Below, in pieces: positions 1 to 64,000 of a stretch of DNA of 64,000 nucleotides. The notes beneath the pieces are model-generated. The model saw only the letters and a list, made by a program, of their open reading frames with translations, had not been told where the DNA came from and did not search any database. How positions within the stretch are numbered: position 1 is the first letter of the stretch; every line of letters begins with the position of its first letter. The stretch lies in assembly GCF_019711595.1 (NCBI RefSeq), contig NZ_JAIGNR010000002.1:62001-126000 (forward strand), written 5' to 3'. The stretch comes from Qipengyuania sphaerica (lineage in GTDB: Bacteria > Pseudomonadota > Alphaproteobacteria > Sphingomonadales > Sphingomonadaceae). A program made the position numbers and the translations under genes.

Positions 1-1524
1 CATGAGCCCGCCCACGGCGCGCATCACGTACATGGGGAACATCGCCGATACGCTGTCGGCAAACGACCACACGAGGTATCCGTCGGGGCCGTATTCGCGC
101 CACATGAGACCCTGCATGATGCCGGCGACCCACATGCTGGCGGCGTAGAAGACGATGCCGATCGTCGCGAGCCAGAAGTGCCAGTTGATCATGCGCAGCG
201 AGTACATCCGTTCGCGCTTCCACAGGCGGGGCACGAGGAAATAGACGCAGGCGAAAGTAATCAGCCCGTTCCACCCCAGCGCGCCCGAATGGACATGGCC
301 GATCGTCCAGTCGGTATAGTGCGACAGGCTGTTGACGCTCTTGATCGACAGCATCGGGCCTTCGAAAGTGCTCATGCCGTAGAAGGCGAGCGCCATCACC
401 ATCATGCGGATGATCGGATCGGTGCGGACCTTGTCCCAGGCACCGTTCAGGGTCATCAGCCCGTTGATCATCCCGCCCCAGCTCGGCATCCACAGCATGA
501 TCGAAAACACCATGCCCAGCGTCTGCGCCCAGTCGGGCAGCGCGGTATAATGGAGATGGTGCGGTCCCGCCCAGATATAGAGGAAGATCAGCGACCAGAA
601 GTGAATGATCGACAGGCGGTAGGAATAGACCGGTCGTTCGGCCTGCTTCGGCACGAAGTAATACATCATCGCCAGGAAACCGGCGGTCAGGAAGAAACCG
701 ACAGCGTTATGGCCGTACCACCACTGGGTCAGCGCATCCTGGACACCGGCGAAGGCAGAATAGCTCTTCGCACCCAGCAGGCTCACCGGCATGGCGAGGT
801 TGTTGACGATGTGGAGCATCGCCACCGTCACGATGAAGGCGAGGTAGAACCAGTTCGCCACATAGATATGCGGCTCCTTGCGCTTGGCCAGCGTACCCAC
901 GAAGACGATGAAATAGGCCACCCAGACGATCGTCAGCCACAGGTCGACATACCATTCGGGCTCGGCATATTCCTTCGATTGCGTGACACCGAGCAGGTAG
1001 CCGGTCGCCGCTAGAACGATGAACAGCTGGTAGCCCCAGAACACGAAGCGGGCGAGGCCAGGGAAGGCGAGCTGCGTACGACTGGTACGCTGGACGACGT
1101 AAAAACTCGTAGCGAGAAGGGCATTGCCGCCAAAGGCGAAGATCACTGCACTGGTATGCAGCGGGCGCAGGCGGCCGAAGTTGAAGTAAGGCTCGAAATT
1201 CAACTGCGGAAAGGCAAGCTGCGCGGCAATGAAGACGCCTGCCAAAAGGCCTGCGAGGCCCCAGAACATGGTCGCGATCACGCCCCAGCGAATCACGTCA
1301 TCGTCATAGCGCGACGGGCCTTCCGGCATGCTGAAAAAGCCCTGCGCCTTGCCCATCGGGTCGAACCGCGATGCGCTCATCCAGATCATTACGAAGCCCA
1401 GCAGGGCGATGATCCAGGCATGCGCGGCAAAGCCGCCATCGGCTGCACCCAGGGCCGCCGCCATCGCGGCAAGCATTACCAGGAACCACAGGCCCACCCG
1501 GCCCAGCGCAGTTTCCGCTCGCAT
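1..1524 (-). CDS. ccoN: Cytochrome cbb3 oxidase subunit I CcoN, C-terminus off the left edge
   Basis: This is the catalytic haem-copper subunit of the high-affinity cbb3 terminal oxidase, an inner-membrane protein that reduces oxygen at low tension. I translated 508 codons from the ATG at 1524. The reading shows many membrane helices and the expected histidines: [10 protein letters not shown] for a low-spin haem ligand, WYGHNAVG and GPHHLHY for the CuB and active-site histidines, and HVHSGALGW for haem ligands. CcoN is usually 480-560 residues, so only a short C-terminal piece is missing. The rest of a ccoNOQP operon should lie outside the window. An FNR box sits 52-65 bases upstream, matching low-oxygen induction by FnrL or FixK. 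Confidence 0.95.
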
Positions 1525-1575
1525 AAAATTCTCCGTCCTTTTGCGGTGGGTTAGGCGGCAGGGCCGCGATGGGCA

Positions 1576-1589
1576 TTGACCCAGATCAA
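1576..1589. promoter_or_regulatory. FNR/FixK box upstream of ccoN
   Basis: The sequence is TTGACCCAGATCAA. It matches the FNR/FixK consensus TTGAT-N4-ATCAA at nine of ten defined positions. It lies between the end of the FixK-like gene and the ccoN start, with its centre about 58 bases before the ATG. That is a usual place for a class II activator site at -41.5 with a short leader. Confidence 0.85.
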
Positions 1590-1603
1590 ATTTGGAAAAG
1601 AAA

Positions 1604-2305
1604 TCACGCCGCCTCGCGCAGGAACCCCGCACGGCCTCGCAGTAGCGAGGGCTTGAGGAGGACGATGCCGGAGCGTCCGAGCGTTTCGATGACCCGCTCG
1701 TCCTTCAGCTTCGTGAGCTGGCGGCTCACGGTTTCGATCGTCAGTCCGAGGCTTTCGGCAATGTCGCGGCGCGACATCGGCAGGTCGAGCGCGATGCGCC
1801 CGTCCTGTTCGACACCGATGCGCTCGGCCATCGCGAGGAGGAACACGGCGAGCCTCTCGCGTGCGTTCTTGCGGCCAAGCGCAATGGTCTTCTCGCGGCA
1901 ACGCCGCAGAGAAAGCGTCGTATTCTCGAGCAGATATCGCAACACGCCCGCTTCGCCTGCTGCCAGCGCGAGGAAATCCGCCGATGCGAAGGTCAGGATG
2001 TCGCTGTCGCGCAGCGCGCTTAGCGAGTAGGAATAATTATCGGGTTCGGGGACGGTGAAAACATCGCCGGGAAAATGGAATGCCACGATCTGGTCGCGCG
2101 ATTGCGAGGCGTGGGCGACCAGCTTCGTCGCACCCCGCGCTACGAAGACGATCTGCTGGCCTTCTTCCGCGATTTCGAGCGACGTATCGCGGGCAAGCTG
2201 GCGCAGGGTCGCGAGCGTGCGGAAGCGCAGGTGCGCCGCATCCGTCAGGCTTGCCGGAAGAACCCGGCTGGCGAACAGCTCGAAGGCCTGGGCGAAAGTA
2301 ATCAT
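1604..2305 (-). CDS. Crp/FNR-family regulator, FixK-like, without Fe-S cysteines
   Basis: A transcription factor with a cyclic-nucleotide-binding-like beta barrel (about residues 15-120), a dimer helix and a C-terminal winged helix. The recognition helix contains ETVSRQL, giving the E-x2-S-R pattern that reads TTGAT half-sites in FNR and FixK. I start it at MITFAQ (233 residues); an in-frame ATG 48 bases upstream would lie across the FNR box. The protein has a single cysteine (SLRRC) and no N-terminal cluster, so it should not bind an oxygen-sensing 4Fe-4S centre as FnrL does. It lies between FNR boxes, one in its own promoter and one before ccoN, suggesting a relay that is itself FNR-controlled. 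FixK versus another Cys-less subgroup cannot be settled by eye. Confidence 0.88.
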
Positions 2306-2339
2306 GCAGCCTGACTGGCGCGAAACCGGTTTGCTTGCC

Positions 2340-2353
2340 TTGATCCAGATCAA
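2340..2353. promoter_or_regulatory. Perfect FNR box between the FixK-like gene and ompW
   Basis: The sequence TTGATCCAGATCAA is a perfect TTGAT-N4-ATCAA palindrome. Its near edge is 35 bases upstream of the regulator start and 94 bases upstream of the ompW start on the opposite strand. It could serve autoregulation, ompW control, or both. OmpW is a known FNR target in Escherichia coli. Confidence 0.9.
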
Positions 2354-2446
2354 TGCCGGGCCGGGTCTGCCGCATTAATTCATCGTCCGACGCCGCAAGA
2401 ACCCTGGGTCGCATGGTGCGACCGCTGCGGCGCTAAGGACGACACG

Positions 2447-3115
2447 ATGAAGAAGTTGCTCGCGGCCGCACTCTGCGGTGCTGCCATGCTCGCAACCCCT
2501 GCCATGGCGCAGGACGATGACGGCAAGATCCAGGTCAAGTTGCTTGGCACCTATGTCATGCCCGACGGCGAAATCTCTTCGGTGAATACCGACATCGTCG
2601 GCCTTCCCGCGGGCACGCAGACCGAGGCCAACGACAATTTCGTCCCCACGCTGGCAGTCGAATATTTCGTCAGTCCCGAATTCTCGATCGAGACGATCTG
2701 CTGCGTGACGCAGCATGATGTCGATGCGGTTTCGGGCTTGACCGGCGCCGAACTCGTTTCGGACGGCAAGCTCATCCCGGCGACATTCACCGCCAAGTAT
2801 CATTTCGATGCCGGCGGGGTGAAACCCTATCTCGGAGCGGGTGCGACCTATTTCTGGTGGATCGACGCCGAACCCGGCGCGGATACCATCCCCCTCGGTG
2901 TGACGCGCACCACGCTGTCCGACGAATTCGGCTTCGTGCTGCAGGCGGGTGCGGACATCGCGCTGGGAGATGGCGGCATGGGCTTCACGCTCGATGCCAA
3001 GCGCTATTTCGTCGGCACGACGGCGCGCTGGTTCGCCGGCGACACGCTGGCCATCGAAACCGAACACGATCTCGACCCCTGGGTCCTCAGTGCAGGCGTG
3101 AGCTACCGCTTCTGA
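2447..3115 (+). CDS. ompW: OmpW/AlkL-family outer membrane protein
   Basis: A small beta-barrel porin thought to let hydrophobic or small compounds cross the outer membrane. The 222-residue product starts with a clear signal peptide (MKKLLAAALC...ATPAMA, cleavage near residue 21 before QDDD). It has alternating strands typical of the family, such as FTAKYHF, GVKPYLGAGATY and the terminal VSAGVSYRF-like ending (LSAGVSYRF) recognised by the BAM complex. An AAGGA ribosome site lies 7 bases before the ATG. A strong terminator follows. The shared FNR box upstream suggests induction under low oxygen. Its natural substrate cannot be read from the sequence. Confidence 0.88.
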   Translation: MKKLLAAALCGAAMLATPAMAQDDDGKIQVKLLGTYVMPDGEISSVNTDIVGLPAGTQTEANDNFVPTLAVEYFVSPEFSIETICCVTQHDVDAVSGLTGAELVSDGKLIPATFTAKYHFDAGGVKPYLGAGATYFWWIDAEPGADTIPLGVTRTTLSDEFGFVLQAGADIALGDGGMGFTLDAKRYFVGTTARWFAGDTLAIETEHDLDPWVLSAGVSYRF

Positions 3116-3158
3116 CCCCATTTCCATAGGCGTCCCTCGGGGGAGTGGACGCCTTGCT

Positions 3159-3196
3159 GCCCCCCGGCATCTTCTCCCGCCGGGGGGCTTTTCTTA
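3159..3196 (+). terminator. Rho-independent terminator after ompW
   Basis: A perfect 10-bp stem (GCCCCCCGGC at 3159-3168 with its complement at 3179-3188) with a 10-base loop, followed by TTTTCTTA. It closes ompW and isolates it from the MATE gene. Confidence 0.9.
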
Positions 3197-3434
3197 TTCA
3201 GATAGGGTCCAGCAACCGAGGCTCGGCCTGCTGGATCTTTGCAGTCACGACTTCGGCAGGAAGCCGCCGCAAGGCTCGGCATTCTTGTGAAACGGTCTGA
3301 CAGCGGATAGGCCGCTCTTCCACCAAGCCTGCCGACACATTGTCGACCTGCCCGAAGAGCCAGACCTGACGACTACGGCCTCCCCCTCCCCCAGCCTCGA
3401 TACCCGCGCGATCTGGGCGATTGCCCTGCCCGCC

Positions 3435-4712
3435 ATGGTGACCAATGTCGCCACGGCGCTGATCGGGATCGGCGACATGTGGATCGTCGGCCAGCTCGGC
3501 GACGCGCCGACACAAGGGGCGGTCGATGTCGGCGCACGGCTTTTCGCCGTGTTGTTCACGGTGATGAACTTCCTCAAGACCGGGACGACCGGACTGGTGG
3601 CGCAGGCCGGTACGCGTTCGGGTGCGGACGCGCAGGCGGCGGTGCTGCTGCGCGGGCTGCTGGTCGGCCTGGCGATTGCGGCGCTGCTGCTGCTTGCCAA
3701 GCCGCTGCTGCTGCCGTTCGCCCTCGATGCGCTGGGAGCGGATGGCGATGTGCGCGCGGCCGCGGGCATCTACGCCGATATCCGTTACTGGAGCGCGCCG
3801 GCCGTGATGGCCAATTTCGCCGCCATCGGTTTCCTCGTGGGCCAGCGGCGGATGAAGACCGTGCTGCTGCTCGAGGTGGCCTACAACCTCCTCAATGTCG
3901 GGCTGGGCCTGTGGTTCGTGCTCGGCCTCGACTGGGGCATTGCGGGCATCGGCTGGTCGAGCTTCATCGCCGAATTTGCCAAGCTTGGCGTTCTTGCGAT
4001 GATCCTGATGGGCGGCGCGGGCGGGAAAGCGCTATGGAAAAGGGCACGCAAGGGCGGGATCGCGAGGCTTTCCGAACTGAGGCCTTTCCTGTCGGTCAAT
4101 CGCGACCTGTTCCTGCGCACGCTGGTGCTGGTCGTCGCACTGGCGGGCCTGACCCGCCTGTCTGCCGAAAGGGGGGCTGTCACGCTGGCGGCCAACGGCA
4201 TCATCTACCAGCTGTTCGTTTTCACCGCCCTGTTGCTCGACGGGTTCGAGAATGCAGCGCAGGTGTTGAATGGCGAACGCGTCGGCGGGAAGGACCGGAG
4301 CGGCTTCACCGCCTATGTGCGCGCAATCCTCTTGCGCGGCATGGCAGCGGCAGCGCTCCTATCTCTGGGCTTCGCACTATTTGCGGACCCGATCCTTGCC
4401 AGCTTTGCGGCGACCGAGGCGGTGCGCTTAGAGGCGCAGGCGCTCGGCTGGTGGCTGGTGGTCATCCCGTTTCTAGGCCTTGCCGGTTTCGTGCTCGATG
4501 GGGTCTATGTCGGTGCCAGCTGGACGCGGCACCTCCTGCTTACCATGCTGGGGGCGGCAGCGGTCTATGCTCTCGCGCTCTGGCTCAGCTGGCCGCTCGG
4601 CAGCCACGGCCTCTGGCTATCCTTCTGCCTGTTCCTGGTTGCCCGCGCAGTCTTGCAACTGGCCTTCATGCCAAGGCTGTTGAACCGCGAGTTCGCACCT
4701 AGAAGCGGCTGA
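3435..4712 (+). CDS. MATE-family multidrug efflux transporter
   Basis: An inner-membrane cation-coupled exporter of the MATE fold, with about twelve hydrophobic helices. The region beginning IWAIALPAMVTNVA is the family's first helix and continues upstream of the ATG at 3435. The frame is open from 3291, but it contains no ATG, GTG or TTG before 3435. Starting at the ATG would remove half of helix 1. A CTG at 3366 (LTTTASPSPS...) preceded by GAAGAG would give a normal N-terminus, so the true start is probably non-standard. The stop codon touches the stop of the converging diguanylate cyclase gene with no spacer. The substrate is unknown. Confidence 0.85.
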   Translation: MVTNVATALIGIGDMWIVGQLGDAPTQGAVDVGARLFAVLFTVMNFLKTGTTGLVAQAGTRSGADAQAAVLLRGLLVGLAIAALLLLAKPLLLPFALDALGADGDVRAAAGIYADIRYWSAPAVMANFAAIGFLVGQRRMKTVLLLEVAYNLLNVGLGLWFVLGLDWGIAGIGWSSFIAEFAKLGVLAMILMGGAGGKALWKRARKGGIARLSELRPFLSVNRDLFLRTLVLVVALAGLTRLSAERGAVTLAANGIIYQLFVFTALLLDGFENAAQVLNGERVGGKDRSGFTAYVRAILLRGMAAAALLSLGFALFADPILASFAATEAVRLEAQALGWWLVVIPFLGLAGFVLDGVYVGASWTRHLLLTMLGAAAVYALALWLSWPLGSHGLWLSFCLFLVARAVLQLAFMPRLLNREFAPRSG

Positions 4713-5924
4713 CTAGCCAGTCGCGGACTGCGGGTCCCGCTTGCCGGATATGATATTGCTGATCGTCGCGCCCACTCCATCGGAATTGCCGCGCACTGTC
4801 CGGTTCCGGCCTTCCTGCTTGGCGGTATACAGCGCCGCATCGGCCCTTGCGAAGACCTTGCCGTAGCCCTCGCCCTCACGGCGTCCGGCTACGCCGAAGC
4901 TGGCGCTGAGACGATGATCGTCCGGCATGCCCTCGACAGGCTGCGTGGATATCCCGTGGCGGATACGCTCGGCCATCGCGACAGCTGCCGCGCCGTCGCA
5001 ATTCCACGCTAGCACGCAGAATTCCTCGCCACCGATGCGCCCGGCGATATCGTGGTCGCGGATCGTGCGATTGATAACCTCGCCGAAGGCAGCGATGGCG
5101 CGATCGCCCACCTGGTGGCCCCAGACGTCGTTGACCGATTTGAAATGGTCGAGATCCGCCACTACCAGCGCGACCGGCACATTCTCCTGACGGGCCTCGT
5201 CCATCCGCGCGAGCACTTCCTGCTCGAACCCGCGGCGGGTCCTGAGCCCGGTGAGCATGTCCAGTTCGGCGCTCTCGCGCACCGCCTTGATCTGGTCGTA
5301 GACGCAGGCGCCCACGAGCACGAGCGCGCCCAGCAATGTGATCAAGGTGAGCGAGAAGGAGACAATGGTGTAGTAGAGAGTCTCGCGGTAGACATCGGCG
5401 GTAACGGCCTGCTCGACCATCAGCGTGATGGAGGGGCGGATGAGGAATTGCGCCGCGATCAAACCCTGCATGAAGATGATCAGCCGATCGATCGCCTCGC
5501 GCTTTGGCGCCGCGATCAGGCCCATCATGCACACCAGTTTCATGCAACCATAGGCGATGTTGATCACGATCAGCCGCGCCCCGATGTCGGGCGACATGAC
5601 CATGGCAAGGCCCAGCGTGACCGCAGCGAGCGCATAAATGCCCACGAAGATGCCCAGATGCGTCGGCTGGCCCACTCGCTTCAGCATGCCCCACGAACCG
5701 GAGATCACGCTCAGCGTGTAGAAGAACTGGGTCAGGTGCCAGGTGTAAAAGGCGTCGGTCGGCAGCACGTGCGTGGCGACGAAACCAAGGGTGAAGAAAA
5801 GATAGCCCGCGGCAAAGGCGAGCACGTAGCTGCCCATCTTCCCCCGGTGCCACAGCACGAGGAAAGTCAAGCAAAAGATGACCGCCGTCACCGGCGTTAT
5901 CAAACCGAGTATCTGTCCCTGCAT
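4713..5924 (-). CDS. Membrane-bound diguanylate cyclase (GGDEF)
   Basis: It makes cyclic di-GMP from two GTP. The 403-residue protein has about six membrane helices in residues 1-210 (a MHYT/7TM-like sensor of unknown ligand), then a GGDEF domain. The active-site motif is GGEEF at residues 298-302, so it should be catalytic. RDHD at 289-292, five residues before it, is a product-inhibition I-site of the RxxD type. DxDxFKxxND is present as DLDHFKSVND. There is no EAL domain. It stands alone, converging on the MATE gene. Output is probably surface attachment or motility control, which is inference from the family. Confidence 0.92.
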   Translation of the reverse strand: MQGQILGLITPVTAVIFCLTFLVLWHRGKMGSYVLAFAAGYLFFTLGFVATHVLPTDAFYTWHLTQFFYTLSVISGSWGMLKRVGQPTHLGIFVGIYALAAVTLGLAMVMSPDIGARLIVINIAYGCMKLVCMMGLIAAPKREAIDRLIIFMQGLIAAQFLIRPSITLMVEQAVTADVYRETLYYTIVSFSLTLITLLGALVLVGACVYDQIKAVRESAELDMLTGLRTRRGFEQEVLARMDEARQENVPVALVVADLDHFKSVNDVWGHQVGDRAIAAFGEVINRTIRDHDIAGRIGGEEFCVLAWNCDGAAAVAMAERIRHGISTQPVEGMPDDHRLSASFGVAGRREGEGYGKVFARADAALYTAKQEGRNRTVRGNSDGVGATISNIISGKRDPQSATG

Positions 5925-6031
5925 TGGTCGCCCCTGACCGCCTAGCCCCCCGGCTAGGGAAATTGTCTTAGCATCTCGTAAAGATTTGTCGCGTGCTTAC
6001 AAGTGCTACGCAAAAAATCGCTGATTTCCAA

Positions 6032-7189
6032 TCAGTTATCTTCCATTGCAGACCACAGGGCTTCGCACTTCTCCACCGCCTCGCCGGCCGGATCGAACAA
6101 CGCCTCCACCGCATCGGCGAAATGCTCGACATCGCCGAGAGGTGCGCGCGCGGCGGTTTCTTCCTTGAAGCGCTGCCACGCCTGTTCGCTCTGCGAAAGC
6201 GCGAGCATGGCGCGCGCGATTTCCTCGGGAGCATGCGGATCGACGACGTGGCCGGTCACGCCGTTGCGAATCAGCGCATCGCGCGCGCCGACCGGCGTGG
6301 AGACTATCGCGGGGATGCCCAGTGCGGAGGCCTCGTTGACCACCAGCCCCCATTGTTCCTCCGTCGAGACGAGGCACAATGCCAAGGCGCGCGCCATGGC
6401 CTGCGCCACCTCGCCCGCCTTCAGGAAACCGGTGAAGCTGACGCCATCCCCGGCCTGCGACTTCAACATGCCGGCAAGCTCCCCATCGCCCGCCATCACG
6501 AGGCCGCGTGCAGTCCTGCCCGCCAGCTCGCGATAGCGTGCATAGCCTTCCAGCAGCACGGGCAGGTTCTTCTTTCCGACGAAGCGCCCGACGTAAAGGA
6601 AGTCGCGGTCCTCCCAGCGCACCGCCTCGCTTCCGGCAGCCTTCCGCACGCGCTCTAGGTCGATCGTGTCGTATCCCGGCATCACCGGCTTGTCGCCGAA
6701 ACCCAGGAAGCGCACGTATTCGCGCTGCCGCACACCTGCCACGATGGCCGCCTTGTAGGGCTTGAGCAGCCGCGCCTTGGCCGCTTCCATCACCACGCTG
6801 CGCGGTTTGTCGTCGAACTTGCTGTCGGTCATCATGACCATCGTCTTGCCCGCCGCCGCCAGCCGCCACGACAGCGCGATGATGTCGCGCTCGGAATAGG
6901 GCACGCCGACACAGACCATGTCCGCCCCGCGCAAGGCATTCATCGCCGCGCGATATTTCTCGAAGGCACCGAGCGTCTCGTAGGACCGCCCCGGAAACAG
7001 CGTCACATGGCGCGCATGGGCAACCTCTCCCGGCCGCTCCCACGCATAAGTCTCGCTCGTGGTCGCGTATTCGACCGCAAGCACTTCGGCGCGTCCCGCC
7101 AGCCGCCGTGCCGCCGCTTCTACGCGGTCCACATGGTAGCCGGCGAACTGCGAAAACAGGATTGCGACTTGCGGTAATCTGCCGTCCAT
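6032..7189 (-). CDS. Glycosyltransferase family 4-like protein
   Basis: A 385-residue GT-B enzyme that transfers a sugar from a nucleotide donor to an unknown acceptor, probably in cell-surface glycan synthesis. The C-terminal half carries the group 1 signature: FLYVGRFVGKKN at the domain start, then VMAGDGEL, and the acidic site STEEQWGLVVNEASALG (the E-x7-E pattern). The ATG at 7189 has a GAGG ribosome site 7-9 bases upstream; longer in-frame starts read through low-complexity sequence that looks non-coding. It stands alone between the cyclase gene and ettA, with no other polysaccharide genes nearby, so the pathway is unknown. Confidence 0.85.
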   Translation of the reverse strand: MDGRLPQVAILFSQFAGYHVDRVEAAARRLAGRAEVLAVEYATTSETYAWERPGEVAHARHVTLFPGRSYETLGAFEKYRAAMNALRGADMVCVGVPYSERDIIALSWRLAAAGKTMVMMTDSKFDDKPRSVVMEAAKARLLKPYKAAIVAGVRQREYVRFLGFGDKPVMPGYDTIDLERVRKAAGSEAVRWEDRDFLYVGRFVGKKNLPVLLEGYARYRELAGRTARGLVMAGDGELAGMLKSQAGDGVSFTGFLKAGEVAQAMARALALCLVSTEEQWGLVVNEASALGIPAIVSTPVGARDALIRNGVTGHVVDPHAPEEIARAMLALSQSEQAWQRFKEETAARAPLGDVEHFADAVEALFDPAGEAVEKCEALWSAMEDN

Positions 7190-7254
7190 TCCCGTTTCCT
7201 CGCCCATGGTGCCGCACGGCCTATGCGAGCGCGTGCGCGAATGCCAGAGCGACC

Positions 7255-7283
7255 TTGCCCATTCCCCCGCCAATCCCTATCTG
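7255..7283 (+). promoter_or_regulatory. Sigma-70-type promoter for ettA
   Basis: TTGCCC at 7255-7260, a 17-base spacer, then TATCTG at 7278-7283, leaving a leader of about 40 bases before the ettA ATG. Proposed by eye only. Confidence 0.5.
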
Positions 7284-7329
7284 GCCCCCAACTTTCCCGT
7301 CACATCAGACATACCCAAGGATTCGCCCG

Positions 7330-9003
<1,674 letters not shown>

Positions 9004-9016
9004 GCTGGCTTCTGAG

Positions 9017-9043
9017 GTCGTTAGCGGTCAGTCCGCTAACGAC
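9017..9043. terminator. Hairpin between ettA and the converging permease gene
   Basis: A perfect 11-bp stem, GTCGTTAGCGG (9017-9027) with its complement at 9033-9043 and loop TCAGT. No T-run follows on either strand, so termination would be weak or Rho-assisted. Its place between converging genes suits a bidirectional transcript end. Confidence 0.45.
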
Positions 9044-9092
9044 CCGATAGCAGACCTCCGCATATCGGAGGGTTCGAGGCTGGGACCGCAAG

Positions 9093-10373
9093 CTATGCCG
9101 GAGCAGTACCTCGAGGTTTTGTGCGCCCGCCGATCAAGAAATGCAGCATCCCCCCAACCATCATGAGCAAAATGCCCAAAACGCTTGCTTCGGGGCCGGT
9201 TCCGTAAAGAACCCAGGCACAAAATCCGACACCCAAGGTCGCGAGCGGGCGCTGCACCCCGACCTTGATCGCTGCGAGGCAAATGCCGGCATAGAAGAAG
9301 ATCGAAGATGCCGTCGTGATGCGGAGCAGGAAGTCGAGAACCTGCTCTCCGACCGAATTTGAACTCACCAACACCAGAGTGGCGGCAAGCCCAGTTCCGG
9401 CAAGCAGTGGACGCTTGCCGATCCCATGCGCGCTGCCCGGGGCGATCCACTCCGGCAACTGGCCGTCGCGGACCATCCCGAACGGCACTTCGCCAAGCAG
9501 GAGCACGACTGCATTCAGGCATCCAATGGCGGAGATGGCGGCGAACAGGGCGACAGCAGAGCCGGCCCAGGCACCGGCATGGGTTGAGGTAAACATGGCA
9601 ATGGGAGCGGGTGCCCCTCTCAACTCTTCCATGGGAGTGGCCAGCACGACGGCGTTACTGACCGCGAAATAGATGATAAGGACGAACGTCAGCCCCAACA
9701 GGGTGGCGCGAACGACATTGCGTTCCGGGTCGCGAACCCTTTGCGCTATAAGGCTCGCGACTTCGAACCCCAGCAAGGCGAAGCACAGCACACCCACGGT
9801 TGGCGTCAACAGGTCGGCGCTGAACGGTGCGGAGCGCGATTGTGTGAAGACCGAGGGGCTCGAAATGAAGAGATAGGCGGCGATCGCAATAACGAACACC
9901 AGCGGCAGCAGCTTCAAGACCGTCGTGGCGAGCTGGAAGATTCCTGCACCTTTCACCCCGCCCAGGTTTAGGATGGCGATGGCCGAAAGAATTAGGAATG
10001 CGACGAAAATACGCATCGATTGCTCCCCAGCCATCATTGGCAGGAGGAACGAGAGATAGTTGGCGGCGACCATCGACAGCACGGCGCCTGTTCCGACCAG
10101 CAAGAGCCAGTAACTCCATGCGATGATGCGTCCGGGAAGAAGTCCGAGGATGTCGCCGGAAATAGTCAATATGCTGGGCTCGTCGGGATTCCTGACCGTT
10201 AGGTCACCGATCACGCGGGCAATCGTCAGGACGCCGATCCCCGCAGCGAGCCAACCAACGGTGGAAGTCCACCCGAATTGGGCCAGCGAACTCGGGAGGA
10301 CGAAGATGCCGCCTCCGATCATAGATCCGACGACCATCGAAATCGCGGTCCAGAACCCGAACGAACGCTCCAT
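9093..10373 (-). CDS. APC-superfamily amino acid permease
   Basis: A 426-residue inner-membrane transporter with about twelve helices. The first helix holds the APC substrate motif GSMIGGGIFVLP (unwound G-x-G-G-G-I-F). Helix 6 carries GVLCFALLGFEVAS, the usual second substrate contact. The closest described groups are arginine/agmatine-type and basic amino acid permeases, but specificity cannot be assigned. The ribosome site GAGGGGGA lies 8 bases before the ATG. The gene stands alone, convergent with ettA. Confidence 0.85.
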   Translation of the reverse strand: MERSFGFWTAISMVVGSMIGGGIFVLPSSLAQFGWTSTVGWLAAGIGVLTIARVIGDLTVRNPDEPSILTISGDILGLLPGRIIAWSYWLLLVGTGAVLSMVAANYLSFLLPMMAGEQSMRIFVAFLILSAIAILNLGGVKGAGIFQLATTVLKLLPLVFVIAIAAYLFISSPSVFTQSRSAPFSADLLTPTVGVLCFALLGFEVASLIAQRVRDPERNVVRATLLGLTFVLIIYFAVSNAVVLATPMEELRGAPAPIAMFTSTHAGAWAGSAVALFAAISAIGCLNAVVLLLGEVPFGMVRDGQLPEWIAPGSAHGIGKRPLLAGTGLAATLVLVSSNSVGEQVLDFLLRITTASSIFFYAGICLAAIKVGVQRPLATLGVGFCAWVLYGTGPEASVLGILLMMVGGMLHFLIGGRTKPRGTAPA

Positions 10374-10641
10374 AATTTTGTCCCCCTCTCGGGGTGTCGC
10401 ATAGAAACCCGGTTTGGGGAATAGCTAAGCAATTGATGGTAGCGTCCGCTTTCCACCCATACGTGGACGTCCAGACTAGGTGGTGAAATGCCTAAAAGCA
10501 GTCATCGGTACCGCATTTAAGGCAAATTTGACTCACCCCACCCACCTTTGACACAATCGCTCACGAAGCGCCCGAACCGCGGGTGCTGTTCCTGACGGCG
10601 CATCCAACCCGCGCCGGACACGCGAAATTCAAAGGATATCC
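10374..10641. other. Intergenic region between divergent permease and FKBP genes
   Basis: A 268-base divergent promoter region. I see no ORF or RNA gene. Several TTGAC-like hexamers occur (for example TTGACA near 10550), but none is paired with a convincing -10. The stretch around 10480-10560 is richer in A and T than its surroundings, as expected for promoters. Confidence 0.4.
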
Positions 10642-11079
10642 ATGACTACTCCCAACAACGGTGACACCGTGACCATCGACTACGTCCTCAAGCGGGGCGA
10701 CGGCGAGGTGATCGGCACAACCGAGCAGACTGGCGCGCAGCAGGTTACGCTCGGCCAGAACCAGATTTTCCCGCAGATCGAAGAGGCGCTGACCGGCATG
10801 GAAGTGGGCGATGAACAATCGATCGCCATCCCTTGCGACAAGGCCTTCGGTCCGCGCCGCGAGGAGCTGGTTATCGACATCCCCCGCGCCAATTTGCCGC
10901 CCGAGCCCGCCCCGCAGCCCGGCATGCAATTGAACGCCCAGACGCCCGATGGCCAGCCGATGACGCTGTTCATCCTCGAAGTGGGCGAGGAAGCGGTCAA
11001 GGCCGACGGCAACCACCCGCTCGCCGGCGAAGACGTGACCTTCGACCTCACCCTGCGCGAAATCACGCAGGCGGCGTAA
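10642..11079 (+). CDS. SlyD-like FKBP peptidyl-prolyl isomerase
   Basis: A 145-residue cytosolic prolyl isomerase and chaperone. The FKBP domain occupies about residues 5-70 and 115-140, with the insert-in-flap domain between (AKAFGPRREE-like KAFGPRREELV, then GMQLNAQTPDGQ). The SlyD-class ending is clear: DGNHPLAGEDVTFDLTLREI. It lacks the His/Cys-rich metal-binding tail of E. coli SlyD, so a nickel role is unlikely. AAAGGA lies 6 bases before the ATG. A terminator follows about 100 bases downstream. Confidence 0.92.
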   Translation: MTTPNNGDTVTIDYVLKRGDGEVIGTTEQTGAQQVTLGQNQIFPQIEEALTGMEVGDEQSIAIPCDKAFGPRREELVIDIPRANLPPEPAPQPGMQLNAQTPDGQPMTLFILEVGEEAVKADGNHPLAGEDVTFDLTLREITQAA

Positions 11080-11177
11080 ACCTCCAGACCGGGCGCGGGG
11101 CGCGAAAGGATTTTCCTACAGCCCCCGCGCCCGCTACCATTGGCGCGCTCTTTGACCGTGTCGATTACCCATGCAGC

Positions 11178-11206
11178 AAAGCCCCGCCTCGCAGCGGGGC
11201 TTTCTC
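11178..11206 (+). terminator. Rho-independent terminator after the SlyD-like gene
   Basis: A perfect 10-bp stem, AAAGCCCCGC (11178-11187) with its complement at 11194-11203, and a 6-base loop, running into TTTCTC. It lies 99 bases after the stop codon. Confidence 0.85.
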
Positions 11207-11288
11207 GTTCGAGCGCGCCACTATGGACGCGAGGCCAGCGGATGCACTTCATCAACTTGCATTTGTTGCAAGTATGAGTCGATCCGAT

Positions 11289-11321
11289 CCGCAGACCTGC
11301 GCTTGGGGAGCAGGCCTGCGG
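11289..11321. terminator. Hairpin downstream of the MddA-like gene
   Basis: CCGCAGACCTGC (11289-11300) pairs with GCAGGCCTGCGG (11310-11321), a 12-bp stem with one mismatch and a 9-base loop. No T-run follows. It sits 32 bases past the end of the minus-strand methyltransferase gene, so it may mark that transcript's 3' end. The rest of the interval 11207-11353 holds nothing I can name. Confidence 0.4.
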
Positions 11322-11353
11322 ACCGGTCAGCGCGCAATCAAGGGTTCAGGGGG

Positions 11354-12088
11354 TCAGCTGCGCGCCTTGCCGATGCCCGGGACGAGCATTCCTACCCTGG
11401 TGCGATAATCGGCATATTGGTCGCCCAGGAAAGTGGTGAGATCGCGCTCTTCGTACCTGATCGCGATCAGGACGTAGACGGTAAGGCCCGATGCGAAACC
11501 GAGGTGGCCCAGCGTCATTTCGGGCGCGGCCCACAGGCCGATCAGCATGCCGAGATAGAGCGGGTGGCGCGAGACCTTGTAGAAGAGCGGCTGGCGGAAC
11601 TTCTGGTCCACCGGCTCCCTGCCCCTCATGTCGAGCCAGACCTGCTGCAGGCCGAACAGCTCGAAGTGGTTGAGCAGCCAGGTACTGATGAAGGCGATCG
11701 TCCAGCCGATCAGGAACAGCGCCCAGATCGCGGTCACCGCCCAGCCGGCTTCGACCGCCCAGATGACCTGCGGCATCGGCTGCCAGAAGTGGAACAGCAG
11801 CCACAGCACCACGAGGGTCGCGAGGACATAGGTCGCCCGCTCGATCGCGGGATGGACGATCTTGGTCCAGCTGGCCTTGAAGCCCGGCCGCGCCATCACC
11901 GTGTGCTGCACGCCGAACAGCGCGATCAGCGCAAGGTTGATCAGCAGCGCGTTTCCGGTGGCAGGCGCGAAACCGCTATCGACGGTCTTGGGCACGATGA
12001 CGTCGCCGGTAAAGGCGATCAGGTAAACGAAGGTCGCGAAGAACGCGAGATAGACGAGCACGGCATAGCCGAAGCGCAAGGCGGGCAT
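11354..12088 (-). CDS. MddA-like membrane methyltransferase (NnrU/ICMT fold)
   Basis: A 244-residue protein with about six membrane helices. It resembles methanethiol S-methyltransferase MddA, which makes dimethyl sulfide from methanethiol and S-adenosylmethionine. Supporting motifs are FGVQHTVMARPGFK and ERATYVL in the N-terminal half. The C-terminal SAM-binding part of isoprenylcysteine-methyltransferase type reads KVSRHPLYLG and RYEERDL. I chose the ATG at 12088 because GGAGGAG lies 8 bases upstream; the longer frame has no ribosome site. Family membership is fairly clear, but the substrate is inferred. It diverges from the exported aminotransferase gene. Confidence 0.75.
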   Translation of the reverse strand: MPALRFGYAVLVYLAFFATFVYLIAFTGDVIVPKTVDSGFAPATGNALLINLALIALFGVQHTVMARPGFKASWTKIVHPAIERATYVLATLVVLWLLFHFWQPMPQVIWAVEAGWAVTAIWALFLIGWTIAFISTWLLNHFELFGLQQVWLDMRGREPVDQKFRQPLFYKVSRHPLYLGMLIGLWAAPEMTLGHLGFASGLTVYVLIAIRYEERDLTTFLGDQYADYRTRVGMLVPGIGKARS

Positions 12089-12225
12089 GGTAATCTCCTC
12101 CCAGTTACCGACCCGGGGACCCCTTTTCCGATATTGGATGCTCAATCTATTTTGCAAAGTCAAGCCGGTTTGAGCGCGGGGGACCTTGGGTTAGGATACC
12201 ACAACGACTCGGGGAGGAGTTAATC

Positions 12226-13509
12226 ATGAAGCGCAGGGACTTTCTCGTCGGCACCGGTGTGGGCGGTGCTGCAGGTGTGGCACTGGCGAGCGGAGGCGCT
12301 GCAGCGGCGGCGAAACCGGCGGCGGATCTCAGCTGGTCGGAAATCAAGGCGCAGTTCAATCCCGCTCCCGGCATCACCCAGATGAGCGCCTTCTACCTCG
12401 CCTCGCATCCAAAACCCGTGCGCGACGCGATCGCAAAGCATCGCCTCGGCCTCGATCATGATAGCCATAGCTATCTCAAAGCGATGTATTCCACATGCGA
12501 ATATGGCCTGCGCAAGGCTGCGGCCGAATATATGGGAGCCGATGCCGACCATATCGCGCAGGTCGGTTCCACCACTGCGGGACTGGGCCTGACGCTGGGC
12601 AGCATCGCCCTTGAACCCGGTATGGAAGTGCTGACCGACACGCGCGACCATATCGTCACCCAGACCTCCACCACTTATGGAACGCAGCGCACCGGGGCAG
12701 ACCTGCGGCGCGAGGCGCTCTACGCCGACCCGTTCCGCGTGACCAAGGACGAGGTGATCGCCAACGTCCGCAAGAACCTGCGCGACAATACGCGGGTGTT
12801 CGCGATGACCTGGGTGCATTCGGGCACGGGAGTGAAAATGCCGGTCGCCGAGATCGGTGAAGTCGTCGCCGAGCACAATAAGGGCAAGTCCGACGAAAGC
12901 CGCACGCTCTTCGCGCTCGACGGGGTGCACGGCTTTGGCAACCAGGACATCGACATTCCCGATATCGGTGCGGATTTCTTCATCGCGGGCACGCACAAGT
13001 GGATGTACGGGCCGCGCGGTACCGGCATCGTGTGGGCACGCCCCGAAGCGCAGGCATTCGTCCAGAGCACGATCCCGAGTTTCGATCCGGCATGGCGCGA
13101 TGGGCCCATCCCCGAAATGCCGGTGGCCACATGGCATTCGCCCGGCGGCTTCCACGCTTTCGAACACACTTGGGCGGTCGAGGATGCATTCCGCTGGTCG
13201 AGCGCGATCGGGCGTAAGCGGATTGCCGAAAGGATTGCCACCCTCGCCACCATGGCGAAGGACGGCATGTCCAAGCTCCCGAAGGTGACATTCGCCACGC
13301 CCATGTCACAGGATTTGTCCGCCGGGATCATCGCCTTCGACGTCGCGGGCTACGATCCCTACGATGCGGTCGACAAGCTGCACGAGCGCGGCATCATCGC
13401 CAGCGTCGTGCCGTCCTTCTACAATCCGCTCTACGTGCGTGTGGCGCCCAGCCTCATGAACGACGAGGCCGATGTCGAGCGGACAGTGCGGGCAATCGCC
13501 GCGCTCTGA
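12226..13509 (+). CDS. Tat-exported class V aminotransferase-fold PLP enzyme
   Basis: A 427-residue fold-type I PLP protein. The N-terminus MKRRDFLVGTGVGGAAG is a twin-arginine (Tat) signal, so the folded, cofactor-loaded protein should reach the periplasm. The class V site is intact: DGVHGFG with D232 and H235, then AGTHKWMYGPRGTG with the Schiff-base lysine K258. Relatives include cysteine desulfurases and isopenicillin-N epimerase-like proteins; the reaction is unknown. ATG with GGAGGAG about 8 bases upstream. No clear partner gene adjoins it, and the next gene converges within 4 bases. A periplasmic PLP enzyme is unusual, because PLP is normally a cytosolic cofactor. Confidence 0.85.
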   Translation: MKRRDFLVGTGVGGAAGVALASGGAAAAAKPAADLSWSEIKAQFNPAPGITQMSAFYLASHPKPVRDAIAKHRLGLDHDSHSYLKAMYSTCEYGLRKAAAEYMGADADHIAQVGSTTAGLGLTLGSIALEPGMEVLTDTRDHIVTQTSTTYGTQRTGADLRREALYADPFRVTKDEVIANVRKNLRDNTRVFAMTWVHSGTGVKMPVAEIGEVVAEHNKGKSDESRTLFALDGVHGFGNQDIDIPDIGADFFIAGTHKWMYGPRGTGIVWARPEAQAFVQSTIPSFDPAWRDGPIPEMPVATWHSPGGFHAFEHTWAVEDAFRWSSAIGRKRIAERIATLATMAKDGMSKLPKVTFATPMSQDLSAGIIAFDVAGYDPYDAVDKLHERGIIASVVPSFYNPLYVRVAPSLMNDEADVERTVRAIAAL

Positions 13510-13512
13510 TCC

Positions 13513-14340
13513 CTATTCAGGTGCGGGCCCGACAGAGGCGCGTTCGACGATTTCGAAGGGGATCTCAGCGTGCCCCTTTTTGTCGCCCTTGCCCGTCATG
13601 CAATTGGCCAGCATCTCGCAGGCCTTGGCACCCATGTCCTCTAGCGGCTGGCGTACGGAGGTCAGCGGCGGGTTCATGGTCTTGGCGATGGGATCATCGT
13701 CGAAACCGACGATGGATAGCTCCTGAGGCAGACTCTTGCCTGCACGGCGCGCCGCATCGGCGAGACCGGCGGCCATGGCGTCGTTGCTGGCGAAGATTGC
13801 CGTCGGTCCGGCAGCAAGCAGCTTCGCACCGATATCCGTGCCGGATTCGCGCGAATAATCGCCTTCCATCACCAGCGACTGGTCGAGCTTGACGCCTTTC
13901 GATCCCAGCGCTGCGGTAAAGCCGTTGTAACGGCGCATGCTGGACAAGTGCGAACGCGGACCGCGCAGGATACCGACCTTGCGATGCCCCGCCTCAAGCA
14001 GCTTCGCAGCAACCGAGCGCGCCGCTTCGTATTCGTCCATTGCCACAGTGATACCGCGTCCCGGATCGAGCATCGATGCTATTCGAGCGAACGGAAGTCC
14101 GCGTTTTTCGATCTGCAGCATCACGTGGCGGTCATCCGACAGAGGGGCTGTGAGGATCACGCCGCCCACACCTTCGCGGTCAAGCAGGTCTTCGGCTTTC
14201 TGATCGGTCCCGTAGACGTTTTCGACCTCTACCTTCACGCCCGAACTCGACGCCTGGCGGCTTGCCCCCGAGCTGAGCCGCGCGACGTAATCGCGGTTCG
14301 TATTGTCGAAGAGCATGAGAATGCGACCGGTGGTAGTCAT
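13513..14340 (-). CDS. LacI-family sugar-binding domain protein without HTH
   Basis: A 275-residue protein that begins directly with the first strand of the periplasmic-binding-like core of LacI/GalR regulators (RILMLFDNTNRDYVARL). It contains the usual landmarks GVGGVILTAPLSDD, GHRKVGILRG, AIFASNDAMAAGL and SIVGFDDDPIA. The roughly 60-residue N-terminal helix-turn-helix and hinge helix are missing. No HTH is encoded upstream in any minus-strand frame as far as I can read, so it looks like a true domain loss. There is no signal peptide, so it is not a transport-binding protein. Possible roles are a ligand-responsive partner of a full LacI protein or a decaying regulator. Confidence 0.8.
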   Translation of the reverse strand: MTTTGRILMLFDNTNRDYVARLSSGASRQASSSGVKVEVENVYGTDQKAEDLLDREGVGGVILTAPLSDDRHVMLQIEKRGLPFARIASMLDPGRGITVAMDEYEAARSVAAKLLEAGHRKVGILRGPRSHLSSMRRYNGFTAALGSKGVKLDQSLVMEGDYSRESGTDIGAKLLAAGPTAIFASNDAMAAGLADAARRAGKSLPQELSIVGFDDDPIAKTMNPPLTSVRQPLEDMGAKACEMLANCMTGKGDKKGHAEIPFEIVERASVGPAPE

Positions 14341-14416
14341 CGTAATCCTTGTCCCGTGAAGTGTTATCCGACCCCGTTAGCAAGCCAATGGTGAAGAATC
14401 GCGAAAGAGCCCGGTA

Positions 14417-14992
14417 TTACGGTGTTAACCAGCGCCCCTCGCCATTTTCGAAGATTGCACGACGGTGGCCGCCATGGGCAAGGTGATACCAGTCTGCGCT
14501 TGCCACTTCCACCAGAAGAACGGCGAAGTTCTGGCGCGCCGGCTCAAGCTCATATTCCGTAGGCCTCTCGCCCTCGATACAATCCGGCAAACCGCTGGTA
14601 GGTGCGGCCCTTGAATGCCCGGGCGGCGCGCCAAGATAGCACCGCCTTGCATAGGTATCGCTTTGCTCCCAAGCCCTTTGCGCGGTTTCACCTTCGCTTT
14701 CCAAGCGCGCCAAGCCCCGGCAACGGATTTGAACCTTGCCTTCGCGATCATAGAACAGGACGCCGACCCTGTTGTCCTCCTCCACGGCTTTCGCCTTCGG
14801 GGCCCGCACGTCGGTATGGAACCTCAGCGTCCAACTATCCTTGTCGAAATCTCGCAAAACCATGATCCGCGCATCGGCGTCGCTCGTTGCAACGACGGGA
14901 GTGTGCATGGGCGAGTGCCGGTCATGCGCCGCCGTGTCGAGGCGGGCAACGATATAATCACGAACTTCGTCGAGCGTCAGTTCCATGACCAT
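14417..14992 (-). CDS. Pyridoxamine 5'-phosphate oxidase-like flavin protein
   Basis: A 191-residue protein with the split-barrel FMN-binding fold. ADARIMVLRDF, TLRFHTDVRAPK and NRVGVLFYDREGKVQIR align with the FMN and substrate strands of PNPOx-like proteins, and the end EPARQNFAVLLVEV is typical of the short PNPOx-like group. It lacks the classic C-terminal PdxH region, so true pyridoxine oxidation is doubtful. An alternative ATG lies two codons in, at 14986; neither start has a clear ribosome site. It stands alone, divergent from the Arg-rich gene, with about 170 bases of non-coding sequence between. Confidence 0.75.
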   Translation of the reverse strand: MVMELTLDEVRDYIVARLDTAAHDRHSPMHTPVVATSDADARIMVLRDFDKDSWTLRFHTDVRAPKAKAVEEDNRVGVLFYDREGKVQIRCRGLARLESEGETAQRAWEQSDTYARRCYLGAPPGHSRAAPTSGLPDCIEGERPTEYELEPARQNFAVLLVEVASADWYHLAHGGHRRAIFENGEGRWLTP

Positions 14993-15162
14993 TTGAACGC
15001 AAGAAATCGCGACTGGTTCTCATTCATCGGATGGCGCATAAAAATGAACGTAAAGGAGCAGGCCCGGTTCAGTTTCGGGTCAGGCCGGTGTGATACAACT
15101 TGCGACATCGAAACATGAAGCCGCAGGTGTGGAGCGGCTATCGAGCCAAGAGGACACGCTCC

Positions 15163-16137
15163 ATGACTTTTTCCAAGCTGATGAAAGGCAGCGCGCTCAG
15201 CGCCCTCGCAGTCGCGATGGCGATGACTGCCCTGCCCGATACCGCCGAGGCCAAGCCGAGGTCCGAGCAGCAGAACGAACGCGGCGACCGTGGCGATCGC
15301 CAGGAACGCCGCAGCGAACGACGCCAGGAGAGGCGCGCGCAGCGTAGCGAACGCCAGCAGCAGCCAACCCGTAGCGACAATCGTCGTTCGGGCCGTGAAC
15401 AAGTGGTACGGCAGGGTTCAAGGCAGGACAGGTCGGATCGTCGTGGTCGCGGCTGGAACCGCAGCGAGCGCCGCGCCGAAGTAGCGCAGGAGCGTTCGGG
15501 CCGTGAGTGGAATCGCCGCGACAATGACAATCGTTCGGCCGGGCGCAACGACCGTTATGTAGGCGAGCGCAATCGGACCTACCGCGATGCTCGCCGCGAT
15601 GCCTATCGCGAAGGGCGCCGCGACGAACGCCGCCGTGACGCACGCGATGAGCGTACGATCCGCCGCGACGCATATCGCGAAGGACGCCGTGACGAGCGCC
15701 GCCGCGATGCACGCGAGGATCGTCGCATCCAGCAGCATGCCTACCGAGACGGTTATCGTGACGGCCGCCGCACAGAACACCGGCGCTCGCGTTATTACGA
15801 CGGTCGCCGCTGGCACGATTATGACCGGTGGGACACGCGACGTTGGCGCGACAACAACCGCTATGACTGGCATCGCCATCGGTATCACAACCGTAGCCTC
15901 TATCGCCTCGGTCGCTATTACGCGCCCTACCGCGATTACCGCTACAGCCGCCTGAGCATCGGTTTCCGTCTTGGCAGCCTGTTCTTCGGCAGCCGTTACT
16001 GGATCAACGATCCCTGGAGATATCGCCTGCCGGAAGTCTACGGTCCCTACCGCTGGGTCCGTTATTACGACGACGTGCTGCTGGTCGATGTCTACAGCGG
16101 CGAAGTGGTCGACGTGATTTACGACTTCTTCTGGTAA
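15163..16137 (+). CDS. Exported Arg-rich protein with RcnB-family C-terminus
   Basis: A 324-residue protein with a signal peptide cleaved near residue 30 (ALPDTAEA). Residues 31-235 are extremely rich in Arg, Asp, Glu and Tyr and contain two tandem 23-residue units (RRDAYREGRRDERRRDAR). The C-terminal 90 residues match the RcnB type: SIGFRLGSLFFGSRYW, then RVRYYDDVLLVDVYSGEV-like text (WVRYYDDVLLVDVYSG) and a final VVDVIYDFFW. E. coli RcnB is periplasmic and influences nickel/cobalt homeostasis; this one is much longer. The ATG at 15163 follows AAGAGGA. A strong terminator follows. Its very basic charge may let it bind the cell envelope or anionic polymers, which is inference. Confidence 0.78.
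   Translation: MTFSKLMKGSALSALAVAMAMTALPDTAEAKPRSEQQNERGDRGDRQERRSERRQERRAQRSERQQQPTRSDNRRSGREQVVRQGSRQDRSDRRGRGWNRSERRAEVAQERSGREWNRRDNDNRSAGRNDRYVGERNRTYRDARRDAYREGRRDERRRDARDERTIRRDAYREGRRDERRRDAREDRRIQQHAYRDGYRDGRRTEHRRSRYYDGRRWHDYDRWDTRRWRDNNRYDWHRHRYHNRSLYRLGRYYAPYRDYRYSRLSIGFRLGSLFFGSRYWINDPWRYRLPEVYGPYRWVRYYDDVLLVDVYSGEVVDVIYDFFW
15592..15729 (+). repeat. Two tandem 69-bp units within the Arg-rich gene
   Basis: Units 15592-15660 and 15661-15729 encode nearly the same 23 residues, RRDAYREGRRDERRRDAR followed by DERTI or EDRRI. The copies differ mostly at third codon positions, so the peptide is conserved while the DNA has drifted. A partial third unit (HAYRDGYRDGRR) follows. Confidence 0.85.
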
Positions 16138-16184
16138 ATCCCCCGCCCTTGCGGTGTGAGAGTGGACCGCAAGTGGCACCAAGG

Positions 16185-16214
16185 CCCCCGCCGAGCGATC
16201 GGCGGGGGTTTTCT
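16185..16214. terminator. Terminator between the RcnB-like and b561 genes
   Basis: CCCCCGCCGA (16185-16194) pairs perfectly with 16199-16208 around a GCGA loop, followed by TTTTCTT on the plus strand. It closes the RcnB-like gene. The b561 stop lies at 16222 on the other strand, so it may end both transcripts. Confidence 0.85.
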
Positions 16215-16221
16215 TATGGCC

Positions 16222-16779
16222 TCAGTCCGGGACCTTGCCGAAGGGAAGCATGCGGAAGATGCCGCCGTTCTTGTCGAAAAAGGTGTGCTTCAGAGCCCCG
16301 AGGATGTGCAGGCCGATCAGATAGATGAAGATCGAGCCTCCCGTCGCATGCAGGCCGAAAATCGCCTTCGCGGCCTCGGGATCGTCACCGAGGGGAAGCG
16401 GCGGGATGAGGAAGAGGCCGAACATATCGATCTCTCGCCCGGCGAGCGAATTGGCAAACCAGCCGCCCAGAGGCAGGCCGATCAAAAGCACGTAAAAGAT
16501 AACATGCACTGCGCGAGCGAGTACCGCTTCCCACCGCGCAAGGTCGGAAGGTAGCGGCGGCACTGGATGGGTCCACCGCCACAGCAGGCGACCAAGGGTG
16601 AGCAGTAGGATAATGATACCCAGCGCCTTGTGGTTTGCGAAGATTTCCGCCTTCTCGGGCATATTGGCATGCTCGCCTGCCTCCGCGATCCGCCAGTTGG
16701 CAATCACGGCGATCGCTATCGCCCAGTGAAAGATCATCGCGCCGATCGAATAGCGGCGAGCGGTCGTAGTCTCGGTCAT
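16222..16779 (-). CDS. Cytochrome b561-family haem protein
   Basis: A 185-residue inner-membrane dihaem cytochrome with four helices, which carries electrons between quinol and periplasmic partners. Histidines that could ligate haem appear in each helix: MIFHWAIAI, FANHKALGI, VHVIFYVLL, and the pair FGLHATGGS and IGLHILGALKH. The ATG at 16779 has GAGGGG 8 bases upstream; a start five codons earlier lacks one. No partner is adjacent, and the prolyl hydroxylase gene diverges from it. The electron acceptor is unknown. Confidence 0.88.
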   Translation of the reverse strand: MTETTTARRYSIGAMIFHWAIAIAVIANWRIAEAGEHANMPEKAEIFANHKALGIIILLLTLGRLLWRWTHPVPPLPSDLARWEAVLARAVHVIFYVLLIGLPLGGWFANSLAGREIDMFGLFLIPPLPLGDDPEAAKAIFGLHATGGSIFIYLIGLHILGALKHTFFDKNGGIFRMLPFGKVPD

Positions 16780-16881
16780 GGCAGATCCCCTCAATTTCCC
16801 CGAAGGCGTGAACCTACTGCAGGTGGGAAGTTTGGCAATGGCGACTTGCCCAAGGTGCGCGCATTGCTAACACTTGCGCGT

Positions 16882-17550
16882 ATGACCAAGACAGCCGTGA
16901 TTCCCGACCAGGATGCACTGAAACGACTGGGCGCAAAGGTGCGCGAGCGTCTCGAAAGCGATCCCGATATCTACAAGGTGCCGACCGACAAGGCAGAGAT
17001 CTTCGCGGTACCGAACTTCCTGACGCCCGACGAATGCCGCCGTTTCATCACCATGATCGATGTGGTCGCGCAGCCGAGCGAGTTGCACGAGACAGCCTAC
17101 ATCGAGAAGTTTCGCACCTCGTATTCGGGTAATTTCAACCCGCAAGACCCCTTTGTGAAGGGCGTCTCGCGGCGGATCGACGACCTGCTGGGGCTAAACC
17201 CCGTGACGGGCGAGGCGATCCAGGGGCAACGCTACCTTCCGGGCCAGGAATTCAAGCCGCATAACGATTGGTTCTATACCGACCAGGAATACTGGAAGCT
17301 GGAACGCAAGCGTGGCGGCCAACGCTGCTGGACGGCCATGGCTTTCCTGAACAAGGTCCCCAAGGGCGGGCACACCCATTTCACCGAGGTCGGCGCTTCG
17401 ATCGAACCCAAGCCGGGCGTGCTCCTGATCTGGAACAATGCCAAGCCCGACGGCACGCCCAATGTCGACACGATGCACGCCGGCACGCCAGTGATCGAGG
17501 GGTCGAAATACGTGCTCACCAAGTGGTATCGCACGCGCAAGCACACCTGA
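16882..17550 (+). CDS. Prolyl 4-hydroxylase-like Fe(II)/2-oxoglutarate dioxygenase
   Basis: A 222-residue double-stranded beta-helix enzyme that would hydroxylate a protein proline or similar target using oxygen and 2-oxoglutarate. The iron triad is complete: H and D in KPHNDWF, and the distal H in TMHAGTPV. EGSKYVLTKWYR supplies the lysine for the 2-oxoglutarate carboxylate. The substrate-side text QRYLPGQEFKPHND is typical of bacterial P4H proteins, and no signal peptide is present. The ATG at 16882 is chosen because homology begins near DIYKVPT. A TTGCCC plus TAACAC promoter pair lies just upstream. The bacterial target is unknown; elongation factor Tu is one known case elsewhere. Confidence 0.88.
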   Translation: MTKTAVIPDQDALKRLGAKVRERLESDPDIYKVPTDKAEIFAVPNFLTPDECRRFITMIDVVAQPSELHETAYIEKFRTSYSGNFNPQDPFVKGVSRRIDDLLGLNPVTGEAIQGQRYLPGQEFKPHNDWFYTDQEYWKLERKRGGQRCWTAMAFLNKVPKGGHTHFTEVGASIEPKPGVLLIWNNAKPDGTPNVDTMHAGTPVIEGSKYVLTKWYRTRKHT

Positions 17551-17559
17551 AATCCGTAG

Positions 17560-18681
17560 TCAGCTGGTCACCCGCGTGAGCAGCGGAACCCGGATCGTGG
17601 CGCGCAAGCCTTCGGGGCGGTAATCGGTCTCGATCGAGCCGCGAATACCGCGAATCACGCCGCTGATGAGGAAGCTGCCCGAACCGCCACCCTTGGTTTC
17701 GGGCGCGGGTGCGAGCGGCTCTGCGCCCTCGCCGAGATGCTCGATCCAGTGGATTTCGAGCCAGTCCTCGTCGGCATCCCAGTCCACGTGAACCCGGCCG
17801 TCCTCGCGTGACAGCGCGCCGTATTTGAGCGCATTGGTCGCCAGCTCATGCAGCGTGAGGCCGACAGGCGTCACGTTCTTGCGCGACAGGCCGACCGTCC
17901 CGCCCTCGATCTCGATCCGGTCCGTATAGGCATTGCGATAGGGCCTCAGCACCGCTTCGACGAGATTGCGAAGGTTGGTCCTGTCCTCGCTCAGGCCCTC
18001 GCCCTCGAGGCTGATGCGGTGCGCGCTCGACAGCGCCTCTATGCGGCGCTCGATCTTGTCCGAGAATTCGGGGACCGAGGTCGCACCTTTCGACGATAGC
18101 CGCACGATGGCCGTCAAGACGGCGAAGAGATTGTCCGTGCGGTGGCGCAGTTCCCTTGCGATGCGCTCGTTTTCGATAATGGTTTCACGCGCGGCGAGCA
18201 GTTCGGTGATGTCCCACTGCGAGCCGAAGAAATAGGCGAGCTTTCCGTCCTCGTGATAGATCGGTCCGACGTGGACCGCGTTCCAGAAGGCTGTGCCGTC
18301 CTTGCGATAGTTGAGGATGTCGGCGACCGTATAATCTTCGGTCATAATCGCATTGCGGAGCTTTTCGACCGCCTCGGCACGGGTGCCGCGCCCTTGCAGG
18401 AATCGGCAGTTCTGCCCGACGATTTCCTCACGCGAATAGCCGGTCAGTTCGACGAAGGCCTGGTTGCAATAGACGATCGGGCAATCGGGCTGATTGGGGT
18501 CCGATATGCACAGCGCCATGCGCGTCTGTTCGGTCGTCTGAAGGAACAGCTCCGACGATCCGATCTTGAGATCGGCCAAGCGGCCAGCCTGCCGCGCATT
18601 GCGAGCGGCGAACTTCATAAACTTCCTGTTGCTCTTAGACGGTGGCCCCGAGCCACCGTCCCCGCCATCGATACGACCCAT
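17560..18681 (-). CDS. Blue-light sensing LOV-HWE histidine kinase
   Basis: A 373-residue soluble sensor kinase. The LOV domain covers about residues 45-160 and holds the photoadduct motif GQNCRFLQG with Cys92, which bonds to flavin C4a under blue light. A HWE-class dimerisation domain follows with ARELRHRTDN and phospho-acceptor His180. The ATP domain has HELATNALKYG (278-288), the HWE marker HWIE (311-314) and a GSGSFLISG glycine loop. I start at MGRIDGG because GGAGA precedes it. It resembles the LOV kinases EL346 and EL368 described from Erythrobacter litoralis. No response regulator adjoins it, so its target is encoded elsewhere. Confidence 0.92.
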   Translation of the reverse strand: MGRIDGGDGGSGPPSKSNRKFMKFAARNARQAGRLADLKIGSSELFLQTTEQTRMALCISDPNQPDCPIVYCNQAFVELTGYSREEIVGQNCRFLQGRGTRAEAVEKLRNAIMTEDYTVADILNYRKDGTAFWNAVHVGPIYHEDGKLAYFFGSQWDITELLAARETIIENERIARELRHRTDNLFAVLTAIVRLSSKGATSVPEFSDKIERRIEALSSAHRISLEGEGLSEDRTNLRNLVEAVLRPYRNAYTDRIEIEGGTVGLSRKNVTPVGLTLHELATNALKYGALSREDGRVHVDWDADEDWLEIHWIEHLGEGAEPLAPAPETKGGGSGSFLISGVIRGIRGSIETDYRPEGLRATIRVPLLTRVTS

Positions 18682-18830
18682 GGCGAGGTCTCCCTTAATT
18701 GCGTCCCAAACGATCAAGGGAAATTCTGCCGCCGATTTTTCGGAATGCAAGCGGAAAAATGGCGGTATTCTGCCGTTTTTCCGCCATTTTTGGCACAAAC
18801 GATTGAGAGTGCTAGATCATTTGTTAACGT

Positions 18831-20459
18831 TCAAGAGCGCGAAAGTGCTTCGGCGATCAGCTTGCGTGAATTTTCGATGCCGTAGAGCGCAATAAAGCTG
18901 CCCATGCGCGGCCCCTGATCGCTGCCGAGCAGCGTCTGGTAGAGCGCCTTGAACCAGTCGCGCAGCGATTCGAAACCGTATTCCTCGCGCTTGCCGATCT
19001 CGTAGACTTCGGTCTGCAGGTCTTCCGCGCTGGTGTCGGCCGCTGCCTCTGCAAGAAAGGCATCGAGCGCCTTGAGCGCCTCGGCCTCGTTCGCGGCAGG
19101 CGCGCGCTTGGACAGCGTCGGCACGATGTAGTCGCGGGTATAGGCGACGGCCGTTTCGATCAGCACTTCTAGCTCCGGTCCGATCTTGTCCGCCCCGATA
19201 TAGCTGGCGAGATAGTCCCGCAGGCTCTCCTCGCTCGCCTCCGCACCGAGCACGCTGGCAAGGTTCAACAGCAGGCCATAGGTCACCGGCAGGCTGTCGC
19301 CCGCACCCGGTGCCTCGCTGCCCTCGAACCCGCCATTCGCGCGCGCGAGGTGCCACACGGGATTGCCCAACTGCTTGTCGAGCTCCTGCTCGGCCAGCCG
19401 TTCGCGGAACTGCCAGTAATCGTCCACCGCACGCGGGATCACGCCGACATGCAGCTGCTTTGCGCTCTTGGGGTTGGGGAAGATGTAGAAGCCGAGGCTC
19501 TCCTCGCTACCATATTGCAGCCATTCCTCGATCGAGAGGCCGTTGCCCTTGGACTTGGAGATTTTCTCGCCGTTCTGGTCGAGGAACATCTCGTAGATCA
19601 GGCCTTCAGGCTTGCGGCCGCCCAGTGCCTGGACGATCTTGCCCGACTGCACGCCGCTGTCGGTCAGGTCCTTGCCGTACATCTCGTAATCGACGCCCAG
19701 CGCATACCAGCGCATCGCCCAGTCGACCTTCCACTGCAGCTTCGACATGCCGCCCAGCGCCGACTGTTCGACCACGCTACCGTCCTCGTCGGTGAAGCGG
19801 ATCGTGCCGGCTTCGGCATCGACCACCTCGACCGGGACCTGCAGCACGCGGCCAGTATTAGGGCTGATCGGCAGGACGGGCGAATAGGTCTTGCGGCGTT
19901 CCTCACGCAGCGTGGGCAGCATGATGTCGAGGATCGCCTCGTTCTTCCGCAGCACCTGGCGCAGGGCATCGTCGAACTTGCCCGAATTGTACATGTCGCT
20001 CGCCGCGATGAACTCGTACTGGAAGCCGAAGCGGTCGAGGAAGGCGCGCAGCATGGCGTTGTTGTGCGCGGCAAAGCTCTCGTGCCCCTTTTCGAAAGGA
20101 TCGGGAACGCGGCTCAGCGGCAGGTGCAGGTTGGCCTGCAGCAGTTCCTGGTTCGGTACGTTGTCGGGCACCTTGCGCAGCCCGTCCATGTCGTCGGAAA
20201 AGGCGACGAGGCGCGTCTTTCCGTCCTCCGGCTTCGCGCCGATCATAGCCTCGAAGGCGCGGCGCACGAGCGTGGTGCGCAGCACCTCCTGGAAGGTGCC
20301 GATATGTGGCAGGCCGCTGGGGCCATAGCCCGTCTCGAACAGGACCGGCGAGCCATCGGGCTTTGCGCCATCGGGATAGCGTTTGAGCAGCCGCTGCGCC
20401 TCCTGGAAGGGCCAGGCCTTGGACACGCGTGCGGCTTCGATCAGGTCGGTCATGCTCAT
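18831..20459 (-). CDS. lysK: Class I lysyl-tRNA synthetase
   Basis: It charges tRNA-Lys. This is the archaeal-type class I form, which replaces the usual class II LysS in many alphaproteobacteria and spirochaetes. The 542-residue product has HIGH-like PHIGTFQEV near the N-terminus and the KMSKS-like loop KISKSKGN, with GYGPSGLPHIG forming the ATP site. The C-terminal helical part ends RKLIAEALSRS. Two in-frame ATGs lie at 20459 and 20453; AGAGGG supports the first. It is the only aminoacyl-tRNA synthetase in the window and has no operon partner. Confidence 0.96.
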   Translation of the reverse strand: MSMTDLIEAARVSKAWPFQEAQRLLKRYPDGAKPDGSPVLFETGYGPSGLPHIGTFQEVLRTTLVRRAFEAMIGAKPEDGKTRLVAFSDDMDGLRKVPDNVPNQELLQANLHLPLSRVPDPFEKGHESFAAHNNAMLRAFLDRFGFQYEFIAASDMYNSGKFDDALRQVLRKNEAILDIMLPTLREERRKTYSPVLPISPNTGRVLQVPVEVVDAEAGTIRFTDEDGSVVEQSALGGMSKLQWKVDWAMRWYALGVDYEMYGKDLTDSGVQSGKIVQALGGRKPEGLIYEMFLDQNGEKISKSKGNGLSIEEWLQYGSEESLGFYIFPNPKSAKQLHVGVIPRAVDDYWQFRERLAEQELDKQLGNPVWHLARANGGFEGSEAPGAGDSLPVTYGLLLNLASVLGAEASEESLRDYLASYIGADKIGPELEVLIETAVAYTRDYIVPTLSKRAPAANEAEALKALDAFLAEAAADTSAEDLQTEVYEIGKREEYGFESLRDWFKALYQTLLGSDQGPRMGSFIALYGIENSRKLIAEALSRS

Positions 20460-20726
20460 GCGAACCCTCTTGCTGGTCCGCCGCCGTGTTGCAAGTGCGA
20501 AGTGTTGGAGCGCGCGCCCGATAGCCCGACAGGATGGAACGGAAGGAACACGGTTCGGGCAGAAAAACCGTCGCGACCAGCAAGGCCGCCGCGTGTTGTG
20601 CCGGGCCAGCAAGCGAAGTCGCGGATCATGGCCCGTGTGGTATCGCGATGCTCAGGTGTTGGACAGCGACAGGCGCAAGAAACCTTCCAGAGCTACCGGA
20701 TGTGCGGCTGTTCCCGGCTCAAGCCA
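20460..20726. other. Gap upstream of lysK, next to the decayed locus
   Basis: 267 bases with no supported gene. It contains the lysK promoter region. I see no tRNA fold, no repeat and no homology that I recognise. Confidence 0.4.
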
Positions 20727-20930
20727 TCAGAATGACTTGCTGAAGCCGATCTCCGCTCGCTTGCGCGAATAGTCGTAGAATTCGACCGAGCTGCGGTTAC
20801 GTTCGATCACGACGCGTGCCAGCGGCGAGACCCCCATGAAACTGACCTGCCTGAAAACGATGCCCAAATTGGCTCTTGTCGTGCGGTCATGGCGTGCGCG
20901 CGGCAGGAGGGAGAGCCGTTCGTCGGCCTT
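20727..20930 (-). pseudogene. C-terminal remnant of a Slam-like outer membrane protein
   Basis: In a minus-strand frame ending at 20727, about 65 codons read as a typical C-terminus of surface lipoprotein assembly modifier (Slam/DUF560) barrels: DERLSLLPRARHD, then VFRQVSFMGVSPLARVVIER, RNRSSVEFYDYSRKRAEIG and FSKSF. There is no upstream start and no N-terminal TPR or barrel part. It overlaps the last codons of the truncated TonB receptor in another frame, so a deletion seems to have fused the two genes. Slam proteins export surface lipoproteins, often haem or metal binders partnered with a TonB-dependent receptor, which fits the neighbour. The family call is from memory of the motif pattern. 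Confidence 0.6.
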
Positions 20931-21978
20931 CAGCTCGCGAGAATGAGGGCGAGACCTTCCAGTTCACCACGGCCTCGGCAGATGTATCCCTGGCTTCGAC
21001 GCGCGTCTGGCCGAAGCCCTTCAGGGCCAATCGGCGGATCAGCGCATCGCCATGGCTGACCGTCAGCGATGCGGAGAAGCTGTCGTCGGACGCGTAGCGA
21101 ACCCGGGCGGTTACCGCATCGCTTCGAACCTTGTTCACACCCACGGTCCGTTCGTACACATCGGTCCGCCTTTCTTCGAACGGACGGCGTACTGCCTCGA
21201 ACTGGGGGGCCTGCGAGCGGGTGTGCGAATAACTCCCCGCGATCTCGAGACCAGTCATGGCTGCAGGCCTGTAGAGAAGCTTGAGCCTAGCCGCTTCGTA
21301 ATCGTCACGATCGATATCCGCATCCGCTATAAAATCCGCCATATCGCTGGAAACCGTGCTGCTGCGGATGTCGCCGGAAAAGCGGAACGCCAGCTGGTCG
21401 CCGACGATGGGGCCGGAAAGGGCGGCGGAAAACTGGCCGGTATCGGCATCTCCCAAGACCAGGCGCGACCTGCCATGCCAGCCGAACGTGGGATCCTCGG
21501 TTTCAATAAAGATCGCGCCGGCGATGGAATTGCGGCCCTGGGTGGTCGTCTGGGGGCTGCGATAGACCTCGATCCTCTCGATGTCCCACATGGGAGTAAC
21601 CGACGAAACATATTCGTAGTAGTTTGCCGGGCGTCCGTCGATCTGCAGGGTGGCGCGCGGACGTGTCCCGCCCAGAAATGCAAACAGGTTCCGCAACACT
21701 CCCGTCGAATCCATTCCGCGGATGGCCGGCGCCTCTTCCCCGGACCCGAATTGCACGTTGGGTACCATCATGAGCACGTCGTCGAGCCGGTCCATGGCAG
21801 CCGTATCGATCGCCTCCGCCTCAAGGACATGGACGCTCGAAGCGGTTTCCATGGTGGTTCGGCGAATGCGCTCGCCGGTCACGATGATTTCGCCCGCGTC
21901 AGCCTTGTCCGGAACACCGGCAGGTTCTTCGCCATCACTGGCGGCCAGGGCAGTGGCAAAGAGCAAAGCGGAAATCAT
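20887..21978 (-). pseudogene. Truncated TonB-dependent receptor
   Basis: The 363-codon frame has a short signal sequence (MISALLFATALAAS), a TonB-box-like segment EIIVTGERI, a full plug domain (VHVLEAEAIDTAAMDRLDDVL, AIRGMDSTG, IERIEVYRSPQTT-QGRNSIAGAI) and the first barrel strands. Homologous text stops at VNWKVSPSFS. The last 17 residues (RAEGRRTALPPAARTP) look out of frame. Complete receptors are 650-900 residues, so about half the barrel is missing. Without a closed barrel it cannot be a working transporter. The tail of a Slam-like gene follows directly. The intact ancestor probably took up haem or metal together with a surface lipoprotein. Confidence 0.8.
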
Positions 21979-22145
21979 CGTTCGTAATTTCGCCCAGGTT
22001 GTTGTTCGTGCATTATCCTAGCTTAATTCCGGACCAGCAAGCCGGTCCATGGATGCAGGCTGATGTTTTCCGGATGATTGCGCTCGGTGGGGTTTCATGA
22101 CGAGGCGCTTGCCCCGCGTTCCGTTTGTGTTCTAACGCCGCAAGC

Positions 22146-24905
22146 GTGAGCCAGCCTCTCCCCCTCCCTTCCCTCCACGCCAGCCACGCGGGCACCTGGC
22201 TGCGCGATGCGAATGGCGCGACGCGCGGGTGTTCGAAGGGCGAGGCGGTAATGGCGGCGGCGGACACCCCGCTCCTGCTTATGAACGCGCCGCTGGTGGC
22301 GAGCAGGCTGGGCTATCCGGACCTGTCGGGTCTCGACTTGCTCGAGCTCTTCGCCTTCATCCATCCGGCAAAATTCTGCGTGCCGACGCCCAAGGGCCTC
22401 GCCCATGCGCTGGGGCTGGAGGAACCGACAGACGATGCGGGCGTGCCGCTGCTGCTGCAACAGGCAGCGGGCGCGCTAGTAGCGACCTGCGAAAGCGATG
22501 ACTGGGCGGAGCGCGAGGGCGCGTGGTCGAGCCTTCAATCGCTCAGCCGCCTGCGATGGCCCTGGGCAAATGTCCTCGCGCCCCACGTGAAGAAGCCGGA
22601 GAAGGCGGAGAAATGGCTCTTTACCCGACTGCCCGAATGGGAGGAGACGCCCGAACGCCCGCAACCCGCGCAGGTGCTGATCGAGGAGCCGCAGATCGAG
22701 GCGCATCTCGAACGGTTGACTGGCGAAGGGGCTGAGAAGCGCGAGGGTCAGCGGCTTTATGCGCGCGGAGCGGGGCATGTTTTCGGCCCGCGCGACCGGC
22801 AGAAACGGCCGCATGTGCTGCTCGCGCAGGCGGGGACAGGCATCGGCAAGACGCTCGGCTATCTCGCGCCCGCTTCGCTGTGGGCGGCGCAATCGGGCGG
22901 GACGGTCTGGGTTTCGACCTATACCAAGAACCTCCAGCGCCAGCTCCGCCGCGAGAGCGCGCGGGCGTGGCCTGCCACGCGGCCCGACGGATCGCCGCCG
23001 GTGGTGGTGCGCAAGGGACGCGAGAATTACCTCTGCCTGCTCAATCTTGAGGACGCCCTGCAGGGCGGGTTCGCCGGCCGACCCGCGATCCTCGCCCATC
23101 TGGTGGCGCGCTGGGCAGCCTATTCGCAGGACGGCGACATGATCGGCGGCGATTTGCCCGGCTGGCTCGGCACGCTGTTCCGCAAGCGCGGGATCGCGGC
23201 GCTGACCGACCAGCGCGGGGAATGCGTCTATGCCGGATGCCCGCATTACCGGAAGTGCTTTATCGAGCGTAGCGCGAGGAACGCGGCGCAGGCCGACCTC
23301 GTCATCGCCAACCACGCGCTGGTCATGGTCAACGCCGCGCGCGGACGCGACCTTGCTAGCCGCCCGACGCGCATCGTGTTCGACGAGGGCCATCACGTCT
23401 TCGACGCTGCCGACAGCACCTTCTCCGCCGCGCTCACCGGGCAGGAGGCCATCGAACTCAGGCGCTGGATCATCGGACCGGAACGCAATTCGCGCGGGCG
23501 GCGGCGGGGGCTGGCTGCGCGACTTGCCGATGTCGCGAGCTATGACGAGGCGGGCGGCGATGCGGTGGAAGCCGCTATCGGGGCAGCCGAAGCCTTGCCC
23601 TCAGATGGCTGGCTGGGTCGGCTGGCCGAAGCCGCACCTTCGGGGCCGCTGGAGGAACTGCTGGGGCAGGTCCGAGCCGTTACCTATGCGCGCGACGAGA
23701 GCGGGCAGGAGGCAGGTTACGGCATCGAAACCGAGACCTCGCAACTGCCGGGTGAATTGGTCGAGGCTGCGGGGACTGCGGCCCAAGCCCTCGCGCAAAT
23801 CCGCCAGCCGCTCCTTAAACTGGCCGGTCGGCTCGAAGCCGTGCTCGAAGACGCGCCCGACTGGCTCGACGGACAGGGCCGCGCCCGTATCGAAGGCGCG
23901 CGCCACTCGCTGGCTTGGCGGATCGACCTCATCGCTGCATGGGAGGCTCTGCTCTCGCGGCTCGGCGGACCGGCCGATCCGGAATTCGTCGACTGGCTCG
24001 CGGTCGATCGCAACGATGCACGCGAATTCGATGTCGGGCTATATCGCCACTGGCTCGACCCGATGAAGCCCTTTGCGAAGGTCGTGCTCGAACCGGCGCA
24101 TGGGGTGATGCTCACCAGCGCCACGCTGACCGACCGCGACGAAAGCGGCGCGGACTGGGAGCACGCCATCGCCAAGAGCGGAACGCCGCATCTCGACCTG
24201 CTTCCCAAGACCGCGCAGGCCGATAGCCCATTCGATTACGCGGGCCGCGCAGAGGTACTGATCGTCACCGACATCAAGCGCGGCGACATTCCCGCGCTCG
24301 CCGGAGCCTATGCGCGCCTGATCGAGGCTTCCGACGGAGGCGTCCTCGGCCTGTTCACCGCCATCCGCCGGATGCGCGCGGTCTATGGCCGGATCGCCGA
24401 CCGCCTCGCCCGCGCGGGCCTGCCGCTCTACGCGCAGCATGTCGACCCGATCGATACCGGCACGCTGACCGACATCTTCCGCGACGATGCCCGCGCCAGC
24501 CTGCTCGGCACTGATGCGCTGCGCGACGGCGTGGACGTGCCGGGCCGCTCGCTAAGGTGCGTGGTGATGGAAAGCGTGCCCTGGCCCCGGCCTACCATCC
24601 TCCACCGCGCCCGCCGCGCCGCTGCTGCCGAAGAGGCCGGCGGCGCCCAGCGCTACGACGACCGTATCATCCGCGCGCGTCTCGCACAGGCCTTCGGGCG
24701 GCTGATCCGCAGCAAGGACGATGCGGGCCATTTCGTGGTTCTCTCGCCCGCCTTCCCCAGCCGGCTCCTCTCCGCATTTCCCGAAGGAACGCCCGTCCAC
24801 CGCGTAACGCTAGACGAAGCGCTGAAACGGGTCGAGCGGGGGATTGGCGCAGGCGAAGCCGAGACTGGCGCAGCGCGCGAGGAAGCGGCAGACAGCGACA
24901 TATGA
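22146..24905 (+). CDS. DinG/Rad3-like ATP-dependent DNA helicase
   Basis: A 919-residue superfamily 2 XPD-type helicase. The N-terminal 190 residues are an extra domain of unknown role (LLELFAFIHPAKFCVPTPKG). Walker A reads AQAGTGIGKTLGYLAPA. Four cysteines that could hold a 4Fe-4S cluster lie in YLCLLN and ECVYAGCPHYRKC, then the DEAH box VFDEGHHVFD. C-terminal motifs V and VI are DALRDGVDVPG and QAFGRLIRSKDD. The likely start is GTG at 22146, which keeps the conserved LPSLHASHAGTWL segment. Its stop overlaps the next start (ATGA). Family members unwind DNA damage and replication intermediates. Confidence 0.88.
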   Translation: MSQPLPLPSLHASHAGTWLRDANGATRGCSKGEAVMAAADTPLLLMNAPLVASRLGYPDLSGLDLLELFAFIHPAKFCVPTPKGLAHALGLEEPTDDAGVPLLLQQAAGALVATCESDDWAEREGAWSSLQSLSRLRWPWANVLAPHVKKPEKAEKWLFTRLPEWEETPERPQPAQVLIEEPQIEAHLERLTGEGAEKREGQRLYARGAGHVFGPRDRQKRPHVLLAQAGTGIGKTLGYLAPASLWAAQSGGTVWVSTYTKNLQRQLRRESARAWPATRPDGSPPVVVRKGRENYLCLLNLEDALQGGFAGRPAILAHLVARWAAYSQDGDMIGGDLPGWLGTLFRKRGIAALTDQRGECVYAGCPHYRKCFIERSARNAAQADLVIANHALVMVNAARGRDLASRPTRIVFDEGHHVFDAADSTFSAALTGQEAIELRRWIIGPERNSRGRRRGLAARLADVASYDEAGGDAVEAAIGAAEALPSDGWLGRLAEAAPSGPLEELLGQVRAVTYARDESGQEAGYGIETETSQLPGELVEAAGTAAQALAQIRQPLLKLAGRLEAVLEDAPDWLDGQGRARIEGARHSLAWRIDLIAAWEALLSRLGGPADPEFVDWLAVDRNDAREFDVGLYRHWLDPMKPFAKVVLEPAHGVMLTSATLTDRDESGADWEHAIAKSGTPHLDLLPKTAQADSPFDYAGRAEVLIVTDIKRGDIPALAGAYARLIEASDGGVLGLFTAIRRMRAVYGRIADRLARAGLPLYAQHVDPIDTGTLTDIFRDDARASLLGTDALRDGVDVPGRSLRCVVMESVPWPRPTILHRARRAAAAEEAGGAQRYDDRIIRARLAQAFGRLIRSKDDAGHFVVLSPAFPSRLLSAFPEGTPVHRVTLDEALKRVERGIGAGEAETGAAREEAADSDI

Positions 24906-25936
24906 TCGAGGACGTCAACATGACCGCGCGCGGGTTTGCGCTTGGCGCGTCGATGCTCCTGTTGCTGATACTGGTCAGCGGCAAGGTCCGTTTCGACATC
25001 AAGGTTGCCGTGGCCGGTCTGTTGCTGGGTAGCAGCGCATACCTGCTCAATTCCTCGCCGCTCATAGAACGCAGCATGGCGGTCCAACCCTGGGTAGACC
25101 TCGTGTCGCTGCTCACCCCATTCTGGACTTGGATATTTGCGCGACGCCTTTTCGAAAGCGAGCCCCCGGCACGCTGGGCGTGGGTCTATATCGCGATCTA
25201 CGTCGGCAGCTGGTTCCTGTCGAATTTTGTTCCGTCCACGGGACTTACCGGTTTCTACATCATCCACGTTACCTCGCTAGCGCTGATCGCCGACCTTGCA
25301 CGTGTCGCGTTGCGAGGTCGGGACGACGATCTGATAGAGAAGCGCCGGATGATCCGGCTCTGGCTGCCGCTTCTCGTCGGTGCGCAAGCTGGCGGCATCT
25401 TGCTGATCGAACTCTACATCGGTTCCGGGAGGGTCGACCCGCTTGTCCAGCTGGTGAACGCCGTGCTGATTCTCGCGCTGACCTTGTTCGCGGGCCTGGT
25501 CCTGCTCGAGACCGACCGCCAGCTGCTGGTCGAAAGCGTCCGAGCACAGCCAATGCGCGGCGAAGAGGGACCGATCCTCTCGCCAAGCGAGAAGGTCCTC
25601 AAGGGCAAGCTCGAACAGGCGATGGCCGACGGCTATTATCGCACCCCCGGCCTCGGCATCACGGGCCTTGCCGAGCATCTCGAGACGCCGGAGCATCGCC
25701 TGCGTGCGCTGGTCAACCAGCGTCTCGGCTATCGCAATTTCTCGGCTTTCCTCAACCGGCACCGCATCGCCGAAGCGCGCGAGGCGCTGGCCGATCCGGC
25801 GAAGGTAGACCTTCCCGTCCTCACGATCGCGATGGATCTGGGCTATAATTCGCTGCCGACCTTCAACCGGGCATTTCGCGCGGAAACCGGCACGAACCCT
25901 ACGGATTTTCGCCGGACGGCCATCGGTCAGAACTGA
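24902..25936 (+). CDS. AraC-family regulator with N-terminal membrane domain
   Basis: A 344-residue protein with about seven hydrophobic helices in residues 8-215, followed by an AraC/XylS DNA-binding domain. The DNA-binding part has LEQAMADGYYRTPGLGITGLAEHL, then NFSAFLNRHRIAEAREAL and the second HTH LTIAMDLGYNSLPTFNRAF, ending in the signature TGTNPTDFRR. Such proteins sense a membrane or periplasmic cue and act on DNA while anchored. The start overlaps the helicase stop by four bases (ATGA), so it is translationally coupled to it. A terminator follows. Signal and targets are unknown. Confidence 0.87.
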   Translation: MIEDVNMTARGFALGASMLLLLILVSGKVRFDIKVAVAGLLLGSSAYLLNSSPLIERSMAVQPWVDLVSLLTPFWTWIFARRLFESEPPARWAWVYIAIYVGSWFLSNFVPSTGLTGFYIIHVTSLALIADLARVALRGRDDDLIEKRRMIRLWLPLLVGAQAGGILLIELYIGSGRVDPLVQLVNAVLILALTLFAGLVLLETDRQLLVESVRAQPMRGEEGPILSPSEKVLKGKLEQAMADGYYRTPGLGITGLAEHLETPEHRLRALVNQRLGYRNFSAFLNRHRIAEAREALADPAKVDLPVLTIAMDLGYNSLPTFNRAFRAETGTNPTDFRRTAIGQN

Positions 25937-25941
25937 AAAAC

Positions 25942-25974
25942 GCCGGTCGTTTTCGAATTCGACCGGCATTTTTC
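25942..25974 (+). terminator. Rho-independent terminator after the AraC gene
   Basis: GCCGGTCG (25942-25949) pairs with CGACCGGC (25960-25967) across a 10-base loop and runs into ATTTTTC. It ends the helicase-AraC transcript. Confidence 0.85.
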
Positions 25975-26046
25975 GCTCTTGCGGAGAGTGTGGGCGAGGC
26001 GCATGCCATTAGTGCCCTGCAACTCCGGGAAAGAGGACCCCGAACA

Positions 26047-26880
26047 ATGACGCAGGAAACGCTGGCATCGCTCTTCACGGTCATATCGGACCATATATTG
26101 AATGTGATGTATTTCGATTTTTCGCGCTACGCCATTGCGGCGGGCACGATGTTCGGCGTGCTGGTGATATTCCGCGCCTGGGCGGAAAATCGCCGTATAC
26201 AGGAGAGGCGCGCCAAGCGGACGGACTATGCCCGGGAAATCCTTTCATCGTTCCGGACGGTCTTCTTCTTCGGCATCACGACGCTCGCCACCCTCGGCCT
26301 GCGCGAGGCCGGCATCATCCGCTTCGAACTGAACGAGTTTCCCCTCTGGCTCGCCATCTTCCAGGCGGCGATCATGATCCTCGTGCACGATGCCTATTTC
26401 TACTGGTCGCACCGGGCGATGCATTCCAAGCGGCTGTTCCGCGCGACCCACCTGCATCATCACAAGTCGCGCGTGCCGACGCCCTTTACCGCCTATAGTT
26501 TCTCCATCTGGGAGGCGATTATCGAGGCCGCCTACGTCCCGCTGTTCCTGCTTGCGACCAGCCTCATGGGCATTGCCTACACCGGCCTTGCGATCCTGTT
26601 CTTCATCTGGATCCAGATCAGCCGCAACGTGATGCAGCACGCAGGGGTGGAAATCCATCCGGCAGGCTGGGTCGACAGCAAGTGGACCGACTGGATCAGC
26701 ACGACCACGCATCACGACCTCCACCATTCGGGCGGCAACCACAATTTCGGCTTCTATTTCACCTGGTGGGACCGCTGGATGGGCACCGAACATCCGCAGT
26801 ATAAGGAGCGGTTCCGCGCGGTCGCGAAGCCGGTGATAATTAGGCGCGGTGGCCTGCAGGGCGATACGAGCGCCGCCTGA
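26047..26880 (+). CDS. Sterol desaturase/fatty acid hydroxylase family protein
   Basis: A 277-residue membrane di-iron oxygenase with four or five helices. All histidine clusters are present: HDAYFYWSHRAMH, HLHHHKSRVPTPF, and HHDLHHSGGNHNFGFYF followed by WWDRWMGTEHP. These ligate two irons that activate oxygen for hydroxylation or desaturation of a lipid. Bacterial relatives act on hopanoids, carotenoids, ornithine lipids or fatty acids, and the substrate cannot be told here. ATG at 26047. It stands alone between terminators and the sixA-like gene. Confidence 0.88.
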   Translation: MTQETLASLFTVISDHILNVMYFDFSRYAIAAGTMFGVLVIFRAWAENRRIQERRAKRTDYAREILSSFRTVFFFGITTLATLGLREAGIIRFELNEFPLWLAIFQAAIMILVHDAYFYWSHRAMHSKRLFRATHLHHHKSRVPTPFTAYSFSIWEAIIEAAYVPLFLLATSLMGIAYTGLAILFFIWIQISRNVMQHAGVEIHPAGWVDSKWTDWISTTTHHDLHHSGGNHNFGFYFTWWDRWMGTEHPQYKERFRAVAKPVIIRRGGLQGDTSAA

Positions 26881-26984
26881 CACGGTCGTGTCACCGAAAT
26901 TCGGCATCGTGGCGCCCGGTGGAGTTGTCTCGGCACGAAGCTGCTCTATAGCGGAGAGGCAATTTTTCGGGAGACACCTGCCTC

Positions 26985-27512
26985 GTGAAGATCCTCGGCC
27001 TCTTGCGCCACGCCAAGTCCGACTGGGGGCAGAGCGACAAGCGCGATTTCGACCGGGGCCTCAACACGCGCGGCTGCAAGGGTGCGGCGCTGATCGGGCA
27101 GCATATCCGCGATCACGGTGTGAAGTGGGACAAGATCGTCGCCAGCCCGGCACAGCGGGTTAAGACCACGCTCGAGGAAGCGGCGATCGGTCCCGAGCCC
27201 GAATGGGACGAACAGCTTTACCTCGCCAGCACGGAGACGATCTGCGACGTGATCCGCGAAGACGGCGGCGATGCCGATGCCATGCTGCTGGCAGGCCACA
27301 ATCCCGGGTTCGGCGACATGGTCTTCGAACTGGTCGCCCCGCGTAACGAGAACGGTCTTTTCGACGAGGCCAAGGTCAAGTTCCCGACCGCCGCCTTCGC
27401 GGTGTTCGAACTCGAGATCGATGACTGGGCCGACCTCAAGGAAGGCTGCGGCAAGCTGGTCCATTTCGCGCGCCCGCGCGATCTCGACCCGGAACTCGGT
27501 CCGGAACATTAA
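26985..27512 (+). CDS. SixA-like phosphohistidine phosphatase
   Basis: A 175-residue histidine phosphatase. The catalytic RHA(K) motif is LLRHAKSDW near the N-terminus, and the second catalytic histidine is in LLAGHNPGF. The SixA group dephosphorylates histidine on phosphotransfer proteins such as ArcB or PTS proteins. Start is GTG at 26985 with GGGAGA 8 bases upstream. It is not coupled to either neighbour. The protein target in this organism is unknown; general phosphohistidine or small-molecule activity is also possible. Confidence 0.87.
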   Translation: MKILGLLRHAKSDWGQSDKRDFDRGLNTRGCKGAALIGQHIRDHGVKWDKIVASPAQRVKTTLEEAAIGPEPEWDEQLYLASTETICDVIREDGGDADAMLLAGHNPGFGDMVFELVAPRNENGLFDEAKVKFPTAAFAVFELEIDDWADLKEGCGKLVHFARPRDLDPELGPEH

Positions 27513-27563
27513 TCGTTGCGCCGCGCTGGTTACGCACAAACCCCTTCCCAAAACAGATTTAAA

Positions 27564-27584
27564 TGCTAATGCGAATGCTTAGCA
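27564..27584. promoter_or_regulatory. 21-bp dyad just upstream of the HhH lipoprotein gene
   Basis: TGCTAA (27564-27569) and TTAGCA (27579-27584) are a perfect inverted repeat with a 9-base centre, TGCGAATGC. It lies in an A/T-rich patch that ends at the AAGAGG ribosome site. It could be an operator of Fur-like style or an RNA hairpin next to the ribosome site. No assignment can be made by eye. Confidence 0.5.
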
Positions 27585-27596
27585 ATAAGAGGAATT

Positions 27597-28100
27597 ATGA
27601 TGCGTAAATTTGCCTTCACCGCCCTTGCCGCCAGCGCCATCGCTCTCGCTGCCTGCTCGGGCGCGGCCGGCGAGACCGCCGATGAGACGACCACCGAAGT
27701 AACCACCGAAGCCGCGGACGAAAGCGCCGCTGCCGGTGTAATCGATGCCAGCACCGCAACCGCGGACGAGCTTGCCGCAATGGAAGGCATGACCGAAGAA
27801 CTCGCCGCCGCCATCGTCGCCGGCCAGCCTTATGAAAGCGCCAGCGCTTTCAACGCAGTGCTCATGGAAACGCTAAGCGAGGAACAGGCAGCCGCCGTAC
27901 GCGAAAAGCTGTTCGTCCCGGTCAATCTCAACACTGCTAGCGAAGCCGATATCAAGCTCATCCCCGGCATGACGCCGAAGATGGAACACGAGTTCATGGA
28001 ATACCGCCCCTATGCGGACATGGACGAATTCGACCGCGAGATCGGCAAGTATGTCGATGCCGAGGAAGTCGCGCGCTTCCGCCAGTACGTTACGCTCTAA
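27597..28100 (+). CDS. Lipoprotein with tandem helix-hairpin-helix repeats
   Basis: A 167-residue exported protein. The signal ends in the lipobox LAAC (Cys20), followed by an acidic Thr/Glu-rich linker (residues 22-47). Two ComEA-like helix-hairpin-helix units follow: IDASTATADELAAMEGMTEELA and VNLNTASEADIKLIPGMTPKM. HhH domains normally bind DNA backbone; ComEA does so during natural transformation. But this protein is acidic and lipid-anchored, so DNA binding is uncertain. Two adjacent ATGs (27597, 27600) follow AAGAGGA. A 21-bp dyad precedes it. It converges on the msrQ-like gene with a 4-base overlap. Confidence 0.8.
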   Translation: MMRKFAFTALAASAIALAACSGAAGETADETTTEVTTEAADESAAAGVIDASTATADELAAMEGMTEELAAAIVAGQPYESASAFNAVLMETLSEEQAAAVREKLFVPVNLNTASEADIKLIPGMTPKMEHEFMEYRPYADMDEFDREIGKYVDAEEVARFRQYVTL

Positions 28101-28669
28101 CGGCGCTGGAGCCAGATCCTGAAACCCTCGATCCCGGCGAGGATCCCGGTGTGGATCCACGCCGTGGTCGGGTCGAAGGCCGACCACACCCAGTGCAGGA
28201 AAGTCAGCACAGCCGCCGGATAGACGAGGCGGTGCAGCCGCTTCCAGCTGCGCTTCAATGCGCGCACGGAAACATCGTTCGAGGTTAGTGCAAGCGGCAG
28301 GAAAAGCGCGAAGGCCAGCCAGCCCGCGATAATGAAATCCTGCCCGATTTCGCTCGCATCGAGCGCCAGCCAGCCCTTCCGCCACAGGTAAAAGCCCGTG
28401 TGCAGCGCCGCATAGGCAAAGCTCGCCACCCCAAGATCGCGCCGCCTGCGCATCAGCCAGATCGCCCAGCCCGCCTTGCGGAACAGCAACCGTATGGGAG
28501 TGACCGCGAGCGTCAGCATCAGCAACCACGCCGCCCAGTCGCCGCTGTCGGCAACGGCATGCCCATACCCGTATTCGTCGGGCGTGAATTGCCAGCGCCA
28601 CCCGATCCAGAGCGCAGGGAGCGCCAGAACCAGCCACAGAAATGGCCGCGACTTCACGATTGTTGTCAC
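28097..28669 (-). CDS. MsrQ-like ferric reductase transmembrane haem protein
   Basis: A 190-residue inner-membrane haem b protein with about six helices. ALHTGFYLWRKG and LHRLVYPAAVLTFLHWVW supply the histidines of the ferric-reductase transmembrane domain. It matches MsrQ, which passes quinone electrons to the periplasmic methionine sulfoxide reductase MsrP. No msrP gene adjoins it here. The start is GTG at 28669, overlapping the soxR stop (GTGA), so it is coupled to soxR. That places a possible repair or electron-transfer function under redox control. Confidence 0.78.
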   Translation of the reverse strand: MTTIVKSRPFLWLVLALPALWIGWRWQFTPDEYGYGHAVADSGDWAAWLLMLTLAVTPIRLLFRKAGWAIWLMRRRRDLGVASFAYAALHTGFYLWRKGWLALDASEIGQDFIIAGWLAFALFLPLALTSNDVSVRALKRSWKRLHRLVYPAAVLTFLHWVWSAFDPTTAWIHTGILAGIEGFRIWLQRR

Positions 28670-29103
28670 CGAAGCACCCTCGGCCCGCTGCCGCTTTGTC
28701 CCCACTCGTCATCCCTATTGTAGAGCGCACATTTCTTGAGGCTCAGGCAGCCGCAGCCGATACATCCATCAAGGTCTTCGCGCACCTTCTCGAGCGCGGC
28801 AATCTGTGCATCGATACGGTCGCGAACAAGGCTGCTGATGCGTTTCCAGTCGGCGGAATTGGGCGTGCGGCCATGGGGCAGGCCGGACAGGGCGTCTTCG
28901 ATTTCCGCAAGGCTCAGCCCGAGCTTCTGTGCGATCAGGATGAAACTCAGCCGCCGGATATCGCTGCGCAGGAACCGGCGCTGGTTGCCCGAGGTTCGCA
29001 GCGCCTCGACCAGGCCCTTCTCCTCGTAGAAGCGGATGGCCGAGACCGAGAGTCCCGTACGCCGCGCCAAGTCGCCGATAGGAAGGAGGTCGTTCGCTTT
29101 CAT
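28666..29103 (-). CDS. soxR: Redox-sensing regulator SoxR
   Basis: A 145-residue MerR-family dimer that senses redox-cycling compounds through a 2Fe-2S cluster. The N-terminal HTH reads LPIGDLARRTGLSVSAIRFYE, and the coiled helix is in the middle. The cluster motif C-x2-C-x-C-x5-C is complete as CIGCGCLSLKKC (Cys114, 117, 119, 125). Start ATG at 29103. A canonical sox box lies 32-49 bases upstream, shared with a divergent VOC gene. Outside enterics, SoxR controls small sets of export and detoxification genes directly, without SoxS, and the divergon here fits that. Confidence 0.96.
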   Translation of the reverse strand: MKANDLLPIGDLARRTGLSVSAIRFYEEKGLVEALRTSGNQRRFLRSDIRRLSFILIAQKLGLSLAEIEDALSGLPHGRTPNSADWKRISSLVRDRIDAQIAALEKVREDLDGCIGCGCLSLKKCALYNRDDEWGQSGSGPRVLR

Positions 29104-29130
29104 CGATTACAGAGATAGTGCAAATCATGC

Positions 29131-29160
29131 TTGACCTCAAGCCAACTTGAGGTTGCATAT
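29131..29160 (+). promoter_or_regulatory. Sox box within the VOC gene promoter
   Basis: CCTCAAGCCAACTTGAGG at 29135-29152 matches the E. coli soxS operator at all positions except the two central bases and neighbours. It overlaps a promoter reading rightward: -35 TTGACC at 29131-29136 and a -10 around GCATAT (29155-29160), with an 18-base spacer. The long spacer is typical of MerR-type activation. A leftward soxR promoter probably overlaps the same site. Confidence 0.92.
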
Positions 29161-29218
29161 GTCTGTGCATCGCAAACGCGCCGCTGCCTGGCGGCGCAGC
29201 CTATCAAGGAGATGCACC

Positions 29219-29593
29219 ATGGCTCTTGGCAATATCGAGCACGTCAACATCACGGTCACCGATCCCGAGCGCAGCCTGAAACTGTTCGAGGACCTGCTCG
29301 GCTGGAAGGAACGCTGGCGCGGGCCTTCCAAGCTGGGCGGGAAGACCATCCATGTCGGGGACCAAGGCAATTACCTGGCCATCTACACGAACGATACCGC
29401 GAAAGGCGATTTCGCCAAGGGAATCCCGCTGAACCATGTCGGCTTGCAGGTTGCCGATCTCGATGCCGCGGAAGAAGTGGTGGCCCGGCACGGTCTTCGC
29501 CCCTTCAACCATGGCGCCTACGAGCCGGGACCGGCCAGCTTCTATTTCCTCGACTGGGACGGCATCGAATTCGAGGTGGTGAGCTATGAATGA
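29219..29593 (+). CDS. VOC (glyoxalase/bleomycin resistance) family protein
   Basis: A 124-residue vicinal-oxygen-chelate protein. The paired beta-alpha-beta units read EHVNITVTDPERSLKLFEDLLGW and NHVGLQVADLDAAEEVVA, with metal-ligand candidates His8 and the final Glu in FLDWDGIEFEVV. The ATG at 29219 has AAGGAGA 7 bases upstream, an excellent ribosome site. It is transcribed from the SoxR-controlled promoter, so it may modify or sequester a redox-active toxin, or act on a reactive carbonyl. The exact substrate is unknown. Confidence 0.88.
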   Translation: MALGNIEHVNITVTDPERSLKLFEDLLGWKERWRGPSKLGGKTIHVGDQGNYLAIYTNDTAKGDFAKGIPLNHVGLQVADLDAAEEVVARHGLRPFNHGAYEPGPASFYFLDWDGIEFEVVSYE

Positions 29594-29655
29594 GATCATG
29601 CCCCGCCGCCCGCTCTTCGCTTCCCGCCCCGAGCAGGAGCCGGAGTCGGACAAGC

Positions 29656-30108
29656 CTAACGCGGCAAGGTCCCCGTCTGTCGCAAGGCCTCGGTCAAGGC
29701 GATCGCCGCGCTTGTCGCCAGGTTGAGCGAGCGCACTTCGGGCCTCATCGGCAATTTCACGCTGGCGTCGACCGAGGCGCGCACCGCATCGGTCACGCCG
29801 GCGCTTTCCTTGCCGAACAGCAAGATATCGTCGTCGCGATAGTCGAAATCGTAAGAGCACTGCGTCGCACGCGTAGTGAAGAGAACGATCCGGCTCCCGG
29901 TCCGGGCTTTGCGAAAGGCTTCGAAGCCATCGTGCCGCACGACCTCGACGTGATCGATATAGTCCATCGCCGCACGGCGGACGCGTCTGTCATCCCAACG
30001 GAAACCCATCGGCTCGATCAAGTCCACGCCCGCGCCCATGCAGGCGGCGGTGCGCATAACGGCGCCGACATTCCCGGCGATCTCGGGTTCGAACAGGGCT
30101 ATGCGCAT
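29656..30108 (-). CDS. trmL: tRNA (cytidine/uridine-34-2'-O)-methyltransferase TrmL
   Basis: A 150-residue SPOUT methyltransferase that modifies the wobble base ribose of tRNA-Leu. Motifs are ALFEPEIAGNVGAVMRTAAC near the N-terminus, ILLFGKESAGV, and the knot motif VRSLNLATSAAIALTEALRQ. The length is typical of TrmL (about 155). The ATG at 30108 lies 4 bases after the stop of the SRAP gene, so they share an operon. Confidence 0.94.
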   Translation of the reverse strand: MRIALFEPEIAGNVGAVMRTAACMGAGVDLIEPMGFRWDDRRVRRAAMDYIDHVEVVRHDGFEAFRKARTGSRIVLFTTRATQCSYDFDYRDDDILLFGKESAGVTDAVRASVDASVKLPMRPEVRSLNLATSAAIALTEALRQTGTLPR

Positions 30109-30112
30109 GGCG

Positions 30113-30733
30113 TCAGAGCAGCCCCACCTGCCCTTTGCCCGACCATGGCACCTTGGTGCGATCGAGCACGAGCTCGCCTTCCCACGGGCGGCACAGCGCG
30201 CGGGCATCCTCGGGCGCGGCATCGGTCCATGTCGCCCAGTCGTCCTTGCGCAGCAGCACCGGCATGCGGGTGTGGACCTCCTTTGCGAGGCCTCCGGCAT
30301 CGGTCATGACCATCGAGTAGCACTCGCCCCATTCGTCGCTGTCGCGCCATACTCCCGCGCAGGCGAAGAGTTCGGCATCGGGCCGCGAGAGCCAGCTGCG
30401 CGTCTTGCCGCCCTTGGGCCCCTCGGCCTCCGCCCATGCGGTGAGCGGGATGAGGCAGCGCCGCTCCTCGAAACTGTAGCGCCAGAAAAAGCTGTCGAGC
30501 TTGTCGGTGCGCGCATTGTTGACCGGCTTGGGCTTCAGCGGCTGGCCACTCTTGCCCTTCATCACCAGCGGGAAGCCCCAGCTCATCTGCTTGAGTTTGC
30601 CACCCGCCACCACTGCGCCGGGATAGCCGGGATAGACTTCCTCGCCGAAATTCGCGCCGCCCAGTTCGTTCACGGCATCGAACCATGCAGCGACCTCGTC
30701 CTTGTTCTTGGTCATGCGGTAGAGATTACACAC
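30113..30733 (-). CDS. SRAP/YedK-type abasic-site protein
   Basis: A 206-residue SOS-response-associated-peptidase-family protein. These form a thiazolidine link with abasic sites in single-stranded DNA to protect it. I use the GTG at 30733 so that, once Met is removed, catalytic Cys2 (V/M-CNLYRMT) becomes the N-terminal residue; the ATG six bases upstream would add Pro and Val and block this. GGGGAA lies 8-9 bases before it. The NNARTDK, TRMPVLL (in EVHTRMP) and AWAEAEG motifs give the expected Asn, His and Glu. The GTG start lies inside the end of ubiA (8-base overlap). Confidence 0.92.
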   Translation of the reverse strand: MCNLYRMTKNKDEVAAWFDAVNELGGANFGEEVYPGYPGAVVAGGKLKQMSWGFPLVMKGKSGQPLKPKPVNNARTDKLDSFFWRYSFEERRCLIPLTAWAEAEGPKGGKTRSWLSRPDAELFACAGVWRDSDEWGECYSMVMTDAGGLAKEVHTRMPVLLRKDDWATWTDAAPEDARALCRPWEGELVLDRTKVPWSGKGQVGLL

Positions 30734-31646
30734 CGGCATTCCCCACCACGAAACTGGCCGCCGCCACCAGCGCGCCGGCCCAGCGGTTCGAGCGGAAACG
30801 GTCGAGCGGATTGCCCGGATCCTCGCCATCGAGGGTCGAGACCTGCCAGGCGAGGTGCCCTGCAGCAGGTATCAGCGCCAGCAGGGCGATCCAGTCGGCG
30901 CGGTAGAGCCAGAAGGCCAGCGCCCAGAGCGCCAGCGCCCCGGCATAGCACAGCGCCACCCCGCCCTTCACATGCGCGCCCATCCGCAAGGCAGAGGAGC
31001 GGATACCCACCAGCGCATCGTCCTCGCGGTCCTGCATGGCGTAGATCGTGTCGTAGCCGATGACCCACAGCGCGGCGCCTGCATACATCGCGGCAAGCGC
31101 ATCGAAATTGTCGAACCGCAACTGCGTCCAGCCGACAAGCAGACCCCAGGTAAACACCAGCCCGAGCCAGGCCTGAGGCCACCAGGTGATCCGCTTCATG
31201 AAGGGATAGGCGGCAACCATCGCCAGGCTGCCCAGCGCGACAAGCTGCGCCTGCCACCTCAGTTGCAGCAGGACGACCAGCCCGATCAGGCACAGCGCCA
31301 GCAGCCAGCCCCAAGCCAGCTTCTTAGAAATCCGCCCACTCGCGACCGGTCGGCTTGCGGTACGCGCCACCTTCCGGTCGAGATCGGCATCGACGATGTC
31401 GTTGTAGACGCAGCCCGCCCCGCGCATGGCGATACTGCCGAGCAGCAGCCAGCCGAGCAGCGCCCACTGCCAGCCCGCGCCCGCCAGCCACACGCCCCAG
31501 ACGCAGGGCCAGAACAGCAGCCACCAGCCGATGGGCCGGTCGAACCGCGCGAGCTGCGCAAGATCGCGTGGAATCTGCGGCAAGCGCGCCACCAGTCCGC
31601 GGTGTTCGCTGTCGGGGACTATGTTCTGGGCAGCGGTGTCGGTCAT
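30726..31646 (-). CDS. ubiA: 4-hydroxybenzoate polyprenyltransferase UbiA
   Basis: It attaches the polyprenyl tail to 4-hydroxybenzoate in ubiquinone synthesis, in the inner membrane. The 306-residue protein has eight or nine helices. The first Asp motif is NDIVDADLDRKVARTASRP (the NDxxDxxxD diphosphate site). The second is GYDTIYAMQDREDD. The substrate loop RPIGWWLLFWPCVWG is typical. The ATG at 31646 overlaps the upstream gene's stop (ATGA). Its end overlaps the SRAP start. A role in ubiquinone fits the oxidases elsewhere in the window. Confidence 0.96.
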   Translation of the reverse strand: MTDTAAQNIVPDSEHRGLVARLPQIPRDLAQLARFDRPIGWWLLFWPCVWGVWLAGAGWQWALLGWLLLGSIAMRGAGCVYNDIVDADLDRKVARTASRPVASGRISKKLAWGWLLALCLIGLVVLLQLRWQAQLVALGSLAMVAAYPFMKRITWWPQAWLGLVFTWGLLVGWTQLRFDNFDALAAMYAGAALWVIGYDTIYAMQDREDDALVGIRSSALRMGAHVKGGVALCYAGALALWALAFWLYRADWIALLALIPAAGHLAWQVSTLDGEDPGNPLDRFRSNRWAGALVAAASFVVGNAGV

Positions 31647-32026
31647 GCGGCAGCGCCTTTCGGTACGGTTTTCCAACCGACAAGCGCAGCGGCGAGCATC
31701 GTCAGATTGCCTGCGAAATCGAGCATGCCGATGGAGGTGAGGACCGGCTCGACATAGTGGAAATGGTAGTTGAACCAGAAGAACGGCAGCAAGAGCAGAG
31801 CGAATACGGCAAACGCATGCGAGGTCCATTTCAGCACGAGCGTCATGACACCGAACAGCACTGCCTGTGCGCCGAAGCAGGCCATGGTGAAGCGGTTGAG
31901 ATAGGTGGTTTCGCGGTAGGCATCGGTCACCGCCAGCTCGAGGACATTGCCCGGCGCGAGCAACGCCCAGCCGCCGAGGCCGAGAAACACGATGGCGATG
32001 TAGTAGCCCGCAATCCGGGCCTTCAT
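31643..32026 (-). CDS. Small four-helix membrane protein, unknown function
   Basis: A 127-residue protein with four predicted membrane helices (around residues 5-25, 48-66, 71-90 and 105-122), separated by short loops such as TDAYRETTYLNRF. No catalytic or metal motif is obvious; HFHYV is the only His-rich spot. It is first in the operon leading to ubiA, and its stop overlaps the ubiA start by 4 bases. It may be a DUF4345-like protein, but I am not certain of the family. Confidence 0.8.
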   Translation of the reverse strand: MKARIAGYYIAIVFLGLGGWALLAPGNVLELAVTDAYRETTYLNRFTMACFGAQAVLFGVMTLVLKWTSHAFAVFALLLLPFFWFNYHFHYVEPVLTSIGMLDFAGNLTMLAAALVGWKTVPKGAAA

Positions 32027-32309
32027 GCCTGCCTACCCTTCGAAGATGACGAAGTTGACACCATGTCGCCTCGCAAGAAGATCGATTTTCCCTTTGATTT
32101 CATACGGTTACTTAGATCGACCAAAATTGACACTTGTCGCGGCAAATCGCTTCTCGCCTTGTATCGGAACTTCCGGAGCTTCAGCCACCCAAGTGCCGCA
32201 AAATCGGCGCGTAGGAAAGCCTTGCATCACCTAACGCCTTACCGGCAAAGCGCCATGAGGTTAGCGATCCCGGCTTTCGCTGGCATGCCGGATATGTTTA
32301 AGGGACGCC
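32027..32309. other. Divergent promoter region between ubiA operon and rsmE
   Basis: 283 bases, noticeably more A/T-rich near 32080-32160 than the flanking genes. A TTGACA hexamer occurs at 32127-32132 without a good -10. A short open frame of 69 codons crosses it on the plus strand, but it has no ribosome site and no recognisable product. AAGGGA at about 32300 is the rsmE ribosome site. Confidence 0.4.
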
Positions 32310-33065
32310 ATGCCCGCCACTCCCGCCTGGCCGCCCAAGAGCGCACCCCGCCTGTTCGTCGAAGACGAGCTTGGCGAAGGGCGAATAGTCGGGATCGAGG
32401 GTAATCAGGCCAACTACCTCGCCCGCGTCATGCGTGTGAGCGAAGGCGATGCGGTGATCCTGTGCGACGACATCACCGGCGAATGGGTCGGCAGGGTCGC
32501 GCAGGTGGCCAAGCGCCAGGTCGACCTGGAGGTCGAGGAACGGCTGCGACCGCGCGAGGAAGTGCCCGATTTCTGGCTGTGCGCCGCGCTGCTCAAGAAG
32601 GACCGGTTCGACATGGTCCTGGAGAAGGCCACCGAACTGGGTGTGGCCGGTATCCAGCCGGTGGTGACCTCCCGCTGCGTGGCAGACAAGCTCAATCCCG
32701 ACCGGGCGCGGTCGATCGTGACCGAGGCGGCGGAGCAATGCGCGCGCACTGCCCTGCCCGGGGTCGAAGCGCCGGTGAAGCTCGACGCCCTGCTGCGCGA
32801 CTGGCCCGAAGAACGCACGCTGTTCTTTGCCGACGAGGAAGGCGGCGAGACGGCTGCCGATGCATTTTGCTACGCCGAAGGCCCCGCCGCCCTGCTGACC
32901 GGACCCGAAGGCGGCTTTACCGACGAAGAGCGCGCAGCGATCCGCGCTCATCCGGCGGCCCGGCCCATCAGCCTCGGCCCCCGCATCCTGCGCGGCGAGA
33001 CGGCTGCGCTGGCCGGGATCGCGGTCTGGATGGCCGAAGCGGGCGACTGGATCGACGAGGAATAA
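32310..33065 (+). CDS. rsmE: 16S rRNA (uracil-1498-N3)-methyltransferase RsmE
   Basis: A 251-residue SPOUT-fold methyltransferase that methylates U1498 in 16S rRNA. The N-terminal PUA-like part begins PRLFVED, with YLARVMRVSEGD. The SAM-binding knot is at the C-terminus: LLTGPEGGFTDEE, then ISLGPRILRGETAALAGIA, the family signature. ATG at 32310 follows AAGGGA. gshA follows after 43 bases in the same direction, a common pairing in this order of bacteria. Confidence 0.96.
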   Translation: MPATPAWPPKSAPRLFVEDELGEGRIVGIEGNQANYLARVMRVSEGDAVILCDDITGEWVGRVAQVAKRQVDLEVEERLRPREEVPDFWLCAALLKKDRFDMVLEKATELGVAGIQPVVTSRCVADKLNPDRARSIVTEAAEQCARTALPGVEAPVKLDALLRDWPEERTLFFADEEGGETAADAFCYAEGPAALLTGPEGGFTDEERAAIRAHPAARPISLGPRILRGETAALAGIAVWMAEAGDWIDEE

Positions 33066-33108
33066 TTTTCTTTGCGCGCGCGGGTTCGGTTGCCTATCGC
33101 CACCGACC

Positions 33109-34479
33109 ATGAGCACGAGAGAGGCCTCGGGAGCAGCTGATCCCATCATCGAAAGCCGCGACCAGCTGGTCGCGCCGATGCAGAGGGGCGAAAAGCCCAA
33201 GGATGCCTGGCGCATCGGAACCGAGCACGAAAAGCTCGTCTTCCACAAGAGCGACCACCGCGCGCCTTCCTATGGCGAGGATGGCGGCATCCGCGACATA
33301 CTCCTCTCCTTGCGCGAATTCGGCTGGGAGCCGGTCGAGGAAGGCGGCAAGGTCATCGCCATGCGCGGCGACGATGGCACGGTCAGCCTGGAACCGGCAG
33401 GCCAGCTCGAACTATCGGGCGCTCCGCTCGAAAACCTGCACCAGACATGCAACGAGACCGGCCGCCACCTGACGCAGGTGAAAGCCATCGGCGAACAATG
33501 CGATGTCGGTTTCCTCGGCCTCGGCATGTGGCCCGACAAGACGCGCGAAGAACTGCCGATCATGCCCAAGGGCCGTTACGAGATCATGATGCGCCACATG
33601 CCGCGCGTGGGCAGCCTCGGCCTCGACATGATGCTGCGGACCTGCACCATCCAGGTGAACCTCGATTATTCCAGCGAAGCCGACATGGCGCAGAAATTCC
33701 GCACCGGCCTGGCGCTCCAGCCGCTCGCCACTGCGCTCTTCGCCAATTCGCCTTTCACCGAAGGCAAGCCCAACGGCTACCTCTCCTATCGCAGCCATAT
33801 CTGGTCGGACACCGATCCGCACCGCACCGGCATGCTGCCCTTCGTGTTCGAGGATGGCTTCGGCTACGAGCGCTATGTCGATTACATGCTCGACGTGCCG
33901 ATGTATTTCGTCTTCCGCGAGGGCAAATACATCGATGCCGCGGGCCTCAGCTTCCGCGATTTCCTCGAGGGCAAGCTGGAAGTCCTCCCCGGCGAGAAGC
34001 CGCGCGAGAGCGACTGGTGGGACCACCTGTCCACCGCCTTTCCCGAAGTGCGCCTGAAGAGTTTCCTCGAGATGCGCGGTGCCGATGGTGGTCCGTGGAG
34101 CCGCATCTGCGCCCTGCCCGCATTCTGGGTCGGCCTGCTGTACGAGCAGGACGCGCTCGATGCGGCCTGGGACCTGGTGAAGAACTGGACGATGGAAGAA
34201 CGCGAGGACCTGCGCAACGCCGTCCCCAAGCTCGCCCTTGACGCGCCCATTCCGGGCGGCGGGAAGCTGCGCGACCTTGCCGGGGAGGTTCTGGCAATCG
34301 CCCGTTCGGGACTGACGAAGCGCGCGCGGCTTAATGTCTCTGGCGACAACGAAACCGGTTTCCTCGAGACGCTGGATGAAATCGTCGCTTCGGGCAAGGT
34401 CCCCGCGCAAGTCCTTCTCGACCGCTACCACGGAGAATGGGGCGGCGATATTTCGCGGGTCTACAAATACAGTTTCTGA
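33109..34479 (+). CDS. gshA: Glutamate-cysteine ligase (alphaproteobacterial/plant type)
   Basis: The first enzyme of glutathione synthesis, which ligates glutamate to cysteine with ATP. The 456-residue protein belongs to the GCS2 class shared by alphaproteobacteria and plants, not the E. coli type. Diagnostic segments are WRIGTEHEKLVF, LEPAGQLELSGAP, MLRTCTIQVNLDYSSE, and ANSPFTEGKPNGYLSYRS, ending with HGEWGGDISRVYKYSF. No transit signal. It lies downstream of rsmE, with the ABM-domain gene 15 bases after it. Confidence 0.95.
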   Translation: MSTREASGAADPIIESRDQLVAPMQRGEKPKDAWRIGTEHEKLVFHKSDHRAPSYGEDGGIRDILLSLREFGWEPVEEGGKVIAMRGDDGTVSLEPAGQLELSGAPLENLHQTCNETGRHLTQVKAIGEQCDVGFLGLGMWPDKTREELPIMPKGRYEIMMRHMPRVGSLGLDMMLRTCTIQVNLDYSSEADMAQKFRTGLALQPLATALFANSPFTEGKPNGYLSYRSHIWSDTDPHRTGMLPFVFEDGFGYERYVDYMLDVPMYFVFREGKYIDAAGLSFRDFLEGKLEVLPGEKPRESDWWDHLSTAFPEVRLKSFLEMRGADGGPWSRICALPAFWVGLLYEQDALDAAWDLVKNWTMEEREDLRNAVPKLALDAPIPGGGKLRDLAGEVLAIARSGLTKRARLNVSGDNETGFLETLDEIVASGKVPAQVLLDRYHGEWGGDISRVYKYSF

Positions 34480-34493
34480 TTGGAGAGACGCCG

Positions 34494-34796
34494 ATGATCC
34501 AGATCAACGGGACTATCAAGCTGGGACGTACCATCGATGCGGCAATGCAGAAGGCGATGGTCGAGATGGTTCGCGCCAGCCGCGCGGAAGATGGATGCCT
34601 CGATTACAGCTTCGCTCGCGATATCGCCGATCCCGATACGCTGGTTCTGTTCGAACGCTGGCGCGACCGCGCGGCGCTGGAGGCGCATGGCACCTCCGCG
34701 CACATGGCGGTATGGCGCGAAGTCATGGCAGCAAACCCGCCCGCCTCGCGTGATATCAGGATTTACGAGACCGACGAGGGCCAACCGCTGGGCTGA
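34494..34796 (+). CDS. ABM-domain (quinol monooxygenase-like) protein
   Basis: A 100-residue ferredoxin-like alpha-beta-barrel protein of the antibiotic biosynthesis monooxygenase family. VRASRAEDGCLDYSFARD and LVLFERWRDRAALEAHGTSAHM are the family's two core segments. E. coli YgiN, a quinol monooxygenase, is a relative, but many members have other or unknown activities. GGAGAG lies 8 bases before the ATG. It follows gshA by 15 bases and is probably co-transcribed. It converges on bamB. Confidence 0.87.
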   Translation: MIQINGTIKLGRTIDAAMQKAMVEMVRASRAEDGCLDYSFARDIADPDTLVLFERWRDRAALEAHGTSAHMAVWREVMAANPPASRDIRIYETDEGQPLG

Positions 34797-34811
34797 CCCC
34801 CTCGCCATCGC

Positions 34812-36161
34812 TTAGCGGAAGGCGGAGATCCGGCCGCTGTCGTCGAGGATGTAAAGCGTGCCGTTGGCGACCACCGGCGGCAGGCTGATCGGCTGGTCGA
34901 GATCGGTGAACAGGCTTGCCGAGCCTTCGCCCGTGCTGACCGTCCAGACCTCGCCTTGCGAATTGACCGCCCACAGGCGGCCACCGGCAAGCACCGGACC
35001 CTGCCAGAAGATCGGATCCTTCTTCTTTTCCTCGACCCGGTAGCGCGACATCTGCGTGAGCCAGCGCACCTTGCCCGTGCTGCGCGCGATGGCCATCAAC
35101 CGCGCATCGTCGGTCAGCGCGAAGATCCAGTCACCCGCAATCGCAGGGGTGCTGATGCCGGCCACGTTCAGTTCCCACAGGCGCTGGCCGGTGACCAGCT
35201 CGTAGGCTGCCATGCGGCCGCCCTGGCCGAGCGCGAAGACCTGTCCGCGGTCGATGATCGGATCGGCGTCGATATCGGAAAGCGCACCGACCTGCGTCGA
35301 GATCGATGTCCGGGCGAGCGCATCGGCCCACAGGCTGCGACCGTTTTCGTAACGATAGGCAATCAGTTCGCCCGAGGTGTAGCCCGTCACGACCGTGCCG
35401 TTACCCGCTGCAGGCGCGGCCACGCCGAAGACACCGGCCATCGTCGTCGAACCCGATTCCTGCCACGCAAGCTTGCCGTCGGCAGCGCCCAGCGCGAACA
35501 GCTGGTTGTCCTGGCTCATCACGAAGACGTTGCCGAAAGAGACGGTCGGCGAACCGCGTAGCGGGCCGCCCGGCTTCACCTTCCACAGTTCCGCACCATT
35601 GGTGGCATCGAGGGCATAGACATTGCCCGCACCATCGGTGCCGTAGATCTTGCCCTGGTCGAAGCTCACGCCGCCCCCGAAAGCGGAGGGACGCAAATCG
35701 TCCGTCAGCTCGCTCTGGTAGCTCCAGACGCGAGCGCCAGTCTGCGCGTCGAAGGCTTCGACGCGGCCATCGGTGCCCACGGCGAACAGCTTGCCATCAC
35801 CGATCACGGGAGCTGCCCCGAGCCGGCGCTTGTTATCGGCACCTGCCACCTGCACCGAAAACGCGGGTGCAGGAGCATCCGACAGGGCAAGGTGGCCATA
35901 GCTCTTGCTCGCCGTGCCGCCGGCCTGGCCCCAGGTGGCGTTCGTCTGCACTGCGGGCAGCACGACAGCGGTACCCGCCAGCGATGGATCGACCTTGGCG
36001 CCGCTCTGGATGCGCGAGAGGATCGGCGTACGCTCGCCGACGGTGGGCGTTTCCTTCTTGTCGCCTCCGCCGAACAGGCCGCCGCTGCAGGCAGCCAGCG
36101 CCAGCGTCGAGACGGCGAGGATCGCCGTGCGCATAGTGGTTTTCGCGTTCATGTGGCTCAT
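34812..36161 (-). CDS. bamB: Outer membrane assembly lipoprotein BamB
   Basis: The beta-propeller lipoprotein of the BAM complex, which helps insert outer membrane barrels. The 449-residue product has a lipobox LAAC with Cys25. The rest is PQQ-like WD blades such as GKLFAVGTDGRVEAFDAQTGARVW, GKIYGTDGAGNVYALDATNG and QLFALGAADGKLAW, one per 40 residues, with the closing blade LYILDDSGRISAFR. I chose MSHMNAKTT; the longer frame reads through the overlapping upstream region. It lies 19 bases after a YfgM-like gene, the same pairing (yfgM-bamB) as in E. coli. Confidence 0.94.
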   Translation of the reverse strand: MSHMNAKTTMRTAILAVSTLALAACSGGLFGGGDKKETPTVGERTPILSRIQSGAKVDPSLAGTAVVLPAVQTNATWGQAGGTASKSYGHLALSDAPAPAFSVQVAGADNKRRLGAAPVIGDGKLFAVGTDGRVEAFDAQTGARVWSYQSELTDDLRPSAFGGGVSFDQGKIYGTDGAGNVYALDATNGAELWKVKPGGPLRGSPTVSFGNVFVMSQDNQLFALGAADGKLAWQESGSTTMAGVFGVAAPAAGNGTVVTGYTSGELIAYRYENGRSLWADALARTSISTQVGALSDIDADPIIDRGQVFALGQGGRMAAYELVTGQRLWELNVAGISTPAIAGDWIFALTDDARLMAIARSTGKVRWLTQMSRYRVEEKKKDPIFWQGPVLAGGRLWAVNSQGEVWTVSTGEGSASLFTDLDQPISLPPVVANGTLYILDDSGRISAFR

Positions 36162-36180
36162 CTGGTTTTCCGTTTTGATC

Positions 36181-36960
36181 TTATTCGCTGACGATCTGCG
36201 TGCCTTCGCCCGCGCTGCTCTGCGCATCGAGCACGTCCTGGACATCGTCCACCGCATCGACGCCGAGAATCCCGGCCATATTCAGCATTCGCGCACGAGC
36301 GCTCTGGGGTGTATCCTCGTCGCGCGCGATTTCCGCAAACAGCGTGCCCGCTTCGCTGCGCTTGTCCTGCGCGAGATAGGCATGGGCCAGCAGCTCGCCC
36401 GCGCTGGTGAAGAAGGGTTCGCCGGGTACGGCCAGCGGCTTCATCGCGGCCTCGACCTCTGCCGGCTCCATGCTGTCGAACAGGAGCGCCGTGCGGCGGA
36501 TGAGAGCGATATTGCGCATGACCTCGGGCGCAGAGGCGTCATCGGCCACTTCGCCGAACAGCGTCGCCGCCGTTTCGGTATCGCCCTTCTCTGCGGCGAG
36601 CCCTGCCTGGAGCAGCTTGGCGCTCTGGGCAGGCGTGCCCTTGCCTTCGAAAGCGTCGACACGGTTCGATGCCTCTGCAATATTGCCCGCGTTGAGCTGG
36701 TCCAGAACCATCACCAGCTCTTCGCTGGAGCCTTCCATCGCCTTTTCCTGCCGGTTGTCCCAGAACAGGTAGCCGCCGAAGGCCGCGAGGCCGAGTACCA
36801 CCACGGCAAGCAGCGGCTTGCCGTAGCTGGCCATGAATGCGTTGAAATCGCCTTCGCGCACGGCATCGTCGACTTCGCGCAGCAGGGCTTCCTGCTCGGC
36901 ATTGTCGCGTTCGACCTTCTTTTCTTCGCGGGTGGGTTCGGACTTGGGTGTGCGTGCCAC
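36181..36960 (-). CDS. YfgM-like membrane-anchored TPR protein
   Basis: A 259-residue ancillary SecYEG-associated chaperone-type protein. A charged cytoplasmic N-terminus (SEPTREEKKVERD) precedes one membrane helix (LLAVVVLGLAAFGGYLFW). The rest is a periplasmic helical TPR-like domain with repeats like AKLLQAGLAAEKGDTETAATLFGEVA. The start is probably GTG at 36960; the ATG 54 bases upstream would add a basic extension without a ribosome site. In E. coli YfgM sits next to BamB and assists periplasmic folding, and the same order is kept here. Confidence 0.85.
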   Translation of the reverse strand: MARTPKSEPTREEKKVERDNAEQEALLREVDDAVREGDFNAFMASYGKPLLAVVVLGLAAFGGYLFWDNRQEKAMEGSSEELVMVLDQLNAGNIAEASNRVDAFEGKGTPAQSAKLLQAGLAAEKGDTETAATLFGEVADDASAPEVMRNIALIRRTALLFDSMEPAEVEAAMKPLAVPGEPFFTSAGELLAHAYLAQDKRSEAGTLFAEIARDEDTPQSARARMLNMAGILGVDAVDDVQDVLDAQSSAGEGTQIVSE

Positions 36961-37085
36961 TGCGGCGCGTCTCCGGTGTTCAATTCTGGTTGCGCGGGTC
37001 TTTAGGGATGACACCGCGCAAGGGCAATGCCTTGCTCCCTATGGACGAGAGCCTGTCCCCGCCCGCGTGAACAGTCGATGAAGTG

Positions 37086-38189
37086 TCAGAACTCGCGCTT
37101 CATCGCGCTCGAATAAAGGCGGCGATAGGTGGCGATGGCCTTCGTGCGGTCGAATTCCTTCACGGCGCGGGCGCGGTTCGCCTCTCCGACGGCGGATCGA
37201 GCCTCTTTTTCCTTGGCCAGACCGAGAAGGTTTGCACCGAGCATGGTGTCATTTCCGGGGTCGAAGAGCCACTCGGAGCTTTGCGGGGCCAGTACATATT
37301 CCATCTCGCCGCCACGCGGCGCGATTATTGGGCACGAAGCAGCCATGGCCTGCACCATTCTCTCCGGAAATCCGCCCGTCGCTCCGGGTTCGACGAAAAT
37401 GTCGAACAGGCCCAGCACCTTGGCCGGATCGCGTACGGCCCCGGGGAAATAGACGCGGTCGTTGATCTGCAGCCGGTCGATTTCCGCCTCGATCGATCGG
37501 GTTCGCGCACCCTCGCCCAGGACGATCAATTGCCACTTGGGGTCGAGATGGACGAAAGCCCGGACAAGGCTGAGCAGCGCCTCCTCCGCCCCCTCTTCGG
37601 GCCAGGCACCGACCCAGAATTCGCCATCATGCTTGATCAGGCGGAAGCCATCCTTCTTCGGGCGCCTGGCGAAGGCCTTGGTGTCTATGCCGGGCGCGAT
37701 CTTCTTCACCCGTCCCATCGGCTGCTGCCAGTCGACCAGTGCCGCCTCTTCCAGTTCCTCGCCCGGAACGACGAGCCCGGCCGATTTGCCCAGCGCGATC
37801 CGCCGATACCAGCTTCGCTTCAACCCGCCCCGCCGATCGGGCTCGGTTTCGTGGTGGACCAGCGCAGGCAGGTCCATCGCGTCCTTGAACAGCGTGTGCG
37901 CCATGGCGACGTCGAGCGCTTCGTACCCGTAGGTGAGCACGAGGTCGAAGGGCGTCATCGCGCGGGCGAGTTTCTGCATCCGTCCCGGCGTCGGCAGGCC
38001 TTCCAGCGACGGGAAATTGCTCGCCGGCTTGAGATAGGCGCTCTGCTGCAGGCCCGCGGGCAAACCTCCATCTGCGGTCACCAGCGTGTGGCGCAAAGCG
38101 TTGCCGAACGCGTTTATGAACGCCAGCGCCTCTCCTTGCGGGAGGACATGCAGGATATGCGGCGCAAGGCCGCTGCCGCCTGAACTCAT
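37086..38189 (-). CDS. Glycosyltransferase family 4-like protein
   Basis: A 367-residue GT-B glycosyltransferase. The C-terminal domain shows WQLIVLGEGARTRSIEAEI, VYFPGAVRDP, and the nucleotide-sugar site EPGATGGFPERMVQAMAASCP. VHHETEPDRRGGLKRSW is the acceptor-side turn. The ATG at 38189 overlaps the stop of the hydrolase gene (ATGA), so the two are coupled. Donor and acceptor are unknown. With no other glycan genes here, its product could be a surface lipid or exopolysaccharide component. Confidence 0.85.
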   Translation of the reverse strand: MSSGGSGLAPHILHVLPQGEALAFINAFGNALRHTLVTADGGLPAGLQQSAYLKPASNFPSLEGLPTPGRMQKLARAMTPFDLVLTYGYEALDVAMAHTLFKDAMDLPALVHHETEPDRRGGLKRSWYRRIALGKSAGLVVPGEELEEAALVDWQQPMGRVKKIAPGIDTKAFARRPKKDGFRLIKHDGEFWVGAWPEEGAEEALLSLVRAFVHLDPKWQLIVLGEGARTRSIEAEIDRLQINDRVYFPGAVRDPAKVLGLFDIFVEPGATGGFPERMVQAMAASCPIIAPRGGEMEYVLAPQSSEWLFDPGNDTMLGANLLGLAKEKEARSAVGEANRARAVKEFDRTKAIATYRRLYSSAMKREF

Positions 38190-39055
38190 CCGACGCTGGC
38201 GAGCAGCGCATCGACGGCGCTGCGTACTTCGGGCTCGTCGAGCGTGGGCGCGTGGCCTGCCTGCGGTACGACAACCGTGTCGGCATCGGGTGCGCGCTTC
38301 TGCATTTCGGCAAGCGTATCGGCCGACAGGATGGCCGATATCCCGCCGCGCACCAGCAACAGCGGCTTCTTCGCCAATGCCTCGAACCCCGGCCACAGGT
38401 CTGGAGGTACGGCGTTTTCGTCGGCCTCGTTGAAGGGCTCGGCGATCTTCATGTCGTAATCGAAGGCGATCCGGCCGTTGTTGCACAGCGTCATCGAACG
38501 CTTGGCCATGGTGATCCAGTCGTTCGTATCGAATCCGGGATGCGATTCGCCGTGAACTTCCTCGAGACTGCGCGCGGCGTGCATCCAGGTGGGGAAGCTG
38601 CCGCCCTTGCCGAGGTAGGTCTTGATCTTGTCGATGCCCGTCGGGTCGACCACGGGACCGATGTCGTTGATCACGGCGCCCGCGATCTTCTGGGGTGCGA
38701 ATTGCGCAATCAGCATGGTCATCAGCCCGCCCATCGACGTGCCGATCGAGATGTAGCGTTCGATCCCCTCCTGCGCGAGCAGGGCCATCAGGTCGGCAAT
38801 GTAGTTCGGCACGGCATAGGTGGCGCTGTCGTCGGCATAGGCGCTTTGCCCGCGCCCGCGCATGTCGGGAACGATTACGCGGTGGCCCTGCCTCGCAATA
38901 TGCGGGGCCAGCCCTTCGAAATCGCGGCTGTTGCGGGTCAGGCCGTGGAGGCAGACGACGGGCGTCTTGCCCGTATCGTCACCCGCATACTCGCGGAAAT
39001 ACAGCTCCAGCCCGTCGGGGCTCTGCCAGCTGCGCTCGCTGAATTCGCTATCCAT
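38186..39055 (-). CDS. Alpha/beta hydrolase
   Basis: A 289-residue cytosolic serine hydrolase. The oxyanion motif is VVCLHGLTRNSRDF, the nucleophile elbow GTSMGG, the acid lies near DADTVV, and the base His is in QAGHAPTL. The cap region includes WMHAARSLEEV. The family covers esterases, lactonases and meta-cleavage hydrolases, so the substrate is open. The stop overlaps the glycosyltransferase start by 4 bases. The selO gene diverges from it. Confidence 0.88.
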   Translation of the reverse strand: MDSEFSERSWQSPDGLELYFREYAGDDTGKTPVVCLHGLTRNSRDFEGLAPHIARQGHRVIVPDMRGRGQSAYADDSATYAVPNYIADLMALLAQEGIERYISIGTSMGGLMTMLIAQFAPQKIAGAVINDIGPVVDPTGIDKIKTYLGKGGSFPTWMHAARSLEEVHGESHPGFDTNDWITMAKRSMTLCNNGRIAFDYDMKIAEPFNEADENAVPPDLWPGFEALAKKPLLLVRGGISAILSADTLAEMQKRAPDADTVVVPQAGHAPTLDEPEVRSAVDALLASVG

Positions 39056-39113
39056 GAGGCGACCGGTAGCGCGACTTCACGCAAATTTCGAGAGACGACT
39101 TGCATGGTTCGTC

Positions 39114-40547
39114 ATGCATCCCCATCCCCGACCCATGCCGAGCGCACCCGAACCAGCCGAATATCGTCCCGATACGCCCATTCTCGACCTCGCCGGCTGG
39201 CTGGGAGACAAGGTCGAAGCGGCCGATTTTCCCGGGACGCGCCTGCGTTTTCGCAACGATCGCTGGGCGCGTGCGGTGGGTTTGGCCGATTTGTCCGAGG
39301 AGGAATGGCTGCGGCATTTCGGCCGTTTCGAGCCGCTCGAAGGCAATCTCCCCCACCCGCTCGCGCTGAGATATCACGGCCACCAGTTCCGCACTTACAA
39401 TCCGGAAATCGGCGACGGTCGCGGGTTCCTGTTTGCCCAGCTGCGCGATGGCGATGGCCGCCTGCTCGACTTCGGCACCAAGGGTTCGGGCCAGACCCCG
39501 TGGAGCCGTGATGGCGATGGGCGGCTGACCTTGAAGGGCGGCGTGCGCGAAATCCTCGCCACCGAAATGCTTGAGGCGCTGGGGGTCAATACGTCGAAGA
39601 CCTTCAGCATCGTCGAGACGGGCGAGCAATTGATGCGCGGTGACGAGCCCTCGCCCACCCGCTCCGCCGTAATGACGCGATTGAGCCACGGCCACATCCG
39701 CATCGGCACCTTCCAGCGCCTGCTCGTCCTCGAAGAGAAGGCCCATATGGAGCAGCTGGTCGACTATTGCCTCGCGCAATTCCCCGGCCCTCCTCCGCCA
39801 GAAGACGCGCCGGGCCGCGACGAACCGGCCGTGCGGCTGATGCATCTGGTGGTCGAGCGCCTTGCCGATCTAGCCGCCAGCTGGATGGTCGCAGGCTTCG
39901 TCCACGGCGTGCTCAACACCGACAACATGAATATATCGGGCGAAAGCTTCGACTATGGCCCATGGCGCTTCCTCCCCAAGTGGGAGCCTGGGTTCACCGC
40001 CGCCTATTTCGACCACGCCGGCCTTTATGCTTTTGGCCGCCAGCCCGAGGCGCTGCACTGGAATTGCGGCCAGTTCGCCATCGCGCTGCGGCTCATCGCC
40101 GATGCCCCTCCGCTGATTGCGGCAATGGAGCGTTTCGGGCCGCTGTACATGGCCGCAGTGGGGCGGCGCTGGTGCTGGCGCTTGGGTCTGGAAAGCCGCG
40201 GCGTCGAGGAGGACGGAAAGCTCGTCGGCACCTGCGAGGCAATGATGGCCGAAAGCGGCGAGCAGCCCGACGCCTTTTTCCATCGCCTTCGTGGTGGTCG
40301 AAATGCCGAGGGAAAACTCGCGGAATTGCTTGCCGCCTACACTCCAGTCGCCGACAGTCACCCCTATTGGTCCGAGGGCGCGCCCGAGAGCATGCTGATC
40401 GACGAGGTCGAGACCATATGGTCCGCCATTGACGAGCGCGACGACTGGCAGCCCTTGCACGACAAGGTGGCGGCCTTGCGCCGGATGGGCGAGGCTCACG
40501 GCCCCGCGCCGGAGCCTTGTGGACACATTAGAACAAACTCAATTTGA
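39114..40547 (+). CDS. selO: SelO-family protein adenylyltransferase (YdiU)
   Basis: A pseudokinase-fold enzyme that transfers AMP to Ser, Thr or Tyr of target proteins, linked to oxidative stress. The 477-residue product has family landmarks LRYHGHQFRTYNPEIGDGRG, LLDFGTKGSGQTPWSRDGDGRL, the loop VHGVLNTDNMNISG and FDYGPWRFLP. The YdiU Lys/Asp pattern is complete. It lacks the C-terminal Cys-x-x-Sec/Cys redox end seen in some homologues; the last residues, GPAPEPCGHIRTNSI, hold one Cys. ATG at 39114; another ATG lies 21 bases later. Confidence 0.93.
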   Translation: MHPHPRPMPSAPEPAEYRPDTPILDLAGWLGDKVEAADFPGTRLRFRNDRWARAVGLADLSEEEWLRHFGRFEPLEGNLPHPLALRYHGHQFRTYNPEIGDGRGFLFAQLRDGDGRLLDFGTKGSGQTPWSRDGDGRLTLKGGVREILATEMLEALGVNTSKTFSIVETGEQLMRGDEPSPTRSAVMTRLSHGHIRIGTFQRLLVLEEKAHMEQLVDYCLAQFPGPPPPEDAPGRDEPAVRLMHLVVERLADLAASWMVAGFVHGVLNTDNMNISGESFDYGPWRFLPKWEPGFTAAYFDHAGLYAFGRQPEALHWNCGQFAIALRLIADAPPLIAAMERFGPLYMAAVGRRWCWRLGLESRGVEEDGKLVGTCEAMMAESGEQPDAFFHRLRGGRNAEGKLAELLAAYTPVADSHPYWSEGAPESMLIDEVETIWSAIDERDDWQPLHDKVAALRRMGEAHGPAPEPCGHIRTNSI

Positions 40548-40612
40548 CGGGCTTATGTAAAAAGGCATAGGCGATTTCACAAAGGGCAACGGGTTCAAGG
40601 ACAGGCGATTTC

Positions 40613-42061
40613 GTGTCGGACAAGATGATTTCCACCGAGCCGGCAACGGGCGACCAGATCTGGCGCGGGAAGGTCGGCAATGTCGACCAGGCAATGGAGC
40701 GCGCGCTCGCGGCCAAGGCCGGATGGGCGCAGGAAGCTCCGGCGCGCCGCATGGAATTCATGCGCCGCTTCGCCAACCAGGTGCTGAAGCACGCCGAACC
40801 CTTCGCCGAACTGATCGCGCGCGAGACGGGCAAGCCCCTGTGGGAAGCCCGCACCGAAGTCGAGGCGGTCAAGAACAAGGTCGAAATCTCGATTACCGCC
40901 TATGCCGAGCGCACGGGCATGAAGAAGCTCGACAGCGCGCTGCAGGGCAGCGCCGCGCTGCGTCACAAGCCGCATGGCGTAATGGCGGTGCTCGGCCCTT
41001 ACAATTTCCCCGCACACCTGCCTAACGGCCACATCGTGCCTGCGCTGATCGCGGGCAATGTCGTGGTCTTCAAGCCGAGCGAGAAGACGCCCGCCGTCGG
41101 CGAATTCCTGACCAAGCTGTTCCACGAGGCAGAAGTGCCGGAAGACGTGGTGCAATGCGTCCACGGCGCGGCGGCCACCGGCAAGGCGCTGGTCGGCCAC
41201 CCGGACATCGACGGGCTGCTGTTCACCGGCTCGGCACAGGCCGGTATCGCCATCAACAAGAAGCTCGCGGGCGATCCGAGCAAGATCGTCGCGCTGGAGA
41301 TGGGCGGCAACAACCCGATCGTCGTGCTCGACACGCCCAAGATCGAGGATGCGGCGGCCACCATCATCCAGTCGGCTTTTACCACCGCTGGACAGCGCTG
41401 CACTGCCGCGCGGCGCCTCATCGTGCCGGATCATCTCTACGACACGATCGTCCCTGCCGTCACATCGCTTGCCGAGCGGCTGCTGGTCGACGAACCCTTC
41501 GCCGAACCCCAGCCTTTCATGGGCACGGTCATCGACAATCATGCTGCCGATGTGCTGGTCGAAAGCCGCGCAGCCCTGCTGGAACACGGGGCGCGGGATA
41601 TCCTCGAGATTAAGCGCCTCAAGGAGGGCCTGCCCTTCCTCTCTCCCGGCATCATCGATACGACCGATATCGACGAGAGGCCCGACATCGAGCTGTTCGG
41701 CCCGCTGCTGCAGGTCATCAGGGTCAAGGATTTCGACGAGGCGATCGTCGAGGCGAACAACACGCGCTACGGCCTTTCCGCCTCGTTGATCGGGGGCGAG
41801 CCGGGCGATTTCCAGCATTTCTGGACCGAGGCGCGCGCGGGCATCGTCAACTGGAACCGACCGACCAACGGAGCCTCCTCGGCCGCACCCTTTGGCGGCA
41901 TCGGCCTGTCGGGCAACCATCGCCCCGCCGCCTTCTACGCTGCCGATTACTGCGCCTATCCGGTCGCCAGCACCGAGGTAGACCAGCCGCGCGCCAGCAT
42001 CGGGGTGGGCCTCAGGGATGGCGACAAGCCCGTGCGCAAGCTCAAGGACGCGCATAAGTAA
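40613..42061 (+). CDS. astD: Aldehyde dehydrogenase, AstD (succinylglutamate semialdehyde)-like
   Basis: It oxidises N-succinylglutamate 5-semialdehyde to succinylglutamate with NAD in the arginine succinyltransferase pathway. The 482-residue protein has the catalytic Cys in AGQRCTAARRL, the general base Glu in ALEMGGNNP, and the cofactor site FTGSAQAG. AAPFGGIGLSGNHRPAAFYAADYC is characteristic of AstD. The start is GTG at 40613 or ATG at 40625. No astA, astB or astC is adjacent, so the assignment to arginine catabolism is weaker than the fold assignment. Confidence 0.87.
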   Translation: MSDKMISTEPATGDQIWRGKVGNVDQAMERALAAKAGWAQEAPARRMEFMRRFANQVLKHAEPFAELIARETGKPLWEARTEVEAVKNKVEISITAYAERTGMKKLDSALQGSAALRHKPHGVMAVLGPYNFPAHLPNGHIVPALIAGNVVVFKPSEKTPAVGEFLTKLFHEAEVPEDVVQCVHGAAATGKALVGHPDIDGLLFTGSAQAGIAINKKLAGDPSKIVALEMGGNNPIVVLDTPKIEDAAATIIQSAFTTAGQRCTAARRLIVPDHLYDTIVPAVTSLAERLLVDEPFAEPQPFMGTVIDNHAADVLVESRAALLEHGARDILEIKRLKEGLPFLSPGIIDTTDIDERPDIELFGPLLQVIRVKDFDEAIVEANNTRYGLSASLIGGEPGDFQHFWTEARAGIVNWNRPTNGASSAAPFGGIGLSGNHRPAAFYAADYCAYPVASTEVDQPRASIGVGLRDGDKPVRKLKDAHK

Positions 42062-42169
42062 AGGGCGCCGCCCGCTCCCCTTTTTACAGGGGTTGCAGAC
42101 GACGCCCAGGATGACCCCGAAAGGTCGTCCCCGGGCTGCGGGTGGGCGCAGCCCGAAGCTGTTGAATAT

Positions 42170-42664
42170 TTAGCCGCAGCGCGTGCTCGAACGGTCGATC
42201 GACCGGCCGAGCAGTGCACCTGCCGCGCCGCCGACGATGGCGCCGAGCGTGCGGTCGCCGCCGCGTCCGGCCACTTCGTGACCGATCAACGCGCCGACAC
42301 CTGCCCCGACCAGCAGGCCGGTAGTGCCGTCTTCCTTGCGGCAGTAGTAACGGTTGTCGCGGCCGCGCCAGATACGGGTGTCGCGATAGACCGGACGGCC
42401 CCAGTTGCGGTCGTAGCGCATGTAATAGGGGCGGTCGTCGCGATAGTAGCGGTCACCGTAATAGCGATCGTCATAATGGCGCGAATGATGGCGATGATGC
42501 TTGCGCTTCTTGTGCTTCTTGCCGTGCTCGAAGGTCATGTCGCCGGTTACGGCGGCGTGGGCTTCGGGGGCGGCATGGCTGGGCACAGCGGCAGATGCCG
42601 GCATGGCTAGCGTGAGGCCGGTGGCGGCAAGCGCCAGTGAAAGTGTCTTGGTCAGTCGCGGCAT
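42170..42664 (-). CDS. Exported glycine-zipper 2TM-domain protein
   Basis: A 164-residue exported protein with a signal peptide (cleaved after MPASA). The middle is His/Lys/Tyr/Arg-rich (KKHKKRKHHRHHSRH, then many Tyr-Arg-Asp). The C-terminus holds a glycine zipper: GLLVGAGVGALIGHEVAGRGGDRTLGAIVGG in outline, with repeated G-x3-G. The ATG at 42664 has AAGGA 6 bases upstream. Relatives sit in the envelope as small lipoprotein-like or surface proteins of unknown function. The His-rich stretch could bind metal, which is speculative. A 8-bp-stem hairpin lies just after the stop (42133-42154). Confidence 0.82.
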   Translation of the reverse strand: MPRLTKTLSLALAATGLTLAMPASAAVPSHAAPEAHAAVTGDMTFEHGKKHKKRKHHRHHSRHYDDRYYGDRYYRDDRPYYMRYDRNWGRPVYRDTRIWRGRDNRYYCRKEDGTTGLLVGAGVGALIGHEVAGRGGDRTLGAIVGGAAGALLGRSIDRSSTRCG

Positions 42665-42845
42665 GGTCATTCCTTTGGTCGTGTTCGACTCGGTGTCCCT
42701 GTTCATGCCGTTAATAGTTAGAGATGCTTTCCTGAACGGATTGCAACGCCGGCGTCAGATTTCGATTAATCGACGAGCCGTGCCAAACAGCCCGACGAAT
42801 TGAGGCTTGCCGCGCGAATTCGCACCGCCTACGCGCGCTTCATTC

Positions 42846-43748
42846 ATGAGCGCGACAGCAACCGAACACCCGAAGACGGGCCTGTGGGCAGCGCTCGGGG
42901 CCTACATCATCTGGGGTTTCCTGCCGCTCTACCTGATCCTGGTGCGCGAGGTTCCGGCGTTCGAATTCGTCGGCTGGCGGATCATCTGGACGCTGCCGCT
43001 TTGCCTGCTGATCGTGGTATTCCGCAAGCAGGTACCGGAGCTTCTCAAGGCGCTGACCAATCGGCGGACGATGGGCTGGCTGCTGCTTTCAGCGACGCTG
43101 ATCGCGGTAAACTGGGTGGTCTACGTCTGGGCGATCCAACGGGGCCACATCTACGCGGCGAGCCTGGGGTATTACATCAACCCGCTGGTCAACGTGCTCC
43201 TCGGCACGCTGCTGCTCAAAGAGAAACTCTCGCGCCCGCAATGGGTGGCGGTAGGCATAGCGGCGGCCGGGGTGTCGCTGCTGCTCGGCGGCGCACTGAC
43301 CACACTATGGATCAGCCTGACGCTGGCCCTGAGCTTCGGGACCTATGGCCTGATCCGCAAGCAGGTTGATGTTGGCGCGCTTCCCGGGCTGACGATCGAG
43401 TCCATGCTCCTGCTGGTACCCTCGGCCGCGGTCACCTGGTACTACGCAAGCCTGCCTGCTGGCTCATCCTTTGCGCAGAGCATCGACCTCAGCCTAGCGA
43501 TCATGCTGGGTGGCGCGCTGACGGCATTCCCGCTGCTGCTGTTCGCCATCGCGGCGCGGCGCCTGCCCTATTCGACGCTCGGCTTCATCCAGTTCCTTGC
43601 GCCCAGCATCGTCTTCATCCTCGGCCTGACGGTATTCGGCGAAGACCTGAAACCCGTGCAAGCCGCCTGCTTCGCCTGCATCTGGGCGGCAGCGGCGATC
43701 TTCGTGTGGGACCTGTGGTCGCGCTCTAGGAAGCCAGCCGCCACTTGA
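42846..43748 (+). CDS. rarD: RarD-type EamA transporter
   Basis: A 300-residue inner-membrane protein of the drug/metabolite transporter family with ten helices in two EamA repeats. Text such as [25 protein letters not shown], and [21 protein letters not shown] is typical of RarD. The ATG at 42846 is chosen over an earlier in-frame codon because the family N-terminus is short. RarD is linked to chloramphenicol sensitivity in Pseudomonas, but its substrate is unknown. Its last 23 bases overlap pyrC on the other strand. Confidence 0.9.
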
Positions 43749-44772
43749 GCGTCTCGCCCGCGTGGAAGGGCACGATCTGTGCCTCGCCGCCCGAAACTTC
43801 CGCCGGGACTTCGACCGGAGCCTTTTCCAGCGTGATGGTCTCTTCATTGACCGGGAGGCCATAGAAGGCAGGGCCGTTGAGGCTGGCAAAAGCCTCGAAG
43901 CTGTCGAGCGCGCCTTCCTCGTCGAAGACGGTGACGTAGCTTTCCAGCGCGAAAGGCGCGTTGAAGATGCCTGCACAACCGCAATCGCTTTCCTTGGCGT
44001 GGCGATGGTGCGGCGCGCTGTCGGTGCCGAGGAAATACTTCGCCGACCCCGAAGTGGCCGCCTTGCGCAGCGCCAGCCGGTGCTCTTCGCGCTTGGCCAC
44101 GGGCAGGCAGAACATATGCGGGCGAATACCGCCGACAAGGATGGCATTGCGGTTGATGTGGAGGTGCTGGGGCGTGATCGTCGCGCCGACCTGCGGGCCG
44201 GTGCCATCGACGAATTCGGCCGCCTGCCGCGTGGTAATGTGCTCGAAGATGACCTTCAATTCGGGCATCCGGTCGACCAGCGGGGCGAGGATGCGGTCGA
44301 TGAACACCGCCTCGCGGTCGAAGATATCGATATCCGCGTGGGTGACTTCGCCATGGACGCAAAGCGGCATGCCGATTTCCGCCATGCGCTCGAGCACGCG
44401 CTCGATATTGGCGATATCGGTCACGCCATGCGCCGAATTGGTGGTCGCGCCTGCGGGATAGAGCTTGGCAGCGGTCAGCACGCCATCGGCGAAGCCTGCC
44501 GCCAGGTCCTCGGCATCGGTTTCGTCCGTGAGATAGGCGGTCATCAGAGGGGTGAATTCCAGCCCTTCCGGCACCGCATCCATGATGCGTTCGCGATAGG
44601 CGGCAGCGAGCGCGCTGGTGGTCACTGGCGGCGCGAGATTGGGCATCACGATGGCGCGTGCAAACTGGCGCGCGGTGTGCGGCACGACGGCGCGCATGGT
44701 CTCGCCATCGCGGAAATGGAGGTGCCAGTCGTCGGGGCGGCGGATGGTTAGCGATTCGGATGCCGTGCTCAT
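43726..44772 (-). CDS. pyrC: Dihydroorotase, class II
   Basis: The third step of pyrimidine synthesis, which cyclises carbamoyl-aspartate to dihydroorotate. The 348-residue zinc enzyme has [10 protein letters not shown] (first metal pair), AAKLYPAG with the carboxylated Lys, [16 protein letters not shown] and the catalytic Asp in [13 protein letters not shown]. The substrate loop LRRMR-like region is absent, as in class II. ATG at 44772. It is divergent from ygfZ by 39 bases. pyrE of the same pathway lies 17 kb away. Confidence 0.96.
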
Positions 44773-44811
44773 GGCGGTTGCCTATGGCGGCGGGCGGCCT
44801 ATCTGTCACGC

Positions 44812-45555
44812 ATGACAGCCACCCGCCTGATGAACCGCGCCGTGATCCGCCTCACCCCCGAGGACGAGGGCGAGAACGTCGCCGACTTCCTGCAGGGGCT
44901 GCTGACCAACGACGTGAAGGGCAAGCTGCCTGCCTATGCCGGCCTACTCACGCCGCAGGGCAAGGCACTGTTCGACATGATCGTGTGGCCCGCCGGCGAC
45001 GGACAACTGCTTCTCGACTGCGAAGCCGAATTCGCCGAAGATCTGGCAAAGCGGCTCAAGCTGTACCGCTTGCGCCGGAAGATCGCCATCGAGGTCGACG
45101 AAGGTGTCGCGGTCCATTGGGAAAAGCATGGCGGCGATGGAGGAGCCCCCGATCCGCGGCTATCCGCGCTCGGCCAGCGCTGGCTTGCACCCGTATCGGA
45201 CAATTACGAAGCCGCCGACGAAGAGTACCGCGCCCATCGCCTGGCCATGGGCGTGCCCGAAACCCGCGCGGAACTGGGCGACATCCTCTGGCTCGAAACC
45301 AATGCGGTCGAACTGCACGGCGTCGCCTTCGACAAGGGCTGCTATATCGGCCAGGAAAACACCGCGCGGATGAACTGGCGCAGCAAGGTCAACCGCCGGC
45401 TGGTGGTGGTCCCGCTGGAGCAATCGGACGAGAAGCGGCGCAAGGTCGCTTACGAGGACCTGGGCCTCGCAGTCGATCACCTGCGGGTAAGCGATATCGA
45501 TCCGGAAAACGCGCCTGAATGGATGCGCTCAGGTCTTACCGCGGCGGAGCAGTAG
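44812..45555 (+). CDS. ygfZ: YgfZ/GcvT-family folate-binding protein
   Basis: A 247-residue protein that helps make or repair Fe-S clusters using tetrahydrofolate. The signature DKGCYIGQENTARM (K-G-C-Y-x-G-Q-E) is intact, with the Cys that is essential in E. coli YgfZ. The N-terminus follows the T-protein fold (FLQGLLTNDVKG). ATG at 44812. Its end overlaps the tetR gene on the other strand by 20 bases. FnrL, SoxR and MoaE products in the window could all benefit from it, which is inference. Confidence 0.93.
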   Translation: MTATRLMNRAVIRLTPEDEGENVADFLQGLLTNDVKGKLPAYAGLLTPQGKALFDMIVWPAGDGQLLLDCEAEFAEDLAKRLKLYRLRRKIAIEVDEGVAVHWEKHGGDGGAPDPRLSALGQRWLAPVSDNYEAADEEYRAHRLAMGVPETRAELGDILWLETNAVELHGVAFDKGCYIGQENTARMNWRSKVNRRLVVVPLEQSDEKRRKVAYEDLGLAVDHLRVSDIDPENAPEWMRSGLTAAEQ

Positions 45556-46135
45556 CCTCCAGCGAGCGGACCAGCATCCGCTCTGCCCGGTCGCGTGCCG
45601 CCGTATCAGGCAGTCCGAGCGATCGCGCCAGGGCAGTACCGATCAGCGCATCGCCCATCGCCATCAGCACCAGTGCGAGTGTTTCCTCGTGGACCTGCGT
45701 GGCATTGCCCGAATGCGCGGCTTCCTCGGGTGCGATTTCGTCCACCAGCTGGTGGATCGTCTCGACGATCGGGGTCAGCGCATCTTCGTTGCCCGTCAGG
45801 ATCATCCAGCTGGCCAGCGCGCCTGCGCCTTCCTTGTCGAAGGCATCGAAGGCGAGATCGACCACTTCGCGCGGACTTCCCAGCCCGGCCCTGCTCGCCC
45901 TGACCGCATCGGCAATCGTCGAGCAAACCGCTTCGGCGAGGTGTCCCGCCAGCGCCTTCTGCAGGCCCGCCGCCGATCCGAAATGATGCAGAAGGTTCGC
46001 GTGCGTGCGCCCGATGCGCCCTGAAACCGCCTTGAGCGTAACAGATTGCGGACCGGTTTCTATGAGCAGGCCGCGCGCCGCTTCGAGCGCTGCGAGCCGC
46101 GATTCTTCGGGTGAGAGACGCTTGCGGGTAGCCAT
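45536..46135 (-). CDS. TetR-family transcriptional regulator
   Basis: A 199-residue repressor. The N-terminal HTH is SVTLKAVSGRIGRTHANLLHHFGS. The ligand domain is helical and of unknown specificity. It diverges from the PF10118 gene, with a 117-base gap that contains the palindrome ACTTATGTAAGT, a likely operator. It probably represses itself and that neighbour. Confidence 0.9.
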   Translation of the reverse strand: MATRKRLSPEESRLAALEAARGLLIETGPQSVTLKAVSGRIGRTHANLLHHFGSAAGLQKALAGHLAEAVCSTIADAVRASRAGLGSPREVVDLAFDAFDKEGAGALASWMILTGNEDALTPIVETIHQLVDEIAPEEAAHSGNATQVHEETLALVLMAMGDALIGTALARSLGLPDTAARDRAERMLVRSLEATAPPR

Positions 46136-46197
46136 GATTGCCCCTGCGTTACTCCAAAGACCGGAAATCGCAAAGGCGTTAAGCCCACGTTATTGAC

Positions 46198-46209
46198 ACT
46201 TATGTAAGT
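46198..46209. promoter_or_regulatory. Likely TetR operator in the divergent promoter
   Basis: ACTTATGTAAGT is a perfect 12-bp palindrome. A second GTAAGT lies at 46230-46235. A TTGACA hexamer at 46194-46199 overlaps its left arm, so repressor binding would block a -35 box. Confidence 0.6.
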
Positions 46210-46252
46210 AAGCACTACTGACAACAGTGTAAGTTAATTCCGGAGCCGGCAC

Positions 46253-47131
46253 ATGAACGCCCCCGTCAAAATCGACACCCCCACCCAGACCAAGGCGCCG
46301 ACCCCGGCAGACCTGACCATCACCGTGCGCGACGAGCGCTTCAACCGCGGCACCACGCCGCGGCGCTGGTGGGCGGGCGAGCCCTTCGGCACTGCCTGGC
46401 ACAATGCGCTTTCCGCAACCTTCCCGCGCGGCGAGGCCTTTTTCATCGAAGCCGTGAAGGCGCATCGCGAAGGCGCCGACCCTCGCCTTGAGGCGGAAAT
46501 CCGCGCCTTCGTGAAACAGGAAATCAACCACACGCGCGAGCATATCGCCTTCAACCGCCTCGCCGAGGATGCGGGCTACGACATCAAGGCGATCGACCTG
46601 CGCGTGAAGGAACTGCTCGAACTGACCAAGGGCCGTCCGGCCATCGCCAATCTCGCGGTGACCATGGCGCTCGAGCATTATACCGCGATGATGGCGGCCG
46701 AATTCCTCGCCAATCCCGAACATTTCAAGGATGCCGATGCCGAAGTGCGCGACATGTGGCGCTGGCACGCGGCCGAGGAAATCGAGCACAAGGGCGTCGC
46801 CTTCGACACCTGGAACCACGCCACCCGCGACTGGACCGACGGCAAGCGTTGGCGCGTTCGCAGCCTCGTGATGCTCACCGTGACCGCACGCTTCTTCAAG
46901 AACCGTTGGTACGATTCGCTCGAACTGCTGGCCCAGGACGGTATCACCGGCTGGAAGGCGCGCTGGGGCCTGTTCAAGTACCTCACCGTTTCGCCGGGCG
47001 TGGTGCGCCGGATCTTCCCGGCATGGCTCGCCTACTTCAAGCCGGGATTCCACCCGTGGGATCACGACGATCGCGAGCTGATCAAGATTTACGAAGGCGA
47101 TTTCGAAGCCGCGCTGATGCCGGCCGAATAA
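46253..47131 (+). CDS. Predicted metal-dependent hydrolase (PF10118/COG3687)
   Basis: A 292-residue protein of helical, ferritin-like character. Acid and His residues form a metal-site pattern: EINHTREHIAF, ALEHYTAMMAAE, and HAAEEIEHKGVAFD. The family is annotated as a metal-dependent hydrolase, but the reaction is not established. GTAP near the start is disordered and Pro/Thr-rich. The TetR gene diverges from it across a palindrome, suggesting it is inducible by the TetR ligand. A strong terminator follows. Confidence 0.83.
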   Translation: MNAPVKIDTPTQTKAPTPADLTITVRDERFNRGTTPRRWWAGEPFGTAWHNALSATFPRGEAFFIEAVKAHREGADPRLEAEIRAFVKQEINHTREHIAFNRLAEDAGYDIKAIDLRVKELLELTKGRPAIANLAVTMALEHYTAMMAAEFLANPEHFKDADAEVRDMWRWHAAEEIEHKGVAFDTWNHATRDWTDGKRWRVRSLVMLTVTARFFKNRWYDSLELLAQDGITGWKARWGLFKYLTVSPGVVRRIFPAWLAYFKPGFHPWDHDDRELIKIYEGDFEAALMPAE

Positions 47132-47155
47132 TCCCGAGATATCGGGTCGCAAGGG

Positions 47156-47190
47156 AAAGGCCCCGCGAGCGTATCGCGGGGCCTTTCTTG
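47156..47190. terminator. Bidirectional terminator between PF10118 and GNAT genes
   Basis: AAAGGCCCCGCGA (47156-47168) pairs with 47174-47186 in a perfect 13-bp stem around GCGTA, followed by CTTG on the plus side and preceded by A-rich sequence that gives CTTTCCC on the minus side. It sits between converging genes. Confidence 0.88.
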
Positions 47191-47195
47191 TTGGG

Positions 47196-47735
47196 TCAGG
47201 CTGCTTGGAGGCCGACCTGCCCATCGGCTTCGAGGTCGAGGCCGTACATCACGCAATCGGCTTTTTCGCCGCGTCCGCAGCTGTGCCGCGGCGCGACCTT
47301 GCCCGTCGGCTGGAAACCCAGCTTGCGCAGGACCTTCCCCGAAGCCGGATTGTCGGTGAAATGGCCGGCACTCATGCGGTTATGGCCGAGCAACTTGGCG
47401 ATTTCGAGGACACCGCGTCCCGCCTCGGTGGCGAATCCACGCCCCCAATAGGGCCGAGCGATCCAGTAGCCGAGCTCGGTTGCATCCTCACCGGGATCGA
47501 TCCCGATGCAACCGATCAGGTGCGAGCCTTCGGGCGTCGGCAGGGTAATCAGGAAGACCGGATAGCGCGGATCCTGTGTACGCATGACGAAATCGCTGGC
47601 GTGTTCAGGGAGGTAAGGCCACGGCGCGCGGGCAAGATTGCGGACGACGCCCTGGTCGGCGATTGAGCCAAACAGCGCTTCTGCATCTTCGGGCCAGGCA
47701 GGCCGCAACAGCAGCCTCTCGGTGACATGGAACAT
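47196..47735 (-). CDS. GNAT-family N-acetyltransferase (RimJ-like)
   Basis: A 179-residue acetyltransferase that uses acetyl-CoA. The CoA-binding motif is ARPYWGRGFATEAGRGVLEIA (pyrophosphate loop GRGFATEA). The N-terminus FHVTERLLLRPAWPEDAEAL is typical of the RimJ/RimL group. It could acetylate a protein N-terminus or a small amine. ATG at 47735 has GGGGAG about 9 bases upstream. It stands alone, convergent with the PF10118 gene. Confidence 0.87.
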   Translation of the reverse strand: MFHVTERLLLRPAWPEDAEALFGSIADQGVVRNLARAPWPYLPEHASDFVMRTQDPRYPVFLITLPTPEGSHLIGCIGIDPGEDATELGYWIARPYWGRGFATEAGRGVLEIAKLLGHNRMSAGHFTDNPASGKVLRKLGFQPTGKVAPRHSCGRGEKADCVMYGLDLEADGQVGLQAA

Positions 47736-47839
47736 CGGTATTCTCCCCGTTGGGTCCACGCTCCGGGCTCCTAGGCCGGACGCGTGACGATTTCGTGGCG
47801 ACGTAACAAAATTGCGTCGAATGGAGAGGGAGAAACGAC

Positions 47840-47872
47840 AAGAGGGAGACGGGTCGGCCCCATCTCCCTCTT
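47840..47872 (-). terminator. Hairpin terminator after rplU-rpmA
   Basis: AAGAGGGAGA (47840-47849) pairs with TCTCCCTCTT (47863-47872), a 10-bp stem with a 13-base loop, about 70 bases past the rpmA stop on the minus strand. It is followed on that strand by GTCGTTT. Confidence 0.65.
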
Positions 47873-47939
47873 CGTCTGCCGGATCGTTAGCCCGGCTGGG
47901 ACCGTCTCGTCTGGACGATCCCGTTATCGGAGCGTCCGG

Positions 47940-48209
47940 TTATTCGGCGGCTTCTGCCATTTGGTCGACCGATACGTATTTGCGGCCGAGCTTGCCCGAG
48001 TGGAATCGGACGACGCCGTCGGTAAGCGCGAACAGCGTGTGGTCCTTGCCCATGCCTACGTTGACGGCCGGGTAGAACTTGGTGCCGCGCTGACGCACGA
48101 TAATGTTGCCGGCGACGACGTTTTCGCTGCCGAACTTCTTCACGCCAAGACGACGACCGGCCGAATCACGACCGTTACGCGATGAACCGCCTGCTTTTTT
48201 ATGTGCCAT
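47940..48209 (-). CDS. rpmA: 50S ribosomal protein L27
   Basis: An 89-residue ribosomal protein near the peptidyl transferase centre. The N-terminus [20 protein letters not shown] is the conserved flexible tail, with no Firmicutes-type cleavage extension. GRKYVSVDQ ends the core. It follows rplU by 12 bases in the usual L21-L27 operon. Confidence 0.98.
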
Positions 48210-48221
48210 GGTTCGCGCTCC

Positions 48222-48725
48222 TTACTTCTTGGCTTCGGTCTTCTTGGCTGCAGCCTTCTTGGGCGCGGCCTTCTTTGCGGGTGCCTTCTTGGCTGCAGCT
48301 TCCTTCTTGGGAGCAGCCTTCTTGGCAGGTGCCTTCTTCTCGGCGGCTTCCTTCTTCGGAGCAGCCTTCTTCTCTTCGGCCTTCGGAGCGGCTTCCTTCT
48401 TCGGAGCTGCCTTCTTCTCGGCCTTCGAATCGCCAACCGCGGTGATGCGCAGCAGGGTCATCTGCTGGCGGTGACCGTTCTTGCGGCGATAGTTGTGGCG
48501 GCGGCGCTTTTTGAAGACCGTAACCTTCTCGCTCTTCGCCTGTGCGATGATTTCGGCCGACACGGTCGTCTTCGCAGCGTCGGCGAGCTTGTCGCCTTCG
48601 CCTGCGAGCAGGACGTCGCCCAGCGTGATGGTGTCACCGGCTTCGCCAGCCAGCTTCTCAACCGCGATCTTGTCTCCGGCGGCAACCCGGTATTGCTTGC
48701 CGCCCGTGCGCACTACTGCGAACAT
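48222..48725 (-). CDS. rplU: 50S ribosomal protein L21 with a Lys/Ala-rich tail
   Basis: A 167-residue protein. The first 101 residues are a normal L21 ([18 protein letters not shown], then [20 protein letters not shown]). The last 66 are an added tail of [10 protein letters not shown] and [12 protein letters not shown] units, like histone H1 C-termini. Typical L21 is about 103 residues. Extended tails occur in some sphingomonads. The extra charge may bind rRNA or DNA, but function is unknown. rpmA follows in the same operon. The repeats are coded almost only by Lys, Ala, Glu and Pro codons. Confidence 0.97.
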
Positions 48726-48820
48726 GGTACGTATCTCTCGTTCAAATTGCTGTGCCGCATCCTTGCGAATCTACGGCGCGCCCGTCGACCCGCTGGTGTG
48801 CGGGCCCGGAAAGAAGCGTG

Positions 48821-48849
48821 CCGTTAGGCGAAACCCTGCCCCAAGTCAA
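48821..48849 (-). promoter_or_regulatory. Promoter for rplU-rpmA
   Basis: On the minus strand, TTGACT (48849-48844), a 17-base spacer, then TAACGG (48826-48821). About 95 bases of leader precede the rplU start. Proposed by eye. Confidence 0.5.
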
Positions 48850-48915
48850 CGCCGAAGCATGCGCTTTTTTGGCATTCACGCTGGAACGTGGCGGGCACCA
48901 TGCTATGTGGCCCGC

Positions 48916-49434
48916 ATGCCGCGCTTTGCAAGACTTTCCGCCTCCGCGACACTCGCCGCCATGCTGGGCGCCTGCGCCACGCCGCAGGGCGACTATCCCT
49001 CACTCGCAATCCGCGATGCCGAGCGCGCCGAGGGGCAATTCGAAACGGGCGAGCCTGCGCGGCTCGACGTTCCGCCGGTCGAGGTCGACCTGACGGGCGG
49101 TCTCGATGCGCGCCTGACTTCGCTGGTTTCGGCGGCGCGAGAGGCCCATGAGGAGTTCGTCAGCGTCCAGCCAAGGGCCACGCAGCTGGTATCTGCCGCG
49201 AGCGGCAGCGCGGTGGGAAGCGACAGCTGGGCTGCCGCGCAGGTGGCGCTGGCCGAACTCGATTCGGCGCGCAGTCGTGCTGCGGTGCCATTGGGCGATC
49301 TCGACATGCTTTATACCGCGGCGCGCGTTGCCGCAGAGGATGCATCGGCAATCGAGGCGGCGCGCGATGCGGTTGTTGCACTGGTGGGCGAAGAGGACGC
49401 CGCGCTTGAGGCCTTGCGCGGAAAGATCCGATGA
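48916..49434 (+). CDS. Small lipoprotein coupled to fnrL
   Basis: A 172-residue exported protein with a lipobox LGAC (Cys20 region of MPRFARLSASATLAAMLGAC). The mature part is acidic and helical (VSAAREAHEEFVSV, AAQVALAELDSARSRAA), with no known motif. It is probably an outer-membrane lipoprotein of unknown function. The ATG at 48916 is just upstream of the signal. Its stop overlaps the fnrL start (ATGA), so the two are translationally coupled. Similar helical lipoproteins sit before fnrL-like genes in relatives, as far as I recall. Confidence 0.82.
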   Translation: MPRFARLSASATLAAMLGACATPQGDYPSLAIRDAERAEGQFETGEPARLDVPPVEVDLTGGLDARLTSLVSAAREAHEEFVSVQPRATQLVSAASGSAVGSDSWAAAQVALAELDSARSRAAVPLGDLDMLYTAARVAAEDASAIEAARDAVVALVGEEDAALEALRGKIR

Positions 49435-50111
49435 GCCTTGCCTGTTCCGTCTGCCCGGTGCGCGACCGCGCAGCCTGTGCCGTCCTCGACGAGGCCGAGC
49501 GTGACGAACTGGCCAAGGCCGGCCGAACGCGAAAACTGACCAAGGGCGAGACCCTGTTTGCCGCCGGAGAAAGCGAGGCGGCCTGCGCCACCTTGAAGAG
49601 CGGCGCACTCAAGATCACTTCCACCGATGTCGACGGCCGCGAGCGCATCCTGTCGCTGGTGCACCCGTCGGGCTTTGTCGGCGAGATGTTCGGGCCTTAT
49701 ATGCGCCACGACGTGGTCGCACTGGGCGACGCCGAATTGTGCGTGTTTTCCGGACCCGCCTTTGCCGATGCTATCGAGAAATACCCCCGGTTGGGCCAGG
49801 CGCTGCTGCGCCGCACGCAGGAAGACCTTTTCGCCAGCCGCGAACTGCTTGCGCTTACCGGCAACGCCTCAGCCGAACAGCGGGTCTCAGGGGCTTTGCT
49901 GTCGATGGCCCGTGCCGCGAGCGATTCGCCCTGTCACCCGGCCATGCAGTTCGACCTTCCGCTGTCCCGCGGTGAAATGGCCGATATGCTCGGCCTCACC
50001 ATCGAGACGGTCAGCCGGATGCTGACAAGGTTCGAGAAGGACGGCGCGATCAAGCGCAACGGAAAGCGCGGGATCGAACTGGTCGACCCCGCGCTGCTCC
50101 CCCAAAACTGA
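49431..50111 (+). CDS. fnrL: Oxygen-sensing regulator FnrL
   Basis: A 226-residue Crp/FNR protein with the cysteines of an oxygen-labile 4Fe-4S cluster: C5-x2-C8-x7-C16 at the N-terminus and Cys104 in AELCVFSG. That spacing is the alphaproteobacterial FnrL/FnrN type. The recognition helix reads IETVSRMLTRF, with the FNR E-x2-S-R contacts. Under low oxygen it should dimerise and bind TTGAT-N4-ATCAA boxes, three of which are in this window. Its start overlaps the upstream lipoprotein's stop by 4 bases. The next gene converges 6 bases later. Confidence 0.95.
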   Translation: MSLACSVCPVRDRAACAVLDEAERDELAKAGRTRKLTKGETLFAAGESEAACATLKSGALKITSTDVDGRERILSLVHPSGFVGEMFGPYMRHDVVALGDAELCVFSGPAFADAIEKYPRLGQALLRRTQEDLFASRELLALTGNASAEQRVSGALLSMARAASDSPCHPAMQFDLPLSRGEMADMLGLTIETVSRMLTRFEKDGAIKRNGKRGIELVDPALLPQN

Positions 50112-50117
50112 AATAGG

Positions 50118-50543
50118 TCAGCGGACCAGCATTGCCACGGTAACCGCTGCAATACCCCAGCAAAACACGATCGCGGGCAGCAGCAGCATCTGCACGGCTG
50201 CATCTTTCGCGCTCACGCGGCCGGTGTAGGTGGCAACGCCCTCGTTGCGCAGCCCGGCCCAGCTCTTCTGCTTCGAGCGCGAGGCAGGCTCGAGCTTGGT
50301 CCAGATCGCGGGAATTGCGAAGCCTGCAACGATGAAGAACGCAAAAATCGTCATCGGGATGATCAGGCCGGGCGTCGAAAGGCCGGTTGCCATGACTGCG
50401 AGGAAGCCGAGGTAGAGCGCGACGGTCGCACCATAAAGCGCCTTGGGTAGCTCGAACGTACGGTCGACTTCGTGGCCCTTGCGCGGCGCGGCGACGATTG
50501 CGGCCTGCTCGGCAACGAGTTCGCGGGTAAGATGCTTCGACAT
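50118..50543 (-). CDS. Three-helix membrane protein with an FNR box, unknown function
   Basis: A 141-residue protein. A charged, cytoplasmic N-terminus (residues 1-30) precedes three membrane helices (about 37-58, 62-86, 114-138), with a basic loop containing RSKQKSWAGLRNEG. No cofactor motif. AAAGGAGA lies 6 bases before the ATG. A perfect FNR box lies 51-64 bases upstream, so it should be switched on by low oxygen. It is convergent with fnrL. I do not recognise the family. Confidence 0.8.
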   Translation of the reverse strand: MSKHLTRELVAEQAAIVAAPRKGHEVDRTFELPKALYGATVALYLGFLAVMATGLSTPGLIIPMTIFAFFIVAGFAIPAIWTKLEPASRSKQKSWAGLRNEGVATYTGRVSAKDAAVQMLLLPAIVFCWGIAAVTVAMLVR

Positions 50544-50593
50544 GACGATCTCCTTTGTTGGAGACCTTTTGCGGCAGGGGCCGCTGCGCTTCC

Positions 50594-50607
50594 TTGATCG
50601 AAATCAA
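50594..50607. promoter_or_regulatory. Perfect FNR box before the unknown membrane protein
   Basis: TTGATCGAAATCAA, matching TTGAT-N4-ATCAA at all ten defined positions. It lies 51 bases upstream of the membrane-protein start and 11 bases past the moaE stop. Confidence 0.88.
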
Positions 50608-50617
50608 ATCCTGCGGA

Positions 50618-51085
50618 TTATTTCCACCTCGCGAGGTCCGCATGGTCTGCATCGCGCGGTTCGATCCAGTGCCAGCCGTCGGCGCGCTTCTCGCGTTTCC
50701 AGAACCACGCGGCGGACTTGAGGTGGTCCATCAGGAAGTCGGCCGCCTCGAAGGCATTGCGGCGATGGCGTGAGGCTGCGGCGACGAGGACGATCGCCTC
50801 GCCCGGGGTCATCACGCCCACCCGGTGCCAGACGAGCGCGCCGTCGAGTTCGAACCGGGCAAGCGCATCCTGCGCGAGACTTTCCATACCCGGCTGCGTC
50901 AGCGGCTCATAATGCGTCAGTTCGAGCGCTTTCACGCCGCCATCGGGCCGTACCTTGCCAAGAAAGGACACCACACCTCCCGCCTGCTCGTGCGCAGCGT
51001 TGAATGCCGCCAGCGCCTCTCCCACCGAAAGCCCCTTGTCGAGCAACCGCACATCGAGCGGCGTGGAGATGCTGAGCCTAGCCAC
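50618..51085 (-). CDS. moaE: Molybdopterin synthase catalytic subunit MoaE
   Basis: The larger subunit that adds dithiolene sulfur to precursor Z. The 155-residue protein shows GGVVSFLGKVRPDGG, ALELTHYEPL, WHRVGVMTPGEAIVLVAAASRHR and the catalytic-lysine segment FLMDHLKSAAWFWKRE. The start is probably GTG at 51085, overlapping the moaD stop by 8 bases; the ATG further up lies inside moaD. It is the last gene of a folB-orf-moaD-moaE set. Confidence 0.95.
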   Translation of the reverse strand: MARLSISTPLDVRLLDKGLSVGEALAAFNAAHEQAGGVVSFLGKVRPDGGVKALELTHYEPLTQPGMESLAQDALARFELDGALVWHRVGVMTPGEAIVLVAAASRHRRNAFEAADFLMDHLKSAAWFWKREKRADGWHWIEPRDADHADLARWK

Positions 51086-51320
51086 CGCTGACCGGGGGCA
51101 GCAGCGCCACTTCGTCACCGTCTTCGGCATACAGGCTGCGTTTGTCCGCGAGCACCTTCCCCTTGCAGGCCAGGTTGACGCGCTCCTGATCGAGCTGCTC
51201 GGCGACTTCCGGCCCGACGGCCTTCAACAACCCGTTCCAGTCGAGCGGAGCTTCGACCTGACGCTCTGTTTCGCCCGCAAGGTCACGCAGGGGACCGAGG
51301 AACAGGATTGTGACGCTCAC
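51078..51320 (-). CDS. moaD: Molybdopterin synthase sulfur carrier MoaD
   Basis: An 80-residue ubiquitin-fold protein that carries sulfur as a C-terminal thiocarboxylate. The C-terminus PPVSGG ends in the required Gly-Gly. DGDEVALLPPV is the usual last strand. Start GTG at 51320 overlaps the previous stop (GTGA). Its stop overlaps moaE. Confidence 0.95.
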   Translation of the reverse strand: MSVTILFLGPLRDLAGETERQVEAPLDWNGLLKAVGPEVAEQLDQERVNLACKGKVLADKRSLYAEDGDEVALLPPVSGG

Positions 51321-51622
51321 TGCGCTGCCTCGAGATATTGCCCCGTGATGCCGGGTGCCTTGGCGAGATAGGCCTCGATCGCATCGAGCGCATCGCCCTC
51401 TCCCGCAACCAGGTTTACTCGCTGCGGCGCGTGCTTTCGGGCTAGCATGGCGGCGGCCGCCTTGCGCCATTCGCCGTGGGTGTGGTCGGTGGGTTCTAGC
51501 GTGACCATCACGTCCTGACCCTCGCCCAGCGCGCGTTCGATCGGGTCCGTCCAGTTCTGGTGGAACAGCCCCGCCGCGCCCAGCGGGTCTTCCGGCAGGC
51601 CTTCGACCTCGATCCGTTTCAT
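51317..51622 (-). CDS. Conserved small protein between folB and moaD, unknown
   Basis: A 101-residue, soluble, alpha/beta-looking protein (IEVEGLPEDPLGAAGLFHQNW, DVMVTLEPTDHTHGEWRKAAA, RVNLVAGEGDALDAIEAYLAK). It has a Rossmann-like or ferredoxin-like pattern but no catalytic motif I can name. The His in TDHTHGEW may matter. It overlaps folB upstream and moaD downstream by 4 bases each, so it is tightly tied to these cofactor genes. Confidence 0.82.
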   Translation of the reverse strand: MKRIEVEGLPEDPLGAAGLFHQNWTDPIERALGEGQDVMVTLEPTDHTHGEWRKAAAAMLARKHAPQRVNLVAGEGDALDAIEAYLAKAPGITGQYLEAAQ

Positions 51623-51993
51623 TCGCGCCGCTCGCGGTGGAGCGTGATGCCGATCTTCTCGTCCGCCTCGGCAATCGCCAGCTTTACGATCTTCACCGTC
51701 ACCGCCTCGACACGGCTATCCTGCAGGAACAACGTTTCGCAAACGTGGTCGGCCACCGCCTCGATCAGCTTGAAATGCACGCCTTCGGGCAGAGCCTCCG
51801 AAGCGGCGAATTTCAGGTCCATGTAATTCTTGGAATCGTCGAGCGAGGTGTCGGGATCGTAATGGCGCAGCGGCTTCATGCGCGCCTGGATTGTGAAGCG
51901 CAGCGGCTGGGGCTTGCCGGTCTCTTCGGAAAAGATGCCGGTGAGCACGTCATGTTCGAAATCTGCGACTTCGAGGATCAGCGAATCGTTCAT
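51619..51993 (-). CDS. folB: Dihydroneopterin aldolase FolB
   Basis: It makes 6-hydroxymethyl-dihydropterin in folate synthesis. The 124-residue protein has the octamer-forming T-fold: LEVADFEHDVLTGIFSEET, the substrate Glu in KLIEAVADHV, and the lysine segment KIVKLAIAEAD. ATG at 51993, 11 bases after the stop of the membrane protein gene. Its stop overlaps the next gene (ATGA). Confidence 0.9.
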   Translation of the reverse strand: MNDSLILEVADFEHDVLTGIFSEETGKPQPLRFTIQARMKPLRHYDPDTSLDDSKNYMDLKFAASEALPEGVHFKLIEAVADHVCETLFLQDSRVEAVTVKIVKLAIAEADEKIGITLHRERRE

Positions 51994-52004
51994 GGGCGCA
52001 GCTT

Positions 52005-52418
52005 CTAGCTTGGCTTTGAGGTTTCGGGCAGGGTCCAGAGCGCGGAAAGCCGCGCGCGATAGGCCCAGACGAGGCCCAGCAGCAGCGCGAACCAGAAGGT
52101 GCCCCAGGGCCAGCTTCCGGTCAGCACAAGGTGGTAGAAGAAGATCACCGTGACGAAGGGGCCCAGCAGCACGAGGCCAAGCGGCGCACTGCGGTGGAAC
52201 AGCGTCGCGAGTCCGCCTGTCACGAAGAAGAAGTACATGAGCGGGCTGATGAAGCCGCTTTCGCGCAGGGCACCCATGAAGGCTTCCGCTTGCGGTGAAC
52301 CGTCGGCTGGCACTTGGATTTCGGGGAATATGCGCGCGGCGAAGAACAGGGCTGCGCTGAACAGGAACCACCCGCCGAGTATCCAGCGCGCGATCTTCAA
52401 TGGCCAGCTATCTTCCAT
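52005..52418 (-). CDS. Four-helix membrane protein (DoxX-like), unknown function
   Basis: A 137-residue protein with four helices (residues 8-28, 58-77, 79-99, 104-122) and a Pro-rich periplasmic segment (EIQVPADGSPQAEAF). It resembles small DoxX-like or DUF proteins of no known role. ATG at 52418. It is upstream of folB by 11 bases and downstream of the methyltransferase by 12, in the same direction, so it is probably within one transcript. Confidence 0.78.
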   Translation of the reverse strand: MEDSWPLKIARWILGGWFLFSAALFFAARIFPEIQVPADGSPQAEAFMGALRESGFISPLMYFFFVTGGLATLFHRSAPLGLVLLGPFVTVIFFYHLVLTGSWPWGTFWFALLLGLVWAYRARLSALWTLPETSKPS

Positions 52419-52430
52419 CGTGTCCCTCCC

Positions 52431-53318
52431 CTAGCGTGACCACCTCGCAAAGATCGCTGTTGGGAGCAAGCGTGCTCCGTCGCCCGCTTCGCGCACCGAG
52501 AGGTCCCCGTGTTCGATCTTTCCGGGCAGGCCTTGGAATACTTCTTCGAGCAGTCCGCCAAGCGCGAGGCTGCTCATGCGCACGGCGTAGACGGTGAGGA
52601 AGAGGAAGCTGCTGTCATCGTCGAGGAGCTGGCGGCAATCGGAGACGAGGCCCGGCAGGCCCTCCTCCAGCCGCCACACCTCGCCATCGGGACCGCGGCC
52701 GAACTTCGGCGGATCCAGGATGATGCCGTCGTAGCGCCGACCGCGCCGGACCTCGCGCGCGGTGTATTTCATCGCGTCTTCGACCAGCCAGCGCACCGGG
52801 CGGTCTTCCAGCCCAGCTAGCGCGGCATTTTCGCGCGCCTGGGCGACTGATTTCTTGCTCGCATCGACATGGGTCACGCGGCCGTATTTGCTCAGCGCCT
52901 GCGTACCGACGCCGGTATAGCCGAAGAGGTTCATTGTCTCGGCATCGGTGCGTCCGTCGAGCTGCTCGCCCATCCAGGTCCAGACCGGGGCCATGTCGGG
53001 GAAAAAGCCGAGATGGCGGAAGGGCGTGCACTGTGCGGTGAAGCGCACCTCCTCGCCCCAGCCGAGCGGCCAGCCGCCTTCCGGCACATCCTTCGCAAAC
53101 TGCCAGCGGCCGCCGCCGTCCTCGTCGCTACCGGGGACGAATTCGCCATGCGCGTCCCAGTTTTCGAGCCGCGGCGACCACATAGCCTGCGGTTCGGGGC
53201 GGATGAAGCGATAGGGTCCGTATTCCTCGAACTTGCGGCCATGGCCGCTGTCGAGCAGGCGATAGCCGTCCCAGCCCTCGCCCACCATCAACACGGGATC
53301 GCGGTGGAGTTCGGCCAT
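52431..53318 (-). CDS. Class I SAM-dependent RNA methyltransferase (RlmI/RlmK-like)
   Basis: A 295-residue methyltransferase. The SAM motif is LFGYTGVGTQALSKYG, then VDASKKSVAQARENAALAGL. The catalytic region is ILDPPKFGRG, typical of the rRNA cytosine or guanine methyltransferases related to RlmI. It lacks the PUA domain of RlmI. ATG at 53318 overlaps the thrC stop by 1 base (TGATG), so it is translated with thrC. Its exact RNA target is unknown. Confidence 0.87.
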   Translation of the reverse strand: MAELHRDPVLMVGEGWDGYRLLDSGHGRKFEEYGPYRFIRPEPQAMWSPRLENWDAHGEFVPGSDEDGGGRWQFAKDVPEGGWPLGWGEEVRFTAQCTPFRHLGFFPDMAPVWTWMGEQLDGRTDAETMNLFGYTGVGTQALSKYGRVTHVDASKKSVAQARENAALAGLEDRPVRWLVEDAMKYTAREVRRGRRYDGIILDPPKFGRGPDGEVWRLEEGLPGLVSDCRQLLDDDSSFLFLTVYAVRMSSLALGGLLEEVFQGLPGKIEHGDLSVREAGDGARLLPTAIFARWSR

Positions 53319-54709
53319 CAGGCGGCATTTCCAAGGATATGATCGCGCACGGCTTCGTAGGTGCCCGGCAATTCGACGAAGCTTTCCTCGCGGGAGAAAA
53401 GATCGCCCACGCGTGCCGGAAGGCCGGGCCGGATACCCGTGGCGCGTTCGACGGCATCGGGGAACTTCGCGGGATGCGCTGTGGCGAGCGTCACGACAGG
53501 TATGGCTGCGTCGATCCCTGCGGCCCGCGCGGCATGAAGGCCAATGGCGGTATGCGGGTCGAGCAGTTCGCCGCACTGGTCGTAGGCCCAGCGCATGGCC
53601 TGCGCGGTATCGCCCTCGTCCGCCCGCGCACTGGTGAAGAGCGCGGAGGCGCCCTCGCGCTGGGCATTGGTGAGCTGCATTGCCTTCTTCGCGTCGAAAT
53701 CGCTCATCTGGCCTGCGAGCGCCGCGCCATCGCGGCCGCCGACATCGAACAGCAACCGCTCGAAATTGGAGCTCACCTGAATATCCATGCTCGGTGCGGC
53801 AGTTGGTGTGACCGTGCCGGTCGAATAATCGCCCTTGCTCAGCGCGCGGTGGAGGATGTCGTTGACGTTGGTGGCGACGATGAGTTGCTCGATCGGCAGC
53901 CCCATTCGCGCCGCGACATGCCCGGCGAATACGTCGCCGAAATTGCCGGTCGGCACGCTGAAGGCAAGCTTGCGCTCCGGCCCGCCCAACTGGAGCGAGG
54001 CAGCGAAGTAATAGACCACCTGCGCCATCAGCCGTGCCCAGTTGATCGAATTGACCGCACCGATGCGGTGCTTTGCGGTCACATCCCTGTCGGCGAAAAT
54101 CCGCTTCACCATGGCCTGCGCATCGTCGAACGAACCCTCGATGGCGATGTTGTGGACATTGGGCGCGCGCACCGTGGTCATCTGGCGGCGCTGCACATCG
54201 CTCACCCGGCCCTTGGGGTGGAGCATGAAGATCTCGACATTGTCGAGCCCCGCCACCGCATCGATGGCTGCGCTGCCGGTGTCACCACTGGTCGCCCCGA
54301 CGATGGTCAGGCTGCCTTCCTCGCGGGCAAGGAATTCCTCGAACAGCAGGCCGAGCATCTGCAACGCAACATCCTTGAAGGCGAGCGTGGGGCCGTGGAA
54401 GAGTTCGAGCACCCAGTGCTGCTCGTCCAGCTGGACCAGCGGGGTGACCGCCTTGTGCGCAAAGCGGCCATAGGCCTTGGCGGTGAGCACACGCAGAGCC
54501 TCGGAGCTGAGGCAGTCGCCCACAAAGGGCTCCATCACCCGCGCGGCGAGTTCGGCGTAGGGCAGCCCGCGCATGGCTTCGATCTCTTCGAGAGAGAACT
54601 GCGGCCAGCTTTCGGGCACATAGAGCCCGCCATCGCTGGCCAGCCCTGCCAGCGTGACTTCGGCGAAATCGAGGCTCGGGGCCTCACCTCGGGTGGAGAC
54701 GTACTTCAT
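53318..54709 (-). CDS. thrC: Threonine synthase
   Basis: A PLP enzyme that converts O-phosphohomoserine to threonine. The 463-residue protein starts KYVSTRGEAPSLDF and has the Schiff-base Lys in GPTLAFKDVALQ, with VGATSGDTGSAAI for the phosphate loop. ATG at 54709. It lies downstream of surf1 and shares a direction with the oxidase cluster, an arrangement common in alphaproteobacteria. Confidence 0.97.
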   Translation of the reverse strand: MKYVSTRGEAPSLDFAEVTLAGLASDGGLYVPESWPQFSLEEIEAMRGLPYAELAARVMEPFVGDCLSSEALRVLTAKAYGRFAHKAVTPLVQLDEQHWVLELFHGPTLAFKDVALQMLGLLFEEFLAREEGSLTIVGATSGDTGSAAIDAVAGLDNVEIFMLHPKGRVSDVQRRQMTTVRAPNVHNIAIEGSFDDAQAMVKRIFADRDVTAKHRIGAVNSINWARLMAQVVYYFAASLQLGGPERKLAFSVPTGNFGDVFAGHVAARMGLPIEQLIVATNVNDILHRALSKGDYSTGTVTPTAAPSMDIQVSSNFERLLFDVGGRDGAALAGQMSDFDAKKAMQLTNAQREGASALFTSARADEGDTAQAMRWAYDQCGELLDPHTAIGLHAARAAGIDAAIPVVTLATAHPAKFPDAVERATGIRPGLPARVGDLFSREESFVELPGTYEAVRDHILGNAA

Positions 54710-54760
54710 TGCGCGGATGCGGTTAGCCGCGCTGGCACAAGCGGGCAAGCAAGCGGGTCT

Positions 54761-55339
54761 TTAATCGTCCCTAGCCCGCGTCGCCCTGCGCCGAAGCGCA
54801 AGGATGTAAATGACCAGTGCGGTCAGCGCGAAAAAGAACCACTGCCCCGCATAGGCGAGATGGTTGTTGGGCAGGTCGCGCGGGTCGGGCCTGGCCAGGG
54901 GTTCAAGGCCGGCAAGCGGCTGTGCCGACACGACGCGGCCGCCAGGCGCGATCGTTCCGCGGACCTGACCCCCGCTCCATTCGACCGGCTGCGGGTTGCG
55001 CGAGAAACCGATGTCGACCGGTACCTGCGTGCCGTCCTCAAGCGTACAGGTGACCCGCTGCGCAACGCCGTTCTGGCCACGCTCGCTCGTTCCCGCGGTC
55101 GATGTCGCACCTGTCGGATTGGGACATTCGATTGTCGTCCGGCGATAGAGGCGATCCTGCAGTTCGGCCTCTGTACGCGGATAGCCCACTTCCGAAGACA
55201 TGCGCGCCGACTGCTCGGCCTTGGCAACAAGCGCTTCCTTCTCGTCCATCCGGCCGAGTTGCCAGATGCCGAGCGCGATCATCACGGCAATCGCGCCAGC
55301 TACGATGATCGTCGGGATGATGGGGATGCGGGTGGTCAT
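54761..55339 (-). CDS. surf1: SURF1-family oxidase assembly protein
   Basis: An inner-membrane protein that helps deliver haem a to cytochrome oxidase. The 192-residue product has two helices, one at each end (PTIIVAGAIAVMIALGIWQLGR and QWFFFALTALVIYILAL), with a periplasmic domain between. PRDLPNNHLAYAGQW is the family signature. ATG at 55339 lies 74 bases after ctaE, past a hairpin. Confidence 0.92.
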   Translation of the reverse strand: MTTRIPIIPTIIVAGAIAVMIALGIWQLGRMDEKEALVAKAEQSARMSSEVGYPRTEAELQDRLYRRTTIECPNPTGATSTAGTSERGQNGVAQRVTCTLEDGTQVPVDIGFSRNPQPVEWSGGQVRGTIAPGGRVVSAQPLAGLEPLARPDPRDLPNNHLAYAGQWFFFALTALVIYILALRRRATRARDD

Positions 55340-55355
55340 GTCTTTCCAAACGAAA

Positions 55356-55384
55356 GGGGCAGCCTCGGCGAACCGGGCTGCCCC
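55356..55384 (-). terminator. Hairpin between ctaE and surf1
   Basis: GGGGCAGCC (55356-55364) pairs with GGCTGCCCC (55376-55384), a 9-bp stem, followed on the minus strand by TTTCGTTT. It could be a terminator for the ctaE transcript with partial readthrough to surf1. Confidence 0.65.
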
Positions 55385-55413
55385 ATCTCAAAATCAACCA
55401 ATGCCGGCTGGCA

Positions 55414-56235
55414 TCAGTGCGTCGCTGCGCCCCAGCCGCCCCAGACGTAGACGACGGCGAAGAGGAACAGCCACACCACATCGACGAAGTGCCAGTACCA
55501 CGCAGCCGCTTCGAAACCGAAGTGTTGGCGCGGGGTGAAGTGGCCCTTGTAGGCGCGCACGAGGCAGACGATCAGGAAGATCGTGCCGACCAGCACGTGG
55601 AAGCCGTGGAAGCCGGTCGCCATGTAGAAGGCCGAGCTGTAGGTGTTGCCGCCGAAGCCGAAGGGCGCCGCAGCATATTCATAAGCCTGGATCGCGGTGA
55701 ATACTGCGCCCAGAATGACCGTCAGCCACAGGCCCTTCTTGAGGCCGTCACGGTCGCCGTGGATCAGCGAGTGGTGTGCCCAGGTAACGGTCGTGCCGGA
55801 GCACAGCAGGATCAGCGTGTTGAGCAGCGGCAGGCCGAAGGGGTTGATGACCGCCTCGATGGCCACGGGCGGGAATTGTCCGCCGATCACCTCGGAAATC
55901 TCGCTCGGGAACAGCGCGAAATCGAACCAGCTCCAGAACCAGCCGACGAAGAACATCACTTCCGAAGCGATGAACAGGATCATGCCGTAGCGCATGTGCA
56001 GCTGGACGATCGGAGTGTGGTCGCCGCGCTCGGCTTCCTTCACGATGTTCGAGAACCAGCTGAAGAAGGTGGCGATCAGGCCGGCGATGCCGAGGCCGAG
56101 CACGAGATGCGCCGAGGCCATCTCGTGCATGAAGAGCACCATGCCGCTGGTAAAGGTCAGCGCCGAGATCGAGCCGATCAGCGGCCAGATATCGGGTTCG
56201 AGGATGTGATATTCGTGATTGACGTTACCAGCCAT
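55414..56235 (-). CDS. ctaE: Cytochrome c oxidase subunit III
   Basis: The seven-helix subunit III that stabilises the aa3 oxidase core. The 273-residue protein has EVMFFVGWFWSWF, LLLCSGTTVTWAHHS-like text (ILLCSGTTVTWAHHSLI), and the lipid-contact ending HFVDVVWLFLFAVVYVWGGW. ATG at 56235. The upstream spacer holds an imperfect hairpin (56265-56306) that I do not interpret. Confidence 0.98.
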   Translation of the reverse strand: MAGNVNHEYHILEPDIWPLIGSISALTFTSGMVLFMHEMASAHLVLGLGIAGLIATFFSWFSNIVKEAERGDHTPIVQLHMRYGMILFIASEVMFFVGWFWSWFDFALFPSEISEVIGGQFPPVAIEAVINPFGLPLLNTLILLCSGTTVTWAHHSLIHGDRDGLKKGLWLTVILGAVFTAIQAYEYAAAPFGFGGNTYSSAFYMATGFHGFHVLVGTIFLIVCLVRAYKGHFTPRQHFGFEAAAWYWHFVDVVWLFLFAVVYVWGGWGAATH

Positions 56236-56311
56236 TGTACCTGTGTCCTGGGTTTCGCTTTGGCGCTGCCCTTAAAGCGCGATTGCTCGGCGGTCTAGGG
56301 GGCAGCCGTTG

Positions 56312-56875
56312 TTATTCTTTGGCCTCGTGGAAAGTGTAGGAGAGGGTAATCTGCTCCACGCCTTCCATGTTGGGATCGTCGAGCGCCTTTGGATCGACGA
56401 AATAGAGCACGGGCATGCGCACTGCCTGACCGGGCTGCAGGGTCTGCTCGGTAAAGCAGAAGCACTGGATCTTGTTGAAATAGGCACCCGCCTGTTCGGG
56501 CTCGACATTGAAGGTCGCGGTACCGGTTATCGGGCGGTCGGAATCGTTCCTGGCAAGATAGATCGCCATGTCACGCTGGCCGATGGTGACGGTGTCGGTC
56601 ACCTGTTCGGGGCGGAAGCTCCAACCTAAGCCTGCGGCGACATTACCGTCGAAACGGATCGAGATCTGCTTCCCGCCGGCCGATTGCGCGAGCCGCTCGG
56701 CAAGCGCCGCATCGCTTTCGGTAGCGCGCTGCGTCGTTCCGCCGAAGCCGGTGACCCGGCAGAACAGTTCGTAAAGCGGAACCGCCGCGTAACCCAACCC
56801 GAGCATTGCGACAGCACCCAGCAGCGCAAGGATCGCTGTGCGGAGGTTGCGCGATTCAAGGGTAGCGGTCGTCAT
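56312..56875 (-). CDS. ctaG: Cytochrome c oxidase assembly protein CtaG (Cox11)
   Basis: It delivers copper to the CuB site. The 187-residue protein has one N-terminal helix (AILALLGAVAMLGLGYAAVPLYELFC) and the copper motif KIQCFCFTEQTLQPG with the CxCF pair. RVTGFGGTTQ is typical. It lies between the small protein gene and ctaE in the conserved order. Confidence 0.96.
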   Translation of the reverse strand: MTTATLESRNLRTAILALLGAVAMLGLGYAAVPLYELFCRVTGFGGTTQRATESDAALAERLAQSAGGKQISIRFDGNVAAGLGWSFRPEQVTDTVTIGQRDMAIYLARNDSDRPITGTATFNVEPEQAGAYFNKIQCFCFTEQTLQPGQAVRMPVLYFVDPKALDDPNMEGVEQITLSYTFHEAKE

Positions 56876-56882
56876 GGCGTCG

Positions 56883-57002
56883 TTACATCCTCACGATGGT
56901 GATGGCATAGAACAGGACCGCCATGAACAGAAGCAGTCCCCCGAGCACGAGATTGCGGCTCTTCTGGCGGCGGCGGAATTCCTTTTCCTCTTCGGGGGTC
57001 AT
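56883..57002 (-). CDS. CoxF-like 39-residue membrane protein
   Basis: A very short gene with a charged start ([17 protein letters not shown]) and a single helix ([20 protein letters not shown]). It matches the small single-helix protein often found between ctaB and ctaG in alphaproteobacteria. Its ATG overlaps the ctaB stop (ATGA), and ctaG follows after 7 bases. It probably assists oxidase assembly, which is inferred from position. Confidence 0.85.
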
Positions 57003-57919
57003 CCGAATACTCCATGATGGGCGACAAGCCGGTCGACGACCAGCGCCGCGAAAAGCGCGAACAGGTAGAAAACGCTGAAACCGAACAGCCGTTTCTCGAG
57101 CCGCATGGGGTCGTTTTCGACTGCGGTGCGGAAGGCGACGGGAAGGCTCATCAGCAGGAAGGCCAACGACAGGGCGATCGCGGTCACGCCGTAGATCGCG
57201 CCCGTGCCGCCGATAAACCAGGGGGCAGCCGCAATGGGCAGCAGCAGCACGCAATAAGCGAGGATCTGGCGACGGGTCGATTTCTCGCCCTTCACTACCG
57301 GCATCATCGGGATGCCGACCTTCGCATAATCGGACTGTACGAACAGCGCGAGCGCCCAGAAATGCGGAGGGGTCCAGAAGAAGATGATCGCGAACAGCAA
57401 TACGGGCATGAGCGTGATGTCGCCCGTCACCGCGATCCAGCCGATCATCGGTGGGAAGGCCCCCGCCCCGCCGCCGATCACGATATTCTGAGGCGTGCGC
57501 GGTTTCAGCCAGATGGTGTAGATCACCGAATAATAGAAAATGCTGAGCGCTAGGATACCGGCCGCAAGCCAGTTCACGCCCAGCCCCATGATCACGACCG
57601 ATGCAGCCGATATGAGGATGCCGAAATCGCGCGCATCGGTGCGCTGCATCCGGCCGGACGGTAGCGGGCGCTTGGCCGTGCGCTTCATGCCCGCATCGAT
57701 ATCGGCTTCCCACCACTGGTTGAGTGCCGCCGCCCCGCCTGCGCCGAGCGCGATACAGAGAATGGCAGTGAAGCCAATCACAGGATGGATGCTGCCCGGC
57801 GCGGCGAGCAGGCCGCACAGGCCGGTGAAAATCACCAGGGTCATCACGCGCGGCTTGGTCAGCGCGAAAAAGTCGCGCCAGTCCGCAGGGAGCTGGGTTG
57901 TGGAGACGGCTTCGGTCAT
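56999..57919 (-). CDS. ctaB: Protoheme IX farnesyltransferase (haem O synthase)
   Basis: It makes haem O from protohaem, on the way to haem a. The 306-residue UbiA-fold protein has nine helices, [23 protein letters not shown] (the first Asp motif) and [27 protein letters not shown] at 57919. It follows the epoxide hydrolase gene by 29 bases. Confidence 0.97.
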
Positions 57920-57948
57920 GGGATTCGCTTTGGCGCGCCTATAGGGGT

Positions 57949-58908
57949 TCAGACGCGCAGAATCCAGTCAATCAGTATGCGATTCACCTCGTCGGGTCGC
58001 TCCTGCTGCGTCCAGTGGCCCACACCATCCAGGATATGACCTTCAACCCTCGGTGCAAACATCTTCATCAGCATCACCGGATCGGTCACCGCACCGAAGA
58101 GATAGGTCGCAGGATCGCGCGTGCCGCCGATAAAAAGCGCGGGCTGTTCGATTCGCTTGCCGTTCCAGCCCTGCAGCCATTCGAAGTCGTTCTCGTGGTT
58201 GCGATAGCGGTTGAGCGGGCCGCGGAAGCCCGAGGCCTTGAACTCGCTTTCGTAGAAATCGAGGTCTTCCTCGGACAGCCAGGGCACCGGCTGCGGGTCG
58301 GGCAGGCCTTCGAGGAAGGTCGCGCCGTATGGTTTGTCCCAATAGGTCCCCGGGGGCACATCGCCGCTGATCGAATACATCATGCGCGCCACCCAGTCGC
58401 GCGGATCTTTTTCCGCCTCGGCCTCGGCGACACCCGGCTCCTGGAAGTACTCCTGGTAGAAGTACTTGCCCTTGCTGGTGAAATGCTCGTGGAAGGTCTT
58501 GGTGAAGGGTTGGTGCGGAACACCTGCAAAGGGAACCGAGAGGCCAGCCACCGCGCCGAAATGCTCCGGGTGGGTCAGCGCCGAGTTCCATACGATGGGC
58601 GCGCCCCAATCATGGCCGATCAGGATTGCCGGCTGGTCGGGCTGCAGGGCCATTTTGAGGCCAACCAGATCTCCGACGATGCGCTCCATCGCATAGGCGT
58701 CGATGGCCTCGGGCTTGTCCGAGCCGCCATAGCCGCGAACATCTATCGCGCAGGCGGTAAAGCCCGCCTCGGCAAGCGGTCCGATCTGGTGGCGCCAGCT
58801 GTACCAGCTCTCCGGAAAGCCGTGCACCATGATCGCGAGCGGACCATCGCCTTCGATGGCGCAGCGAAGGCTCAGCTCGCCGACATCGATCATCCGCATT
58901 TCGGGCAT
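57949..58908 (-). CDS. Epoxide hydrolase-like alpha/beta hydrolase inside the oxidase cluster
   Basis: A 319-residue hydrolase. The oxyanion motif [13 protein letters not shown] (H-G-x-P) and the nucleophile elbow GHDWGA (Asp) mark epoxide hydrolases; haloalkane dehalogenases are relatives. The base is in GVGHWTQQE. Start is the ATG at 58908, with GGAG 6 bases upstream; a GTG two codons earlier overlaps that ribosome site. It lies between ctaD and ctaB, where most relatives have no gene, behind a terminator-like hairpin. Its substrate and any oxidase link are unknown. Confidence 0.88.
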
Positions 58909-58928
58909 GGTCACTCCTTCGTCCGTGC

Positions 58929-58962
58929 AAACAAAACGGCCGGCCCCTCATGGGACCGGCCG
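58929..58962 (-). terminator. Terminator or attenuator after ctaD
   Basis: An 11-bp stem (58937-58947 with 58952-58962; one G-U pair in the minus-strand RNA), loop of 4, followed on the minus strand by TTTTGTTT. It lies between ctaD and the epoxide hydrolase gene, so it may reduce readthrough from ctaCD into the rest of the cluster. Confidence 0.85.
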
Positions 58963-58989
58963 CAATGTCTTGTCCAGTAAGCGATCGGC

Positions 58990-60744
<1,755 letters not shown>

Positions 60745-61779
60745 TCAGGCTTCGGTCGGGGCAGCGCCGGCACCGGGTGCACCGGGCTCGCTGCTTTCGG
60801 GTTCCTGCAGCGGTGCCGCGGAAGGATCGGCTTCCATGCCGACCTCTTCTTCACCGGCGACGGTGCCGCCCTGGGCAAGGACCCAGGCGTTGTACTGGTC
60901 CATCGGGAGCGCCTCGACGGCGATCGGCATATAGCCATGGCGCGCGCCGCAGAGTTCCGAACACTGGCCGTAGTAGACGCCCGGCTTGTCGACCTGGAAC
61001 AGCTTCTCGTTCAACCGGCCCGGAACGGCATCGAGTTTGAACCACAGCGAAGGAACAGCAAACGAGTGGATGACGTCGGCAGCGGTGACCTGCAGGCGGA
61101 TCGGCACGCCGACGGGGACGACCATGCGGTTGTCGACTGCCAGCTGGTGCGGTTCGCCGCGGGCCTCGGCCTCTTCTTCATCGAGCATGTTCGACACGAT
61201 TTCGAAGTCGCCATTGTCGGGATAGGCATAGCCCCAGTACCACTGGTATCCGATCGCCTTGATGGTGATCGCATCCTTGGGCGGGGTTTCGTACTGCTTG
61301 GCGATGAGCGAGATCGAGGGGATCGCGATGCCAAGCAGGATCAGCGCGGGAACGACAGTCCAGATGACTTCGATCAGCGTGTTGTGGCTGGTGCGCGAAG
61401 GTACCGGGTTCGCCTTCTTGCGGAAGCGGATCATGGTGTAGAGCAGGAGCGCGAGCACGAATGCGCTGATGATCGCCATGACCCAGACCAGGCCGATGTG
61501 CAGGCCATAGGCAAACTCGCCGGTCTCGTTGTACTGGTCCTGGATGTCGAGCCCAGCGGGGATCGGCATGCCGACACCTTCGGTGGGTTTCATCGGGGTG
61601 TAGGCGGAGGAACCCGCGCCGACATCTTCGCTCGATGCATCGGCGGCAACTGCCGGGTCGACGGATTCGAGTTGCGCGGCCTCGGTCGCTTCCTGCGCCA
61701 TGGCGGCAGGGGTGCCGACTACCAGTGAAAACGCCAGGGCCAGGCTGGCTACGATCCGGTGAAATCCGAGAGTTTTCAT
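60745..61779 (-). CDS. ctaC: Cytochrome c oxidase subunit II
   Basis: It binds cytochrome c and passes electrons through CuA. The 344-residue precursor has a signal peptide ending near AAMA (residue 28), two membrane helices, and the cupredoxin domain with [12 protein letters not shown]. The CuA ligands are in [14 protein letters not shown] (Cys, Glu, Cys, His, Met). An acidic, Ala/Pro-rich tail of about 45 residues follows the fold. ATG at 61779. It is first in the cluster, with a clear promoter 107-135 bases upstream. Confidence 0.98.
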
Positions 61780-61885
61780 TACGTTGGAACTCTTTCGTGT
61801 CGTGTCTTTTGTCGGCCCTGCGGCGGCTCTTGTCCCACATGCGCGCGGGAATCCGCCCCTCGAGCGAGGTCCGATTGCGATGCGC

Positions 61886-61914
61886 CCTATAGGCAGGGTT
61901 TCCGCCAGCCTCAA
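61886..61914 (-). promoter_or_regulatory. Promoter for the ctaC-ctaD oxidase cluster
   Basis: On the minus strand, TTGAGG (61914-61909), a 17-base spacer, then TATAGG (61891-61886). It gives a leader of about 100 bases before ctaC. pyrE diverges from it. Confidence 0.65.
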
Positions 61915-61991
61915 GCGTGTGGCCGATAAAAATGTGCATGCTGCTTTGCCTCTTGCGCAATCGGCCGCAAGACGCTTTGGCAGGACCCGAC

Positions 61992-62573
61992 ATGACAGAA
62001 GACGAAATCCTCTCCGAATTCCGCGCGAGCGAAGCCCTGCTCGAAGGCCATTTCCTGCTTTCCAGTGGCCGGCACAGCGGGCATTACCTGCAATGCGCAC
62101 GGGTGCTCATGAACCCCGAGCGCGCCGGACGGCTGGCCTTCGCGCTGGCCCAGAAAATCCCGCGCGACATCCGCAGCCAGATCGATGTGGTGGTCAGCCC
62201 GGCGATGGGCGGCATCATCATCGGCCAGGAAATGGGCCGCGCGCTGGGCAAGGACGCGATGTTCCTCGAACGCCCCGAGGGCGAGTTTCACCTGCGCCGA
62301 GGCTTCAGACTCGAACCGGGCGCAAAGGTGCTGATGGTGGAAGACGTGGTCACCACCGGCCTCTCCAGCCGCGAAGCAATTGCCGCCGTTGGCCGCGAGG
62401 GCGGAGAGGTTATCGCCGAAGTCTCGCTGGTGGATCGCAGCAATGGCGAAGCAGACCTTGGAGTGCCGTTCTTCCCGCTGATCGACATCAACTTCCCTAC
62501 CTATGCCGAAGGAGAGGTCCCGGCGGAATTGGCAGCGATCGAGATCACGAAGCCCGGGAGCCGCAAGGCGTGA
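61992..62573 (+). CDS. pyrE: Orotate phosphoribosyltransferase
   Basis: It joins orotate to PRPP to form OMP in pyrimidine synthesis. The 193-residue protein has the PRPP loop [16 protein letters not shown], the flexible-loop segment [12 protein letters not shown], and [14 protein letters not shown] near the N-terminus. ATG at 61992. Its stop overlaps the next start (GTGA). Confidence 0.96.
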
Positions 62574-63625
62574 AGCAATTCCTGGCGATCGCTGCTTGTG
62601 CCGCACTCGCTGGCTGCGCGACGACGCCCCTGCCTGATCCGGTGGATAGCCCGGCGCCAGCACGAGGCCTCGCCCGTGTCGCGCAGGTGCTCGATCTTGC
62701 GGATTTTCACGGCGAGGCCCTTGTCTCTCCCGCTCCGGGCACGATCCACCGCGTGGCGCATGACGACTTCCCGCAAGGGACCGCCTGGCCCTGGGGTTCG
62801 GTGACCAAGCAGGTCATGGCGGTGGTCACCTTGCAGCAGGTGGCGGAAGGCAAGACGGCGCTCGATACGAAAATCGCGACATTGCTTCCCCCGTTCGCAC
62901 AAAGCGAGGCGACGGTTCTCGACCTCCTGACCCATCGTTCCGGTTTCGCAAATCCAGACGACAGACCGGCAACACCGAGCGGTTTTCCCGCTTTCTACGG
63001 CCCGGAAGGGCAGCTCGATGACGGCACCTGCCAGCTCAATTACGGCCCCGTCGTTACCGAAGGCTACGTCTACAACAATTGCGATTACATCGTTCTCGGT
63101 GCCTTCCTGCAACGAGCGGCCGGGGAATCGCTCGATGCTCTGATTTCCGAACGTATCGGCAAACCCTCCGGCTGGGAAAACACGAGCCTTCTCGGCGCGG
63201 AAGACACGCGACCCTTTGCCGCTGCAGAACCGCTCTACGATCGCGTGCTGCCCCGGTATCGGGGCGCGGGCGCATTGGTGGGTCCGCTCGAAGACATGGT
63301 GCGGTTCGACAGGGCCCTGCTGTCCGGCCTGCTTCTCGATGCGCAAAGTCGCGAGCGCCTTTGGCGCGGCGATCCCGCGCTGGGCTACATGGCGCTGGGT
63401 CAGTGGTCGTTCGAGGCGCCGATTCGCGGTTGCGAGCGGCCTGTTCGCATTATCGAGCGGCGCGGAGCGATCGGGAAATACCAAGTCCGCAATATCATTC
63501 TGCCACAGAAGGATATCGTCATCGCAATGGCTACCGATCGGGGCGAAAAAGACTACAGTTTCGGCGAAATCTGGACAGGCAGCGGCGTCACGCACGATGT
63601 CCTGAGCGCGGTAGCCTGCACATGA
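62570..63625 (+). CDS. Beta-lactamase-family serine hydrolase lipoprotein
   Basis: A 351-residue protein of the class C beta-lactamase/DD-peptidase fold. The signal ends in the lipobox LAGC (Cys16 region), so it is a lipoprotein. The active serine is in WGSVTKQVM (S-x-x-K), and the second motif is [10 protein letters not shown] (Y-x-N or Y-N-N). DLLTHRSGF is the typical helix start. The third KTG-like motif is not obvious. It may be a peptidase or esterase and need not be an antibiotic resistance enzyme. Start GTG at 62570 overlaps pyrE; its stop overlaps pdxJ. Confidence 0.85.
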
Positions 63626-64000
63626 CCAATTCGCTCCGCCTTGGCGTGAATATCGACCACGTCGCTACCATCCGCAATGCGCGCGGGGGCGACCATCCCG
63701 ATCCGGTGCGGGCGGCGGAAATCGTGGCGAGGGTCGGTGGCGACGGGATCACGGCTCACCTTCGCGAAGACCGGAGGCATATCCGTGACGCGGATCTTCG
63801 GCGCATCCAGGAAGCGACCGACCTGCCGCTCAACCTCGAGATGGCGGCGACCGAGGAGATGCTCGAGATCGCGCTCAGGCACATGCCGCATGCCGCATGC
63901 ATCGTGCCGGAAAAGCGCGAGGAGCGGACCACCGAAGGCGGGCTCGACGCCGCCGGCCAGCACAATACGCTCGCGCCGATCGTCTGGAAGCTGAAGGACA
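63622..64000 (+). CDS. pdxJ: Pyridoxine 5'-phosphate synthase, C-terminus off the right edge
   Basis: It condenses 3-amino-2-oxopropyl phosphate with deoxyxylulose phosphate to form vitamin B6. The first 126 codons are present, of a usual 240. The signature [19 protein letters not shown] and [12 protein letters not shown] are clear, followed by [10 protein letters not shown] and [15 protein letters not shown]. The ATG at 63622 overlaps the hydrolase stop (ATGA). The PLP it helps make is used by several enzymes in the window. Confidence 0.97.

Follow-up and report, generated by a model that had tools for sequence, protein, structure and literature searches.

An out-of-frame fusion of a TonB-dependent receptor piece and a Slam piece, the probable remnant of an uptake module in Qipengyuania sphaerica

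Results

A receptor piece joined to a Slam piece

The window, the whole stretch of 64,000 nucleotides that was analysed, contains a minus-strand open reading frame (ORF) of 363 amino acids (start 21978, stop 20887), flanked by genes which we take to encode a class I lysyl-tRNA synthetase (LysK) and a DinG-like helicase (Table 1). The receptor piece comprises the N-terminus, the plug and approximately 8 of the 22 barrel strands of a TonB-dependent receptor (TBDT). A profile search with this piece showed the plug domain PF07715 (E 6.3e-17, 62.5 bits) and no match to the barrel domain PF00593 at E ≤ 0.001; the intact receptor of the congener G031 matched PF00593 at E 2.3e-36. The piece is 52-55% identical to the receptors of the congeners G031, G034 and G044 (open frames of 690-712 aa), receptors of close relatives being approximately 680-700 aa long, and similarity to full-length receptors ends at residue 346, corresponding to position 20941. 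Siderophore and haem receptor NCBIfam models both matched the piece below their cut-offs, and the nearest solved chain to the G031 receptor in a PDB sequence search was the pesticin receptor (E 1.8e-9), a result that gives no useful hint of the ligand; haem or a metal is a plausible candidate for the imported ligand.

Table 1. Positions of the two gene pieces, their joint and their surroundings in the window
Feature	Position	Strand	Evidence
Flanking LysK gene, synteny marker	18831..20462	-	Match at E ≤ 1e-60 in 59/60 genus genomes
Stretch from the Slam piece to conserved DNA upstream of LysK	20573..20726	.	No match in the other loci compared
Slam (surface lipoprotein assembly modifier, PF04575) 3' end, last 69-70 codons and stop	20727..20939	-	PF04575 and identity to G031
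Receptor ORF end, running out of frame through Slam sequence (AEGRRTALPPAARTP, stop)	20887..20934	-	ORF and nucleotide alignments
Receptor/Slam joint, exact breakpoint uncertain	20936..20941	-	Receptor match end, Slam match start, nucleotide alignments
Receptor gene 5' half, 348 codons, homology to codon 346	20935..21978	-	PF07715 and identity to full-length receptors
Region upstream of the receptor piece, to helicase-side conserved DNA	21979..22100	.	Conservation starts at ~22098-22108, longest matches
Flanking helicase gene, synteny marker	22125..24905	+	Match at E ≤ 1e-60 in 60/60 genus genomes

The Slam piece is read in a different frame from the receptor (RELKADERL...GFSKSF, stop at 20729-20727). 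The Slam similarity that the first-pass annotation had read from the letters was borne out by profile search, as positions 231-288 of the 288 positions of PF04575 (SlipAM) were matched with 26.6 bits against a cut-off of 22 (E 5.4e-6), and from position 20936 the piece is 65% identical to the C-terminal 69 residues of the Slam of G031 (E 8.4e-25). In a whole-genome scan the piece was the sole PF04575 match in its own genome. Slams of close relatives are approximately 430-485 aa long; the complete Slam barrel and the N-terminal TPR domain are absent from the piece and were not found elsewhere in the genome. The intact G031 Slam matches PF04575 over 9-287, and PF24575 (TPR_Slam) below its cut-off.

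The receptor and Slam matches abut with 4 bases between them, indicating that the joint is sharp, and it connects, in different frames, receptor codon ~346 (about 350 in G031) with Slam codon ~384 (numbered as in G031). The domain and homology matches, together with this being the only PF04575 in the genome, confirm that the fusion is a real feature, far from chance. The coordinates and frames first given for the receptor plug and partial barrel (from 21978, breaking near 20930) were right to within a few codons; the identity and frame of the Slam end also stood, and its length, first given as 65 codons, is 69-70 codons. Collapse of an intact module through an assembly error is very improbable, given that the scar lies within a 428-kb contig with both conserved flanks present and that no repeat capable of causing a collapse was seen in the present sequence of the joint.

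To place the break, the intact G031 receptor was modelled with AlphaFold2 (mean pLDDT 78, 14-row alignment). With four short elements left out, 22 barrel strands were counted, and the break maps just past strand 8, so that on this model the piece is too short to be expected to form a closed TBDT barrel. It is barely credible that the truncated 363-aa receptor is a functional short protein: its frame is open and it retains 36/36 family-invariant residues, but a barrel of approximately 8 of 22 strands is predicted not to close, its final 15 residues come from Slam sequence read out of frame, and the short form was found in 0/6 other congeners with a receptor at E ≤ 1e-30. Five of these six have full-length frames of 690-726 aa, and the sixth (G053) is itself interrupted. 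In that genome an in-frame TGA interrupts the receptor (L049, G053:C1:601242-602114), a second decaying copy in the genus.

The LysK-helicase interval

The interval between LysK and the helicase gene spans 20463-22124 in the window. Both genes could be placed in 58 other genomes of the genus (a count that omits G054, which has no LysK match), and in 53 of these they are divergent neighbours, with gaps of 82-11,641 bp; in the exceptions the two genes lie on different contigs (four genomes) or 1.76 Mb apart (G011). In the window, conserved flanking DNA stops at ~20572 and ~22100, and the region upstream of the receptor piece gave one weak match of 35 nt, to locus L066 (E 0.027). A total of 97 ORFs in 51 families, the largest two present in 12 and 11 gaps, was found in 41 of the 53 gaps using a crude filter (≥ 100 aa, GC at the third codon position (GC3), overlap). 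The interval is a place of gene turnover, and its content differs among Qipengyuania species. No receptor, lipoprotein or Slam piece was found in the LysK-helicase gaps of the 53 other species at E ≤ 0.01, and a scar common to related species was rejected on these 0/53 gaps. In the gap of G032, part of the helicase 5' end is present a second time (L133:2749-3079), which suggests a duplication. In the window, the ORF at 17560-18798 is presumably a LOV-domain (NCRFLQG motif) histidine kinase-like protein.

Three two-copy repeat families of 12-14 nt lie near the remnant. One 14-nt direct repeat with one mismatch (20601-20614 / 22029-22042) flanks it just inside the conserved flanks; repeats of this quality were reached in 89/200 shuffles, and the pair is thus no evidence of an insertion. 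No tRNA was found in the 64-kb window, and a promoter scan gave no site. Four terminator-like sites were counted, where shuffles gave 1.4 ± 1.2; downstream of the Slam piece, two of the four lie on the minus strand. A rival reading is that an already-broken fragment, joint included, was acquired horizontally into the interval. Variable interval content between species would suit such an arrival, as would the GC3 of the receptor piece (0.73, with 0.79 in the Slam piece) compared with that of the neighbouring genes (0.85 and 0.80). Against it, the window is without a tRNA, the edges are without a repeat beyond chance, and a dead piece brings no advantage, making horizontal arrival quite improbable.

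A different Slam, together with a lipoprotein of 909-935 aa, lies directly upstream of LysK in G011 (L051:5990-10093), Q. gaetbuli (G044; L141) and G034 (G034:C4:902965-907050). This Slam belongs to another clade than the remnant's. The lipoprotein has Pro-Thr repeats, two TbpB_B_D segments over the cut-off and a third below it, and resembles the 'Sphingomonas surface protein' architecture as given in the available part of PMC12282271. The helicase gene is located elsewhere in these three genomes, indicating that the LysK-helicase interval itself was rearranged. Tentatively, gene turnover at the place beside LysK may have brought in and removed Slam uptake modules more than once.

Intact modules in relatives

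In total, 35 receptor stretches were compared, consisting of 29 loci and six further stretches, three of which duplicate loci among the 29; for the 29 loci, linkage to Slam was assessed over up to ~8 kb on either side, often ending at a contig edge. Intact loci form one module comprising a winged-helix regulator, a TBDT, one or more TbpB-like lipoproteins and a Slam. An intact receptor and Slam within the stretch were found in 11 distinct layouts, in agreement with the earlier proposal that the two form a gene pair. Receptor and Slam are collinear (receptor -> Slam) in seven of the 11, namely those of Novosphingobium mathurense (L063), Sphingopyxis jiangsuensis (L064), two Erythrobacter MAGs (L065 and L067), Sphingomonadales BRH_c42 (L068), Sphingomonas edaphi (L069) and N. 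kunmingense (L072), and in these seven loci the equivalent breakpoints lie 3.8-7.7 kb apart. They are head-to-head in G031 (L043), Q. gaetbuli (L061, the same as L045/G044, with G034 near-identical), Tsuneonella rigui (L070) and Sphingomonadales BRH_c3 (L073); thus every congener in which the pair is intact and linked (G031; G034 with Q. gaetbuli) has it head-to-head.

For six loci without a linked Slam the genomes were searched, and a Slam was found elsewhere in three (L062, L071 and L075); PF04575 was not found in the genomes of Tsuneonella litorea (L059), Croceicoccus bisphenolivorans (L060) and Q. qiaonensis (L076). These last three species carry an intact receptor of the remnant's family despite having no PF04575. 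In C. bisphenolivorans a lipoprotein (L060:7046-7924) adjoins the receptor and is weakly similar to the cargo lipoproteins; it gave no TbpB_B_D match.

The regulator, of approximately 520-530 aa with Trans_reg_C over and TPR below the cut-off, adjoins the receptor in either orientation (e.g. L044:12548-14140). The receptor's clade has 20 rows, and of its 19 other loci 18 have this neighbour, L074 ending at a contig edge; the protein may regulate the module itself. Lipobox-like starts were seen in the lipoproteins of G031, G044 and L063, which in a single-protein scan gave weak matches to TbpB_B_D or HphA_C below the cut-off. Across the genus, PF04575 occurs in 6/60 genomes, the remnant included, which makes patchy gain and loss the background. 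TbpB_B_D occurs in 7/60 genomes, all five with an intact Slam (G011, G031, G034, G044 and G049) together with G047 and G037, and this co-occurrence supports the functional link described in the available parts of PMC5449769 and PMC8406197.

Parts missing from the genome

The full G031 Slam, used as a query against the genome of the remnant at E ≤ 10, returned only the scar. The C-terminal half of the G031 receptor returned only five other receptor-like frames (27-39% identity, 702-921 aa; best E 3e-10 at 27%). Relocation of the missing halves elsewhere in the genome was rejected because these searches found none, in line with the first-pass annotation, according to which the middle of both genes is gone. 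No TbpB_B_D match was found in the genome at E ≤ 0.01, and hence no linked cargo; the G031 lipoprotein gave a best E of 3.2e-4, over its N-terminal 66 residues. An orphan cargo candidate (L162:6658-7644, 328 aa, E 0.003) was dropped as it lacks a TbpB_B_D match. This ORF, on contig C1 of the same genome, is lipoprotein-like, with a Ser-Ala-Cys-Gly-Gly-Gly start and a proline stretch, and has no significant Pfam match.

Age of the break and relationships of the two pieces

The receptor tree was built without L044-L047 (duplicates or near-duplicates of L061, L076 and L084) and the interrupted copy L049, and the Slam tree without L044 and L045. The receptor piece falls in a 5-row clade (support 100/99) with T. 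litorea, C. bisphenolivorans, G031 and Q. gaetbuli, in which T. litorea is its sister (93/85); both Slam-linked loci of this clade (G031 and Q. gaetbuli) are head-to-head, and the other two genomes are without a Slam. The Slam piece, of which only 70 residues entered the tree, groups with G031 (96/90), and the next relative, S. edaphi L069, is collinear.

The receptor piece breaks none of 36 family-invariant residues (31 rows, of which the others break 0-4), and the Slam piece none of eight (14 rows, of which the others break 0-1). Within the close clade of 19 rows, from which L074 was omitted as cut by a contig end, the receptor piece breaks 1/60 invariant residues and intact relatives break 0-4. 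With the invariant residues kept, the loss looks recent. From 1,254 undisturbed bases a neutral bound of less than ~0.011-0.033 substitutions per site since the loss was obtained, assuming 0.05-0.2 indels per substitution; without counting indels the bound is 0.107 substitutions per site, close to species divergence. The flanks differ by 12-14% from those of G052, the closest species compared as judged by the LysK and helicase proteins, and this difference, set beside the tight bound, suggests that the break is probably younger than the split from G052. The earlier reading of a loss recent enough to leave readable pieces is thus probably correct. One result speaks against recency: the end branch of the Slam piece is long (0.61, compared with 0.05 for G031), which may be due to faster change after the loss, to an older break or to an older divergence.

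Discussion

Very probably, a regulator-TBDT-lipoprotein-Slam (type 11 secretion) module was formerly present between LysK and the helicase gene, and the locus is what remains of it, no longer functional. In the intact module, as judged from the protein families, Slam would move the TbpB-like lipoprotein to the cell surface, where the lipoprotein would pass its ligand to the TBDT for import. One break would have brought the front of the receptor gene and the tail of Slam together in different frames, with loss of the intervening DNA. With approximately 8 of 22 receptor strands and only the last 69 Slam residues left, neither piece should work. The loss first described covered the two half-genes, which stands, but was too small in extent, as intact loci add a regulator and a lipoprotein cargo; by comparison with these loci, both would also have been lost from the LysK-helicase place. 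Non-function, recency, a single deletion and the loss of regulator and cargo from this place are what we infer from the two pieces and their intact counterparts.

How the joint arose is less certain. The most economical route would be one deletion of ~4-8 kb, yet a single deletion can give this joint only if the ancestor had receptor and Slam in the same direction. A simple deletion from a G031-like locus was rejected, because with receptor and Slam head-to-head one deletion cannot put both pieces in the same direction. The deletion first proposed is thus compatible with the collinear layouts (7/11) and at odds with the head-to-head arrangement of G031, which has the nearest Slam, and of Q. 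gaetbuli. A head-to-head ancestor (receptor <- -> lipoprotein-Slam) could instead have undergone an inversion with ends within the receptor and Slam genes, the outer part being deleted afterwards. G031, Q. gaetbuli with G034, L070 and L073 have the layout from which this would start, G031 has the nearest Slam, and both G031 and Q. gaetbuli belong to the receptor's 5-row clade. On the other side, this route takes two events or more, window positions 20500-22200 contain no inverted repeat of ≥ 12 nt, the other joint (receptor tail to Slam front) was not traced in the genome, and the locus with the next nearest Slam, L069, has the collinear layout. Inversion followed by loss is therefore rather unlikely, and as the layout of the module is evidently labile, the remnant was somewhat more probably formed by a single deletion. 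The full reading, a dead module remnant between LysK and the helicase gene formed by a single deletion, is given a probability of roughly 0.65.

The scar is real, probably recent, of a known module kind and located where genes turn over. Joint loss of a receptor, its probable regulator, a surface lipoprotein and the exporter of that lipoprotein is suggested by it, as are repeated gains and losses of Slam modules among environmental Sphingomonadales. For annotation, it is a warning that the 363-aa 'TonB receptor' belongs under pseudogene. To our knowledge, no environmental Sphingomonadales Slam module has been experimentally characterised.

In the open-access literature no mention of the remnant was found, and no paper pairing Qipengyuania with DUF560 or surface lipoprotein assembly. 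Slam clusters with a TonB-dependent receptor and a TbpB-like lipoprotein are described in the available parts of PMC5449769, PMC8406197 and PMC12282271. TonB-dependent receptor genes are given for 120/185 lipoprotein-bearing Slam clusters (PMC5449769, available part), and Slam subcluster 1C is described as largely Sphingomonadaceae and environmentally isolated (PMC8406197, available part); in the part of PMC9241875 that was available, 'TonB-dependent' appears solely within the reference list.

Compared with known Slam/type 11 secretion clusters (DUF560, PF04575), the remnant has a receptor and a Slam of the same families, and the loci of relatives carry TbpB_B_D-like lipoproteins; unlike those clusters, it keeps only the receptor front and the Slam tail, without cargo, regulator or Slam front. 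The G031 locus, from the same genus, has the nearest Slam (65% identity over 69 aa) and a receptor 55-57% identical, with open frames for receptor (682 aa), regulator (518 aa), lipoprotein and Slam (452 aa); it differs in its head-to-head receptor and Slam and in lying ~130 kb from that genome's LysK. Sphingomonas edaphi DAC4 (L069) has the collinear receptor -> Slam arrangement, from which one 3.8-kb deletion would give the joint, and its Slam shares a 3-row clade (98/97) with the Slam piece, whereas its locus is intact, its receptor is only 48% identical and its regulator lies between both genes on the other strand. Set against these systems, the locus is an ordinary though unusually readable scar, left by the loss of genes from a type 11 secretion/TonB uptake module of known kind, and no new system.
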